Assembly (NCBI GenBank): GCA_947650285.1
Contig: CANTFL010000980.1
Location: 90,102 to 154,101, forward strand
Length of the DNA stretch: 64,000 nt
Direction of reading: 5' to 3'
Origin: Hyaloperonospora brassicae
Lineage: Eukaryota > Oomycota > Peronosporomycetes > Peronosporales > Peronosporaceae
Positions within the stretch are counted from its first letter, which is position 1; each line of letters opens with the position of its first letter. This document shows positions 1 to 64,000 of this stretch, piece after piece. The translations under genes were made by a program, and so were the position numbers. The notes beneath the pieces are model-generated. The model worked only from the letters and a program-made list of their open reading frames with translations, did no database searches and was not told where the DNA came from.

Positions 1-3000
1 AGGGTTGAGAGCTCAACCGACCGGTACTGCCGCAAATACTACCCTAATATCATAACGAGGTATACGAAGGTGGTGGAAATGATAAAGGATCACCACTTAT
101 CTCTTTCTGTGTTCGTTGTCGGAGCCAGAGAATCAGCTGCGAGTACGAATTTTTTGTTCCGTATGAGTATCCCTCACCCGTTGGTTCTTAATTATCACCG
201 TCGGAGACACGTAAGCGGGTACATTTCTCTTGCACCGACGATCACCATATAAAAGGTACCAGAGTACACAAATAAATATAAACGGCTGCTCATGCGAGCC
301 AAAGAAAACAGCTACGAACGCTGCCAGCTTATCGATTTCGCTATTGATGGTCACATTGATCGCGAAATTTAGCCATATCTTTGGCTATTTCTGAATCCAC
401 AATGACCACCTTCAGCTGCGACGTCGTGTCCGCGCGCTGACACAACAACCGGAGACTATGTACAAAGAGCTTTGCAGGCACTAGTCGCTATATCTCATCA
501 CGTCTGGTAGTCTGAATTCTCATTTAAGCTACTCGCAAGTCTGGAAGTACAATTGCTGGTCTACCGGTCTGACCGGTAGACCCACGACAGCGATATGTCT
601 GTACATGCACTTACTTTGCAGCAAGGTGACGTCTAAGTCTCTTATATTGGCTCGGTCGCATGATAGGTAGCCTCATCACTGAAGTTGGCCTATTTGGACT
701 ATCGCCGCTCGTTGATGAAGTTTCGACTGTCTAAACTACACAATTTTATCTATGCTGCTGGTGATATATTTAGAATTCGTGATCCTTGCCTTAAGTTCAA
801 GTATAGTTGCACCTGCTGTGCGGGTGCTGGTTCTTTTTGCCCACGAAATTGTGGCTCCCACATAAGGTGACGCGGCGAAGTCGTCCTCTCATATTCTGAT
901 TAAACACCACCTGCAACTTCTTTGACAATAACGACTTCAAAATCGCCTTCTATCAATCGGACAGTCATCACGTGGAATGGAGGGCGGTTGAGCTTCTTCC
1001 AACCCAAAATAATACGAGCGAATCGTGGAATCTCATTTTTTACTAAAGGCTCCTCATGGCATATCCTGACAAGGCATTTTACTTCTAACAATCTTGCGGG
1101 TGAGGAAGCCTTCGATAGGCATACGTTGCTGTCATAATGGATTAGAAATGACATATCACGGCCTTATAGTCTCTATCCGGAGCATTAGTGCATTATGTAT
1201 ACCACACAAACCGTGTGCTGGCTATAAAACTGTAAAATCCAGATGGATGTCGGTATCGCGCATTTTCCCTATCTGCAACCGTTCACCAAATTGGTGCAGT
1301 AGAAAACCCGTGTCCAAGGCTTCGAGAAATACAGATAGCTAAGCTTAAGTAATCATGTATTTGCGATGATCGCTGGGACGTCGGCCACCCGACCCTATCG
1401 TTCTGTAGCGTTGAGCTGTCCCGTATCGAGGGTGTGTCAAATTTCTCAAAACCTCGTTATCAAAGAGAACATATCCCAAGATTTAACATATTATGGACCA
1501 CGCGTACGATCGCAGTCTCATAACATAATCTGGTCCTCAACAATATATACAATCCGACGCTCATATCCGATTGTAAAGACTTCTACATATCCCTCTCCCG
1601 TTAGAATTTCCCAAGCAAAAGATCTATTTTAAATGCGACTTCAAGCGTGTTCAAAACCCTCTACTCGATCGGATTGGTAATCATCGCTCATGTAGACCTG
1701 AATGCACATATGTGGAAGCCCTTGATAACGGCATCTTTTACACTCATGGTCCACCATTGAAGAAGTACATGCTTACCACCGACAAGTTTGCCTCGAAATG
1801 GTCACATTCTACAGCGTCGTGCACAGGTAATGTCTCTTGTCAGCTTTACAAAGTGCATTGCAAGACTTTGTATCGGTGCCGACATACCGCTTTCTTTCTC
1901 CCGCCGGTGGTGGCGGGCTGGTGCTGCAACTTAATAAGGCTGAAGCTCTCCAAGCCGTTACCGACGTACTCCATCACAAAGCTGCAGGTCCGCACTTTGT
2001 CAAAAACTACTTTTACAAAGACACGCCTGTTTTACTAGCTCCTACGCTGGCGCACGTAAGAAATAAAACCCTGCGCTGCTCACACATGCAGTCTTTCTTT
2101 GCCGAGAGACTGGTAATATACTTCGATAATAGGGAGGTCCGCCAGACGCACTTATCCATATTCCGATCCAGTTTTTGCAAATAAATTACACAGCTTTTGC
2201 GAAAGTGCTAGCCTCTCCAATGCACCGAGCGTTCGCCCGTCGTCATTACAGAGCCGCAAAAACGTTTTGAAAAGGGTTGTCGAATGATCAACTGGTCATG
2301 CTGAATAATTCCAAGCTTGCTTCCATGTATGAGACGTCATGTCTACCGTCAGGATATAGCCGCTATTTTCTCATTTATATCTCCTAGGGCGTATGTCACT
2401 GTGGATAGCATTATCGAGAATATATTTACAAGGCCTGACGGTGCTTTTACGACAATTAACATTTGTTCAGCTCATTACATGATGCATATGGGAACGACCG
2501 CATAGATTCATGGTGAAAATACATATTTTAACACAATTTCCAGACCGATGGAATTAGTCAAGGGTGTGCACTCGTACTCCTTCTTTTTAAAGCCGGTGCA
2601 ACAAGAGTTTCTATACACTAGCACCCGATACCCATAATATTGTGGTGTTCAGAGCTAAATGGAAGGCTCACTTCCTCTCGGGCGCTCGTGGACGAGCTCA
2701 CCTTATCCTCGGAACATGCGCCTCAAATGCCAACTGCGCTGCGACTAGCCCAATGGTCAATTAATATTTTAACACTCAGCCTGCTCCGATTAAATAAGTG
2801 TTTATCAGCACAGCAACCTAATTCAACGCTGAAAAAGCACATATCTTTTACAGCACGGTTTGGCGACGTATTATATCTGCCATGGCATGGGCTCAGGCAC
2901 GTTGCTATTAACAACCTGGACGCTTTGTATTGCGAAACTCCGCGGGTGGCTTCTTACTGCCGCCGAAATTACAACTCGTGTGCAAAATCGTGCTCCAATT

Positions 3001-4452
3001 CCAAAGTGACTATTCTTCCATCTAATATATTAATTGCGGCATTCATTGATGCTTCGGACAGAAAGAAATCGAAAATCCGACAGAAATACCGTCATGTTGT
3101 TTGTCTCACGCTTACAATCCGACCGTCCGTCGGCAGAAAACAAACTCGGTTATCTTGTTCACATCACAGCAGGCGCGTAAAATTATTCTTGTTTCTTTTT
3201 CGTTCGATTTCGCGATTAAAACTCAAAGGACGAAACACGTGTTGCGGTGGCTTGATCAAAAATTTGAAAAATATGATTCGCATTGGCAGTGTTGATATAT
3301 ATTTCGGTGTGTAAACTTCGACTAAAATCCCAAAGCTGCACCCGCTTACTCCAGCAGAGTCCTTCAGAGGCCGAGGTAAGTGCCGGTCTCGTCTGGTGCA
3401 GGATCTGTAACAGCCATTGCAGTTCTTCTTCAAACAAGCGTGTCGTTGGTCCAGGTCTGCGGCAACATGCACACTTAAAAGGGGCGCGCATTCGGTAGTA
3501 CGATAACGACGGATTCTTATTCTACCATCACACGTCTACAGAATGTCCTGTCGATCTCGATCCACTAACAACATAGATTTATACTTTCTGGGACCGCTTT
3601 CACTGGGATGGCAATACATGGATTTATGGGTCTGACAACAAGACCCTGAAGCGGGCCAAAAATGACCACACATACTCTTGATCTATCCGAAGTCTTTCCA
3701 TACAACGTACATGTCCGACCACATGCATTTGTTTATGACTTTTTAATGCTCAGTGGTACATCCTGTCTGAACTTTTATATCAACATTACAGAGATGAGCG
3801 ACTCAATTCTGCTCGCGTCATCCTACCTCGCTGTGGGGGTAAAAAATAGTTGAGTGTAAGCTTGACTTACGTCACTCGCCCTCATTTTGGCACGTTTATC
3901 AGCGGGCACACATTTCGTTTAGTTTGATTGTCGAGTCATGCCGAAAACTTGCTACGTCCAGTTCTTCTGCAAATCGCCTTCGTAAATGTGCCAATGACAT
4001 CCAGTCGATACTCGAATGTAAGTTGCCTGAGTTACGCAGTCTTTTTGAGCTAAAGTAAGTTGTATACACAGAGAAACTGCAACATCGCACTTTCTCCCTC
4101 TGGAACGTACAATACTTCATCGCTTTTATGGATTGCACCAAAGACGGTGGCCAATGCCAATGTGTCGATGACACCCATGCGGCAAGTGTGGTGAAGCGTC
4201 AAATAAAAATTGCGATATAAGAAGGGATCGCGCTCCAGTTGCATCCGAGCTGGCAGACGGTTGGCAACGCTGGTCCCACAACTGATCGGATCACGTACGA
4301 TGGACGATTAGACAGAACCGGACATCAGATCGGACAGGATGGGACGTGCGATATCGGGCCAAAGCACGACGGGCGTAGGGTACGAGTTATGGAGATGGGA
4401 TTATTGTCATGGGGGCGATTACACTAGCGATCAGTCGATCAAGAATGAAACC
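1..4452. other. Gene-poor region, no supported gene
   Basis: No reading frame here has a recognisable domain. The open stretches are short, occur on both strands and often begin at non-ATG codons; the longest, 2640-3314 on the plus strand, starts at TTG and shows no family motif or compositional sign of a gene. The sequence is moderately AT-rich and lacks the GC-rich codon pattern of the gene island starting at 10.57 kb. It is most simply old, heavily mutated repeat DNA, but I could not assign a repeat family. Confidence 0.5.
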
Positions 4453-4656
4453 GCGATCAGCAAGGCGATCACGATCAGGAAGATGATCGAGATCGTGATC
4501 ATTGACCAGGTATGTGATCGCGCTCAGGTTGATGTGGACCACACTATGTCTTTCGCGATCAGCAAGGCTATCACGATCAGGGAGGTGATCGAGATCGTGA
4601 TCAATGATGAGGTATTTGATCGCGATCAGGTTATGGTAGGTTATACCTTACTATAG
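4453..4656. repeat. 102-bp tandem repeat, two copies, GATC-rich
   Basis: Two adjacent copies begin at 4453 and 4555, both with GCGATCAGCAAGGC or its GCGATCAGCAAGGCT variant. Similarity is strong over about the first 80 bases and fades after that. Copy 1 contains the inverted pair GATCACGATC (4467-4476) and GATCGTGATC (4491-4500), which could form a 10-bp hairpin; copy 2 keeps all but one base of the left arm. A similar GATC-rich texture recurs near 60.9-61.3 kb, in the gag-proximal part of the gypsy relic. Confidence 0.8.
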
Positions 4657-7600
4657 GCGACCAGAAAGGCGACTGTCATCAGACAAGTAGATCAGGTGTG
4701 CGTCACGCTAGTACAAGATTGATAACTATTAGCGGGAACGACGCGTGGCCTGCGATGTTTAGTAAATGGAGATAGAGATAGGGTTGTTGGGTTGGGTTGG
4801 ATTACATTAAACATAATTCATTTTGCTTCAAAGTACACGTGTCGAATTCTCCACCGGGTGGATCATTGGCCACCCGACGTCAAGAAAAGTTACATACTTT
4901 AATCAGTGATATCCCTGGATTGTTTGACCAGGGATCGAGAACTCTCAAACAACACCCTAACTGCGACTGGACGCACGAAACCCTTTGTAGTTAAAAATAC
5001 AAGATCGCTAGACGGCTCAAGTGGTCAGAAGGCTCGCAAATCAATGTCTACATTTGGACAAGGCGATCTGTTACATATCAGGGTGACTCATATCGAGCAC
5101 CCTACAAGTATACAAGTGATCCCGTGAAAAATTCCACAAGATCACGTCAACTCCGATCGCGGTGTGAAGATTTCCACACTGAGATCAAACCTCGACCCCA
5201 TCTCAAACGCGGTCAAGTTTTCCATTGACATGAGTTCACTTGGAAGAGTGCAACCGGCCCCACCGATGGGTACACAAGGTGAGAAAGGCTATTAAGAACA
5301 CGGTATCAGATAATCTCCTCCGTTATTCGGTCGTCCGGGAGCCAGTGAAGAGTTGGGATCGACTCCTCAAAAGAGGGATCACCACTCCACCACACAAGCG
5401 CATCAGGTCTATAAATACCGTCTGCACCCAGCCTTCCAGGTCTGAATGCGCGTCTGCGGCGCGTAGGTGATCAAGGAAAAATGACAATCTGCTTGATTGA
5501 ATTAAAAGTCATTCTCCGTATAAAATTAAGCCAACGGAGCAACAGCGTATGAGGAGTGAACTTGTCATCGTCTCGCGGTCAAGTAGCTGGATGTATGCCA
5601 TTATGGTCTCACGGTGGACAATAGCTGCTAAAAGTTGCTGCAGCACAAGAGATACAAAAAGACGGCAGAGGACATTTTCTGAAACTGCCACACTGCATAA
5701 GTTGTCCGAAGTCAATGTATCAGCCATTTTACTGGAGAGTGTGCGACTTGCCCAGTCTTTTCGAACTTTTTTAGTCACTGCGCCAATCGCATCACTTCTC
5801 AAACTACACTTCGGTTAATTCTTATGTTGCACAAATCTTTTCAAGGTGATTGTGACGTCGCCATCAAAGAATTTGAACGCATCTGATTCATCCTTATGTT
5901 CGTCGGTCAGTAGCATTAATGGAGAGAGAGAAATGCAGCATTTTTCAGTGGATTCTTGGCTTATTTACAAGATAATGTAGCTACTTACTAGAAACGCGGT
6001 CTTTGGTAGCTGGAGACCATTTCAATACCTAGCATCGAGCTGCGGCTACCGCTGTCCGTGTATCCCGGCTTCATGCTTGCCTTACATTGTAGCTAAAGCC
6101 ACGAGAAAAACAACCATACGTTGGAGTCGATCACGATCCGCTGCCGCGACCATCGCTAATATCCTGGCGTAGAAGTTTTCAGGCATCTGGCACACTTACA
6201 ACATGTAAATAGATGACCATGAAGCTCCAATTCCACACCATGAGCCAGAGTAGTTACAGAATGATATTTTTGATTGTCATCCAGGTCGAGTGCGGTGGAT
6301 CTTCTTTGCTTAGCAATTAGTACTAAGAAGGGATCATACAGCATACTTCTACGTGATAATCAGAGTACTCGCCACATAAGTCGATGAATTTGGACTACTT
6401 TGTGAGCTCAACAACACCTTTATACTTCTCCCTTACAATTTTAGACGTAGCTTTCGCCAGTTTATATCTCAGTACCACATCTCCAGTTGACTCGCTGATT
6501 ACAGAAAAGTTCCATCCTCACGATTTTGTGACCTCACATCAACGGGAGACCGCCAAAGCTTTATATCATCTAGAATTTATCGGAAGCAGTATTGGCTTAA
6601 ATCGAAATACAATGTTTTTATCGGCTAAGGCTCAACATCTCTTTACTCGATATTATCTATGGAGTGGGTTATAATTGCTAACACGACAGTCGACAGACTA
6701 AACTCCTTATTTCTATGGTAGCTAATGTTGCCATCTCATGATTACTAAACTTCTTGGTGATACTAGGTGGAACCGCAACAAGATATGTCACGTGAGGTTC
6801 GATGTCAGGCATCATCTGGACCACCAAAATACTTACCGTGATACTATATGTGTGTCTTAGACTTAGTAATCTCTGTATTGCGTTGTTTTATCGCTTGTCA
6901 CTACATTCCTTACACATGTGTCGCTATCTATCCTTCTCCTAATGACATATGCATGTTCAAATGAAATGGAAAGCCCGTCTTCTGCCACTCTCGACGCGTC
7001 CGCCTCGTGTAAGTCGACCGCTCTAGTCAGCCTCGCGAGAATCCTCTCGGCTAGCAAGCAATGTTAGTAAGCACCAATTAGCGATCAATTTATATAGATT
7101 ATTTGGCAACAAAGTAATAAGCGGGATACAAATTGGTGATAAATAACCCACAAAAAACAATTCAGCGGAAGCTCACTTACTTTATTACCCACCTTAGGCA
7201 CTTCTACGTCGTTTGTGCCGATGCACCACAGTATCTTCGATCTTCCGACATGTGTTGGATTGATTTTACAAGTTGTAGTTGCTGCTATAAACTGCCTCTT
7301 CAGAAGTTCACCGTCATCCTTATTGTAGGGCTCTTCGCGCAACAAAAATGAGGCAATTTACTATTGTTTGATGGACATGGCACTAAATGCCTTGCATTTG
7401 AATTGGGCGCAGGGTGGCATGTTTGGTGTCACATCGGTCCGTGCGGGGATAAGATATACTGCACTACTAAGCTCAGCATTACACATTGGCTATGTGATGG
7501 TGACACATTCATCGTCGTAAGTGTAGATTGTCTTTATGTTCATAGATCAGTCGGTTGCATCGCCCCTAGTACCCCCCACCGTCTTGTGACGATCTGCTAA

Positions 7601-8608
7601 ACTTATGCATATTCACACTAACGACGGAACCAGTCCATGGTCCTTATGGGCTGATGAAGGATCGTACTATTTGTAGAGCGACTAAAATTTGCGCGAGGTA
7701 CTATCGTCACATGCATAGTACCCCGACGTTTGTAAGAATAATCGCCAAGTAATCGCATGTAACCTGTAGCACGAAATTAGTTGCTTTAAGCACCTGTGTA
7801 TTTCATTGACTATATATCCGCTTTCCAACCTTTTGATACGACAATGGGATGCCTGGATTCTGTCTTTTGCTTCCTTACTTCTGCACCGCCACGGAGAGTT
7901 TCATACAATATGAGTGTACTTCTAGACGGAACCGGTGCATCTCAATAACCATGATAATAGGTGGGTGACGAATCATGTAGACTGTGACTGTGCGTCATTT
8001 GTCTTACACACAATGCACCTTAGGGTACAATGAGTGCTGAGCGCAACCATAGCTCACGATTACTCTAACTGAGAAAATGTGGTGCGAATTCGAATTTTCG
8101 TCGCGTCGCGGCAGTCATGTTAACTTGAGACGGGCATCAACATCTTCATACGCTCTAAAACACATTGTCAGTGGAGATTTGCATCGACTGCAGAAGCTTT
8201 GACACGTCCTGAAAAATTGGCATGCCACATGTCGCTTTATCCACATCGGCGACGATCGATACGGTATGTTATTACCTAGTTCGACAAACCCTCTGCTTAA
8301 TAAAAGATAGTCATGTTCGACCCCCCTAAACACGCTAATACCGAATATCAACAGGAGCTTCTGTCGATGCAACCGCGCCGATCGACCGGCAGAACCTTTT
8401 GTGCTGCTACCACACGACGTCTACCGGTGAACGCATCTCAGCCTTAACTAGGCATATGTCAGGGGTCTGACTTAGACTTGGATGTGCCAAGTGTTAGAGA
8501 TTGTTCAATTCATATATGCACTGCCCTCCTTGGCGTCACAAGAGGGACACGTGAAGTTGCGCTATGTGCTGGTCGTATTTCTCGAAACGCTTATTTGGTC
8601 AACGCTCG
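4657..8608. other. Gene-poor region, no supported gene
   Basis: No coding sequence can be supported. The stretch 5001-5030 is nearly identical to the reverse complement of about 61,250-61,280, inside the gypsy relic, so at least part of this region is the same dispersed repeat in the opposite orientation. The remaining open frames are short and show no motif. Homopolymers and stops are spread evenly over all frames. Confidence 0.5.
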
Positions 8609-8720
8609 CTGTCCAATAATGGCTATGTCAAACCCGCTGGGTCAACACTTGCTGGGTCAGCTCTCGCTAAGTCGACACTCGCTGAGTCGATTTGCTAAGT
8701 CAGCTACCGCTGAGTCGAAG
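8609..8720 (+). repeat. Degenerate 15-bp tandem repeat array
   Basis: Units beginning GCTGGGTCA, GCTAAGTCG or GCTGAGTCG follow each other at 8636, 8651, 8666, 8681, 8694 and 8709, with spacing 15, 15, 15, 13 and 15. Weaker copies lie just upstream, from about 8609. The consensus is roughly GCTRRGTCRRCNCTC. The array overlaps a short open frame that ends at 8753, but I see no reason to call that a gene. Confidence 0.75.
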
Positions 8721-10573
8721 TGCGTCATGAGGTTAGCTATCCATTTTACTTGAGGTACGTAGAGGAGAAGCAGGAGAAAGACGGAGAGCTACACAAGTGG
8801 CTCTTACCAAGATAAGTCAGCAAATGTTTTACATGCTAACGTTCAAAGCGCGTACCTATCTACCTCAGCACCTTACTGCAGACAGACGACACCACTTGGT
8901 AGCATGGCATGTGAGAACTGCATCAAGACTAATGAAGCTGTACAATATAGTGTCCAGTAAGACTACTTTACATACATCCAACTACAACTGTGTATCGCGA
9001 CTACGTGGTCGCCACTCATTGCGCACATCTCGTCTTGATAGATCATATATCGGCTGATGTCGTGGCTTACGTCACACAACGCGCAGTGTTGTCAACTGCC
9101 GCTGAACATTACCTTCGAAGGAAAAGTTGCTGAATGTCTTTGCAACGAAAATGATCGTATGATATTTGCTCAAGTCGAGGTCACGTCATGGACTTACCTT
9201 GTTGCACACAAACTAGCGAAATCGTTCTCGGTGTCTTGGCTGTTGTCGATTATCCTGTCTTCTTTGATACCTTCGTGGTAAGCAGTATCGACGCCAATAC
9301 AGTGTGGGTACCGATCATTTGTCCTTGCGCTGGGATGCTGGTATGTCAGGGTGACTAGAAGACAATTGGAAGCGTGTTCGAACCCGATGCATTCGGTGTG
9401 ACTGCCGGCGTAAGTTTCGACGATCAGCGACAACATCATCCTGTGTGCTAAGATTCGGCAGGCATCGATTAGTGGCAGCAAGTGCCACAGTTTAGGAACG
9501 CCACAGTCAGAACGTGGCAGTGGCCGGTGTACTTCTACAAGGCGTCTGGATGCAGCAAGACATTTCTTCCTTTTGTGTGCCTTCGAACTTGCACTTGTAT
9601 CTTACCGATGTTTGTTGTGTGGTGTTGGCGTGTGCCTTACGTTGTGTTCGCTTGCACGATCAATAGAGTGCGTGCATGCGTGACAGAATGTAGCACTCCC
9701 AGACTTGAGTGTTTGCAAAACGGGTGTGAATAGAAGCACCAGGGATACGAATATGCTGTGATGAAAGGGTGTGAATGAAGGTAAAAGGGTGTATGTGTAT
9801 CAAGGAATGCGTTTGCTCATGCGCGACTGCTAGAATTTATCTTAAAAAATAGGAAGCACTCATGTAGCGGCTTCCGTAAATGAAGATGAGCAATTGCCTG
9901 CAACTCGGTCCCAGGGGGAACGGTGGAACGCAGACGCTTTGTATCGGGCAGTCCTTCTACCCGGAGAAGTTTTACTTAACGCAGACGTTTTGTATCGGAG
10001 CGCAGGCAATCGCATCCTCACTCGCAGCTACGACTACTATCCGTTGCACTGACATGGTAACGTCCATGGAAGTAGCATATCGAAATTCCTGCATCTCGAT
10101 CGAATAAGTGCATAGAAGTTAGGACCTATGAACCTGATCTTGACCTACCCGGCTAGTCAGCCAGTCTGCCACATGAGACGTAGCATGTAGACTTTGCTTT
10201 GCACATCATGCTTAGTCTTCTCTTGGTCAAGGCTGACAAGACTGGTCTTCATCTCGTGGCGCTTTGAACAGTGTGTCTGAGTAGTACCTCAGCTCAGCCA
10301 GTTTGCCGGTTCACGGCAGCATATATGCTCCCTTTGTAAGCAAAAGTCAACCGACAAAGCACTTGTGGAATCAAATTTTCCTTCTTGACGTGCGATGAAC
10401 CAGCTTCTATAGCCAGCACCTACGCATGTACCACAAAACCCGCATCCGTTGATGTTCATGCTGCTGCTGCGGTGCCTCGTGCTCTATCGACCGCTTCCTG
10501 CTCGAGGCAAACTTTTCTCCTCGTTGTGGTCTGCTGGTGCTGCTGCTCCGATTTACAATTCCTACGCCACACT
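8721..10573. other. Gene-poor region left of the gene island
   Basis: No supported gene. It includes a 21-bp direct repeat, AACGCAGACGYTTTGTATCGG, at 9927-9947 and 9978-9998 (one mismatch, spacing 51), and G/T-rich stretches around 9750-9800. The last 200 bases before 10,574 are the 3' flank of the minus-strand FYVE gene and should contain its 3' UTR; no polyadenylation signal stands out. Confidence 0.5.
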
Positions 10574-12853
10574 TTACCCGCGACGCCCTGCCTCCTGTTC
10601 TTTCTGCAACTTTTCCGGATTCACCTCGTCCCACTCGATGTTTATGACGCGGTTGATGAACCTCGACATCTCGCTCTTCTCCGGCTCCTCGTTGCGCTCC
10701 TTGAACACGTTGTAGCACGTCTTGCACACGCGCTTCTGCTCGCGGTTCGCTGCGCCACGACGCGTTCGACCGGGGAAGCCCATCGGGAACCTGTACATCT
10801 CGACTTGCAGTGCCGAACATTCCGCGCAGCAAAGACGGCCGCAGTGCGTGCAGTTGTGCTCGCGGTGGCTAAACTTGAACTTCTGATGGCACAACATGCA
10901 CTCGGAGCGCTCCTTCTTCGTAATGTGCGTCGGTGGAAAGTAAATGTGAGATATCAAGTACCGAACGTCTTTGCGCGGCAGCTTCTCAAACACGCTCTTC
11001 CCCTCAGCGTCCTCCACGTCCATTTTGGCTCCTGCCCGCACGAGCGCACCAGCAATGTGCAAGCGTCCAGTACTGATGGCAGTGTGGATAACGGTATGGC
11101 TGTCGTGCATGTCATTCGGATTAGCGCCGAACTTGAGGAGCATGCGAGGTATGATGATACTGTCATCCTTTGACGTGATCACCGAGATGATCAGTGGCGT
11201 GAACTTGCGGCTGTTTTTCACGTTAGCGCTCGCGCCACTCTCCAAGAGCAGGTGCACCATGGCTGGTGTCTTTGTAGCTGCAAAGTGTAGCGCTGTGTTG
11301 CCCTTGTCGTCCTCGACGTTGACAATGTCTTCGAGCGGCTTGTACTGTTCCAGAATCACCTTGACCAGCGGCACCTTACCGCTCTTCACCGCAAGATGCA
11401 ATCCCGTCTGGCCGTGGTTTGGCTCCCGATTCAGCAGCGCCTCTGGCCCTTCCACACGCAAGTGCTGTACTACGCCGCGGAGGTCACCCTTCGCACACAT
11501 TTCATGTAGTGTGCCAATTGGGTGGCTCTTCATTAGCGGGGCCGTACTATCCATCGTCACGCGCACCGAAGGCCGCGGGGCCTCAGTGTTGCTCCTCGAT
11601 GAGTTCATCGACGAATTCATCGAAGACGCCATGGAACTAGACAAGCTGTCTGACGAATCCACGCGACCGCTTGCGCGAGGAGGTGGTGCGTGGCGGCCCG
11701 CGGACGAGAAATCACTCACGTTATCCACCGCGGCGATGCCCGAAGCCTCTTCTGCATCGGGGAGGATCGGCACAGCATCTCCCCTTGTTTCAACGGAGAA
11801 GTGCCCAAGCATCGCAGCCGTCGAGTCGCTCTTGTCGCGTTGGAGCGCCGGTTCATTGGTTTGCTTACCCTTTTGTGCTGCAAGTAGAGTATCCTCTTTC
11901 TCCTCCCCGTCAACGTCCCAAGCCCCATGACTAGCATCGACATCGAAGCTCCCGTCCCGATACGAGTCATGCGACTCGCCTGATGCCCGCACGGACTCAT
12001 CCTCTGACTCGTCACATCCGAGGTCGTTTTCACCCGACGTGAGGACCAAGCCGTCTACTTCGCAAAGCTCCTCTTCGAACGAAGCCTCTTGGCGAGGTGG
12101 AAACGGCTCGTGCGACTTCACACCTGGCATCGCCGAGTCCAGTTTCCAACCCGAGTACGGGCGCTGTTCGTTCTCGTCGTACGCCAGTTCATCGTCAATG
12201 GCACCTGATTCCCGAGTAGCTGTTGGATTAGACTCGAGTTGCGACACTGACATCTTCTCCGAAGACAAACCCCCAGTGCTCTGCTGCTGCTGGTCTGGAG
12301 AGAACGACGACGACGACGACGTCTCGTGGGGAACAGGTGGCGGTGCGTACTTGTCGGAGCCACGAGCGTGCGAATGCGACGCTGTCAAGTCCACGGGTCC
12401 AGTCGAATCCGGTGCACTGCCACTCGTGATCACGTACGTGCTCTTCCTGGGCACCGAAACCGGTGCATTGGTCTCCACGGGGGAGAGCTTCTTGAACCGC
12501 AGCGTCGCTGGCAAGTCGCAGATCTGCAGGTACGCAACAACGTCGTCCAGATTGACCTTTGTCGTGTCTTTTGTATTGATCGACAACAGAAGATCGCCTG
12601 GCCCGACGTTCTTGATACCAAAGGGAAAGCCCTTCCCCGTCACGCGACTCACGGCGACGCCGCCTTCGCCGCCTTCAATGGTCGTGAGCGCGACGCCCAA
12701 GTCGCCGCCTTCCCAGATCAGCTGATACTCGAGCACTTCGTCCGTGTCCGAGTCCACCACCGACTCGACAAAGCTCCCGACCAAGTCGGCGTACTCGGCC
12801 GCCTGCTCCTGCATCCAGTCCGGCGCGTCGCCCGCGTGGCCATTGTCGCTCAT
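10574..12853 (-). CDS. PDZ-ankyrin-FYVE-type zinc finger protein, 759 aa
   Basis: Probably an endosome or phosphoinositide-linked scaffold protein; the function is inferred from its domains only. Residues about 42-123 form a PDZ-like module (LGVALTTIEGGEGG, then VGPGDLLLSIN). Residues 130-440 are low-complexity, acidic and Ser-rich. Residues about 444-625 carry ankyrin repeats (TGLHLAVKSGK, GNTALHFAA, HTAISTGRLHIAGALVRAGA). Residues 652-716 form a FYVE-type double zinc finger with cysteine pairs C652/C655, C668/C671, C676/C679 and C710/C713 and an RVC motif. The basic patch reads SHREHNC instead of RRHHCR, and no WxxD precedes the finger, so PI3P binding may be altered. The start is the ATG at 12,853; the frame stays open to 12,931 but only from a TTG. 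The gene is intronless. Expansion of FYVE fusion proteins is typical of oomycetes. A closest named homologue was not recognised. Confidence 0.9.
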   Translation of the reverse strand: MSDNGHAGDAPDWMQEQAAEYADLVGSFVESVVDSDTDEVLEYQLIWEGGDLGVALTTIEGGEGGVAVSRVTGKGFPFGIKNVGPGDLLLSINTKDTTKVNLDDVVAYLQICDLPATLRFKKLSPVETNAPVSVPRKSTYVITSGSAPDSTGPVDLTASHSHARGSDKYAPPPVPHETSSSSSFSPDQQQQSTGGLSSEKMSVSQLESNPTATRESGAIDDELAYDENEQRPYSGWKLDSAMPGVKSHEPFPPRQEASFEEELCEVDGLVLTSGENDLGCDESEDESVRASGESHDSYRDGSFDVDASHGAWDVDGEEKEDTLLAAQKGKQTNEPALQRDKSDSTAAMLGHFSVETRGDAVPILPDAEEASGIAAVDNVSDFSSAGRHAPPPRASGRVDSSDSLSSSMASSMNSSMNSSRSNTEAPRPSVRVTMDSTAPLMKSHPIGTLHEMCAKGDLRGVVQHLRVEGPEALLNREPNHGQTGLHLAVKSGKVPLVKVILEQYKPLEDIVNVEDDKGNTALHFAATKTPAMVHLLLESGASANVKNSRKFTPLIISVITSKDDSIIIPRMLLKFGANPNDMHDSHTVIHTAISTGRLHIAGALVRAGAKMDVEDAEGKSVFEKLPRKDVRYLISHIYFPPTHITKKERSECMLCHQKFKFSHREHNCTHCGRLCCAECSALQVEMYRFPMGFPGRTRRGAANREQKRVCKTCYNVFKERNEEPEKSEMSRFINRVINIEWDEVNPEKLQKEQEAGRRG

Positions 12854-13607
12854 GCTCTTCTCTCTCTTCTCTCGAGCGCTCGACGGTAGGAACGTGCGCG
12901 AGAAACGGCTGCGCACGAACTGTGTGAACAATCGACCGCTCGATCACTCGATCACTCGCTCGCTCGACGTCAAATCCACTTGTGACCGAGTGGGAGTGCG
13001 CGCGAAGGGACGGACGGTGGGGCGACACACCAACGCTACACAAAAGTGTACGACCAGCTCGATCGCAACATCTCGACACACGTTCGTGCGTTCGGTCGAT
13101 GGTTTGCTCGTGCGTTCGCTCGGGTTTCTCTCTACCAGACGTGCGCACGTGGCCATGGCATCACTTTTCGCGACAGACAAAAGCGCAGTTGTGTCTGCGC
13201 CTGGGGGGACTGAACACTGGGGTCAGTCCATCGTGGCGGTCGCTACTACTCTCTGTCTTTTGCTGAGCTGCAGGTCGAAGCTGATGATACGGGCGACCCC
13301 GTGCTGGACGTTTCGAGCTACGACCCCACGTCTGTGCGCGTGCGATTGTCGACGACAAGCGGTCGATACGTTGTGCAGCGATCGCGACAACAACGCGACG
13401 GTCGTCCACTTTATACCTATCGAATGGCAGACGACGACGACGACGACGACGCGCACCAACTTCAGATTGTGTCGCCTCTTTCGATCCAGTTGCTCGTTGC
13501 CGACCACGACCAGTAGTGCCTTTTGCATTGTATGTACACACCCACTTTGATCGCTTCAGCTGACGCACCCTAACTAGCACTATGGAACACACACACACAC
13601 ACACGAG
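12854..13607. promoter_or_regulatory. Intergenic region upstream of the FYVE gene
   Basis: This 754-bp gap lies between two minus-strand genes, so it holds the 5' flank of the FYVE gene and the 3' flank of the coiled-coil gene. Near the FYVE start it is pyrimidine-rich on the coding-opposite strand, and 12,938-12,966 has a GATCACTC/GCTCGCTCG simple pattern. An (AC)n microsatellite occupies 13,586-13,604, only 3 bases from the coiled-coil stop codon. The open frames inside it (for example 13,161-13,604 minus) are Arg/Val-rich shadows without motif. Confidence 0.55.
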
Positions 13608-16600
13608 TCACCGAAGCGACTGGTGCTGCCCCTGTGCTGAAAAGCACGAGATGCGCTCGAGGTTGCTCAATAGACGGTCCATCTCTTTTTCCGGCGTCGT
13701 GTTCAGCTCGCTGCTTGCTGCGAAGCTCGGTAGAAGCTGGTGCTGAGGTTGCTTGGGTTGTTGTTGCTTGGGTTGTTGTTGTTGTTGTTGCTGCTGTTGT
13801 TGTTGCTGGGAATGGCCGTGGTGGTAAACATCCGGGGACAGCGAATTCGTCGTAGGGACCGTAGACTCGTTGCTACTGGCTACCGGGGTGCCAGCGCCGC
13901 TGCTGCCTCGAGAGCGCCGCCTGCGACTGGAGCCCGAGCTGCTGGATTGATCGCTGTCAAACTTGTCCCGAGCTTGATACTGAAGCGCTGAGACGGTGCG
14001 CTGCAGCTTTGCAATGACGGTGTTCCGCTCTTGGAGATCGCGCAACAATGTCTTCTCGTTGGCCAGCAGCACAGCACAGCGCTTGCGCTCACTATCCATC
14101 TGGTGCTGCAACCCCTCGATCTCCTCAATCAGCTCCGTCGTGTGATCCTCTGCTGTCGCCTTCCTATCATCCTGGCACTGCATCAGAAGACGTACTCGCT
14201 CTACAGCCTCGTCACGCTGTTGCGCAGCCGTACTGCTGTCCTTTTGCACGTGGCTCAGCTTCTGCCGAAGATTGCTGATCTCGACTTGGTAGCTGTCCTT
14301 CAAGCACATCAGATCACTCAACTTCCGCTGAAAGTCGTCAATGGTGTCGGATTCCATGCCGTTGCGACGCTGAATCTGTCCAAGCTGTGTTTCCAACCCC
14401 TTGACTTGTTTCCTGTAACTCTTCACCTGGGAACTCAATGCCACCAAATCCGTTTGGTCGACCTTGGACTGCTGCGCAAGCGCAATCACCTTCTCACCTA
14501 GGTCGAAATTCCGCTGGTTAGCACTCTCGATGCGGTCCACGAGCAAACCCATCTCGCGCTCCATCTTTTTTCGCTCCTTCAGCAGCTTCCGCTCGCGAGT
14601 TGTAATCTCCTCTTTTCCTTTGTCGACGCGCGTAGTGGCGTCAATGATTTCATTCTCGAGGCGCGAGAGGTCCTGCTTGAGCCCTTCGAGTTCTTCGTCT
14701 TTCTGGCGAATAGACCGCTCGGCTACATGCGCTCGTTCTTTCCAATTCGCGCACTTGTCTTCAAGCGTATCGATTTCCTGTCTCAAAGACAGTTTGTCCT
14801 TTTCCAGCTGCTCGATCCGAGAGCGAAGACCATCGGCTTTTCGCACTTCCGTTTCCACTCGACTTTCACAGCGCAAGCGAACATCAGTCACATCACCCTC
14901 CCACGACTCCTTCTCTTGTTGTAGCAACGCTACTTGACGCCGAGCGCTCTCCAACGACGTAATCATTGCTTCTTTCTCGATCAGTTGACGGTACAAGTCG
15001 TCAATCTTCTCCTTTTGGTGCGTCATTGCCTCCTGGTTGGTGCGATCAGCGCGTTTGAGCTCCTCCGTCAGCATTTGTCGTTCAGTTTCTAGAGCGTGGC
15101 AATCTTTTTTCGTTCGACTCAGGTCGCTGCGCAGCTTCTCGACCTCTTCGCGCGCCGACGCTGCACTATCTTCGTCGTTCAACAACTCCTTGAATCCGAC
15201 ATCAAGCTGCTCTGCTAACGCTGTCCGGCATTGCTGAAGTTGCTCGTACTTGGTTCGGGATTGACCAAGCTCACCTTCCAGTCGAGTGATCTGCTCTCGC
15301 AACTGCCGTATATCGTATTCCGTCTGCTTTTGCTTTTCATCCTTTCGAAAGATTTCGTCTTGCAGACTGCGAGCAGCACGGTCTTTCTCCGCCAAGCGCC
15401 CTCGCAACAGCCTGATCTCCTGCGTCAGAGACTGTGCATCGGATTTCAAACTGTCCTTCTCGTGCATGAACTCATTGCGCAGCCGCTCTTTCAGCGAAGC
15501 AACTTCACTGCGCAGCGTCGATACAACTACAGTGTGGTCTTTCGTGGCCAGCCGTGATTTGGCAGTGTGCAATTCAGCCTTAGCGATTTCTTGGTCTCGG
15601 TGCAAGCTTGCGATCTCACGTTGCAGGTCGCTTTTCTCACACTGCAGCGTCGACACTAGTGTCATCAGCTCCTGTCGTTGTGTTTCAATCTCCTTCTTCG
15701 TGCTATCGTCCGATGCAAGCAGCTGTTCTCGAAGCGTCAACACACTATTCGCGTTGTCTAGTTTCAGCTGCATCTCCTTCACTTCACTATTCTTTCGTTC
15801 AGCTTCTAGTTGTGCCGCTGACACTTCAACAGCACGTGCATCCAGCTTCCGCTGCATCTCCTGGATCTCAGCTTCGAGTCTGCGCTTATCATCGTCCAAG
15901 CTACTAAATTTATCCCGAATGCTGTTGATCTCGGATGAAAAGCGTGAGCTGCTGCCAATGTGTGGATTCCAATGGCGGTCTGCACTTTGCTGCAACAGCA
16001 TTTGCAGCTCTGTGCGCAGCCTCGAGTTCTCGTCGCTCGCTGTCTGGAGGTTCTCCAGCTGCTGCCGCATCGCTGTCTTGTCTTGTCGCAGCTGCCCACA
16101 CTCGCGCTTCAAGTCGTCTACCTCGTGCTCAAGCTCCAGACACCGCATCTGCACTTCAGCTTCTTTGCGCTGCATCTTGATTTCCAGCTGTTCAATCGCT
16201 TGCGAGAACCCCACGAGCGTGTGCTTCGCGTCTCGCAGCTGCCGCTCGAGCTCCTTTTTCTGCCGCTCGAGACGGGCCAAGTCCCGGTCGCTGCTGCTCT
16301 TCTCGGCGCGTAGCGCGTCCAGCTCTTCGCCCAGCACGCGGTTCTCACTGGCTAATTTCGCGACCGATGCGGCAGCGCCCTCGGCGTCGTTGGCCAGCGG
16401 CAGACAGTCCCGCAGCGTGACGAGCTCTTGACGCGCACGCTCTTCCAGCTGACGGTAGAAGTCCACTTGGCAAGTCAGTGCTTCGATCGTTCCTTTCTGC
16501 TCGGCGTGCAACTGGTCCAACATGGAGCCAAAAGAGTTCGGGTCGTCGACCTGGAAATTGCTACGGCTGCTGCTGTGGCTGTTGTTGCTGTGGCTGTGGC

Positions 16601-16748
16601 TGTGGCCGTTGTTGCCATTGCCGGTGTCGTGAATACTCTTACTGTTGCGGTACCGGTTGCGACCGCCGCCGCTGCTGCTGTGGCGGAGGCTGCGCCTGTT
16701 CATAGCGACGCTCGAGAGCGAGCTCGAGCTGCTCTCGTGCAGCACCAT
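13608..16748 (-). CDS. Large coiled-coil protein, 1046 aa
   Basis: Function unknown. After a Ser/His/Asn/Gly-rich head (residues 1-65), residues from about 70 to 920 are almost unbroken heptad-type coiled coil, rich in Glu, Lys, Arg, Leu and Gln with very few prolines. This is the build of centrosomal, basal-body, golgin or motor-tail proteins. A Ser/Arg-rich linker follows, then a polyglutamine tract (Q981-Q992, bases 13,773-13,808) with QQQPKQ repeats, and a short tail with a leucine-rich segment. ATG at 16,748 gives the full frame; an in-frame ATG at residue 16 is an alternative. There is no intron. It is transcribed divergently from MetRS, with a 280-bp gap. No catalytic or membrane motif was seen. 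Sequence alone does not separate it from myosin-tail, SMC-like or CEP-type coils. Confidence 0.9.
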   Translation of the reverse strand: MVLHESSSSSLSSVAMNRRSLRHSSSGGGRNRYRNSKSIHDTGNGNNGHSHSHSNNSHSSSRSNFQVDDPNSFGSMLDQLHAEQKGTIEALTCQVDFYRQLEERARQELVTLRDCLPLANDAEGAAASVAKLASENRVLGEELDALRAEKSSSDRDLARLERQKKELERQLRDAKHTLVGFSQAIEQLEIKMQRKEAEVQMRCLELEHEVDDLKRECGQLRQDKTAMRQQLENLQTASDENSRLRTELQMLLQQSADRHWNPHIGSSSRFSSEINSIRDKFSSLDDDKRRLEAEIQEMQRKLDARAVEVSAAQLEAERKNSEVKEMQLKLDNANSVLTLREQLLASDDSTKKEIETQRQELMTLVSTLQCEKSDLQREIASLHRDQEIAKAELHTAKSRLATKDHTVVVSTLRSEVASLKERLRNEFMHEKDSLKSDAQSLTQEIRLLRGRLAEKDRAARSLQDEIFRKDEKQKQTEYDIRQLREQITRLEGELGQSRTKYEQLQQCRTALAEQLDVGFKELLNDEDSAASAREEVEKLRSDLSRTKKDCHALETERQMLTEELKRADRTNQEAMTHQKEKIDDLYRQLIEKEAMITSLESARRQVALLQQEKESWEGDVTDVRLRCESRVETEVRKADGLRSRIEQLEKDKLSLRQEIDTLEDKCANWKERAHVAERSIRQKDEELEGLKQDLSRLENEIIDATTRVDKGKEEITTRERKLLKERKKMEREMGLLVDRIESANQRNFDLGEKVIALAQQSKVDQTDLVALSSQVKSYRKQVKGLETQLGQIQRRNGMESDTIDDFQRKLSDLMCLKDSYQVEISNLRQKLSHVQKDSSTAAQQRDEAVERVRLLMQCQDDRKATAEDHTTELIEEIEGLQHQMDSERKRCAVLLANEKTLLRDLQERNTVIAKLQRTVSALQYQARDKFDSDQSSSSGSSRRRRSRGSSGAGTPVASSNESTVPTTNSLSPDVYHHGHSQQQQQQQQQQQQPKQQQPKQPQHQLLPSFAASSELNTTPEKEMDRLLSNLERISCFSAQGQHQSLR
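13773..13808 (-). repeat. CAG/CAA repeat encoding 12 glutamines
   Basis: Twelve consecutive CAR codons on the minus strand, mixed CAA and CAG, sit near the C terminus of the coiled-coil protein. They are followed by further QQQP and QPQ stretches. Mixed codons usually mean lower replication slippage than a pure tract, but length polymorphism is likely. Confidence 0.9.
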
Positions 16749-17028
16749 GTTATTTGTTATCGTGTACGGCAGTGGGACGAGGAGTATCGGATGCGAAAGG
16801 GGATATACTTTGACAGGACCTCACTTTGAATAACTGCGGTGAAAGCACGCAGCATAGTCAAACGTACCATGCGGATATTCGGACATTCGGATCGCAACCA
16901 GGTCCCCCTCGACACAGCTGCACGCGTCGACTGAGGCAGCAGCGACGACAACTTGACATACAAAATCGACCAATCACGAGAGCTCACGCGCGACAAGCAT
17001 TGGCCAGTCGGTCGCTCCTTTTTAGCCA
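16749..17028. promoter_or_regulatory. Divergent promoter region, coiled-coil gene and MetRS
   Basis: The 280-bp gap separates divergent start codons. CCAAT boxes occur at 16,970-16,974 (plus), 16,999-17,003 (as ATTGG) and 17,026-17,030 (plus). The last one overlaps the first MetRS ATG at 17,029, which hints that the ATG at 17,086 may be the one used. The segment CCAATCA, 9 bases, then ACGCGCGACAAGC (16,970-16,998) recurs with similar layout in front of the VPS13B-like gene. Confidence 0.55.
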
Positions 17029-19263
17029 ATGAGCGCTCCCCTCGCGGCTGCACGTCACACGAACCAGTCGAAAGCGCGAGACGAGATGACGGCCGACCTC
17101 GCGGCGCGTGTCGAGAAGCTCGAGGTAGCGCAGGGGCAACAGGACGTGCGCATGAAGGTGCTGCAGGAGAAGACAGCGGCCGTCAAGACCGCAGGGGAGA
17201 CGTTCTACCTCACGACGGCCATCCACTACACGAATGGCTTGCCGCACATGGGTCACGCCTACGAGAACGTGTGTTCGGACGTCATTTCTCGCTACCACCG
17301 CGTGTTTGGACGGGATGTGTACTTCCTCACGGGCACGGACGAGCACGGCCAGAAGATTGCGCAAACAGCGGAAGCGGCGGGTGTCACGCCGCAGGAGCTC
17401 GTGGACAAGTACGCGACGATTTTCCAGCAGCTCACGAAAGATCTGGACATGAGCAATGACAATTTCGTTCGCACGACGAGCGACAAGCACAAGGAGTTTG
17501 CACAGTGGCTCTTCCATCGTGCACTGGAGAAAGGGGACGTGTACCTTGACAATTACGAGGGATGGTACAATGTGCGTGAGGAGACGTTTGTCACGGAGAC
17601 GGAGGCCCAGCTGACCGACTATAAGGATCCGACAACGGGCACGTCTTTCAAGAAGATGCAGGAAGAGTCGTACTTTTTCAGAATGTCGAAGTACCAAGAC
17701 CGACTTGTTGCGCACATTACCGAGCATCCCGAGTTCCTGCAGCCTGAAGTTCGACGTCAGGAGCTGCTGCGTCGCCTCAAGGAACCGCTACAGGACTTGT
17801 CAGCCTCGCGCAATACGTTCACACACGGCATTCCACTGCTGAACGATCCCAAGCACGTTCTCTACGTGTGGTTTGATGCACTGGCGAACTACCTGTCGGC
17901 CATAAGCTACCCGGATGGGCCTGATGCTCGCTATTGGCCCGCGAACGTGCACATCATTGGCAAGGACATTACGTGGTTTCACTGCGTCATCTGGCCATGT
18001 ATTCTGATGAGCACGGATATCCCGTTGCCGAAGCGGGTGTTCGCACACGGATTCGTAAATGCTAAGGACGGCTCGAAGATGAGCAAGAGCATTGGCAATG
18101 TCATCGACCCGTATGAGATGATCAACAAGTACGGACTAGAGTCGTTCCGCTACTTTATCGTGCGCTCGGCAAAGTTCGGCCAGGACATGCCTTTCTCCGA
18201 AGACGATCTCATCAACATCCACAACTCGGAACTTGCTGACACGTTGGGCAACCTGGTTCACCGTACTGTCAATATCTGTAAGAAGTACTCGAACGGCGTT
18301 GTGCCCGATGTCAAGGCGGACAGGCTGTTCGACGTCTACGAGCTGCTGAAATACTCGGAGGATTCATACAAGGAGTTTTCGCTGCAGAACGCCTGTCTAG
18401 CGATCGTCAACGCGCTGAAGGATACAAACAAGTACTTGACTGAGAAGGAGCCGTGGCATATGAAGGGGAACGAGCCGCGCCTTGTTGTTGTGCGCACGTG
18501 TCTCGAGGCCATTTACGTGCTGGCCCATTACTTGAGTCCCATTATCCCGAAGACGACTGAAACGATCTTCAACAAGCTGAACACGGTGCCCACTACGCTG
18601 ACTGCACTGTCCCCTGACTACGACAACCTGACACCTGGCACTGAGGTGTCGGTCGGCGACATCTTGTTTGCCAAGATCTTGACCGCGGAGGAGAAGCTGA
18701 AGCAGAGCGAAACTGCTGCTGCTAAAGCCAAGCCCGCGCCCGTCAAGCCTGCGAAAGCCGCCACGCCGCTGTTCGCCTCGCTGGACATCCGCGTCGGTGT
18801 GATCTCCAAGGTATGGAAGCACCCGGAGTCGGAGAAGCTGTATTGCGAGGAGATTGACATTGGCGAAGAGGAGCCCAAGCAGATTGCTTCTGGCCTGCAG
18901 GCGTTCTACTCACTGGAAGAGATGCAGAACCGCAAAGTGCTGGTGCTGCTGAATCTGAAACCAGCGAAACTGGGCGGATTCAAGTCGCACGGTATGGTGC
19001 TGTGCGCGAGCGATGAGGCCCATGCGAATGTGCAGTTCGTGGAACCTCCAGCTGCCGCTAAGGTGGGTGAGCGAGTGACGGTAGCGTCGGAGAGCGGAGA
19101 ACCGCTATCGGCTGCGCAGATCAAGAAGCAGAAGGTACTGGAGAAGGTCTCGCCAGACTTTCTCACCGACGACAAGGGCGTGGCGACATACAAGGGCGAG
19201 CCGATCATGACCTCGGCTGGTCCGTGCGCTGTCAAATCGCTAGCCAAGGCGTTCATTAGCTAG
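17029..19263 (+). CDS. Methionyl-tRNA synthetase with C-terminal EMAPII-like tRNA-binding domain, 744 aa
   Basis: Charges tRNA-Met with methionine, using ATP, for protein synthesis; probably cytosolic, since no clear targeting peptide is visible. Residues 58 onward form the class I catalytic core. The HIGH signature appears as HMGH (73-76) and the KMSKS loop is exact (350-354), with TGTDEHGQK and WFDALANYLSA between them. The connective peptide lacks a CxxC zinc knuckle and reads GWYNVREETF, as in the bacterial-type MetRS found in several protists. An Ala/Lys/Pro linker (about 555-578) leads to an EMAPII/Arc1p-like OB-fold domain (about 579-744; LDIRVGVI, KHPESEKLY, LKPAKLGGFKSHGM). Residues 18-54 look like a short coiled coil. 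ATG at 17,029 gives 744 aa; the ATG at residue 20 (17,086) is a serious alternative because a CCAAT box overlaps the first. Intronless. Confidence 0.96.
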   Translation: MSAPLAAARHTNQSKARDEMTADLAARVEKLEVAQGQQDVRMKVLQEKTAAVKTAGETFYLTTAIHYTNGLPHMGHAYENVCSDVISRYHRVFGRDVYFLTGTDEHGQKIAQTAEAAGVTPQELVDKYATIFQQLTKDLDMSNDNFVRTTSDKHKEFAQWLFHRALEKGDVYLDNYEGWYNVREETFVTETEAQLTDYKDPTTGTSFKKMQEESYFFRMSKYQDRLVAHITEHPEFLQPEVRRQELLRRLKEPLQDLSASRNTFTHGIPLLNDPKHVLYVWFDALANYLSAISYPDGPDARYWPANVHIIGKDITWFHCVIWPCILMSTDIPLPKRVFAHGFVNAKDGSKMSKSIGNVIDPYEMINKYGLESFRYFIVRSAKFGQDMPFSEDDLINIHNSELADTLGNLVHRTVNICKKYSNGVVPDVKADRLFDVYELLKYSEDSYKEFSLQNACLAIVNALKDTNKYLTEKEPWHMKGNEPRLVVVRTCLEAIYVLAHYLSPIIPKTTETIFNKLNTVPTTLTALSPDYDNLTPGTEVSVGDILFAKILTAEEKLKQSETAAAKAKPAPVKPAKAATPLFASLDIRVGVISKVWKHPESEKLYCEEIDIGEEEPKQIASGLQAFYSLEEMQNRKVLVLLNLKPAKLGGFKSHGMVLCASDEAHANVQFVEPPAAAKVGERVTVASESGEPLSAAQIKKQKVLEKVSPDFLTDDKGVATYKGEPIMTSAGPCAVKSLAKAFIS

Positions 19264-21461
19264 TCGTGCAGCCACATGGGCCGCTTTTTTGCGTCAGCAG
19301 GAGCATGGCCGTACAAGTGGAGGGAGAGGTTCGTTTGCAACTGCTACGCGAACTGGAACTATGACGACCGAAGCGCGTGATTGACGTTATTGTCTGATAA
19401 TTGTTTCGATTGTCTCGGAAGACTTGTCCGAAGTAAGGACTGGCGTGGCGACTATGATGAATGAAGTGCGATGGCGGGTAGGCGACAACAGGCGCGGATT
19501 GTAGCTTCAGCAAGTACGGTATCTTGTTTTGGCCAACGCTATCCAGACACGTCAATAGTGCGCTCGACCCTATTTTACGAGCATAAGGTGGACTAAATAT
19601 CGGTCGGTCGGGTGAAGTATTCTCGCTGCTGCAGTCGTCGTGCCACATTGGACCAAAAGCTGTGAAAAGCGAGGCACCAGGTTGCCACATTTGAGAAAAC
19701 AGCTTTTAATCGAATGCCACTTTTCATTTCATCGATCAACTTTACCGACATGCGATAACGAATAAGGATGTGACTTTGAGTTTGCGTGCTTTTTGTCAAG
19801 GGCCACACTCTTGTACCGGCTTTCGTCGATCAGAGCTTGCACCTATGTGCAAGTATCGCTATCGCCTTGGACGGCTTGGCGCAGTTCCAGTATGTGTGGG
19901 ATCCTCATCGGTGAGAAATGGAAGAAGACAGTGACGCTAGCAAAAGGCGCGTAAGTCCAGTCACTTGTGAAAAGTCCAACGGAAACGCCGCGTTGCCATA
20001 CATGGATAGAGATGCAAGCTCTGTGGAGCTCGCCTTCTGACGTAAGTAAACCAGTCTAGCAACTTAACTCGAGTTAGCTGCTTACGTTCCCATTTCGGAT
20101 GGATTGGCAGCTTGATATGGGATGTGCGTCGTGAGTTGCAAAGTGTAACAGCCACAGTGTTGTCGTGATTGTCAAGTGGTGGGATACGTATCATTATCCT
20201 CTCATAGTTGTAATGTGTTGAAGCAGCTCGTTGGTGCTGCTGACGCAGTGAAAAGAAGGGTGATGGGAACGATCCGACGATGTCGTACTGATTGATGAGC
20301 CAGAGAATGTCAGGGAGCACCCTGTGATGCTGAATGAAGAGGGTGATCCTCAACTCCTTACTTTTCGTGTGTTCAATTACTTCGGACAAACAAAACGTCA
20401 TGCATGACGACACCTCCTTAGTAGTGCTACTCCTTCGCTTGTCAACAGGGATGCGGGAAGCCGTCCATGAGTGCTACTTTGGTCCACAGCATACTCACTG
20501 CAACCTGAGTCCTCCATGATTGCTACCATCGACCGCAATAGTGGGTCTAGTGGGTCGCACTTCGTAAACAATGTACGTCTAGTCCGAAAGCTACGTGCAA
20601 GAGCCTCTTCGGACGACGTCGTTTACTCTTTGGTGTCAGTGACGTCGATCGAGGGATTCGGCAGCTCTGCCAATGCCCTTTTGACTCCGGACACGATGCT
20701 GACACAGCAGACCCGTCGTCTTTTGCACATTACCTTGCGTCCCATCTGCCACCTGCATCACAGGGTACGTATAATCTGTGGCACGATCGATGGGAGCGCG
20801 GACTATTTCTAGCGGACCTGGTCCTAGTGTCAGTTATAAACCCCTGCCCATAGTGACACTCTGTGATCAACAGACGTTGGAAGCACATTTTGTCATTTCG
20901 CTGTCCCTCAGCTCACAGGCGCTTGTAACAGGATCCCGCACGGTCTCAACGTGATCCGCAACAATGGCAATGTACTTTCCGAGATAACAGTGCTGCTGAC
21001 TTGACGGCTTCGATCGTTTTGCACCAGTCCGTCCTGAACCTATTGAGGTTGGAAGACGTCCGCTCCTTTCTACAATGCAGCGTCTTTCTATCACGCGTAT
21101 ACGCAGCTGACGCGATGCTACCGAGCCGACAAAGGGCTTGCTTACGTAGTGCTGCTTGGCTTTCCGTGTAAACGCATTTCGCAATCTCACTGCTCGACTA
21201 AAGACGGTCCATGAGTAGGCCGACCTGATCGCGTTTTGTTTGCCGAGTATCGACCGATTTGCTTGTAGGCGAATGTCCAGCAAGAGCCTCTGGCACGATA
21301 GTGTCCTGTTCGAATGGGGCCAACTGCAATAGAGAGGATGTGTTCCTGCTGTATCGTGCCTGCGCTATTGCTCCGATAGAAACGCCTTTTGCTGCAGCTT
21401 AGAAACGAGTTTGTCGCGCGAGCAAACTCTCATACCGACTGACGGACTCGTCCACTCGCTT
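19264..21461. other. Intergenic region between MetRS and the VPS13B-like gene
   Basis: About 2.2 kb without a supported gene. Open frames of up to 150 codons occur on both strands (for example 19,961-20,413 minus and 20,471-20,812 plus), but none shows a domain or splice-consistent extension. The 3' UTR of MetRS should lie at the left end. I see no repeat array and no RNA gene. Confidence 0.5.
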
Positions 21462-21483
21462 GCTCTGATTGGCCAATCAGAGC
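21462..21483. promoter_or_regulatory. 22-bp perfect palindrome containing back-to-back CCAAT boxes
   Basis: The 11-base arm GCTCTGATTGG is followed directly by its reverse complement CCAATCAGAGC, with no spacer. ATTGG and CCAAT abut at the centre. It ends 50 bases before the ATG of the VPS13B-like gene, a suitable position for a proximal promoter element. CCAAT boxes are classically bound by NF-Y; binding here is inferred. Confidence 0.75.
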
Positions 21484-21493
21484 GAATCCATTG

Positions 21494-21506
21494 ACGCGCG
21501 ACAAGC
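21494..21506 (+). promoter_or_regulatory. Shared 13-nt motif ACGCGCGACAAGC
   Basis: The same 13 bases occur at 16,986-16,998, upstream of MetRS. In both places they follow a CCAATCA box and lie about 30 bases before the first ATG (27 here, 30 at MetRS). The position would suit a core-promoter or 5' UTR element. It does not match the oomycete initiator consensus in any obvious way. Confidence 0.5.
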
Positions 21507-21533
21507 GCTCGCACTCCTCGCGTCCGCGTCAAG

Positions 21534-24500
21534 ATGCTGGACCTGCTGTCGCCTCTGCGTGGCTACATCGCGCAGAGCCTCCAGTTCTACTTGAGCAAGT
21601 ACATTGAAGACATTCAGCTCGAGCGACTGGGGCTTTTCGGCGGCGATCTCGTGCTCAACGACCTCAAAATCAAGCGCCACGTGCTGCGCGAGAGTCTCGA
21701 CATCCCCTCGAGCTTTGACTTCTCGCGTGGGTTCATCCGAGAGCTGCGGATCCACATCCCGTGGACGCAGCTGCTGTCTCAGCCCATTGAGGTGAAGCTC
21801 TACACGATTGAGCTCATTCTGACGGCCAAGAACGAACACAGAGAGCAGCGAGCAGCAAGAGGTACGACGGTGATGACTGCAGACGAGGCAACGGACGAGC
21901 AAGAGGAGGAGAGAGGAGAGGAAGAACGGTCCAAGATGGAGCATCCGAAGTCCGGGTGGATTCATGACACGCTGCAGACGATTTTGTCCAATATCAGCGT
22001 CCAAGTGAACAACCTCGTGCTTAAGTACGAGCATGACGACATTGTGTTCTCGATTGCGCTGGGAGTACGTGCGTGCATTCACATGCGTGTGTGCTCCGAA
22101 CAAACCGCTGGCAGCAGAGCTAACGCGTTGTGTGTGCTTTCGTTCTCTGTGGGCAACAGACATTGGACTTTTATTCTGCAAGTGCAAGCAGCGGGTGGAC
22201 ACGTAGCTTTGACCATCTCAAGAGAGAGCAACGTGTGATTTGTAAAAGCATCGACGCAAAAGACGTGACGATCTTTCTGGATCGGTATATGAGTGCCGAG
22301 TGCGGCCCGACGCAGGACCCGGTGCGGCGGAACGTGATTGGGTACGAAGTGCCGGTGCTGAGTCGGACGTCAGCGTCGGTCCGAGCCAAGCTGCAGCTCT
22401 TCCCTAGCACCCTGAGCGACGGTCAGAATGACCGCAGCGGCAGTCCTAGTTTCTCAAGGCCCGCTGTGCACCAACAACGACATACAGCGAGTCATGATGA
22501 TACCGGAAGCAGCATGCTGGACGTAGGCGAACTGTGTGCACACAGACCGTCTGTGCTATGTGACCCGTTCTACTTGTACTCTCATCGCCGCTCATGCGCG
22601 ACGCCCATGTACGAGCTGGATGTTTTCATTGGTCAATTGTCCTTCTCCGTGAGCGACAGACAACTAGAGATGCTGAATCAGCTTGTCAAGAGTGCAAGCG
22701 CTAAGATGGACCAGGATCACAAACTACCTACTCAACGACATAGTCCAGAATACGTGCGAAGTGGTAGCAACAAAGCAAGGCGCCCTTCCGTGCCTCACGT
22801 TCCTGTGGTCTCCGCTGGAGTTGCAAGTAGAGGTAAGAAAGTGCACAACCTGGCTAAAGAGCAAGAGTCTTGGTTCGGCTGGGCGATGAACGCTCTGGGT
22901 ACAGCTGAAGATGGAAAAGAAGAGGATGAGCTAGTTTCTGAGCTTCTTGCTGAGACAAGAAGGGCCTTGCTCAAGGTGCAGCCACCAAGCAGCCATGGCA
23001 ATGGGAATCCGTCGGTCGCCAATGGACCGATTACTAAGATCTTTTGTGTACGACTGTGCATCAGCTCTGTATCGATGATGTTGCGGAAGCATGATAGCAT
23101 GAGTCACGAAAATGAGCATCAAGACTTTGCGGCCGCCGAAAGCGGCGAAGAGCTCGTTCCAGTTGCAAACCTTGGCATGGTGAGGGTTATAGCACAAAAG
23201 ACAAGAAGAAAGGTAGCCCGACCGGCTATGCCCATATTGAGCATGTCTCTGAGCTACGTGGCTCTTGAAGTGCTACTACCATGCAGAGAAGAACAAGACG
23301 GAATGGATCTGGTGCTCGAGATTGATAAGGTCGAGCTGACATCAGCCACATTCAGTGAAAATCGAGAAGACTTGCAATGCAGAAAAGGACAGGTCTTGCT
23401 CACATGCGGTTCAAGTGATCTAGTTCACTCCTCTGACAACGTCTGTCATCCGTACTTCACCAATTCGTTTTTCCGTGAGGAAGCAACGCGACGAAATCGA
23501 CGTGAAGCGCGGAGCGTTGAAATCGTCAAAGTGAGTTTGGACGCTGGCGTTCCTGCATGGAAGACGTTGGAACCCAAAGGACACTTGGATGGCCGTTTGG
23601 ACCTCCCGTGCGAGTGTTCTACAACATGGGATGGTGAGAGTATTCATTGTGTCCCGATAGCCACTTTGTCTCGAATTTGTCAAGACGCAATAAGGAGTAT
23701 TGGAATAAAGGAGCGGATTCTCGATGAGGGAATGTTATCAAACACCGTATTCAGCGCTTGGGCTTCTCACGGCTCTCCTATTTCCATTTCGGAAGGACTG
23801 GCCCGCTCTCTCGTCTCGATCGTGGAGGAGTATCGCATCTACCGTAATCCCGACGTTGGAGCCCTGGACAATCTGGCCCAGCTACTCCAGCCCCAATTGA
23901 TCTCACTGTTTGCTCGTTATACGCTGCACACATGTTCAGCATCTTCACTCTACTCGTCTTCCGACTGCACCAATACTCAACACCGGAGTGTTCACTCGGC
24001 ACTACGCTTGCACCTATCGTCGACGTCAACCTCCACGGATCATAAGAGATCGCCAGTCAGCGGTCGTACCAAGGAGAAAGCAACATGCAGGGTGTTGGAC
24101 GTATCGATCGGTGCTGTACATGCTATGTTGGAACCCGTAAAGTGTTTGGAGATAGCGGAAGCATTGTCCATCATTCTGCGCGGGAATGAAGCTGCTGATA
24201 TAGCCAAGACAACGACAGCAGATCCGGAATCCGCGAAACCGGTCACACCTCATGCAGCACGCAGTATTGAGTCGGTCCTTGAAAAGGACGTTAAGTTGAT
24301 CACGGTCAGCAGTGTTTGTATATGCCTGCCAGATCAATCTACAGAACAGAAGCAGGGTGAGCTGGACGCTACTTCTCGTGACAATCTGATTGTGACCGCG
24401 CGCGACTTTGCCTGGTCGGAAACTAGTCACCCGGGTCGCAATGAGCGTCATCTACATCTTGGCACGTTGTCCATACATTTGAAACGACCATCGAGTCAGC

Positions 24501-27500
24501 TCACGCCGATGACGCTAGCAGAAGCGCTGGGGTTGGATTGTTCAGTCACGAACAGCTCTGCTGATGGGGATGACAATGACTGTTTATGCGGAAATCTGAA
24601 CAAATTGAAGGTTGGTTTCAGTACGTCTGCCGCACAGGATGTTGCATCGATGGTAAACGGCATATCACTCCACTTTGGACACTCTATCACGTGGGAAGCA
24701 CCGATTATGACGCCAAAGATGCTACAAACCGCTTTTCAGATTGAAGTGTGCAGGATGGAGTTTTCTGGGGCAGTTTCGAATCGACCCAGGCTTGTGGCGG
24801 CTCAGCTGAGCGCTGAGGTTGCATCAATCAGCGCCAATCTGACAAGAACAGGGCGCACGAACGAAGTCGTACTGCAAGGCGGTATTGCCCCGATGACAGT
24901 GAGTAAAGCAGAGTTGACTACTCCACTGTTCAAGCTCGAAGTTATGCAAGAAAATTCGTCGGGTGCACTAAATGATCTACCGCTTTGTGGCCCGCTCGCT
25001 CTTTTTTCGTTGAATCTTGGACCGCTTGCAACCACGTGTTTGTCTTGCCATCTTTCGACGAATGCACAGCTTGCGCGAATGTTTGCGGACGTGCAAGGTG
25101 TCTTACAAATCGTAGATGCTGCGTTGGATCTTGTGCAAAGAGTGAAGGCGAGTTTGCCGCCTCAACAAGAGTCAGACACTCGAGGGCAAAACAGTGCGCA
25201 TGATGCGGTGAAGGAAGATGTTGTACAAAGTGCTCTAGCTGATTGGAGTTTTAAAATTGATCTGAAAGCTGCCGGTGGAGATATACGTGTGAACGAAGCG
25301 CTCCGATTGAAGCTGCCGTTGCTGTCGGTATCGTCGGTGGAGATGGACGCTGGACAGTTGGCTCAGGTAAAGACCGGAAATGCCCTTGCAATCGAATGCA
25401 CGATGAAAGACATTATACTAAGCGCATCTGAAAGTGGCGTTCTCAAACACATGGAAGATTCAAAGGTGCTGGTCATTCAAGGCATTCATGTGTCTACGGC
25501 CATTTCGCGCAGTTTGGCCGACGGCCGTCTCGCGTGCGCAGTCGATATGACGCTCTGCGTATCGAGTATTCAGGCGTCACTGTCTCGACTAAAGGTACGC
25601 TATTGTATCGAAGTCTAATTGTTGGCACAACGGGAACCAACGACTCTTCAACTCTTCCTGTTGTCTTTGCCTGTGTACTAATGAGACGTTGTGTGATCAT
25701 CGTGTAGCTTTTGTATCTCCTGAAATATCCTACCCGTGAGGTAAAAGCGCATTCAAGAAATTTGCTGCGTCATCAAGTCCCAGAGCTGCGAAAGCGCGAT
25801 GAACCTGATATCGGCAGCAAAGAAGCTGCATACATTAAGTGGCATTGGAGGTTAGGGGCTCAGCTGGACCATGTCAGTGTTTCATGCACGGCTGATATCA
25901 GTCGCCAATCAGCTCGCCGAGACCAAGCGACCCGGGTGGTTGTGGATGGCAAGATAGTAAACCTTGCTATAGCCGCACGTGTCGGCAACTATCATCCCAT
26001 TCGGAACGATGTCCGCCCAGCAGTAGAATGCGGGTGCTTTACAGATATCCAGGCGACTGTGGGCGATGTCCAAGTTTTGGAGAAACTTCAGAATGCAAGG
26101 CGTGGTGTTCACTCTGCGTTCGGTGAATTCTCGCGCTTGCACGAGCCTGCATTCCTGGGCATTCTGGTGTGTCTCGATCTGTCGGATTTACAATGCCTAT
26201 CCGAGAGCTTGAGTGTATCAGATTCTAGTATAGCAGACCAGCAATCGCTACCACCTGCAATGCTATCGTGGCATTTGACAAGCTGCTTGGCCAAATCGTT
26301 CCATGAAGTATGTGTCGAGCAGCTGCAAAGAGAGGCTCAAAGGAAGAGCATTGTTGCAGAAATCCCGCTAATTCTATCTTGGAAAGACTCTGCATCGATG
26401 GCTCACCCATTTCCGTTGCTTTCGGGATTCTATCGCAATTACAGTGAGGCTGGTCTCCCTCGCTACGTGTTTGCGGGCTCCATGGAAAGTGTGGACGCTG
26501 CCGTGACAACATCAAGTCTATACTGTCTCGCTACACTAATGGACGTGGGCGATAAGTTGGCCAGCTTACCCGATCTGGCCAGCAGAACTAGTATGGGCGA
26601 AGTTGATGATTCTGGGACAAGAGTTCCGTCTGTATCTGATGCTCTTCCTCGCATATCGTTGGCGAATGTGGAAGTGTCTGTTTGGCTCGGTTGTATTCGC
26701 TTATTCCTTCCAAGCGAACGTCTCATGGATGGCATCATGTTGGTACGGCCAGTTTCTGGGAATGCATTTGTTGTGCTGGAATCATTGTCAGTGGCATCTG
26801 CCGCACGAAATGACATTTCGTTGGATGGATTGGGCTACCCTCCATTCAACTCGAGAGTCCTGCCGAGGCGAGCTACGGTTCAAGCACAGCGATTTGGCCA
26901 GTCACAGCTGCGGATCGGGTGCAGAGCCGGAAAGATTACGGGGTATGTTGCTGAGTTGAAGTTTGGCGACTTCGAAATGCCTGCTGGCAAATCGCACACA
27001 GAGGCGGGCCCGTTTGAGAGTCATATCGGCCGTATGGCGGGATGTGTTGCACGCTTCTCAGATGTCGAGACCTTTTGGTCGCCGCTCAACCTGATATGCA
27101 GTCTTGAAGAAGAACCGTTTGTCACCGGTGATGGCAAGGATGCAGGCGTGAAGACCGTGGCCACTCTTGCATTGACCAAGTGGAGACTTGACCTTCACAA
27201 AGTAGTGTTTGACACGTTGATTGCTCGAGTGTTGGGGGTAAGTCAAGGAATAAGTGTCTTAAGTCGATCACTTGTGATACCGGCACGAGTCGCGCAGCTT
27301 TCGACATTGCAGAAGCATTTTCCAGCACTCGAGCGGACGCACCGACGAGCAGTATCGTTCTCGTGCGACGGGATCGAGATACAAATGTTTGAGCCGAACA
27401 GAGCCACGCATATCCGCATCGGGGCCGTCGCCCTGGTGCACGACAGTTCGACGCTTTCCGGCAGTGCGTCCATCCAAAATTTGGCAGTAGGCTACCGAGC

Positions 27501-30500
27501 AAACGAGGGTGCACCAAGCTCGACACACAATGATGTTGCAATAGAAGAAGTGGTTTTTGGTGCAAATGCAGAGCCAAGCTTGTGGCATTTGTCGGTGGAA
27601 AACTATCCCGAGAAACTGATTGCTGCAAGGTGGAATTTTGGAGACCGCTCGGATAGAACGCTTTTTCTTGATGTGCAAGCCGTCCAACTGCACGTATCGG
27701 ATCATTTCGTGCAAGAGTCGTCCCGCTTTACTCACTCCGAACCTACCTTTGTCTTTGCAAAGCTCTATCGAGAGGAGAAAAGCAGCGAGCAGCTAGTTCT
27801 ATCTAGGAATAACAAGTCCTTCGCTTTCCGTCCAAGATGGAGCATCAAGGTGCTTGTAGCTCCAAGTGTAATATCGTACTGTGGTCGAGCTCATGCGGAA
27901 GGGAGGGCGGCTGGCATTTGGATAAGGTCCGGTCAACTGTTCGCGAGCGCGGGAGTTGGTAATAATGACAAGACCCAGCAGTCGATCCTTTCATATGGAC
28001 AAAGCGTAAATGAGATTACCCGTTTTGTTGTTGTACCCACCCTGGAAGTGATGGTGAATATCGACAAGCTTGGGGTAAACACGTCCGATAATTTGCCCCG
28101 TCTGGAGGTACATTTCCAAAACACGTTCGCCGGCCCTGTCCCCACACATACGTCCAGTACTTGGCAGGAGTTTTCGAAATATATCAGTGTTGTGTCCGAG
28201 GCTCAACGCCTGCTACATGACTGCAGCGTTCGGATTACCGGAGGACAGCATCAAATGCTTGAGCGAGTTGCTGTCGGAGACATAGGAGTCTGTTTGCTGT
28301 ACACTGATATGGTCCGGGTGAATGTTCAGGCCGAAGTGAACGCTCTGCGCGTGAAGATCTCATCTTTCTCGTTGGGCGCTATACATTCTCTGTTACGTGC
28401 GCCCTCAGTGAGCGACAAGCAATGTGACAAGCATTCTTACAGCTCACCTGGTTGCACTAGTGCTGGTCATGCGAGTGGGTTTACTAGCTCTCGAAATCAT
28501 GCATTGAAAAGTTTACAGGAATCTTCAACAGACGACTTTAAGATGCTAAGGCGAGTAGCGGTAGGACGACGACCTTCGCCCGGAGAGCTGGTGTTCATGG
28601 AGAGTCTTATGATTGAAACGACGAGCGTAGTTTCGACTGATACGTCCCCGACTGCAGGTGCTAATGTTCAGATCCAGCTCGACCCAAATAAATTTGGTAT
28701 CAAGCTAGCGGATACGGTGGCTTATATCGAGGACTGCAATGAGCCATGGATCGTCGAAGAGCATGAACTTGGTAGCGAGCCGTCGTTATGCACGGGCATG
28801 GGCAACAAAACACATAGCTGGGTGGGGATGCGCTGGTGCTACCACATACCACGTAAGGTCCATAAGATTGTTGCAAACGCTGTGCCTCATCCTCCTACTG
28901 GAGTCTTGAAGGGATGGCCTGTGTGGAGCTGGGACCAGAGACAAGACAGAGATGCAGACCGACTTTGCGATATTCTATGTCAGTTGAGGTGCTGGGACAG
29001 CAAGAGAACATGTTATGCTGTCGTGTGCGAGTTCTACGTTCCGTGGGAAGCCGCATCGGCAACTACGGGTTCCGACAGGTCGGACGATGCTAGTGAACCA
29101 GAAACGTTCATTGAGTTAATGAACCAGTGGTTCGACGATGATGTGGAGAAAGCACGCTATCGGTCGAAACTGCTTGAGTTCGGTGCTCGAACGAGGACGT
29201 TCTCATTTGATAGCAATCTTCCTTCAGACAACTGGGAGCTAAGATGGAGGGCGCCATTACAGGGTGAACAAGAGCTCGAGGTGCGTAGGTGCAACGATAT
29301 AGCCGCAGTGGTACCAATACTGACCACACTGTTTATATGTGCATTGTGCAGAGCAAGCAGAAGCGTCTTGAAATAAATGCCTTGCTTGCATCATCACTGC
29401 AGGTGTATTCTGTGCTGACGTTGGACGCCTACCAGCGCATTGTAGGAACTGTCACACTTCCACGAACTACGCTTTCTGTCAGCCATGTGGGCTCTGAAAA
29501 CGACTCTTATGATATAGTAACCGCCGAGCTGAATGAAACGGTGATCTCGTGTGCGACTGCTGGTAGTCGTCACACCAGGACGCTGAACGTACGCTTGTCT
29601 TCATCGATGCAAGCGTATCTTGACAACATGGCTCAGCTACTTACTGTATCGATCATTCCGCGGACTGCAATTGAAGCGACGGTTGAGATTTCTTCGAAAG
29701 GCGTTGAGCTTACGACACGGGTCGGTCCAGTCTCCATCCATCTCAATCAGACAACAATGCTTGTGCTGTCAGCGATTCCAAAACTCCTGCAGGCGAAGAA
29801 CGAAGCTTGCGAGGGTAGGCGAGTGAATCCGGACAACAAGCTGCGCAATATGCGCATAAAGGTTGTCAATTGCTCAGGTATGGGTGTCTGGTATCGACAA
29901 GAAGGAACCCCTGAGTGCTTGTTCGTGGCTGCAGACACCAGTGCGGCATATAGCTGGCTCTCCTTGGCAAGCAGCCCTTTTTATCAGATTTGCTTCGCTA
30001 TGGACGACACGAACGAGAAGGTGGCTGAAACACACAATCGCGAAAACAAGGAAGCCGATGGTGAGTCAGAGACGCATACCAATCTTCACTGGTGCGATCC
30101 GTGCAGGATCAAAGACAATGTTGTTACCGGTCGATATGTGGGCGCTCGCGGCTTCTTGTGGGTTTGTGTTGAACTGAGCGGTCTGCAGACCATCGTCACA
30201 CTTCGATCATCGTTGACTGTTCAGAATCATTGCAACTTTCCCGTGCTGATCAAGGTGGATGAGGAAACATCCGCGTTTCATTGCAGGAGACTTGACAAGT
30301 TGTGCCAAGAGAGTCGTATCCAGAGCAGCGTATATCATCACCCCAATTGCACTTCATTGGACGGGTCGGTATGCACCCTGTCCGGACCTGCAAAAACGGA
30401 TGACAGCATGTCCCGGATTATGTTACAGTCCATGGCATCTATCGAAGTCAGTATCGACGGAGCCTCGTGGTGCAGTGTGCCAAAGCAAGGAAACGTCCCT

Positions 30501-33500
30501 AATGAGTTCGACCTAGTGAAAAGTCGTGATGGCCGAAAGGATGGCTTGAAGAAAACACAGTGCAGCTTCGTAGCCGTCTCTTCGCAAAATCCTGACGAGT
30601 CCACGCAATACGCTTGGGTTCATATTGATCGTGCGCAATGTAGGACTTCGCTGCCTACCGACTTTGACCCGATGCAATCTCAGGTGTCGTGGCGGTACAC
30701 TTGGATGGAGGTTTCATTGTGGCCTGCTATCAGTGCAGAGAATATGCTGGACTTTCCAGTAGCAATCTCCTTTGCACAGAAGGTAACGTTACAGCTCCAT
30801 TTCCATCATCCTTCATCATCGTTGACGCGTGCTAATGTTTTCTCTTCACTAGGCCACCTTTGTCGAGTTGGAGATCGCTCCTTCGACTGAGAAAAGTTTG
30901 GCTATAATCAATCCATGTGAGCCAGTAGACGTGCAATTGCGGTATGATCCAAGTTCCTGTAGTGCTCAACCCGTCGCAGAGTCACTGATGTTTTGTATCG
31001 CCAACGAAGATTCGAGTGAACATGTCACTGTATTCGAGGGCTGCAAAGTGGTCGTGAGCTTTTGCAAGGATCGTCACCCGATGGTTCGAATCCGAATCGA
31101 ACGCAGTCTCAGCATTGCAAATATGACGCCAAGTATTTTGGCCATCAATATTAGCAGCCCTCCTGGAGATCGACGAGCTTCGGAGAAGATTGGCTCATGC
31201 GCTGAACGCTCCGTCGGGTGTCGAATAGTTGGCACCTACTTGGTGATCTCGATAGCGACACTCCAAGACTTAAACAACGAGGCGGGTTCGATGAATTGGT
31301 CTCCGGAGATCTCACTTAATGTGAAAGGTGATGCGAAACCAGTCGTTGTGCCAGCTGTGGGGCCAGGACCGTCAAGTTTGGTCAATGCATACTGTATCGA
31401 AATGGTCAACCGAGATGGCTTCCTGAAGCTCGTCATCCGTCCACAAGTCGTGATGGTCAACTCAACGGTAACGTGTGTGTCCAATCGATGAATGTGCTCT
31501 TTTGCGTAGAACTAACTCATTGTGAATCTTCAGAGTTGCTCGCTGGTATGCGCTCCTACAGATCGCGAAGGCCGCATAATGAATGAAGACAAACCGTCGG
31601 TGCGTTTACGTTGTAGTCATGCAGAGCAACGCCATATTTCACTGCTCCAGCTGATGTGTTTACGCTTATTTGTTTGATCAACAGCTGATACCACACAACA
31701 ACCATGGATGGTGTGTGCCCGTATATCTACACAAAGAAGAAGAAAAGAAAGGCTTTACTGCTGGTGTGTCGTCCTGGTTTAGCTCCAAGCTGTCAAGGCA
31801 TCCGGGCGAGGATGCCGTGAAGGCTTCGAACCAGGTCTTAGTAACAAGAATTTCTTGCTCGTTTCGGGTAAGTCTGGTGGAAGATGGTTATAGTTGGACA
31901 GAGGAGATATCGGTGATGCTCCCGGAAGCCTCTCTTCTGGCTGATCCCGTCGGCAACTTGGAAAGGGTTGAGGCGCGACCACTATCGACCTCATCGAAAA
32001 ACACCGATAACCTATATCCAGTCCCCTCTACGACCACTCACCGAAGGCGCTTACTGATTCGCCACCGTGACTTCAGACACAAAATGCTGACGTATACAGT
32101 GACGCAAAACGGGAAGTCGATTCAGGTACTCTTCTTCGATGATCACCAGCCGCCTGTGGTAATCTACAACCAGTGTCAAAGAGCGCTGGGCTTTCGAAGT
32201 GTGTCGTTCTCATCGGACCCAGAAGGCGTTGGCGCAGCCTTCTACCTCGAGTACGACTGGGACCTACAGGTACGACTTTGTACTGTTGGTCGTATGGCAC
32301 GGATCGCAATTGGTCATGCACGCCATTGTTTGTAGATATCTCAGAGGCGGCGCAAATCGACGCAAAAACAAGCAGAAGATATTCCTAAAAGGAGCGATGA
32401 GGACGCTAACGAACTGCTGAGCGGCTGGCTACGAGACTCACAATCGCTAGAAAGCGTGCCCATGTCTGACTCGATAAAGAATGACCGTATGCGTTTCCAG
32501 ATCGGATTGCCGCAATACGGGTGGTCGAACGCGCTTTGGCAAGTCGGTGGGATTCAGTTTGCGTCGTTCACGAATGAGAAAGAGGGCGCGGTCGATACAG
32601 CAACTCCCACCTTCTTGGTTATGTGCCTGTATCGAGCAGGATCGTGGGTGATAACCATCACCTGTCTGGAGGACCCAACGCGTGATAGTCACGCGTTGGG
32701 TCAAGCGCCATCATTAATTTCGCCTGCAATGGCATCGCCGGCAACATTGCAGGGTATTAAGCCGACGTCGCTGAGAGTTAGTTTGGTCGTGGAGGAGTTG
32801 TCTCTTCGTTTCTGCGACGAATACGACCCCGTGCAGGATGAGAGAGGTATGATCGTTTACCCAGAGATTCTGCGGTTGACTTGTGATGCAGTATCGGCTG
32901 TGTTTGCTACGGCTCCCGATCCGCCTGAGGTGTCCCTTCACAGTGCGCGTTTGGGCTATTTGTCACACATCCGATCGTACACGACCGTTTTTGTTGCGAT
33001 CGGTGACATTGAAGTGGGGCATTCCTTGAATACTTGCAACTTCCCGTTGATTCTCTGCTTTCAAAAAACTCATGAGTCAAAGAAATTGCTGCAACTAGAT
33101 CTAGTCGGCAATCTCCTTGGCAAACAGTTGCCAGGGAAGGAGAATGTGAGCCTACTCGCCAGGGTCATTTACGTGGATACATGGGATCCGGTCAATGTTC
33201 CGTCTTACTTCCACACTGTTGAGCTGAAGCTGTCCCCGGCCGTCCTGCAGGTACGATTGACTCATGTGTCGTATGTTTGTGGAGCCTCTCGTAAAACAAC
33301 TGTGTGATATTCTGTAGGTTGAAGACGACATCTTGTCGTACATGAACGCGTTCATCCGTCCAATGCTTGACGCCTTTGGAGGGGAAGCTGCTTCAGGCAT
33401 GATTGGCAAATGTGGAACTCGAGACTGCGAAACTTCTCATGACGACGTCTGGAGCTTGTATGCATACGAATCAGCGATGATATCAACGCAGCGCAAAGTG

Positions 33501-34821
33501 TACATCGAACATCTCGAAATCAGCAACATTGATGTGATCATCACTGCGCGTGTATCGATTCCTGTTCTGAACAGTTTTGATGGCACACCGTTGCACTTCG
33601 GGTCGACCAAGTTGCGAGACGTGTTTTCTTTCCCTGACCAGCTATACAAGGATTTGGCAGCGGACTATGTGGCCGATACGATTGTCCGCTCTCCATTGCT
33701 TTTGATGTCGCTGAACATTATCGGCAACCCCGCGTAAGCGTACAAAGCTGAGGTTTACACCTGACTTGTGACTGACGTATGTTCTATTTCTTTTGTGCTG
33801 CAGAGGTTTTGTACGAAGTTTTGGCCAGGGAGTTCGAAACCTTGTCGAAATTCCCCTAGCTGCGTCCAAAAAAGGCTACAATCCGTGGTTGCTTACGAAG
33901 GGCGTCGTGGGCGGCGTTGCCTCTTTTCTGGGCCATGCAACGGTAGCAACGCTTACCTCTGTGTCTGGCTTTTCATATTCCATCTCGCGAACGGTAGATC
34001 AACTTACATTGCCAGTGGATCAGCTTCGGAAGCGCCATTACATCCGACCGACCCATTTGTCATCAGCTCTTGCTGAAGGTTTGGGAGCGCTGGGGTCGAG
34101 CGTGGTCGGTGCTGCAGCCGGCGTAGTCACTACTCCGATTGCTGTCTACAAGGAACGCCAGAGACAAGGTCTTGACACTGGACTTCGAAATGTAGTGGGC
34201 GGTGTCGGCATGGGCTTGGTCGGTATTGTCGCTCGACCTATGGGTGGCGTAGCATCGCTTGTGTCTATGGCATCAGATGGTCTGCTCTACGGGATAAATA
34301 GCAACCAAACGCCATTTTCCGACTCAGCCTCGCGTGTCGGTGCACAGCCCAACGAACTGCTCCGTTACAAGCTCAAAGTACTGCCGGACGAAGTTGGAAG
34401 TAACCTGGTATTTGCGCATGGTATTTGGGTTGTTTCGGACGAGAATCAGCTGACCGTTTCTGGGCAGAGCCTTGACTTCATATCAAGTGGGCATCTGGAT
34501 GCGCCAGAAAATGAATCGCTATGTAGCCTTTTGCTGCCATGCGATAAGTCGCGTCGTCTGGTTCAAGTGACGTTAGTATGTTCGAACATCTGCGTGTATG
34601 TCGTGGGAGTCAGCGGTGCGCACTATGACGCTGTGCTCGTCCGCACGCTGCTGGAATCGATCAAGGCAGTCGAAGAAAGTCTCACGGAACCGACCGTTTT
34701 TGATCTGGGCATCAAGACACTGGCAAGTGCAGAGTGGTTGCGCTTTCGACTTTTACCACGACAACGACGGCTTCTGAGCCACCAACTGCGGCTTTGGATG
34801 GATGAAGACTCCGTTTTGTAG
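21534..34821 (+). CDS. VPS13B/COH1-like bridge lipid-transfer protein, 10 exons, 4194 aa
   Basis: Predicted to move bulk phospholipid between membranes at contact sites; VPS13B homologues act at the Golgi and early endosomes. Exons: 21534-22064, 22160-25594, 25708-29280, 29352-30782, 30853-31467, 31534-31599, 31685-32269, 32336-33250, 33318-33733, 33804-34821. All introns are GT-AG, 66-113 nt; all but the last are phase 0. The N-terminal chorein domain (about 1-115; LWGGDVV-like GLFGGDLVL, then ELRIHIPWTQL) resembles VPS13B more than VPS13A/C/D. The middle is the long beta-rich groove. The C-terminal part (exons 9-10) has the VPS13/ATG2 signature: SLNIIGNP at the exon 9/10 junction, then Gly/Ala/Val-rich amphipathic repeats (GLGALGSSVVGAAAGVVTTP, GLVGIVARPMGGV), and a short PH-like tail. 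The total length is close to human VPS13B (about 4000 aa). No frameshift or premature stop was found. Confidence 0.92.
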
Positions 34822-35635
34822 TGGCTATTCTGTGGAAGGTCGTGACAATGAGCGGACTCATTGTGCCGCGAGGGGAACTGATAAAGCTGGTCGGCAGCTC
34901 TTCCCATGTCTGCAGCGACCTCTTCGACACGCAGCTTCCGTCGAACATACAAGACCAAAGTCGATGTCTCGACATGCAGAGTCAAGCGTTGGGAATGAGT
35001 CTGCGGCAGTGGGTTTTCTCTCACTTGACGAAACTTAGTCAGATACCAAAAGCGAGATGAGGGTGGGAGTCCGTGTGGAAGCAATGCAGTCGTGCCATCG
35101 TTGTGGAATGATGTCGAAAGTGTAGATACGTCAAAGTTGGCGCCTCGGAAAGCGCACATAGTTTCGACGATCGTACTCTTCGTTATAATTGACTTGTTCC
35201 GGAACTGGAGCGTAGGCAACGTCGCCTCGAGAAGGCCATTTGTACAACAGGCCCAAGTAATATGAGCTTCGGTCTCTGTGCCTGTACCAAGCGTTGCTCA
35301 CAGCGTTGCGCATTGGAGCTTATTGAGGCGATACCAGGTGTCTTGTGCTCAGAGTCAAGACGGATCGCAGCAAGTCGGAGAAAACAAAGATGGAACGAAT
35401 GTAGCTCAGTGTAGCCCTTCCGGATGTCCAGCGTGCTAGATGGTTGAGCAGCAAGGGGTTCAAAACACTGCAGCACTCGTACTGTGCGTTTTCGTGGAAG
35501 GCGAATTTTGACTGGACATGCTGCGCTACGCCATACGGAGCGTCAAACAGATGATGACAGTTGCAGTGGTTTTGACTAATTGAGTAGACAACGAGCTGCC
35601 CGTTTCGTTTGACATTGAAAAAGCCCGTCTCGAGT

Positions 35636-35677
<42 letters not shown>

Positions 35678-35777
35678 AGTGGTCTACCGTTACCGGAGGA
35701 GGGGCCAGCCTAGCGCAGCTCTGCTCCAAGCTGACGCACATCTTACTCTGACAGGCAAAGTAATTTTTGCTGACTAA
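34822..35777. other. 3' flank of the VPS13B-like gene
   Basis: Downstream intergenic sequence with no supported gene. A pure (AG)n microsatellite of about 37 bases occupies 35,639-35,675. Small open frames on both strands show no motif. Some may be the left edge of the dead gene described next. Confidence 0.5.
35639..35675. repeat. (AG)n microsatellite
   Basis: About 18 uninterrupted AG dinucleotides. It lies in the intergenic region after the VPS13B-like gene and before the broken coding fragments. A shorter (GA)n tract lies at 38,404-38,420. Confidence 0.95.
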
Positions 35778-38700
35778 TTGCAAGCTGTATCCAAGGACTA
35801 CTGTCACGTTGCACGAAATTCGGTCCAATTGACAAATCTAGCTTGTCAACGTCCCGCACAAAAGCGTTGCATGGTTCAGATTCTAGTCAAGATGCTGAAA
35901 TATGCCTCACTGGGCGACGGAACACGTCGCACATGGCAACAAATGGGGCTTGCGATTGTCAGACGAGATCTAAATCTGGATGGACAAACGATACGCCAAG
36001 AAAGAATCATTCTTCTCCCTCAGTAGACTGGCGGCAACGTCGTATTGTGTGGAGGCGTCCGGTGCCAATGGAACGTGTAAGCTGGGATTCTCGGAAGGTA
36101 AGCAGAGTGCAGCAAGCAACGTCCGTACACTGGAGCACTACTTGTTTCCGCCGCACACCTAAAGAACGGATGGAGCTCGAGTTTGACCTACACAATGCAT
36201 CCATTCACGGAAGGCAAGATCGCGAAAGAGCTTATCTAGGACCGAGGAGTCGATCGGATGGAGTAACCTGCTACGTCTCCGGACACAGATTCGACCAGAA
36301 CTTGTCGAAACGTACCCTCGGCGACTGAGAGAGCGTGGCGTCAGACACCTTGACGACACTACCCAAAGGTGGTTGAATCCAACAAATGCCGTTGCTTGCT
36401 AGTGTTTGAAGGAAAAGGGGAGAAGATACTGCATCAAGGAGTCAACCGAATCGTTACATGTTCAGACGCTTATTGGTGCTTGGCTTGCGCGTCTGCGGCA
36501 TATGGCTTATCTTTTCCGCGCACTACATACCACGTGCGTTGCTTGCTTTGCTTTTAGAGAGGCTGCTCTATGTTTCTCCAACATCAGAATAACCGCCCCT
36601 TGTTGACTCTTATTGTGGATGGAAACCGCGAGCACAGCGGTGTTGAGTCAACCATTAAAGTTTATGAAAAGCAAAAACGCCCTATCGTTTTCGCTCACGC
36701 TGTTCTGACCCTGAGCTTTGTGGTTGAGCCCTTGCATGCGGCATCTCGGCTGTGGATCGAGTCGATTTACTTCAACCAGTTGTTTGCACGACCGAGTCGA
36801 GCTAGACTTGTGCACTTTTCTCACTTCAATGGATTGTATCATGTTGGAAACTGGGAGTCCTCTCCTGCATCCGATCGATTCGCGTGTGCCCGATCTTACG
36901 ACATTCTGGCGATGGTGTATATCGTTCTGTTTGTTCCTCACGCTGCACCGATTCCAGACCATGAGTTGTGGGCGCTCCGAATCAACACATATCGTTTGCC
37001 ACTAGCAAAAGCCGTCAAAGTACATCTTGTCACCGCCTTCCGGATGCAGTATCAGGACTTTGGTTAGCGTAACTGCTGCAAGCAGCTCTCCCATTCGAGC
37101 CTCATTTGCACTTGGTGTAGACGTTCAGCAACTATTGTTTGCACTCTTCTAGTCGCTTCAGACTTCAGGAAAGAGACCAATGGTCAGTTCCGACGTCCAG
37201 ATAGTATGCTTGTCAAATACTGCCAGCAGGACGGTCTTGGTCTCACATGGATCAGTATGCTCGAACGGCATATGTCACAGCCAAAGCATAGCATCCAGTT
37301 CGAAGCATATTCACCCGTTTGAAAGGTCAGTCCAGGGTACAGATCACATGATACTCATTGGCCCAGGTATGCGCTCGAAGCCAACCGAGGGTTCAAGCCA
37401 GATGACACGGTCAACGTGCTTGAGCTGAGTAGAAGACGCAAGCGATTGACTACAACACGACGAACAAACTAGCGTGTACGCATGGCTTTCCAAGTAGCTG
37501 CAACTTGCCGACATCTGAGCAGTCGAGGCGGGAAATGGAAACGATATCCTCCAAGAAGGCTAGTACACCAAATTCCAAGACTCAGGATGACAACGCACTC
37601 GCTCTTTCGTGTATGCAAACCTGGATGGATGGGTCGCGTGTCCATACATCATCAGGTGGGTGCTTGCTCTGGCATAAAGGTGTACCTGCTCTCTCCGCTT
37701 ACGCAAACGTGAGCAGAGAGAACGTAGAGTAACTCTCGCTGAGTACGACAACCTTGACTGGCACGGTCGACGTCGAGGAATAGGAACGTCAGCTATCTCC
37801 ACGAGGATGCAGAGGAACAGAGTTAAGTTTAGCACGTGAGTAGAGTTTGAGTACGTCTTTACTTGTCTAGTACTTTATCGGCGTGGGAGTCATCGTTGCA
37901 CTAGGTAGATACTGCGATCTCCGCTGATAGTGGCATAGAACATGTACTTGTGTGCATGATCAAGGTATGAAGTTAGATCTAAGATCTTGCCGTGCAGCGT
38001 TCTTGTGGTAAGACCGTTTTGCTCAAGACCCATTAACTACGCTGTACGCCCGCGTCTGAAAAGCTACGCTCAGATAAGGCACGACGAACGAAGCTCATCA
38101 CATGGGATCGAAGACTCGGCATTTCCTAGCAAAGCCAGCAGTAGGTTAGCAGAAGCAAATGCTCAGCTGCTTTGGATCCTGCTTCGGGCTAAAGGACTAG
38201 GCGAGCTAGCGCTCGAAAAGTCCGAGGTTGCACCGCATTTGCTATCACATAGACTGAAAATACGCTGCAGCTGACCTCGCATATAGCACTGAAAAGCTGC
38301 TTGAGCGAATGCCGACGTGAGTGTATCGCATGTTCGCAAGGTGTACCCTCCTCATTGCTTTACCTGCTCTTTACGTCGTTGGCTTGCTGTCATCCACTAC
38401 TTGGAGAGAGAGAGAGAGAGTGCACAACCGCCGAGGCGGAGGCGCCTCGTACGGGGATTCGTGAAACTTCCAAACAGCCAATTGGCCAACTTGGCTGAAA
38501 CGGACAAGTGGGCGAGTCCACCACCTTCCACCACTTCTTCTAACAGATTCTATCGGAGTCGTTATCAAGCGTATGTGGGTCTGCCATCTCTGCGACAACG
38601 CGTCGACGACAGAGAGAGAAGTTGAGGCGCATAGTAGCGCTAGTCGGCGAGTGAATGAAATGAAAACAAACCAGCATTCCTATCGCTGTGTAAGGATAGG

Positions 38701-39660
38701 CATACATTACGAGTGGCTACTACAAACGCGCAGATCGCACGAGGCCTACATTACTTGTGCTTGTTTGACGACGCATTCGTCGATGGCAGAATATCGACAC
38801 ATGGAGATAGTAGTGAGTGATCGATACGATAGAGACGCCTCAGTCGTAGTATGTTTGGCAATGTCGTCTTGCCAAGACAAATGGATCATTCTGATCACTC
38901 GTGAGCGATCAGCACGAAAATCTCAGCAAGTTGAGTGAGACAGTGTCAGCGGAAAAAAATCGCGGCAAGCCAAAGTTTCGATCGTCATTGGACTCGTTGC
39001 TCGTTATCGCCAAAGATCGCTGTGTCGATGGCATCCTGTTCTTACTGCGTACGATGCAAGTCGTTTTGCCGTGTATCCGGTACCCATCTTTTCGACTGAG
39101 CAGCAGACCGCCGCTCGTGGGTCAACCAACGGGCGTGATGACTCTTGCGACACTGAAGCGCTCGGGTCAGTCAACAAGGTGTTGCTTTGCACTGGGGTGC
39201 ACGCTTTTTATTCTGACACGGACTATCAGTACAGCCCATGAGACTCGAATTGGCTCCAATCGCTGACCTTCCAGTGTCGACACCCTCGCACTTGGCGATT
39301 TCCGTCAAGCTTGAGCTCTCACTTTTTCATTCGAGTGGAACTAGACATGCCAGCGCAATCGCACGCGCACAATCACAGCGCAAGAAGCGTACAAGCCAGC
39401 AAACTGCTTGCTCGGAGGGCAGCATAAACTCAGATTTGACATCGTGGGCGACACCAGCCCGTGCAGGAAATATCTACTCACCGAGTGTCAGCGCTTTTGA
39501 CAAAGAGTTCGTCGTCACCGTCCGTTTCGAGTCAATCATGCAATTGCATGCTGTCAACTGGGATCACTCTTCCAACATCGTTTCCAAGCTAACAGGTGCT
39601 GCGCAACTCTTTACGACGCGGCGACCAAAGGCAGTCAAACACATACTTTCGTTTGTGTGG
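35778..39660 (+). pseudogene. Broken plus-strand coding fragments, probable dead gene
   Basis: Plus-strand frames stay open in long pieces that switch frame or stop between them: 35843-36328, about 36294-36600, 36570-37067 (165 codons), about 37197-37470, 37987-38274, 38901-39266 and 39238-39600. Several read like real protein, with charged helical runs (ELVETYPRRLRERGVRHLDD, NVLELSRRRKRL) or beta-type alternation (FAHAVLTLSFVVEP, FDKEFVVTVRFESI). The opposite strand shows nothing comparable. The pattern fits one large gene that has accumulated frameshifts and stops, although some breaks could be introns. I did not recognise the family. If it proves to be a flagellar or basal-body protein, loss would fit a lineage that has dropped zoospores, but that is only a guess. 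Confidence 0.4.
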
Positions 39661-39826
39661 TCCTACAGTACCTGCAAACGGCCGCGCGCGTCTCACCGTC
39701 GGCAGAGGAAAACCCCCTCGACCTCCATGCACATCCTCTCTTCTTTCGAAACGCTCTCCACCCACTACACCCCCTTTTGTCACGCGAGCAAACACCCACC
39801 TGAAAAAACGGTCCACCCAAGACAGG

Positions 39827-39980
39827 ACAACAACATACAACAACATACAACAACAACATACAACAACAACATACGACAACAACAACACACAACACACAAC
39901 AACAACAACAACAACACACAATAACAACACACAATAACAACAATAACAATAACAAACGCCCAGAACAACGTCAACAACAC
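39827..39980 (+). repeat. (CAA)n-rich low-complexity tract in front of the glycosyltransferase
   Basis: An almost G/T-free stretch built of CAA, CAACAT and CAC units, with a few ATAACAA variants towards its right end. It stops 6 bases before the ATG at 39,986, so it probably forms the 5' UTR. Unstructured CAA-rich leaders are known to favour ribosome scanning; whether that applies here is inference. Confidence 0.85.
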
Positions 39981-39985
39981 TTGCG

Positions 39986-41483
39986 ATGCGGGCAGCAATT
40001 CAGCCGTTCGGCCGCGTGAGCTCCCGCGGCGAGCAGCAAAGAGGCGCAGCGTGTGACCTGCGCGTCGCGCTGCTCATTGTCGTCCCCGTTGTCTGTCTCG
40101 TTGTGGTGCTGTACGAGTTCCTCTATCTACAGGAGTACACTGCCCACACGACCGCAGGAGACCGTCTCGTTGCCGAGCAGAGCGCGCGTTTGCGCTCGGA
40201 CGACGCCGCAGCAGCTGCCACTTCTCTGTCGCAGCCGCTCGCAGCGACTCGGTCGATTGTCAATGACCGTCGCACGATCGTTCTGGTCGCCAATTACCGC
40301 GACTCGACCAGGTGAGCAGTTGTCACGTGCAACCAGTGGGGTATTTGTGTCTGTTTGAGTTTGGTCCTGTCCTTCAGGTGCTCGTTTGCTGACTAGTTCT
40401 GGACACAAATGGTGTTTCTGACGTGCTTAGGTGCTCGGAGACATTGCGGTCGATTTTTGACAATGCAGCAGCGCCGGATAATCTCAAGATTAGCATTTAT
40501 GATCAGATTTATCCTGCACGGGACGAGCGCTCGTGCGCCGACGTGTTCTGTGAGCTCGTGGGGCAAGACAACTGTCGCCGTGAGCAGATTGTGTCGTCTC
40601 AGATCGACGCTGTGAATGCGACGGTAGGTCATTGACGAAGCGTCTGGGTTGTTGTTGTTTGGGGGCGGCTGTTGACTCACTTGTTGCTGCTGCTGATGGG
40701 TATGTGTGTTGATCGGATGCGGTGTAGGGGCCCACTGCTGCGCGGTACGAGACGGAAAAGGCCATCACGGACGAGCATTTCTGCCTGACCATTGACTCGC
40801 ACATGATTTTTGTGCGCGATTGGGACGAGAAGATCATCGCGCAGTGGGACTCGATCGAGAATCCGAACGCCATCATTTCGATCTACCCAAAGTCGACTGA
40901 ACATTTGACGGATCACGGTGTGGATGACTTGGTGCAGCTCATGTGCATGTCGCGGATCGAGACGAACGACCGGGACGCCATGGTGCAGTACGCGGCTCCT
41001 GCTTGGATTAACAAGAAGGATACGCCGAAGCCGCGATTGATGTCGCAGCTGGCCGGTGGGTTCAACTTTGGCGATTGCAAACAGGTGAAGGAGGTGCGGA
41101 ATGACCCGTACACACCTTATCTTTTCCACGGCGAAGAGTATTCACGTGCAACACGGCTCTGGACTGCTGGCTACGACTTTTACGCGCCGTCGGAAGACGT
41201 TGCGTACCACTGGTACGAGACCCGAAAGGTGGTGTGGGAGCGCAATTGGAGCAAGCGGTACGCAGTGCAGCAAAAGTCAAAGCGTCGCGTTCGCGCGATC
41301 CTGCACTTGCCTGTAACGAAAGAAGACTTTGATCACACCGACCTGGAGAAGTTTGCTCTCGGCACGAAGCGAACGCTCGAGCAGTGGAAGGAGTTCTCGG
41401 GCATCGATCCTCTGGCAAAGTTCGTTTCGCCCGACGACGCCCAGTTTGACAACTGCAAGCAGCTCGAGTACGTGCCGTACTAG
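39986..41483 (+). CDS. GlcNAc-transferase-like glycosyltransferase, type II membrane protein, 424 aa
   Basis: Likely a Golgi enzyme that transfers a sugar, probably GlcNAc, to protein; it belongs to the family that includes the Skp1 GlcNAc-transferase (Pfam Glycosyltransferase GlcNAc). Exons are 39986-40311, 40431-40623 and 40728-41483, with GT-AG introns of 119 and 104 nt. A 26-residue basic cytoplasmic tail precedes one membrane anchor (about 27-48, VALLIVVPVVCLVVVLYEFL). The catalytic part starts with IVLVANYRDSTRC and has the metal-binding DxH motif as DSH (196-198) in LTIDSHMIFVRDWDE, where the family usually reads QIDSHMRF. The C-terminal part includes GYDFYAPSEDVAYHWYE, also typical. 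The membrane anchor sets it apart from the cytosolic Dictyostelium Skp1 enzyme. Donor and acceptor specificity cannot be read from sequence. Confidence 0.9.
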
Positions 41484-41695
41484 GCAGATGATCCACTTTG
41501 ACTGCACTTTTGTATGTGACCGAGTGCTGGCCCCGCTGAACGATCGACAGTCGACCGACAGCGCCGTGTCCTTAAACAACATAATCATAATCGCGACAAT
41601 AAGTATACTAATCATGGCAACCACATTTTTTTTATGATCATGATAATCATTATCATCACTATCGTGATCATAGAGATCATAAGCCATCAGTCGTG
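41484..41695. other. Short AT-rich intergenic region with ATCAT palindromes
   Basis: The 212-bp gap between two plus-strand genes has a run of AT-rich, palindromic words: ATGATCAT, then TGATAATCATTATCA (odd palindrome), then GTGATCATAGAGATCAT. It probably contains the 3' UTR of the glycosyltransferase and the promoter of the hydrolase. It is unlike the GC-rich flanks. Confidence 0.6.
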
Positions 41696-43324
41696 ATGAC
41701 CCCAATGCAGCGGTTCATGCTCGTCGTAGCGCTCTGTGCCTACGCCGGCCACACTGGACGCAGTCTCTGTCAACAACACGCCCAATTGCAGCGAAGCCGT
41801 CCTCGTCTCCATTGGTTGGCCGTCGTGCGCGCCGCTCTCAAGTACACGTCCATCGGGCAGCTCATTGCCAGCTCCGAGTACCTCTTGTGTCTCCTGAAGC
41901 CGCTGCTGGTCCTCCGACTCAGTCGGTTGCTGCTATGGACACCTCGCGGGTGTCGCGTCAACCGCTGCTATGGAGACCACAAGCGCCAGCGACTCGACAT
42001 CTACGGCATCGAAGGAGGAACGAACAAGCCAGTGCTGGTGTTCCTGCACGGAGGCGCGTGGTCTTACGGCCACAAGTGGCAGTACGCTCTGGTCGGACAG
42101 TACCTGGCCACACACGGCTTCCTGGTGGCGATCGTGAGCTACAGGACGTTTCCTCATGGCTCAGTGGTGGAGATGGTCGAAGACATTGAGAACGCCGTAC
42201 GTGCCTAACTGAGTGACTGAGTGCCTGAGTGATGGACAGGGCTTCCCATTGGGAGCCTGTTGGCGCTGCGGACGCTAATGCAGGTGCCATGATGATGACA
42301 GGTGCTCTGGGTTGCCGAGCGCTCGCAGTCGCTTGGTGGGGATCGCCACCGGCTCTTCGTGAGCGGCCACTCGTCCGGTGGACACGTCGGAGCGTTGGCT
42401 TTGGTCAAGTCGGCTCTCCGTCTCGCTAGCAGTGACAAGAAGGTACGCTCGGTCTTGTCCTGCCATGTGTGTCCGTTCGACACGCTGAGTCGACCGCTTT
42501 GTGTCTGCAGACTGGTTCGAGAAAGGAGATTGCGAACTCCGTGCGTGGATTCATTGGCCTCGCGGCGCCGTACGACATCTCCGATCATTACATTTTCGAG
42601 AGCGAACGCGTCATGGGACCGCTGAACGGTACGTCTCCTTACACCCAAAGTTCATTGTGCGCTAGGTCTCCCCAACTAAGGCGTGTCATTCGTGATGCAC
42701 AGGAGTGCACGGCATTTCGTCCATGAAGCCTGCCATGCTGGGCGTGGACAACTTCAAAAAGTACAGTCCGACAGCGCAACTCGAAGAGGCGAAACACGTC
42801 GGTACGGAGCTCGTCCTACTTGAGCTGTTCACGAGTCACGTGGAGTAGGCTGACTTGTCGGTTGCGCACGTGTCACGTCGGTAGACTTTTCGCTCCCCCC
42901 GTTCTACCTCCTGCATGGAGACAATGACACGGTACGTCACGAGCCGTCACGAAGAACCCGAGACGAGTTGTATGTGTGGTAACTGACCTTTCATGCAGGT
43001 CGTTCCCCCGAGCTCGTCGATAAAGCTCGCGCGTGTCATGGTACGCGCAACGTGGCAGTGTAATGGATGTGGTCGAGTGTCAGCTGCTAACACGTGCGTC
43101 GCTGTTCTGTACGGTAGACAGAAGCGGGTCAAGTTGCCGAGTACTGCGAAGTAGGCGACTGCACTCACGAGGACATTGTGTTTGCAGTGATGGGGGAGAA
43201 CGTCACCTGCCGCGCGACTGTCATCAACACGCTACAGCGCATCATGTTGCCGGCACCTGTGCATACGGCGGAGGTGCAGCTCCAGCCTTCATCAGCGCCG
43301 CTGTCAGTCCCACCGAAAATGTGA
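41696..43324 (+). CDS. Alpha/beta hydrolase, isoprenylcysteine methylesterase-like, seven exons, 384 aa
   Basis: Serine hydrolase of the carboxylesterase/ICME-like group. Plant ICME removes the methyl ester from prenylated proteins at the ER and Golgi; that substrate is an inference here. Exons: 41696-42196, 42302-42442, 42511-42628, 42703-42801, 42885-42931, 42999-43040, 43118-43324; GT-AG introns of 67-105 nt. The N terminus is hydrophobic (residues 4-18), with another hydrophobic stretch near 62-81, suggesting membrane association. Oxyanion motif HGGAW (118-122) is followed by SYGHKWQYAL, as in ICME. The nucleophile elbow is GHSSGG (Ser191). The acid is in HGDNDTVVP (formed by exons 5 and 6), and the His lies in GDCTHEDIV. 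The triad is therefore complete. The start is ATG at 41,696; a GTG sits directly before it. Confidence 0.88.
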
Positions 43325-43709
43325 TGGCCGCCAGTACTTGAGCAAGAAGTTGTTGCGTGAACGAGGGCAGCAAATGGAGTTCGATGGCGCACACTTTCGA
43401 CCAGTCTCAGCCACACCCGTCTCATCACGAGAGCCTCTCGCATCGTTGCACCTGCAGTAGCTCCTGTCCGTCAACACGGTCCCCTGCACGCACAGCTCGT
43501 TGTTCGTATCGTGTCAGACTTCCATCAGCTCGACAACGACCGTCGTCTCACTGCCACTTCACCTGTCGTCGCCTACAGGTCGTCCGTCCGTCCGTCCGTC
43601 CACTCTGACCAGCCACAGCTCCTGTCTGCGGTCCAGCAAGCCTCCCGAATCCAGCAGCACCCGAGCGCAGGCCCCAGTCACGAGCATCCTGCCGCAGCCA
43701 TCGGTCCCT
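43325..43709. other. Convergent intergenic region with (GTCC)n tract
   Basis: The 385-bp gap lies between the 3' ends of the plus-strand hydrolase and the minus-strand profilin-like gene. A CGTCC tetranucleotide tract occupies about 43,579-43,602. No gene is supported; both 3' UTRs should be here. Confidence 0.55.
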
Positions 43710-44186
43710 TCAGCGCCGCAGCGCTGCACACGCTCCATCGACGTGCCGGAAGACCGTCTCGAGCTGCAGTGGCGCCGAGAACGCGACCGCCACGACCCCA
43801 AACGGGAGTTTCTCGACCACGAGGCCGCGACTTCGGCCGCGCGTGACGGCGCAGACGCTCGAGAACGTGGCCGAGACGACGTGGAAGACGGTGGCGCCCA
43901 GACGCAGCGCAGCTGTCGCCCGCTCTCTGTCGCCCCCGACCGCTTCTTGAAGCGCGTGCCGCGTGAGGTCGTCAAACAGCGCCACGAGCTGCAGAGGGTT
44001 TACGTCGAGAAAACGGCTCGAAGCCGACTGGAAACACCCGTCGCGATACTCGACGCGACCGAAGAGCGTCAGGACGCACACGCCGTCGTAGAAGCCGTCC
44101 GAGGGGCAGTCGTTGTTGGGACTGTCTCGAGAGCTCAGCAGGTCGGACAGAAAGCTGCGCCAGTAGCGCGTGTTGCGAGTGGTCAT
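43710..44186 (-). CDS. Small protein with profilin-like pattern, 158 aa
   Basis: Single-exon frame from ATG at 44,186 to TGA at 43,710. The residue pattern resembles a profilin/roadblock-like alpha-beta fold: an N-terminal helix (TRYWRSFLSDLLSS), a strand pair (DGVCVLTLFGRVEYRDGCF), a central amphipathic helix (VNPLQLVALFDDLTRHAL), strands (GATVFHVVSATFSSVCAVTR, GLVVEKLPFGVVAVAFSAP), and a C-terminal helix with Leu/Val spacing. Length (158) is slightly above usual profilins (125-145). The frame remains open upstream past 44,186, so the start is uncertain. It lies 231 bases downstream of the kinase-like gene on the same strand. The plus strand is also open over this region (43,500-44,249), but with arginine- and alanine-rich shadow composition. 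Confidence 0.55.
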   Translation of the reverse strand: MTTRNTRYWRSFLSDLLSSRDSPNNDCPSDGFYDGVCVLTLFGRVEYRDGCFQSASSRFLDVNPLQLVALFDDLTRHALQEAVGGDRERATAALRLGATVFHVVSATFSSVCAVTRGRSRGLVVEKLPFGVVAVAFSAPLQLETVFRHVDGACAALRR

Positions 44187-44416
44187 GCAGCCGCACCGGT
44201 CTCTCGCTGGCTGTGGTGTACCTGTCTGTGTATGTATCTGTATCGATAAGTGTCGGCGGTGGCTCTTGTGGTTGTGGAGGAGGAGGGACAGCAGATTGGG
44301 AACTGAGCAGCAGCAGTGTGTGTGTGTGAGTGAGAGGTGGAGCTGTTTCGTTGCTGGATACGATGCAGTGCCCTGTGCGCGCACGTGGGCGAAGGAGGAG
44401 AAAGAGGTGGCGACTG

Positions 44417-45656
44417 CTACAGCCCAAAGACGCGCATAACGTCGCCGAAGGTACTGCGGCAGTGGCTGTGCTTGTAGCGTTTGGTGCGCTGCCGCAGCAG
44501 CGGAATGTCCACGTGGACGCGTTTGCGCTGGAGCAGACCGATCATGCGCGGCGAGCTGAGGAACTGCGGACATGAACACGTTGTTTGGCGACACGGAGAG
44601 AGAAGTCTTCATCAGGTCAGGAACGCCTGGCAACGCGTCTCATCTATCGGCACGGACCTGACAGAGCTGCGTGACGTTCTTGGGCTTCGTGGTCGACGAG
44701 CACTTTTCAAAGTCCACGAACGTGCAGCGCCACACTGTCGGCGGCTCCCTCGAGCGGTGCACGAGCACGTGGCGGTGCGGGTGCGTCATCTCTTCCTTGT
44801 TCACGCCGAGGAGGTCCATGGCAAAGCACTGCTGGCACAAACACGAGTCAGCAGCGACGACGAAGCGTTCGTTCAGCTTGCGACCGACGGACGGACAACG
44901 GACGGACGGACTGCAGCGCGGCGTACCTGGCACAGCATCTCCCGGACGAGCCAGACGGCGTTCGCGGGCGAAGCCACGTCGTCGTCCTGCGCGAGGAACG
45001 CCACTACGTTCTTCCCCTGCAGTCGCTCGCAGAGGAACCAGCCGCTGCCTGCGTCGAGGAGCTTTGGCCCGAGCCCCATGCGGTTGACCACGCGCAGCCA
45101 CTGCGCTTCCAGCGTCACCGAGTGCGTGGCCGACGCACTGGCTGCGAGCTTCGCCACCACTGCCTCGTCGCTCGAGCGCAGCTCACCGGCGTACAAGACG
45201 CCCCGTTTCCCACGCGCAAAGAAGCGCAGATTGGCCACACGCGCCTCGAGCAGTTGCAGCGCAGCGGTTGCAGCCGTACCGACTGTGGCCGTGAGTCGGT
45301 CAATCTGCTCGCCCTCGAGCCTCCACTTCTTCCACCTGGTACGGTGTCCACCGACAAACAACAACAGCAGTTCAGCAGCAGCAGCAGAGTAAGCGTTGCA
45401 ACGACGACGGACGGCCCACCATCGACTCGTTCGTTCCGTACCGTTCCAGATGTGCCGATCCATTGTCGCCGGCCACAGTGAGTGCGTCCTCCGTGTCGTG
45501 ACAATCACTGGCTGCAGTCGCCTTTCGGCTAATCGCCGCATCGACGCGCGCGACTTCGTGGAGCTCACAGACCGCCAACTGGACGTTCTCGCGCTCGTCG
45601 CTGGACAGCATCGACTGGAGCGCTTCGAAACGCGCTAACACGACGAGCTCCCACAT
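44417..45656 (-). CDS. RIO-like predicted protein kinase, four exons, 313 aa
   Basis: Resembles the atypical predicted Ser/Thr kinase group found mainly in archaea (COG2112-like). Exons in transcription order: 45656-45442, 45335-44927, 44828-44658, 44563-44417; introns are GT-AG, 106, 98 and 94 nt, and each junction keeps the frame. The nucleotide loop reads ARGKRGVLYAGEL (111-124), the invariant lysine is probably K134 in VVAKLA, and the helix C glutamate is probably E148. MGLGPKLLDAGSGWFLCERL is typical of the group. The catalytic segment is unusual: EEMTHPHRHVLV (about 220-231) replaces HRD, and the metal site is FVDFEKC (DFE instead of DFG, D247). The N-terminal 105 residues are helical and unmatched. 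Target and function are unknown. The last exon encodes a basic tail (LLQRKRVHVDIPLLRQRTKR). Confidence 0.75.
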
Positions 45657-45772
45657 GGGCTTCTCACCTGCGCAGGGAATGGCTGACTGGCTGACTGGTG
45701 GTCGACGAGGGACCGCCGTACATAACGGAACGCCGTGGTCTCGATAGGTGTATTGCTCTCGCTCGTTAGTCG

Positions 45773-47066
45773 CTACATGTACAAGTCGAGCAGGAACTTC
45801 TTGTAGAGCGTCATGAACCGGGCCAAGAAGGCCTCAAAGTGGAAAATGTCTTTCGAGCCGCGCTGCATGCGGTGCTCGTAGTACGAAGCCCACTGCACGA
45901 GCTCGTGCTTGAGGTCGTCGTCCAGGCGGCTCATGAGCTCCCGACAGAGCACCTTGAGGACCACTTCGGACGGCACGCAGTTGGAGAGGAGCTCGTAGAT
46001 CATTTCACGCGCTTTCAAGAGACTAGAGAGAGAGAGAGAGAGACACACACGCACACGGACGGCAGAAACAGCGACCGAAGCGAGTGAGCTCCCCCACGTC
46101 ACACACTCTCTGTCGGCCACGCAACGTACCCAGCAGGCGACTGCTCTTGCAGCACTACTTTTGCCAGACCGCAGACGTACTCTTCCCACGCCGGCAGTTG
46201 GATCCGCTGGTCAGGAGAGAACGGATAGCTGCGAGCGCATTCAAACACACAGGCAGCAACAACAACAACAACAACACACGACGCACTCTGTTCAGTCACA
46301 ACCCACAAGACACGACACGACGCGTCCGTCACCAGCAACAGACAGCGTCGACGTACTTTTGGACGCGACACGTCTCGAGCATGAGCAGCGCCCGTCGCAG
46401 GTTCCGGTCGCTCTTGGCCGCAATCTGCTCGCCCAGCGGAGCGCAGTAGTCGATGCCCTCCTTGACACAGACCCCCTGCAAGATACTGCACACTTCGTCG
46501 GTCGTTGGGGCGCCCACGCGCACGCCGAGGCAGCGGCTGCGCAGCGGCTCAATCACTTTGGACGGACTGTTGCAGCACAGCACGAGGCGGCACGTGGCCG
46601 TGTACTTCTCCATCGTGCGCCGCAGCGCGTGCTGCGCGTGTTTGCTGAGGCGGTCCACCTCCATGAGCAGCACGACTTTGAACGGCTGCCGCGCGTTGCT
46701 GTCGGCCAAGTGGTACTGCGCGATCTCCTTGAGCACTTCTTGCACCACGAGGCGGTCGCTCGCGCCCGCGTCCGACGGGTTCATCTCAATGTGGAAGTTG
46801 CTTGCGACGGTCGTGAGCTCGACCTTTGCGCTGCGGTTCGGAGCTCTGAACGCCTTGTGCTCGAGCCGCACTTTGAGCGCGCCGTCGCCGTAGAGCGCGC
46901 GCAGGAGCGCCATGACGCGCGTCTTCTTGCCAGCGCCCGAGGGGCCGTACACGAGCAGGTGCGGCAGGTCGGACGACTGCGACAGGTTCTGCAGCCGTTT
47001 GGTCACGTCGGGGTGGAAGTCGAGCGACGAGAGCGACGTCGGGCGGTACTTGTCGACCCACAGCAT
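45773..47066 (-). CDS. RFC3: Replication factor C subunit 3 (clamp loader), three exons, 352 aa
   Basis: Subunit of the five-protein RFC clamp loader that places PCNA on DNA at primer ends; nuclear, for replication and repair. Exons in transcription order: 47066-46357, 46228-46130, 46022-45773; GT-AG introns of 128 and 107 nt. The N terminus is the family's usual start, MLWVDKYRP. Walker A is GPSGAGKK (41-48). The Walker B region reads LLMEVDRL, the degenerate form also found in human RFC3. NPSDAG (96-101), HALRRTMEKY and the arginine-finger motif SRC (177-179) are intact. The collar domain has CRVQNYPF across intron 1 and ends with ASYYEHRMQRGSK and ALYKKF-like LARFMTLYKKFLLD. Length is close to human RFC3 (356 aa). 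The ATG at 47,066 is chosen because upstream frame starts only at a TTG. Confidence 0.95.
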
Positions 47067-48659
47067 TGGACGGACGAATTTACGGACGGACGGACGGACC
47101 GCGTGGGGCAAAGTCGTCGACAATAATTGTCGTGGTGAGGAGGATAACTGTCGAGAGGGATGAGCGAGACGGCGTTAGGGGGATAGAGATTCGGCTTGCG
47201 ATAGGGACGCTCTCGGGTCGATGCGCGGCGAGAGCGCGTGCTACGGACCTGTAAACTATGCAACGATTAAAGTGGGTTTACTGTCCTTTGTTTGTGTGTC
47301 ACCCGTCCATAATAGGTGGGCTGACCACCAGTCCGGTGTAACCTTTAGGGACTTGAGGGCGTGACGTTGCAAACACTGAGATAGACCGCTTCGTAGTACA
47401 CTCAGCTACGCAGTCGTTGATCACGTCTGCCAGCTTGGCATTTATCTGCGCAAAAAGGGTAGCGTTGGACAAGCGTGATCCACATAACGCAAACTGCCAA
47501 CTTCACAGAAATCTAAGAAAGAGCGATCAAGAAGGTGAGGTATATCTAGGTAAGCGTACGACCCGCTATATCCTGTCGCTTGGCAACAAAGTTACAGTGG
47601 CGGCTCTACAGCTATATATATAGTAGGTAATGCTAGTCCTCGGACCTCAGAGCGCCGTCGCGCAGAGTCTTGTCTCGAGATGATCAGGATCCTCGAAGTC
47701 AGCGCGGGGCTCTGTAGTACGTGATGTTCGGTGTGAGAAGTGTTCAGCCAGTGGTTGACGTAAAATTCTAAGGAGGGCCGTAGCGTCCTTGGCAGTACAT
47801 TTGTTCTGATGGAGCGTGTACTGAATAGAAGCCCCTGTGTCCGTATTCGCCAGGCGATCCGTTATTTTGTTGTAGGTACAATAATGATTCTTTTAGGCTG
47901 GAGACATCGATATCGTTAGCGATGGCGCCTGACTCTCGAAACAGCCTCAGCAGTTATGCCTTGCATGGAGGGTGTCTAGTCCGAACATGCTAAAGCACGA
48001 TATCACTGTCCCCAATGACATGCAGGGATAAGTAGCCATTTGCCTTCTCTTGTCGAAGACCGTGCGCGATCACCCGATATTCCGCAACATTGTTTCTGGT
48101 ATCTGCAGAACCATATACCATACTCGATACCCACATAACGCATGTGGCGTGCGTCTAAATGTGGGGTTGGACAATCACGGATCCAGCTCCGCCAGACCTA
48201 GAATTCCTCGGTATTCTCTGCCGAAAATAGGAGGTATAGCTACTAAGCATTGTTCGATAGACAACACTGGCAACGAAGTCGATCCATCATAGCATAGGAT
48301 AGTATCGATTAAAGACGACCTCACTTGCCCAAACAGTTGCCCTTCATTTCCCATGTCCTATGGTATGTTGATCCACGAAACCATCTAACCGACCGTCGAA
48401 AGATGGTCCTGGATCTGTCTGTATGCACCTCCTATGAAAAAGACTAGTCGTCCATGTGGCGGAGGTGCTCGACCCGGATGGCTCGAAAGTGTCGTAGATA
48501 CGACAAGACACCATAGTTCGCGAGATGCTGGGAAGACCGCTGTAACGAGGCAAGCTCTTGCTCAGATAACTGAGCAAGGCCATGTATTGATAACAATTCA
48601 AGGGTGCGTACGCCCGACGTCACGTACACGTGGCGTGAGGAAGCGCGACCAAGACCATA
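47067..48659. other. RFC3 promoter side and start of the repeat-rich region
   Basis: The first about 35 bases carry a (GGAC)n tract (47,068-47,098) in the RFC3 5' flank. Beyond about 47,270 the sequence loses the GC-rich gene-island texture and no gene is supported. Open frames are short on both strands. Confidence 0.5.
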
Positions 48660-49009
48660 CAGAACCCGAAAGCTCTGTCTTGAGGGGAAAAAGAACTGTT
48701 ATTTAATATGGTTATTTTCTTACTAAATCATCTTTCGTCTTAAACTAACTAAATCAAACTACTGTCTCCTATGTGGATCTTCTGTCACCACCCGTTGCGC
48801 GCGTCCAGCAGCGATTGGTGGTTGAATTGGTTGATGTACACGGTACATCAACCAAGAAGTGGACCCCTCCACGGATATTACCCCTAGAAGTAATATTCCG
48901 ACAACATCGCTTTTCTCGAGTGATGTTGATTGAATAGCATCAAAATAGATAATATTAAAGAATTGGTACTTTCGCACCAATTTTTATGTAACGGGCTCAC
49001 CCCGTTACA
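48660..49009. mobile_element. Solo LTR-like segment with hairpin array
   Basis: The right end is sharp: a 9-bp inverted repeat TGTAACGGG (48,987-48,995), CTCAC, CCCGTTACA (49,001-49,009), giving an LTR-type CA-3' end on plus or TG-5' start on minus. The left end is uncertain and lies in the A/T-rich stretch around 48,660-48,760. Moving left from the terminus, further hairpins follow: AATTGGT/ACCAATT (48,961-48,982), CAACATCGC/GTGATGTTG (48,902-48,928, one wobble pair), ATATTAC/GTAATAT (48,875-48,896), GTGGA/TCCAC (48,859-48,872) and a 13-bp stem with 3-nt loop (48,827-48,855). No internal retroelement sequence adjoins it, so it is probably a solo LTR. Confidence 0.6.
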
Positions 49010-51780
49010 ACCGCAGCCTGATAATTCGACGAATCGGCTCCTGGTCCGAGAGATTGCCTAACAACACGCCAGGCTGTTGAGGGAGCCCTGTGAGATCTAG
49101 ACCAAACGCCCCGACGGTAAAGTCCGACTTCTTGAAAGTACTGAGCCATCGCCACCGATCAAGGAGATAGTCCAGTGTTGACGCGCACTATGTCAGTTCC
49201 AGTGTGTATGGCTTATCACGAACGGAACAGCCGCCACACACTCAGGTGCTGGAAATATAGATCTTGGGTAGCCCAATTCCAGATCGAAAAGCTTTTGTTC
49301 TTCAGACGATGCAGCATCTGAGCGTTGGTCGGAAAGGACGCTTGTATTCGTCGGATATCTCTCCAAGTGATCGAGGGTTTACCTTCAGAAATTACGTAAA
49401 AGTCCGTCTTCTCCACACGTTCACCCGTTAGTCTAGTTTATTTAGCATGACGCCCCCGGGAGATAATCTATTTCAGTTTGCTTCGGATGGGCTGCCATCG
49501 TCGACGTCCAGATCACATGTGTTCAACGCTCGTAAGTTCCGAATGCGCGCCAGAGTGGACAGGAGTCCCACTGGGTGTTTATTCGGCTGTAATGCATGCC
49601 GACATCGACTAGACTGGGGTTAACCGCATTCCATGCCCGTATCGAAATGTGTCAATGATGTACCGTCACTAGTAAGAAGCCAGTCATGAAATTGGTGCAC
49701 CGTCGAATACGCAAGCAATGAACCCGCCTCAAGTGCCCGATATTTCAGTGCTTGAAAGTTGTACAAAGGGCACGGCAAACGGACCCAAAATGCCGCCGCT
49801 TTGACATTGATTGGGTTTCCATGTCACTCGGGGGCAAAATCAAGACAATGTTACTCTTAATGATTACCAATACATGGTGTCTCCATTGAAGTTCCGTCCC
49901 TGCGCAAATTGATATCCGTTCCATAGATATACCTGACCCCATTGATGCTTCAGCCACGACACACCCTTAAACGTTGCGTGGAGCAGCTATCAATGGTTAA
50001 TTTGCCCTGACGACGCTACTTGAGCTCTCATCACCTAGTTTGTCATCAATTACCCGTCGATCATCAATTATGACACTACCGTTGCCATTATAGTCGACCT
50101 CGGCTCGCGACATAAAGGAGATAGATCGTCGGCAGATCGCCCTAACATCATTTTGGCAAAATAGCGACTCATTGGTGCCTCAGTTCCCGGAACTGCTGAG
50201 AATTTGGGCACCAATGGGTCGCTCAATATCAAGGGTGCTTGTTTTCCGTCCCAGAAGACGTGATGTGGGCTGTACCCGACTCTCTAAAGCCCCATAAGAA
50301 GTCACCAATGAGTAAGTCTCGCAATGAAACAGTCGTGGCTCACTGTACAAGTGCCATCGCCACCATGTGCATCATTTCTGTTCGAATACACTGTACCGCT
50401 AGACCACACTGATCGATAGGTGGTGTAGTCATCTCGGAAGGGGCCCCAGGGTTGGTACTTCTCGTTGTCAAGAACGCTTAAGACAAAGCATAGTCAATAT
50501 GCGCAACCGGGTACCTAGGGCGAGACGAGTCCAATAGTGCCTGCTAAGAAGCTTATTTGGGCACCGCGATGGAACTGAAAAGGATGAGCACGTTGTTTTA
50601 CCGTGATATCCTTCTCTCGGTGTAGGACAAGTCGGCTTCAGAGTGAACGAATGCACTTGTTCCAGTTATCAGCCACCGCATTATGTTGTCCCACCAGGAC
50701 ACCAATATACCGGCAATAGTCGCTGGAATAGTGCAGAGTGAGACCACATATGCCTAGAGGCAGTACAAATTCGCGATGTTAAAGATCAGTGACCTTTTTT
50801 GTTGCCCGATTTGTCAGGAGATCCGGTAGGTCAGCGAATTTATCGGTCGCATACGAAATTAGAGAATCTTGGTAAATACCTCGTAGTCGCTGTTGATTCG
50901 CGCGATAGGGCGATGATAGAGCGGCAAGACGAAGAACATCGATTTCTTGAAAGACTAAATATTAGCTTTACCTAACGATGTCGGTTACACGCTGCAATTA
51001 AACCATCTATTTTACAGTGTAGCGAGAACAGACGCGAGCGCATCTGCGTAATCTCTGTATCATATTGCTAATTTCATCAGTTCCCGCGGCTTTGACACAT
51101 CTGAATCTCTTGCAATCGCGCTCGCAATGCCTGGAGAAAAATCCGACGTCACGGAAGTGCCATCAACCCGGTCCGGCGGGCGGCCCTGGCAGGAAATGCG
51201 TCGATCGCGTCGGGGCAAGAAAAACGTCATAAAACGCTCTCATCCGTCGGCAATATCATCAGCCAATTCCTGAGACTGATTTGGCCCGGATGTAGCTTTC
51301 CTAGTCAGGCAAAGATAGCGACGTTGTATAACTTTAGTCGACGCCCGGACGTGAAAACGTCATAATTTCTCTTCTGGAGAGTATGTGCGCTGAACAAGAT
51401 GTCGCTTATTCCTCGTTCTCAGCAATAAATGTCGGCACTCCACAACATTACGTCAAAGCTCCGCAAGAGTGTAAGTTAATATCCAGTGCCCGATGGATCC
51501 AAAGCTCGCTGTGGATGAATCGATTGGCGTGGCCGTTGCCAGATTAGGACCACGAGATATGGAACCGAATTCGCTAAAGTGTTCGCTCCTTGCAAAACGC
51601 TTCCCTAATGTAATGTTACTCGGTGGCTCATCGAACTTTTAGAACAAGCTTTTGCGGCTCGAACATTGTATTGTTCTGCATGCCGTATCACACCTGCCTT
51701 TTCTCGTGCGGTGTTGATTGGTCCGCTGCATCATATTGCATCATCTGCTTCGTCGAGACTTTCGGTTTTAACGTCCGGGG
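49010..51780. other. Repeat-rich region between the two LTR-like segments
   Basis: No intact gene. Minus-strand fragments at about 49,216-49,416 (KPSITWRDIRRIQASFPTNA, then LKNKSFSIWNWATQDL) and 50,150-50,650 read like decayed transposon protein with frame changes, but I could not name the family. Composition is intermediate and stops are common in all frames. Confidence 0.4.
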
Positions 51781-52312
51781 TGTAACGGGGTTACACGTCG
51801 ACTGGTAGTCGACAATAGATGTGGTACACACAAGGGATGGGATCCCATTTAAATTAATATTAGAACACAAGTATCAATTGTTGAAGACTGATGTCTGTCA
51901 ACCATTGATTACAAGATCTTTGAATAGGTTTAATTAGGACATAAGTGAGTAGGTTATTTACTTTGTTCTAAGGTGTTCTTTTAGGTTAAAAGAAGAAATA
52001 AAATTCAGTTCCCATTTTGATCAACAAAAGACACGTGCCTCTCTGAGGCGTCTTTAGATCGTAAGGAAGTAGCAACGCCTTGTTAAGGCAGCTACTTCTT
52101 GTGCACTCAGTGCGTTTGATTCTGAATCGTTTGGTCCCCCTGGAACAGGGACCGTAAGCTCTCTGAGCTTGTTGACTCTTTGAGTCGGGTTCTTTGAACC
52201 AAACCTTAGCTCTCGGAGCTGTTGACTCTTTGATTCGGGTTCGTAGAACCAAAGTTGCTCATTGAGCGTTAAGTCTTTCTCTGACTTAAGGAGCTGTGTA
52301 GCTCCGCTACAC
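51781..52312. mobile_element. LTR-like segment beginning TGTAACGGGGTTACA, with dense hairpin array
   Basis: The left edge at 51,781 carries TGTAACGGGGTTACA (6-bp arms), followed by GTCGAC/GTCGAC and GGGAT/ATCCC hairpins. From 52,037 to 52,312 about fifteen hairpins follow one another, most with perfect 5- to 8-bp stems and 3-nt loops. The terminus resembles the LTR-like segment ending at 49,009, but the rest of the sequence is different, so they belong to different element families. From about 52,440 down to 52,058 the minus strand is an open frame that ends in TAA, with an in-frame 51-bp repeat. Part of this segment may therefore be retroelement coding sequence rather than LTR. Confidence 0.5.
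52066..52098. repeat. Nested perfect hairpin
   Basis: Outer arms GAAGTAGC (52,066-52,073) and GCTACTTC (52,091-52,098) enclose a second perfect stem GCCTT/AAGGC (52,077-52,081, 52,085-52,089) with loop GTT. It is the longest structure in the array. Confidence 0.9.
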
Positions 52313-55300
52313 GGTGGGTATTCTACGTCGTTGTATTCATCTTCGGTTGCGCTCCTTTCGTCACAATCTTCGTCATCTAAGTTAGTATTCGTAGGCGTGG
52401 TATCTTCGCCTACCGCGGATTCCCCCCTCCCCGCGATGTTCGTTCCATTGGCGAGGTTGATTATTCTCTAGATTTCAGCGTCATGCTTGCTCCATATTCG
52501 TCTCCAACTTCTTCTCCATAGTAAGCGTATGGCTTGATGTCGGCAGGTTTTGACCCGTCGTGTCATCATGTGACGCCTGCACCGTCCGCCTAATCGCTGA
52601 CTCATGGCGCCGATTCGTATCGCCGACCAAGTTGCAGCCTAAGGTGGAGCATAACATCTCATCATCCATCATAACGAATCGTGGTGATGTTCCTCTTCGC
52701 CGACCACGTCGCGGTCAGCTGGTACATTTGATATTTGCCTGTACCGACACCCTTGCTACTGCTTCCTCTTTATCGACCACGTCGCGCACCCCAGCGACGC
52801 CTATTCTTTTTCCTGGGCCGATGACTTTCGCCGGTGGTCCCGCTTCCGCTTCGTTGACCACTTAGATGTCGAGAGTTTGGGGTCAGTGCCGACGAATACT
52901 TCCCCGGTACAGCATTCTGGTAGGTTATCCTGATCTCTCTCGCCACGTGTTGCCGTCGGTGGCCCGCCGCCCAATTATCGTCGGAATTTGGTCTAAACTA
53001 GAACTCGTATCGTCAATAGACCATCACGTCGTCAACTTGAACTAAAGCTCCTGAGGCTCTTCCGAAGACAAACTGATCCACAGCGGCCGTCATCTGCTTC
53101 ACCATCCACATCGCTATGGAGGATAATAATTTGTCGTTATTCTGCATCCGTTCCTGAGCCACCGATTGCGGTCACTCCGCTCACGCTGGACCGGATTCCT
53201 GCATCTACGACCTTCGGTTCTTCTATCTTTAGTGTATACATTCTCTCCAGCGAGGCCACTTCTGGGTTGGTGTCTCCGTCGGTAACCTTTACCGTCCCCG
53301 TATTTGCATATCCGGCCGCACCAGCTAGAGAAATACTCGCTCTTTTCCGATAAAAAAAGAAAAAATACGTTCCTATTACGTATTCTTCTCCGTATACCGT
53401 TACCTTCCCTGATGTTTCATCTTTGGCCGTATCACATGGTGAAACACTCACTCATTTGTGAGTCATTGTTATATCTGGTGTTGCTTCTTTTTCCGCCTCA
53501 GCTGGCGGACTATTCATTGGTCCGCTGAAGAGGAGGCAACGCGTCCAACCTTCCACACCAAAAGCCAATCAAACTGTTGAGACATAGAGTGTCAGCACCT
53601 TTGTCGTATGTATCGCCTCATTCGCCGGCACCGAGTGTTTTTGGAACTGACTCGACATGACCCTCGGCACAGATAACTTCAAGTCTGCGCGAAATTATAG
53701 GTCTTCCGTACATCCTGCTTCGTTCTCGTGATAATTTAGTGGTCTCTCGGAAATTACGGTCGACTCCATCCATGCTTGGAGATCAAATTATCAGCAACTA
53801 ATAACATGGTTCGGTTCGATGTTGGTCGCGTATTACGTCCGCTTAGTCTCCAATCCGGCATTGTCTCTGGGTTTGAAGTCTTACGTCTCTCCCACTCCCG
53901 TCACTCGTACTGAGATCTCGCCTTTGCCGAAGATTTTAACCTGTTGCATCCTTATCAGCAAACTCCAGCGTTGTTCTCTTCGAAGCCTGAACTCATGTGT
54001 GGGACCAAGCTCGACGAATCGCAATCAATGCTCGAATTGCTCAACGGCCTTCCCAGTCGGAGTCTCCCTTAGACCCGGTAACTGACACGCAAATCGGATG
54101 GAGTGGGGCAGACGTGCTTTAAGGGAAGCTAGCCCTTTTCTTTGCTACCTCAAGAATTTTCGTGGGCTTATATGAACGTATGCATTGGAAATTGGAGTCG
54201 AGTGTTTTGATGGGTATGCACCCTGATATATATCCATCCTGATCCACAGAGACTTGTCTCGAGTTTAGGCAGCTTGGACTGAGTATACTGTCGCTCGCAA
54301 ACGTCGCGGGGACATTCTGTGGGTGGTTGCGAAGAACTAAAAACAAGCCCTGCAGGATACAGTATCTGTGAAGTCTTCGCTGGAGCCTGCCTCTCGAGTC
54401 GACCCCACCTTTTTTTCCAACCTTCGATGCATGTTTACCCGATCATGAGCTACGTGTGTGCCGACTAGTGTTGACTGGAAAATCGAGCTTGATGCGCTCG
54501 AATAGGCTAAACATTGGCGTGTATGGCGGTCGACTCGCTCATCGGAGCACCCATACAACACGTGTTTTCGACTATGCAATCCGTTATTCATGGAATTTGA
54601 ACCAGATAGTGTTTCTGAGATCGACGACGAATGTATAATCGTCGCAGATGTCGACGATAATGAGGCTGTTTAAACCGGTATGCGCACTGCGCGCTTGATT
54701 TAAAAATCGTGATGATCCTAGAACGCCTACATAGGGATTGGCTCCTGTGTATGTACGATACTCGTGGGCACTTTTGCGCCGCTGGGTCTATTAATTGTAA
54801 TACCACGGACGGCACCAGGTCGTAGTGGCGTGCGATATCAACCAGATTAAACAGGTATCATATGACCCCGATCGTTTATTTTTAGGTTACCATAGATTTA
54901 ACTTTGCTACCCGCAACCAAACCTTCTCTCTCAATAATCTAACAGACGATCCACAACCGGTTACTGATCCCTCTGCTCACGAGCTCGATAATCGACAGGT
55001 TTTGCAGTTTTTCGTCTATACCTCAAGGTGTGTCCTGAAGCTGTATATCGAAGGCTCCAGCACATCAATCGCTGACATTTAGTCGTTTCTCCCTGGCTTC
55101 GTGCTATAATTACTATTATCAAATTCATCTTTATTTACATGGAACAATGCATCTTTTACCAGTAACCTCACTTTCATTCTGCTTAATAGTATTCGCAAAA
55201 ACTGAGTGCGTGTCGTGCTAGTCTTCCTACCTTTATTCTGAGAATTGTACCATTTGCAGACGATCCTTCAATTTTTTTCTCCTTACGTAATCGTATAGTT

Positions 55301-55379
55301 TACGTCCACAAGACAAGTTAGTTGATGGGTCTTACATAGGTTCGTCGTATCCTACCTACTTAATCAATAATTTACAATT
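52313..55379 (-). other. Decayed retroelement-type sequence, family unclear
   Basis: Minus-strand fragments include 52,440-52,313 (acidic, TPTNTNLDDEDCDERSATED), 52,862-52,720 (VNEAEAGPPAKVIGPGKRI, DVVDKEEAVARVSV) and 53,451-53,137 (a Gly/Thr/Val-rich stretch). They look like low-complexity gag or spacer sequence and are broken by stops. Two further hairpins lie at 52,391-52,413 (GTAGGCG/CGCCTAC) and 52,414-52,435. Between about 54.3 and 55.3 kb I see nothing interpretable. Confidence 0.4.
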
Positions 55380-58300
55380 ACTTCCGTCGGCGGTCGTCGG
55401 ACGTGGTGTATCATCATCGAATTTGTCTTTGGCTTCATATCGATCACTAGAGTCGTCAGACATCCAGTTGATTTCTGACAGAAACTCATCGTCTATATCG
55501 AATTGACAAGCCTCACCTGACTAATTTACTAACTTCGCTGTTGACCGTGCCCTTTCTTCTGTCTCATTACTTCGTCGTAATATGTGGTAAACCAAGTGTA
55601 AATGATATATCCGCTAATGTCTGGTAATTTCAACTCGAATCCAAACTTATAAACCTGCTTTTTGATTCGAAAAGGGACATGTCCCCTGTGCGCTATCTTC
55701 TTTTATAGCCCGGTTCCTCTCGTCTCATGAACAGCCACACTTTATCTCCGTCATCAGTCTCTGCATTTAGGATCATTCTGGTTGTTACACCATAGCTTCC
55801 ACTGACGCCCGCCTGGGTTGTTTCGACTCCTGATGACTCATAATCTTTTCCAGTATTCTGTCCCTCGGTCTTTGAACCCTGTCGTAATTTAGTTTGGTTC
55901 AGCTGTTCATTATGCTGACGCTCTCTACTTGTCTTCGCTCTTACTTGGTACACTTTTGCTAGCCAGAGCGCTACATCTCGCTGTCATTTAGATCACGACA
56001 TCACAGACTTGATTCGTCGATTATCTGTTATTTCTTGGCGCAACCGGTCGCATTGATTCTGTCTTGACCTTCAATGATGAGTTGGTATCCCACCGATGCA
56101 CCAAGTAGAACTAAATATTTTTCTTCGTCGAATCCCTCGAGCTCTTTACGGCACGAGCTAATTTCTTCGCGACATCATCCCAGTGTGCTTGCAGTGTATC
56201 TTCCGCACACACCTGCACCGTCGAGATTACTGTCTTAACACTTCCATATAATTGCCCGTTTTACTACGAAGGATAACTGGGTGTATCTCTTGACTTTGAT
56301 TGCATCATTTCAGTGAACGTTTGGAATAACTTGCTCATGATCTGGAAACTCTAACATGATGGATGCGACTGGGAGCGTCAACGTGACGGTAGTAAATTTC
56401 TTTGAACGCTTTCGCTACTTCCAGTGCCCCTGTGCCATTCATAGCCTTAGCTAAATCAAACCCTTTTACATGATACTGGATCAGTAATACCGCCACTATT
56501 AATCATCAAGTCTTCGAAGGTGGTATGACAAAGTCTATCGACACCACTTGGAACGTTCATTCTACGACGACATTCCTTGTTGAATATCCTTTAAGTGTGG
56601 TCTTACCCTTGCTTGTACTGCAGTCCTCGCAAGCCCGTGCATGTCTTGATATATATCCGTACAGCCCAATCAAAAACAAAATGGTCTTGACCTCGTGTAA
56701 CGTTTGCCCGATTCCTCGATGACCGCTTTCGATCGAGTCGTGGCAGTTTCTCGCAGTTTCTTCGACTTGCGTCGCCAGTATACCAGTCGCAACCTAATGT
56801 CAGCATCTTGCGTCTCTCTCACTTCTCCTCATCGTCCCACGTACTATAGCAGTCATCTTAGTTTAGTACAAATCAGTTACAAATCTCTACCGAATCACTA
56901 GATAGACAGTGTTATCGTTTCGAATTCTCCTCGAATAGATACCTTGAAGTCCTTCCACTTAGCCTACGCATCTTGTGTGTTCGATTCCCTTTCTCTCCGT
57001 TTCTCATTCATTACATTCAAGTTTTGGAATTTGGTTGAGTCACTGAGCGTCAAACATTTTTCTAAAATTCTTCATTCCCGATACACCTCCTCTTTCGATT
57101 TGTAAGTCACCTATCAATCGGTTGGTTGGTGAATCTCAGTCGACGGGTTGTACTTCGAGTAGTCGCTGACGCAGCTAAAATTGCTTCATTGACTTCAGCA
57201 GGTATTACGTCTACACGTTATGATGCATAGCGCATAATAAAGTTCTTCACCTTAAAGAAATTATATGAATTAGCCTCCACTGTTCCTGTGGCTAAATATT
57301 AGCGGCTGTAATGTAGAAAAGTATAACATGCAATTATTTTACGGATCTTAAGCTATTAACAAGCCTTTATGACCTGCTAATTACATTTGTATGTGTACTG
57401 TGCTTACATTCGACCACTCTCATGGCTTCCTGTATCGCAAGCCTTGAGCTACTTACTATGATTAGATTAGTCATGTTGTGGTCAAATGCTGCTTGAGTAC
57501 CTCGTCTATGACGACATACTCCGCCAATTAACAATGGAGAAGAAAAGTTATTGCTCGTAGCAATTACGATGGAAGAATTCGGTAGATTCCACATTTACAA
57601 TGCGCAGCTTCATTATCTACCGTGTTTTGCTTTTTTGGACAACCCGTCGAAATCCAAATCCACTATAATCCAACGGTAAACGTGCGTATAGGGGATCAGG
57701 ATCAAGACGGAAGACCATACCGAGTGTGGATGGTGGGGTGATGTGCTCCAGCGAATCATGTCGGCGTGATAGATGCCTGGAGCAGCTGTAGAAAGTCGAC
57801 GTCGCGTTTGCCGACTCTCTTCGTTTTTAGGTGGTATGGTGACATTAGCGCTGCAAATCTAATCGACCGACCGTATAGATATTTTAATGTAGAGACCCAC
57901 TCTTACGTCGAGTACCTCGTAAAGACCTGTATATTCCTTCCAGCGAGTATCATACGATCAATCTTAAACAATTGCAATGACGCCAGCACTTCACGTTCCG
58001 CTGAGAGATAATTTCTATCACTGGCTTTTAGCAATCGACCGCAAAAATGGAAAAGGTGTAGTTTACCGTTGTGGAATGCATTAATGCATTATTTAATACC
58101 CAATTGCTTCCGAAGACCATCACGGGTATATCAATCGGCCTATCAAAATGACGAAGGGTTAGTGCTTTGACGATAAACTATTTAAGCACTTCGAAGGAGA
58201 CTCGAACTATCGCCAAGGCTGGTGATCTTAACATTCGTCATTATTTAGATGATAGAAGACAGCTCCATATATAGCCATATTCTACTCTAATCGACTATAG

Positions 58301-61290
58301 TAGTTGAGTGCTCCCAAGAATGCTTGCATACGATTTACCGACGCATAAAAAGGAGCTCATAGATCGCTACTAATTTTTCAAGGTCGGCTGCTGTAACCTG
58401 CGCACTCACCTTGTGAGTTTTTTTTAATTTGTGGTCGAATAAAGATACCCTTCGTAAAATACACACTTATTACGCACTAGGTGAATCGCACCAAAAATCG
58501 ATTGAAAATTGCGAGACACTCGTCACAACTCCGCTCCACAAAAAAATAAAGTTGACGAATTATCGGCGCTCAAACACCGGCGACAGTTTCGATTCCTCGG
58601 ACTGACCGTTTTTAAAAAATTGCTCGCAGAGTAGCTGACAATTTGTTGTAAGGGATTAGGGTCAGTATTTGTACAACAGTCAGGTTCAACTTAGTGACAA
58701 CGAGCATAGTTGGAGAGAAGGTGTCAATCCTGCTAAATTCATTGCCTGTTTGTTCACTTACTCATTCTCCACGTCGTTTGCCTTCTCCGATAACTTTTTA
58801 ACGTAGCCCCATCATGCATTGTCAATTAATTGTTGGTAGATCATGGGAGCGTTCTTAAGTCCAAATGGCATCCACAGCCATTCGACGTGCCATAAATAGC
58901 ACACAAAAGTCGAAAGGTGTCGTGCTCTCTCCGTCATAATTATCGTTCATATCTCACTAATAGCATCCAAGGAGCATAAATTTATGGATATTCCTCCATT
59001 TCGGTAAGTAAATTATCCACTTAAGTATTGCATCTTTCACTCTCACCGTGATAGCGTTGTCCGCCTCGTAATCGATGCACATATGTACGTCTACTCCATT
59101 CTTCTGAAAGACAATAACGATCGGTAATGCCCGCGGACTCCGAGAGAACGAAATGAGTCCTGCCGCCAATAATCCTCCAAATAACAACTTGTAAAGCTTA
59201 GTAAGATGCAAAATTGCAACTCGACGAGTAAGCTGTTGTATATGATTGTCTTCACGTACGTCAATTCCGCATACTACTCCTTACGCTGGAGATAATAACG
59301 CATTCTCACTTAAATTATGATCTTTTCGGACTTCTCCAACATACCGAATATCTGGGATCGTTTCTTCGCACCATGTGCCGACGAGATAACGTTACTCCTC
59401 AGCAGTTCAACTGTGTTGGTGTCATTTCAAGAAATGTTAACAGAAAGGGGAGCTCATGGGCGTGTCAACCATTGTTTCATCAACTGGCTGATGCTCAATA
59501 AATGGGTGGTTACGGTGGTGCATCCAATGACTCTTCTTCAAGTAAATATACATCTGGAATTGTAAGACGCACATAAACCGCTCAATGAGCTCGTCGGCGG
59601 GTTTTTACTTATATTACGTGACGATGAATCCATTGCATATATTTCATCGGCCGCATCTTTTCTTGTAAGTTGATCAGACGAGTTCAAATCTAATCGGCAG
59701 GATGACTCCTAAAGTAATGATGTATCGTCATCTGACCCACTGCACGTATCCGTGAATGCATTCGGGATACTCGACAACCGCTAATGCTCCAACTATCGTT
59801 CTTGGCGTATTAGGACGTCTTATGATAACGATCAGTGGACCAACCATTGCGCCTACTCGGTTCGTTACTAGTCGGCTCTTCGAACATACCCTGTGTCTTT
59901 TGTTCATTTAAACCGCTTTTGTTCTCCCTGTTACGCTCATTCACCTTATTTGAGCATAATTCGATATTTTTTGTTTCACCTCAATGAGCGATCACTCGTG
60001 GGAGGGCGTACGTCTGTCATTCCACGGATGTTGGCTCTCGGGATAGCCACTCCTCGTACAGATTCCGCTCATTCTGCAGTAATTCTTTGGTCTAACACGT
60101 GCTCGTAGGCAATCACCTCCAGTCTCGATACTTCAATGAATAAACGCGTACGTATCCTTTATACCGAGGTAACACGCCTTGTAGCATCCATTCAACGATC
60201 AGAAATGCGCAAAATTTGTGGTCATTCTTCGTGCGATAATGGTTGATCTATACGTCGTAGTAGCCTTGACCTTCCTGTTGCATGTGACTGCGGGAAACAA
60301 CGCGGGTAGAAGACAAATCCACATTTCGCGTGTAGCCTCAATTTTTGACGTTAAGGCTGACGCTAGAACATTTTGGACAGCCGTTTCTCAATATTTATGG
60401 TATCTCCGGGTCCTCCCATGACCTCAATTCCCCATTCCTGCTTGCCAACTTCTTTCGATGACCTGGCAAGTGGTACAACAAATTAACCGGGTAGATTATA
60501 TGTCGAGTTAAAACGGTCTGGTCGAACTATGGTCGGTATCATGAAGTCAGTCCCAAGAATGAGATTCACTTCCGCGTGATGTGGCATGATCTACTCTTCA
60601 AAGTTGTATACCCCGTACCCGAGAGTTATTTTGACAGTAACTCGCGACGTCGTAACCATCTGCAACTTTTCTCTTCCTTGTACATCAATCTGTAAAAAGT
60701 CGATCTCACAAAATCGCTTGTGTGAGGGTAGATCTTTCACTTGCCCAGACTTGCCGACTCACGGAGGGGGTACTCCGATCCGTGCCTTGTTGTATAACCT
60801 TGTGATCACCTTGTGTACCCGTCGGTTAGGCTGGCTTGAGCTCTTCGTGACGGCCTTGGGAGATGTCGATCTCGCTGAGAGGTTGGGGTTGAGAGTCCGC
60901 TTCCGGTGCGGAAATCTTTACATCACTAACGGGGTTCTACGATCTTGATCTTGAGGCGCGGCGATCTCTATCTGGAAGCGTCGCGATCTCGATCTTGAAT
61001 CATACTGATCTCGATTTATTCTCGGGGTCGGGGTCTTTGCTGTGCGGAAATCTTCACTCAGCAAATAATAGTCTTGCGTCGATCTTGCGTTGGTATCGGT
61101 CCGATCTGGTCTTGGGATCGGCCGATCTTGCCGGAAGTGCGCAATGTGGGCAGATCGGTGTCTTGTTTTGCCAAAATGAAACGTGCCGATACGTCCGGTA
61201 GATCGTCTCGGTCTTTCTCGGTCTTGTCTTGAACTCCTTGTCCAGATCTTCTGACCACTTGAGCCGTCTCGCGATCTTGTAACCAAAATC
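55380..61290 (-). mobile_element. Frame-broken Ty3/gypsy retrotransposon pol (RT, RNase H, integrase)
   Basis: A dead gypsy element read on the minus strand. From upstream to downstream: gag-proximal piece near 61.29-60.9 kb (GSSGQKIWTRSSRQDRERPR); reverse transcriptase near 59.15 kb (VIVFQKNGVDVHMCIDYEAD) and 58.9 kb (WLWMPFGLKNAPMIYQQ); RT/RNase H connection near 58.3 kb (QAFLG then NYYS-type sequence); RNase H near 58.05-57.8 kb (NGKLHLFHFCGR, AEREVLALL) and 57.5 kb (SRLAIQEAMRVVECKHSTH); integrase near 56.2 kb (FYLVHRWDTNSSLK) and 55.75-55.65 kb (GDKVWLFMRR, then IAHRGHVPFRIKKQV and ELKLPDISGY). Stops and frameshifts occur throughout, so no protein is made. The order PR-RT-RH-IN is the gypsy order. 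No matching pair of LTRs was found, although the LTR-like segment at 51.8 kb lies on the 3' side. Confidence 0.85.
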
Positions 61291-62523
61291 TTTTTCCTTT
61301 ACCGTTGTTTGCTGCTACCCTAGCAGTTTATGTTGAGTTGAGTTACCTAAAGCCCACCTCGTCTAAACAATTCAAGGTGAGTACACGAAACCACGGCGCG
61401 GCGAAGTCTTTATATCACCGGGAGGCCAAAAATCCTGCCCGGAAGAGAAGTCTGCGACGTGCTTAATTTGTAACGACGGTAACTGTATTATTATCCAACC
61501 AAATTAATAGCCAACCTATCTTTAATCCTATTACCAACTATAGTTCACTCTCCAAGTCGATATCACCTTTAAGCTTGACCGCCCCCTTGAACACGTGTCG
61601 AAATTTCGTGATCCGTACTCCAAAGATAGCACCAATATCCTCGATATCGTACCTAGGCACCCAAAAGGGACCAAATTCCAAATGCGGTACCAAATACCCA
61701 ATTTTGGTACCGAAAATTCCAAACTAATACTCGAATATCAAATGTGTCTAAATCCATTTTGCGACGTCAATTCAAACGTCTTCCACTAGCTCTTTCGATC
61801 TGAACTTTTGGGACATCACTCATGGACCTTCATCAAGCAGGTTTATCACGATTCAACAGCTTCATCACCGATATATCCATAATCAGCAGAGAACATGACC
61901 GATCTGATGCCCGCTTCGAGATTGTTGAGGATCGGTACGGTATAGTCAGCAGTAAATAACTTTCTGTTACCGTACGTGCTCCAATATCATCCTCCCGGGT
62001 TTATCGGATCAACAAGACCATCCACAGGTCTTGAACAGTTCCCTGGACTCCCACGAGTATCCACACTTCCAGATCGAGCTACAATTAACCTAAATCAGTG
62101 CTACCTATGGGATACCGGTAAAGAGTGTCACCGATCTGCAGGATGTTACACCTTCGTCACAGAGTCATATCGCACCACCTGGTCCCAGATACTTATTTCA
62201 GATCGCTCCATGGAAATCGTTCTATTTGTCGTCTTGTCCAGATCGCTCCGTCTTAGGTCGTTCATATCCATCAGTCTGGAGACAGTTGGTTTGTATCGCC
62301 GATCCCCGTTGAGATCGTTTTCCATCTCCTTTTTCTATCGCTAGGTCCCATGGTCTCATTCCCTACCAGTGAGTGACACCCTATCTGGGTAGTCACCGAT
62401 CCACGTCCCATCATTCGATCCGTGACTTTACCACAACCGCCCCCTGCACTGAAGCATTTTGGGCGGCAATCGGCTTCAGTCTAGTCACTCATCAACTTCG
62501 TTCCAAACACTCAAGTCGGATCC
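61291..62523. other. Repeat-rich region, no gene
   Basis: Upstream side of the minus-strand gypsy relic; a 5' LTR would be expected here but no TG...CA segment matching 51.8 kb was recognised. The stretch 61,640-61,745 has repeated GGTACC-containing words (GCGGTACCAAATACC, TTTTGGTACCGAAAA). Open frames are short. Confidence 0.45.
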
Positions 62524-63950
62524 ATGGCATCTCCTACGCGTTCCCGCACCTCGCTAGTTCCCTCGAAGTGTTCGACCTTGCTTCTGTCTCCGGATCGCGA
62601 TCTGTCACCCCGATCGTCCGATCAAGGGGAGCATATTCCTATTGTGCCGGATCAACCGGGGTCCCCAGGTCATCTTGATCCGGCCGGATCTCCATCCATC
62701 CCTATGGGATCACCAGATCGACGGATGGCGACTCTGCATCTGCAGGCTCCAGACTCTCCGGCTGGATCGCCCGCTCATGGAGGGCATACTGCCCCCGGCC
62801 CCAGATCAATTCGGGTCTCCAAACCATCCCGACCTGGCTGGATCGTTATCGATCATCATGGAATCGTCAGACCGCCTTCCTGATCCGCTATCGCTTCCCG
62901 CATCGCCAGAGATCCTTGGTGCGTTTAGATCCGACACACTGGACACCAGTGCGTCTCGTGGTGGGTTAGCTTCAACCGTGGACATGACCGGTCACATTCC
63001 AAGGGTTTCTGCCAGCGACGTTCGTCTTACGTTGGCTACGATCTCTTATTTATGGGATCGAGAGGCTACCTTCTGCAGCCAAGCCGATACAATTCATGCG
63101 CTTCAGCAGTCATACCGAGATGCGGTTGCCCGGGGGATCGCTTGCAAGACGAGATTGATTCTCTGTATAGATCGGCCGCCCCCTTTGTCTCGTTCGTCCA
63201 GCGTCAATATGATTTGGCGCAAGGCCGCTACGTCAACGCAATACATTCTCTGAGCGACTGCAAGCGAGCTCTGCGGACACATCGAGATCAATCGGCGCCG
63301 ATTCTTCGGCTGCGCAGAATGGCACGTGTCAACGACTAGGATCGAGGCAACTTAAAACAACAGGTAAAAACCTTGTCGATTCGGAAGTATTCGCTCCAAT
63401 TCTAGCGCAATCTTCTCCGACAGCCTCGTTACCAGCTGTTCTCCGACAGTTCTTTCCTTGACAGGGAATTTTTACAGTAGAAAGAGGAATTGTATCGGTA
63501 TCAAGCAGAGATCGCTGAAGGCTTGACTTCGATCAGCAACCTCACACAGCAGGTGGACTATTTGACTCCTTTGAAAGGTCACCTGACACATTCACAAGTG
63601 GAGAATGTTTACCTCTGTCGTCAGCCAGTGAAGCCTTCACGGTATACGACCAGTTAAAGGTGGAAGAGCAAGATCGGGATCGGCTATAACAGAACAACGG
63701 ACTCCTTCTCCAAACCATCAATAGTGCCATTTTCGGGTCCCAGTCACCTGCGTCACCCACCGGCAGACCTCCAAGAGTACCATACCGGCCAGATCGTCAC
63801 CTTCTTCCGTTGCCCAGGAGGCTGCGTTCTCCTGCCCCTAGATCTTTCCCGAGATTGTCTGCCCTACCAGCCAAGCGTCAGAGCATTCCGTCGAAGTACC
63901 AGTCCGGAAATTCTCCGCCATCCGATCAGGCTCTCGCGTACAATCGTTAA
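62524..63950 (+). pseudogene. Broken gag-like or transposon-associated reading frame
   Basis: Plus-strand frames continue one another with shifts: 62524-62883 (ATG, then Ser/Pro/Asp-rich), about 62820-63253 (helical, SYLWDREATFCSQADTIHAL), 63052-63339 (LQDEIDSLYRSAAPFVSFVQ, then RYVNAIHSLSDCKRALRTHR), about 63480-63650 (YRYQAEIAEGLTSISNLTQQ) and 63760-63950 (Pro/Arg-rich). Together they suggest a protein with a disordered Pro/Ser head, a central coiled coil and a basic Pro-rich tail, a build seen in retroelement gag proteins. At least two frameshifts and a stop break it. The window ends shortly after, so its downstream side cannot be judged. Confidence 0.5.
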
Positions 63951-64000
63951 ACCTCTCCACACCTTCCAAGATAACCTCCCAAGATTGACCTCCCCTGTAC

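Follow-up and report, generated by a model that had tools for sequence, protein, structure and literature searches.

What places about fifteen short hairpins back to back, most of them with 3-nt loops, at one point in the genome of Hyaloperonospora brassicae? The initial annotation of the window (the whole stretch of 64,000 nt analysed here) described this array at 52037-52312, and regarded it as unexpected by chance and as not derived from one ancestral repeat. All 14 hairpin items of that description are present in the sequence at their coordinates: GCCTC-TCT-GAGGC (52037-52049), a nested structure (52066-52098), GCAC-TCA-GTGC (52103-52113), GATT-CTG-AATC (52118-52128), CCTG-GAA-CAGG within GGTC/GACC (52133-52153), AAGCTC-TCT-GAGCTT (52156-52170), GACTC-TTT-GAGTC (52174-52186), GGTTC-TTT-GAACC (52188-52200), AGCTC-TCG-GAGCT (52208-52220), a one-mismatch copy that forms 4 of 5 pairs, as had been described (52224-52236), GGTTC-GTA-GAACC (52238-52250), GCTC-ATT-GAGC (52257-52267), TTAAGTC/GACTTAA (52269-52289) and GTGTAGC-TCC-GCTACAC (52296-52312). 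When nested stems are counted separately, 15 of the 16 stems checked are perfect.

The array holds nine loop-3 stems of at least 5 bp against 0.33 expected, a number reached in none of 2000 dinucleotide shuffles, and 13 of at least 4 bp against 1.26 expected (again 0/2000), so the shuffled controls agree with the view that it is not expected by chance. For loops of 4, 6 and 7 nt no clear excess over the dinucleotide shuffles was seen in the array; nine 4-bp stems with 5-nt loops are in excess (0/2000 shuffles), and these are mostly loop-3 stems minus their inner pair. In a scan of the 64-kb window by 276-nt windows with a step of 46, the richest in loop-3 stems starts at 52027, while every other one holds at most three, those overlapping the LTR described below aside, and the loop-3 excess is absent from the rest of the window. 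Folded as RNA, the array gives z = -3.85, and its complement z = -6.33. The statement that the stems do not come from one ancestral repeat holds for most of them, and for about three hairpins fewer than was thought, because 52208-52250 is a tandem copy of 52157-52203 and several related LTRs have a single unit.

The array is not a stand-alone feature: it makes up the 3' half of an LTR of 531 bp that belongs to an abundant Ty3/gypsy retrotransposon. We are practically certain that 51781-52311 is the LTR of a Gypsy element. The limits 52037-52312 were therefore too narrow, since the LTR starts at 51781 and there are, in its first part, no fewer than five further hairpins with 3-nt loops, four of them with stems of 5-8 bp. 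What the initial annotation had missed is that the array belongs to the LTR of a Gypsy element present in very many copies, that one part of it is a duplicated unit, and that hairpins of this kind pervade the remainder of the element and its relatives. The features of the LTR are these:

51781..52311, + strand: isolated Ty3/gypsy LTR, TGTAAC...GCTACA, defined by same-strand LTR pairs elsewhere and by self-comparison boundaries
51781..51795, + strand: 5'-terminal LTR hairpin TGTAAC-ggg-GTTACA, 6/6 pairs
51797..51813, + strand: U3 hairpin GTCGACT-ggt-AGTCGAC, read from the sequence
51820..51846, + strand: U3 hairpins TGTG-gta-CACA and GGGAT-ggg-ATCCC, read from the sequence
51976..51994, + strand: U3 hairpin TTCTTTTA-ggt-TAAAAGAA, 8/8 pairs, missing from some LTR types
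51997..52002, + strand: AATAAA, a putative poly(A)-signal-like motif, read from the sequence
52005..52019, + strand: INR-like TCAGTTC and FPR-like CATTTTG, putative start of R by motif comparison
52037..52312, + strand: hairpin array, putative R-U5 leader, from shuffles, stem check and fold z of -3.85; its last base, 52312, falls just beyond the LTR end
52066..52098, + strand: helix H2, long and outer, with 52077-52089 nested inside, from LTR comparison and pair covariation (E ~0.05)
52157..52253, + strand: tandem duplication of a 50-bp three-hairpin unit, from TRF and direct repeat; core identity of the copies 31/34 bases
52296..52312, + strand: 3'-terminal LTR hairpin GTGTAGC-tcc-GCTACAC, read from the sequence and overlapped by an alternative hairpin, GGAGCT-gtgt-AGCTCC (52290-52305)

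Both termini of the LTR are thus hairpins, TGTAAC-ggg-GTTACA (51781-51795) and TGTAGC-tcc-GCTACA (52297-52311), so that the integrase-facing ends have an extended TGTARC motif in common.

The identity of the element rests on its other copies. The segment 51950-52400, used as a query against the organism's own 100.6-Mb genome assembly, gave at least 42 matches: two at 100%, which are the window itself and a near-copy (L002), and, among the matches listed, 38 at 93-97% identity, the ends of which all lie no more than a few bases from 52312, together with two weaker pieces. Among the LTR matches are several same-strand pairs about 7.2 kb apart. Self-comparison delimited 11 elements, in which repeat pairs of 461-541 nt with TG...CA ends, 95.2-99.4% identical, stand around 6.55-6.77 kb, and three of the 11 (L010, L011, L023) have a 5-bp target-site duplication. 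The window copy has no recognisable target-site duplication and no internal region downstream. Pfam matches above the curated cut-off were gag, RNaseH and SH3_Tf2-1 in L009, and RT_RNaseH_2 (3962-4522) followed by Integrase_H2C2 (4633-5601) in L028, where RVT_1 and rve score below it; the order is that of Ty3/gypsy elements, because in L028 RNaseH precedes the integrase. A candidate primer binding site, TGGTAGC, lies within a few bases 3' of the LTR in 16 of 19 loci. Of 4332 candidate sites for an RNaseH query, the 150 that were scored are all at least 83% identical, and 19 of 20 loci picked by pol position have a homologous LTR (L050 has none). Protein relatives of the L080 family, described below, were found among the best 120 of 1853 in Peronospora (best 97%), Phytophthora, Globisporangium and Aphanomyces, and no confirmed relative of the L080 RT was found in Viral_contigs. 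A known structured RNA family was considered and rejected, since a comparison of 51700-52500 with Rfam gave no match up to E = 1.

Some copies are arranged in unusual ways. Window 50450-53900 is repeated at 99.3% in L002 (G000:C336:3765-7215), as a segmental duplication or an uncollapsed haplotype. The stretch 50441-52309 (~1.9 kb, to the LTR end) is repeated at 94% in L004 (G000:C613), ~90 kb away on the same contig, where the LTR, unlike the window copy, runs into internal element sequence; L092, the stretch meant to contain the 3' LTR of the L004 element, gave no window match. Two loci arranged alike, L012 (C174) and L015 (C818), have directly upstream of the intact LTR a second, 3'-truncated one, 71-74% identical to the window LTR. 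At L018 (C849), LTR pieces in opposite orientations lie within ~0.8 kb in a palindromic arrangement.

Read from its motifs, the array is probably the R-U5 leader of the element RNA, which it would be if transcription begins at the INR/FPR-like site. The oomycete INR and FPR are given as YCAYTYY and MWTTTNC in the cited account (PMC3599244), from which TCAGTTC and CATTTTG differ by one mismatch each. Between the putative start and the gag ATG, 311-380 nt, there is no ATG in 12 of the 13 copies with both anchors and one ATG in the other (17 copies were examined, four of them without an anchor). In each of three copies read, a hairpin overlaps the putative gag ATG with its 3' arm. Most loop-3 stems in the 3' half of the LTR (218/274) close with C-G, mostly as C-UYU-G, the commonest loops being TCT (98) and TTT (54); the loops of U3 hairpins are G-rich.

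How far the stems are kept as the sequence changes was followed in one LTR per locus (47/59, L002 being dropped as a near-duplicate of the window), in an R-U5 alignment of 46 LTRs (L022 dropped) and in a comparison of LTR types that excluded two extra 3'-truncated copies. Helix H2 is built from other letters in other LTR types (AAGGA/TCCTT, AAGAG/CTCTT, GAGGAC/GTCCTC), most of which, by inspection, have a 5'-side bulge; the window copy has eight straight pairs. In several other LTRs the counterpart of the U3 hairpin at 51797..51813 is GTCGGCT-ggt-AGCCGAC, which differs by a double change from A-T to G-C. One copy, L053, combines a left H2 arm from one LTR type with a right arm from a second type, and its helix is therefore unable to form; it is likely a recombinant between subfamilies. 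Covariation of the stems, which had been proposed as a check, was found in part: in our own tree-aware test of 69 R-U5 pairs in the 46 LTRs, one H2 pair gave E = 0.047 and one H3 pair E = 0.053 of 69, while many stems are too conserved in sequence for testing. A second H2 pair gave E = 0.43. The support from covariation within the LTR is modest, because with partners shifted by +1 the same number of pairs falls below p = 0.01 (three, with one below p = 0.001). Nor were R-U5 stem columns slower to change than the remaining columns (p = 0.68); a possible reason is that the majority of copies are dead and in decay.

We have very little doubt that the hairpin enrichment is real and runs through the whole element, its leader, gag and pol included. 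In six elements loop-3 stems number 19.7 per kb in the LTR and 6.1 per kb internally, compared with 1.3 in 12 Copia loci, 1.1 in 10 MULE loci and 1.2 in the rest of the window. Across 11 elements the 5' LTR has 18.9 per kb in its 3' part, every internal 600-nt bin has 2.9-10.0, and the flanks have 0.6 and 1.5. In the coding DNA of the window-LTR family, L080 and L085, hairpins are more numerous than in synonymous-codon controls. For the window-LTR family, six elements supplied 30 open stretches with a length of 150 codons or more, in any sense frame and with some overlap: 19 exceed all 100 synonymous-codon shuffles in loop 3-4 stems, and the weakest is reached by 41 of the 100.

Our results also show that several related Gypsy families carry the hairpin trait in graded strength. 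A Gypsy element at C14:88631-96315, with 42-61% protein identity (best alignments) to six copies of the window-LTR family, has in its 7.7 kb 96 non-overlapping perfect hairpins versus 17.5 expected from the window, and its 866-codon frame (C14/L080) has 96 stem positions versus a mean of 21.7 and a maximum of 37 in 100 synonymous-codon shuffles. In a third family (L085, L086, L088) there are 16.8-18.2 hairpins per kb. The pol frame of L085 has 40 perfect hairpins in 2.2 kb, 17 of them within the RT-RNaseH part, and 50 perfect 8-bp stem positions versus 0.4 after synonymous-codon shuffling (60 shuffles); in another 1.4 kb of that element the density is 15.7 per kb. L085 and L088 have open frames in which RT and RNaseH score above cut-off, and the frame of L086 is not open. 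Perfect stems of at least 6 bp number 18.2 per kb in L085, 11.1 in L080, 6.4 in L084 and 5.5 in L091, and in the controls 1.4-3.2 (six other RT loci) and 2.3-2.7 (Copia, MULE and window). Stem length has its mode at 8 bp in the L085 family and the C14 element, no stem longer than 11 bp occurs in the elements counted, and the loops of L080 and L085 range over 3-12 nt. A hairpin bias of the host genome as a whole was rejected, the rest of the window being flat over loop sizes 0-15, and so was a general property of transposons, since no enrichment was seen in the loci sampled (12 of Copia, 10 of MULE and six further RT loci).

Folding energy, computed on the sense strand only, follows the same families: the mean folding-energy difference (MFED) is 48.6% in L085 (2.2 kb), 17.6% in the C14 element and 11.6% in the window-LTR family (2 elements), with controls at 1.0-4.0% and L084, at 3.8%, inside the control range. 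A control locus, L078 (C571, a 2225-aa frame), has an MFED of 10.3% against synonymous shuffles and no short-hairpin excess; its folding energy perhaps reflects structure of another kind. Sites of 21 nt are less accessible in L085, L080, L088 and L084 than in 30 of 30 synonymous shuffles. In the accessibility controls, from which one Copia locus without an open frame was excluded, the sites are matched in closure by 2, 2 and 18 of the 30 shuffles, L078 and L079 being less accessible than 28 of 30.

Are the hairpins kept by selection, or are they the product of mutation? The initial annotation had named both a row of RNA stems and a hairpin-generating mutation process, and both are still alive: the slower change of coding stems in the L085 group favours structure, and the lack of a clear sense-strand (G-U) preference keeps mutation in play. 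We consider it reasonably probable that the hairpins are maintained by selection rather than by mutation alone, because coding stems change more slowly, the stems are encoded synonymously, their length is limited and a helix is rebuilt by double changes. Divergence in the L085 group is 1.94% in stems versus 4.51% in their surroundings, 0.95 versus 2.47% and 1.19 versus 3.44%, that is, 2-3 times slower. At third positions, 5/196 changed in stems versus 36/453 elsewhere (p 0.008), and 3/175 versus 25/479 (p 0.051); Fisher p values in this group are 0.006, 0.046, 0.008, 0.008 and 0.051, from comparisons that overlap. In the older full elements of the window-LTR family stems are slightly slower in five of six comparisons and faster in one (18.9 versus 16.5%).

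The mutational reading stays open because no sense-strand preference is clear: the antisense strand folds about equally well or better. Among single defects in near-perfect stems, counted without redundancy, G-U and A-C number 5 and 5 in L085, 7 and 2 in the C14 element and 9 and 11 in the window-LTR family, and such rough parity counts against selection, since selection at the RNA level would by itself be expected to favour G-U. For R-U5, 11 G-U and 5 A-C defect types recur in three or more of the 46 copies when the misaligned H4 is left aside (12 and 7 with it), and those in 1-2 of the 46 copies are 32 G-U and 33 A-C, H4 included. Over long times hairpin positions are not kept: distant families have none in common (none of 33 L085 hairpins is perfect in L080), and 4/16 L080 hairpins are perfect in L084 (4/8 in the reverse direction). 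Some hairpins span codons of conserved residues, such as those of the RT motif DGFYQIL, and 6 of 34 lie in stretches at least 80% residue-identical to L080. Residue conservation is 46.8% in stem codons versus 58.3% elsewhere; the structure may cost protein changes, or the stems may sit where the protein is lax.

Fold-back template switching, in which the RT or DNA repair copies one arm of an imperfect hairpin onto the other at sites where the protein allows it and leaves a functionless trace, would suit perfect Watson-Crick stems with short loops, the absence of a clear strand polarity, G-U and A-C defects in comparable numbers and a trait that tracks the RT clade within our sample. A process of this kind is described for DNA replication (PMC8794818), and the RNA hairpins of that account are alike in their perfect inverted repeats and stem repair; they concern RNA genes, whereas here the hairpins are element-wide in retroelements, with changes on both arms. 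Between L080 and L084, 12 of 15 hairpins differ, with 37 and 35 changes per arm (chi-square p 0.55), so that a one-arm templated origin is unsupported; individual hairpins are lopsided, with 4 versus 0 and 1 versus 5 changes per arm. Further points against it are that the stems of L085, L086 and L088 (96-98% alike) show single changes, with no double changes seen, and are still slower, that stem length has a mode of 8 bp (L085, C14 element) and a maximum of 11, and that the one-sided H2 bulge is kept in most LTR types, by inspection, despite pair changes. We regard such an origin as unlikely, although not far-fetched. It is also unlikely that the hairpins are a packaging code, with Gag/nucleocapsid binding dispersed stem-loops and the C-UYU-G apex of the LTR as recognition motif. 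The C-G closures (218/274), the TCT and TTT loops and the greatest density in the 3' part of the LTR would fit it, as would the packaging and dimerisation signals placed in the structured 5' ends of Ty1, Ty3 and HIV-1 in the cited accounts (PMC5454406, PMC11381356). The motif is not general, because U3 loops are G-rich and L080 and L085 loops span 3-12 nt.

A function at the DNA level, as cruciforms or as hairpins of single-stranded cDNA in integration, replication or chromatin, would leave no wobble preference and would account for the strand symmetry and for the hairpins at both LTR ends, which are the sites of integrase action. It gives no reason for thousands of ORF bases, and stems of 6-11 bp with short loops make poor cruciforms in duplex DNA; we think it improbable. 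It is hardly credible that the LTR is an ordinary one, in which the short palindromes serve as transcription-factor sites or arose by chance. Palindromic sites do occur in LTRs, but none of the 2000 shuffles reached the observed number and the excess runs through the coding sequence of several families, which refutes this account as a full explanation.

Comparison with known systems places the element among Ty3/gypsy elements, including those with oomycete Tf2-like polyproteins, with which it shares the LTR pair with TG...CA ends, gag, RNaseH followed by integrase and some target-site duplications; it differs from them in the dense, short, perfect hairpins of its LTR, leader and ORFs. No report of hairpin-filled LTR elements, in oomycetes or elsewhere, was found in the open literature of published papers, as represented mostly by titles and the openings of abstracts. 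The leaders of Ty1 and Ty3 also have a structured 5' end upstream of gag (PMC5454406, PMC11381356), which in those accounts consists of a few specific structures and not of a row of ~12-15 short hairpins, mostly with triloops. Persistent RNA viruses with genome-scale ordered RNA structure (GORS) are alike in a genome-long excess of folding energy, in its synonymous encoding and in strong variation between related groups. An account of murine norovirus gives an MFED of 9.1% as typical of GORS, with an occurrence that varies strongly between virus groups (PMC3695492). The values here, 11.6-48.6% in three families, come from a different shuffle, and many perfect stem-loops of up to 11 bp without clear sense-strand bias also set them apart. 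GORS belongs to the genomes of persistent RNA viruses and the element here is an integrated LTR element, so that the likeness is one of resemblance, not membership; we read the hairpinned genome as resembling GORS in a more extreme form.

On balance we lean towards the explanation that the array is the R-U5 half of a high-copy Ty3/gypsy LTR whose hairpins are selected element-wide. Selection on the nucleic acid of the element would put much of its genome within or beside a short stem-loop, and since the locations of hairpins are free to move, their density outweighs any single one of them. The stems at the 5' end would form a leader nearly free of AUG, in which a scanning ribosome could melt the stems singly. 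What this structure does is the least certain part. The function that we favour, and tentatively so, is a shield against RNAi: few sites of 20-25 nt would lie open to host small RNAs, and each stem would be too short for Dicer, which short stems would escape. The closed 21-nt sites in four frames of the clade fit such a shield, without proof of it. In the account cited (PMC3804510), small RNAs of 25/26 nt cover the transposons of Phytophthora, and 21-nt ones come from inverted repeats. After the shield, packaging by Gag would be the next candidate.

We propose as a possibility, still somewhat doubtful, that a clade of oomycete Ty3/gypsy elements carries a genome-wide hairpin code as heritable structural armour against small-RNA silencing, at a density above the GORS figure quoted. 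Leader, gag and pol would be written in this code by way of synonymous codons and tolerated amino-acid changes, and in the densest families a perfect stem-loop of 6-11 bp, below Dicer length, would stand roughly every 50-100 nt. If this is true, a second layer of information would lie over a whole retroelement, with protein and dense nucleic-acid structure in one sequence, and GORS, whose function in RNA viruses is debated, would extend to transposons at a strength that can be tested. If the hairpins are mutational instead, a reverse transcriptase would be rewriting its own genome into hairpins. Whether selection or mutation is responsible, either outcome would inform how RNA stems originate and persist.
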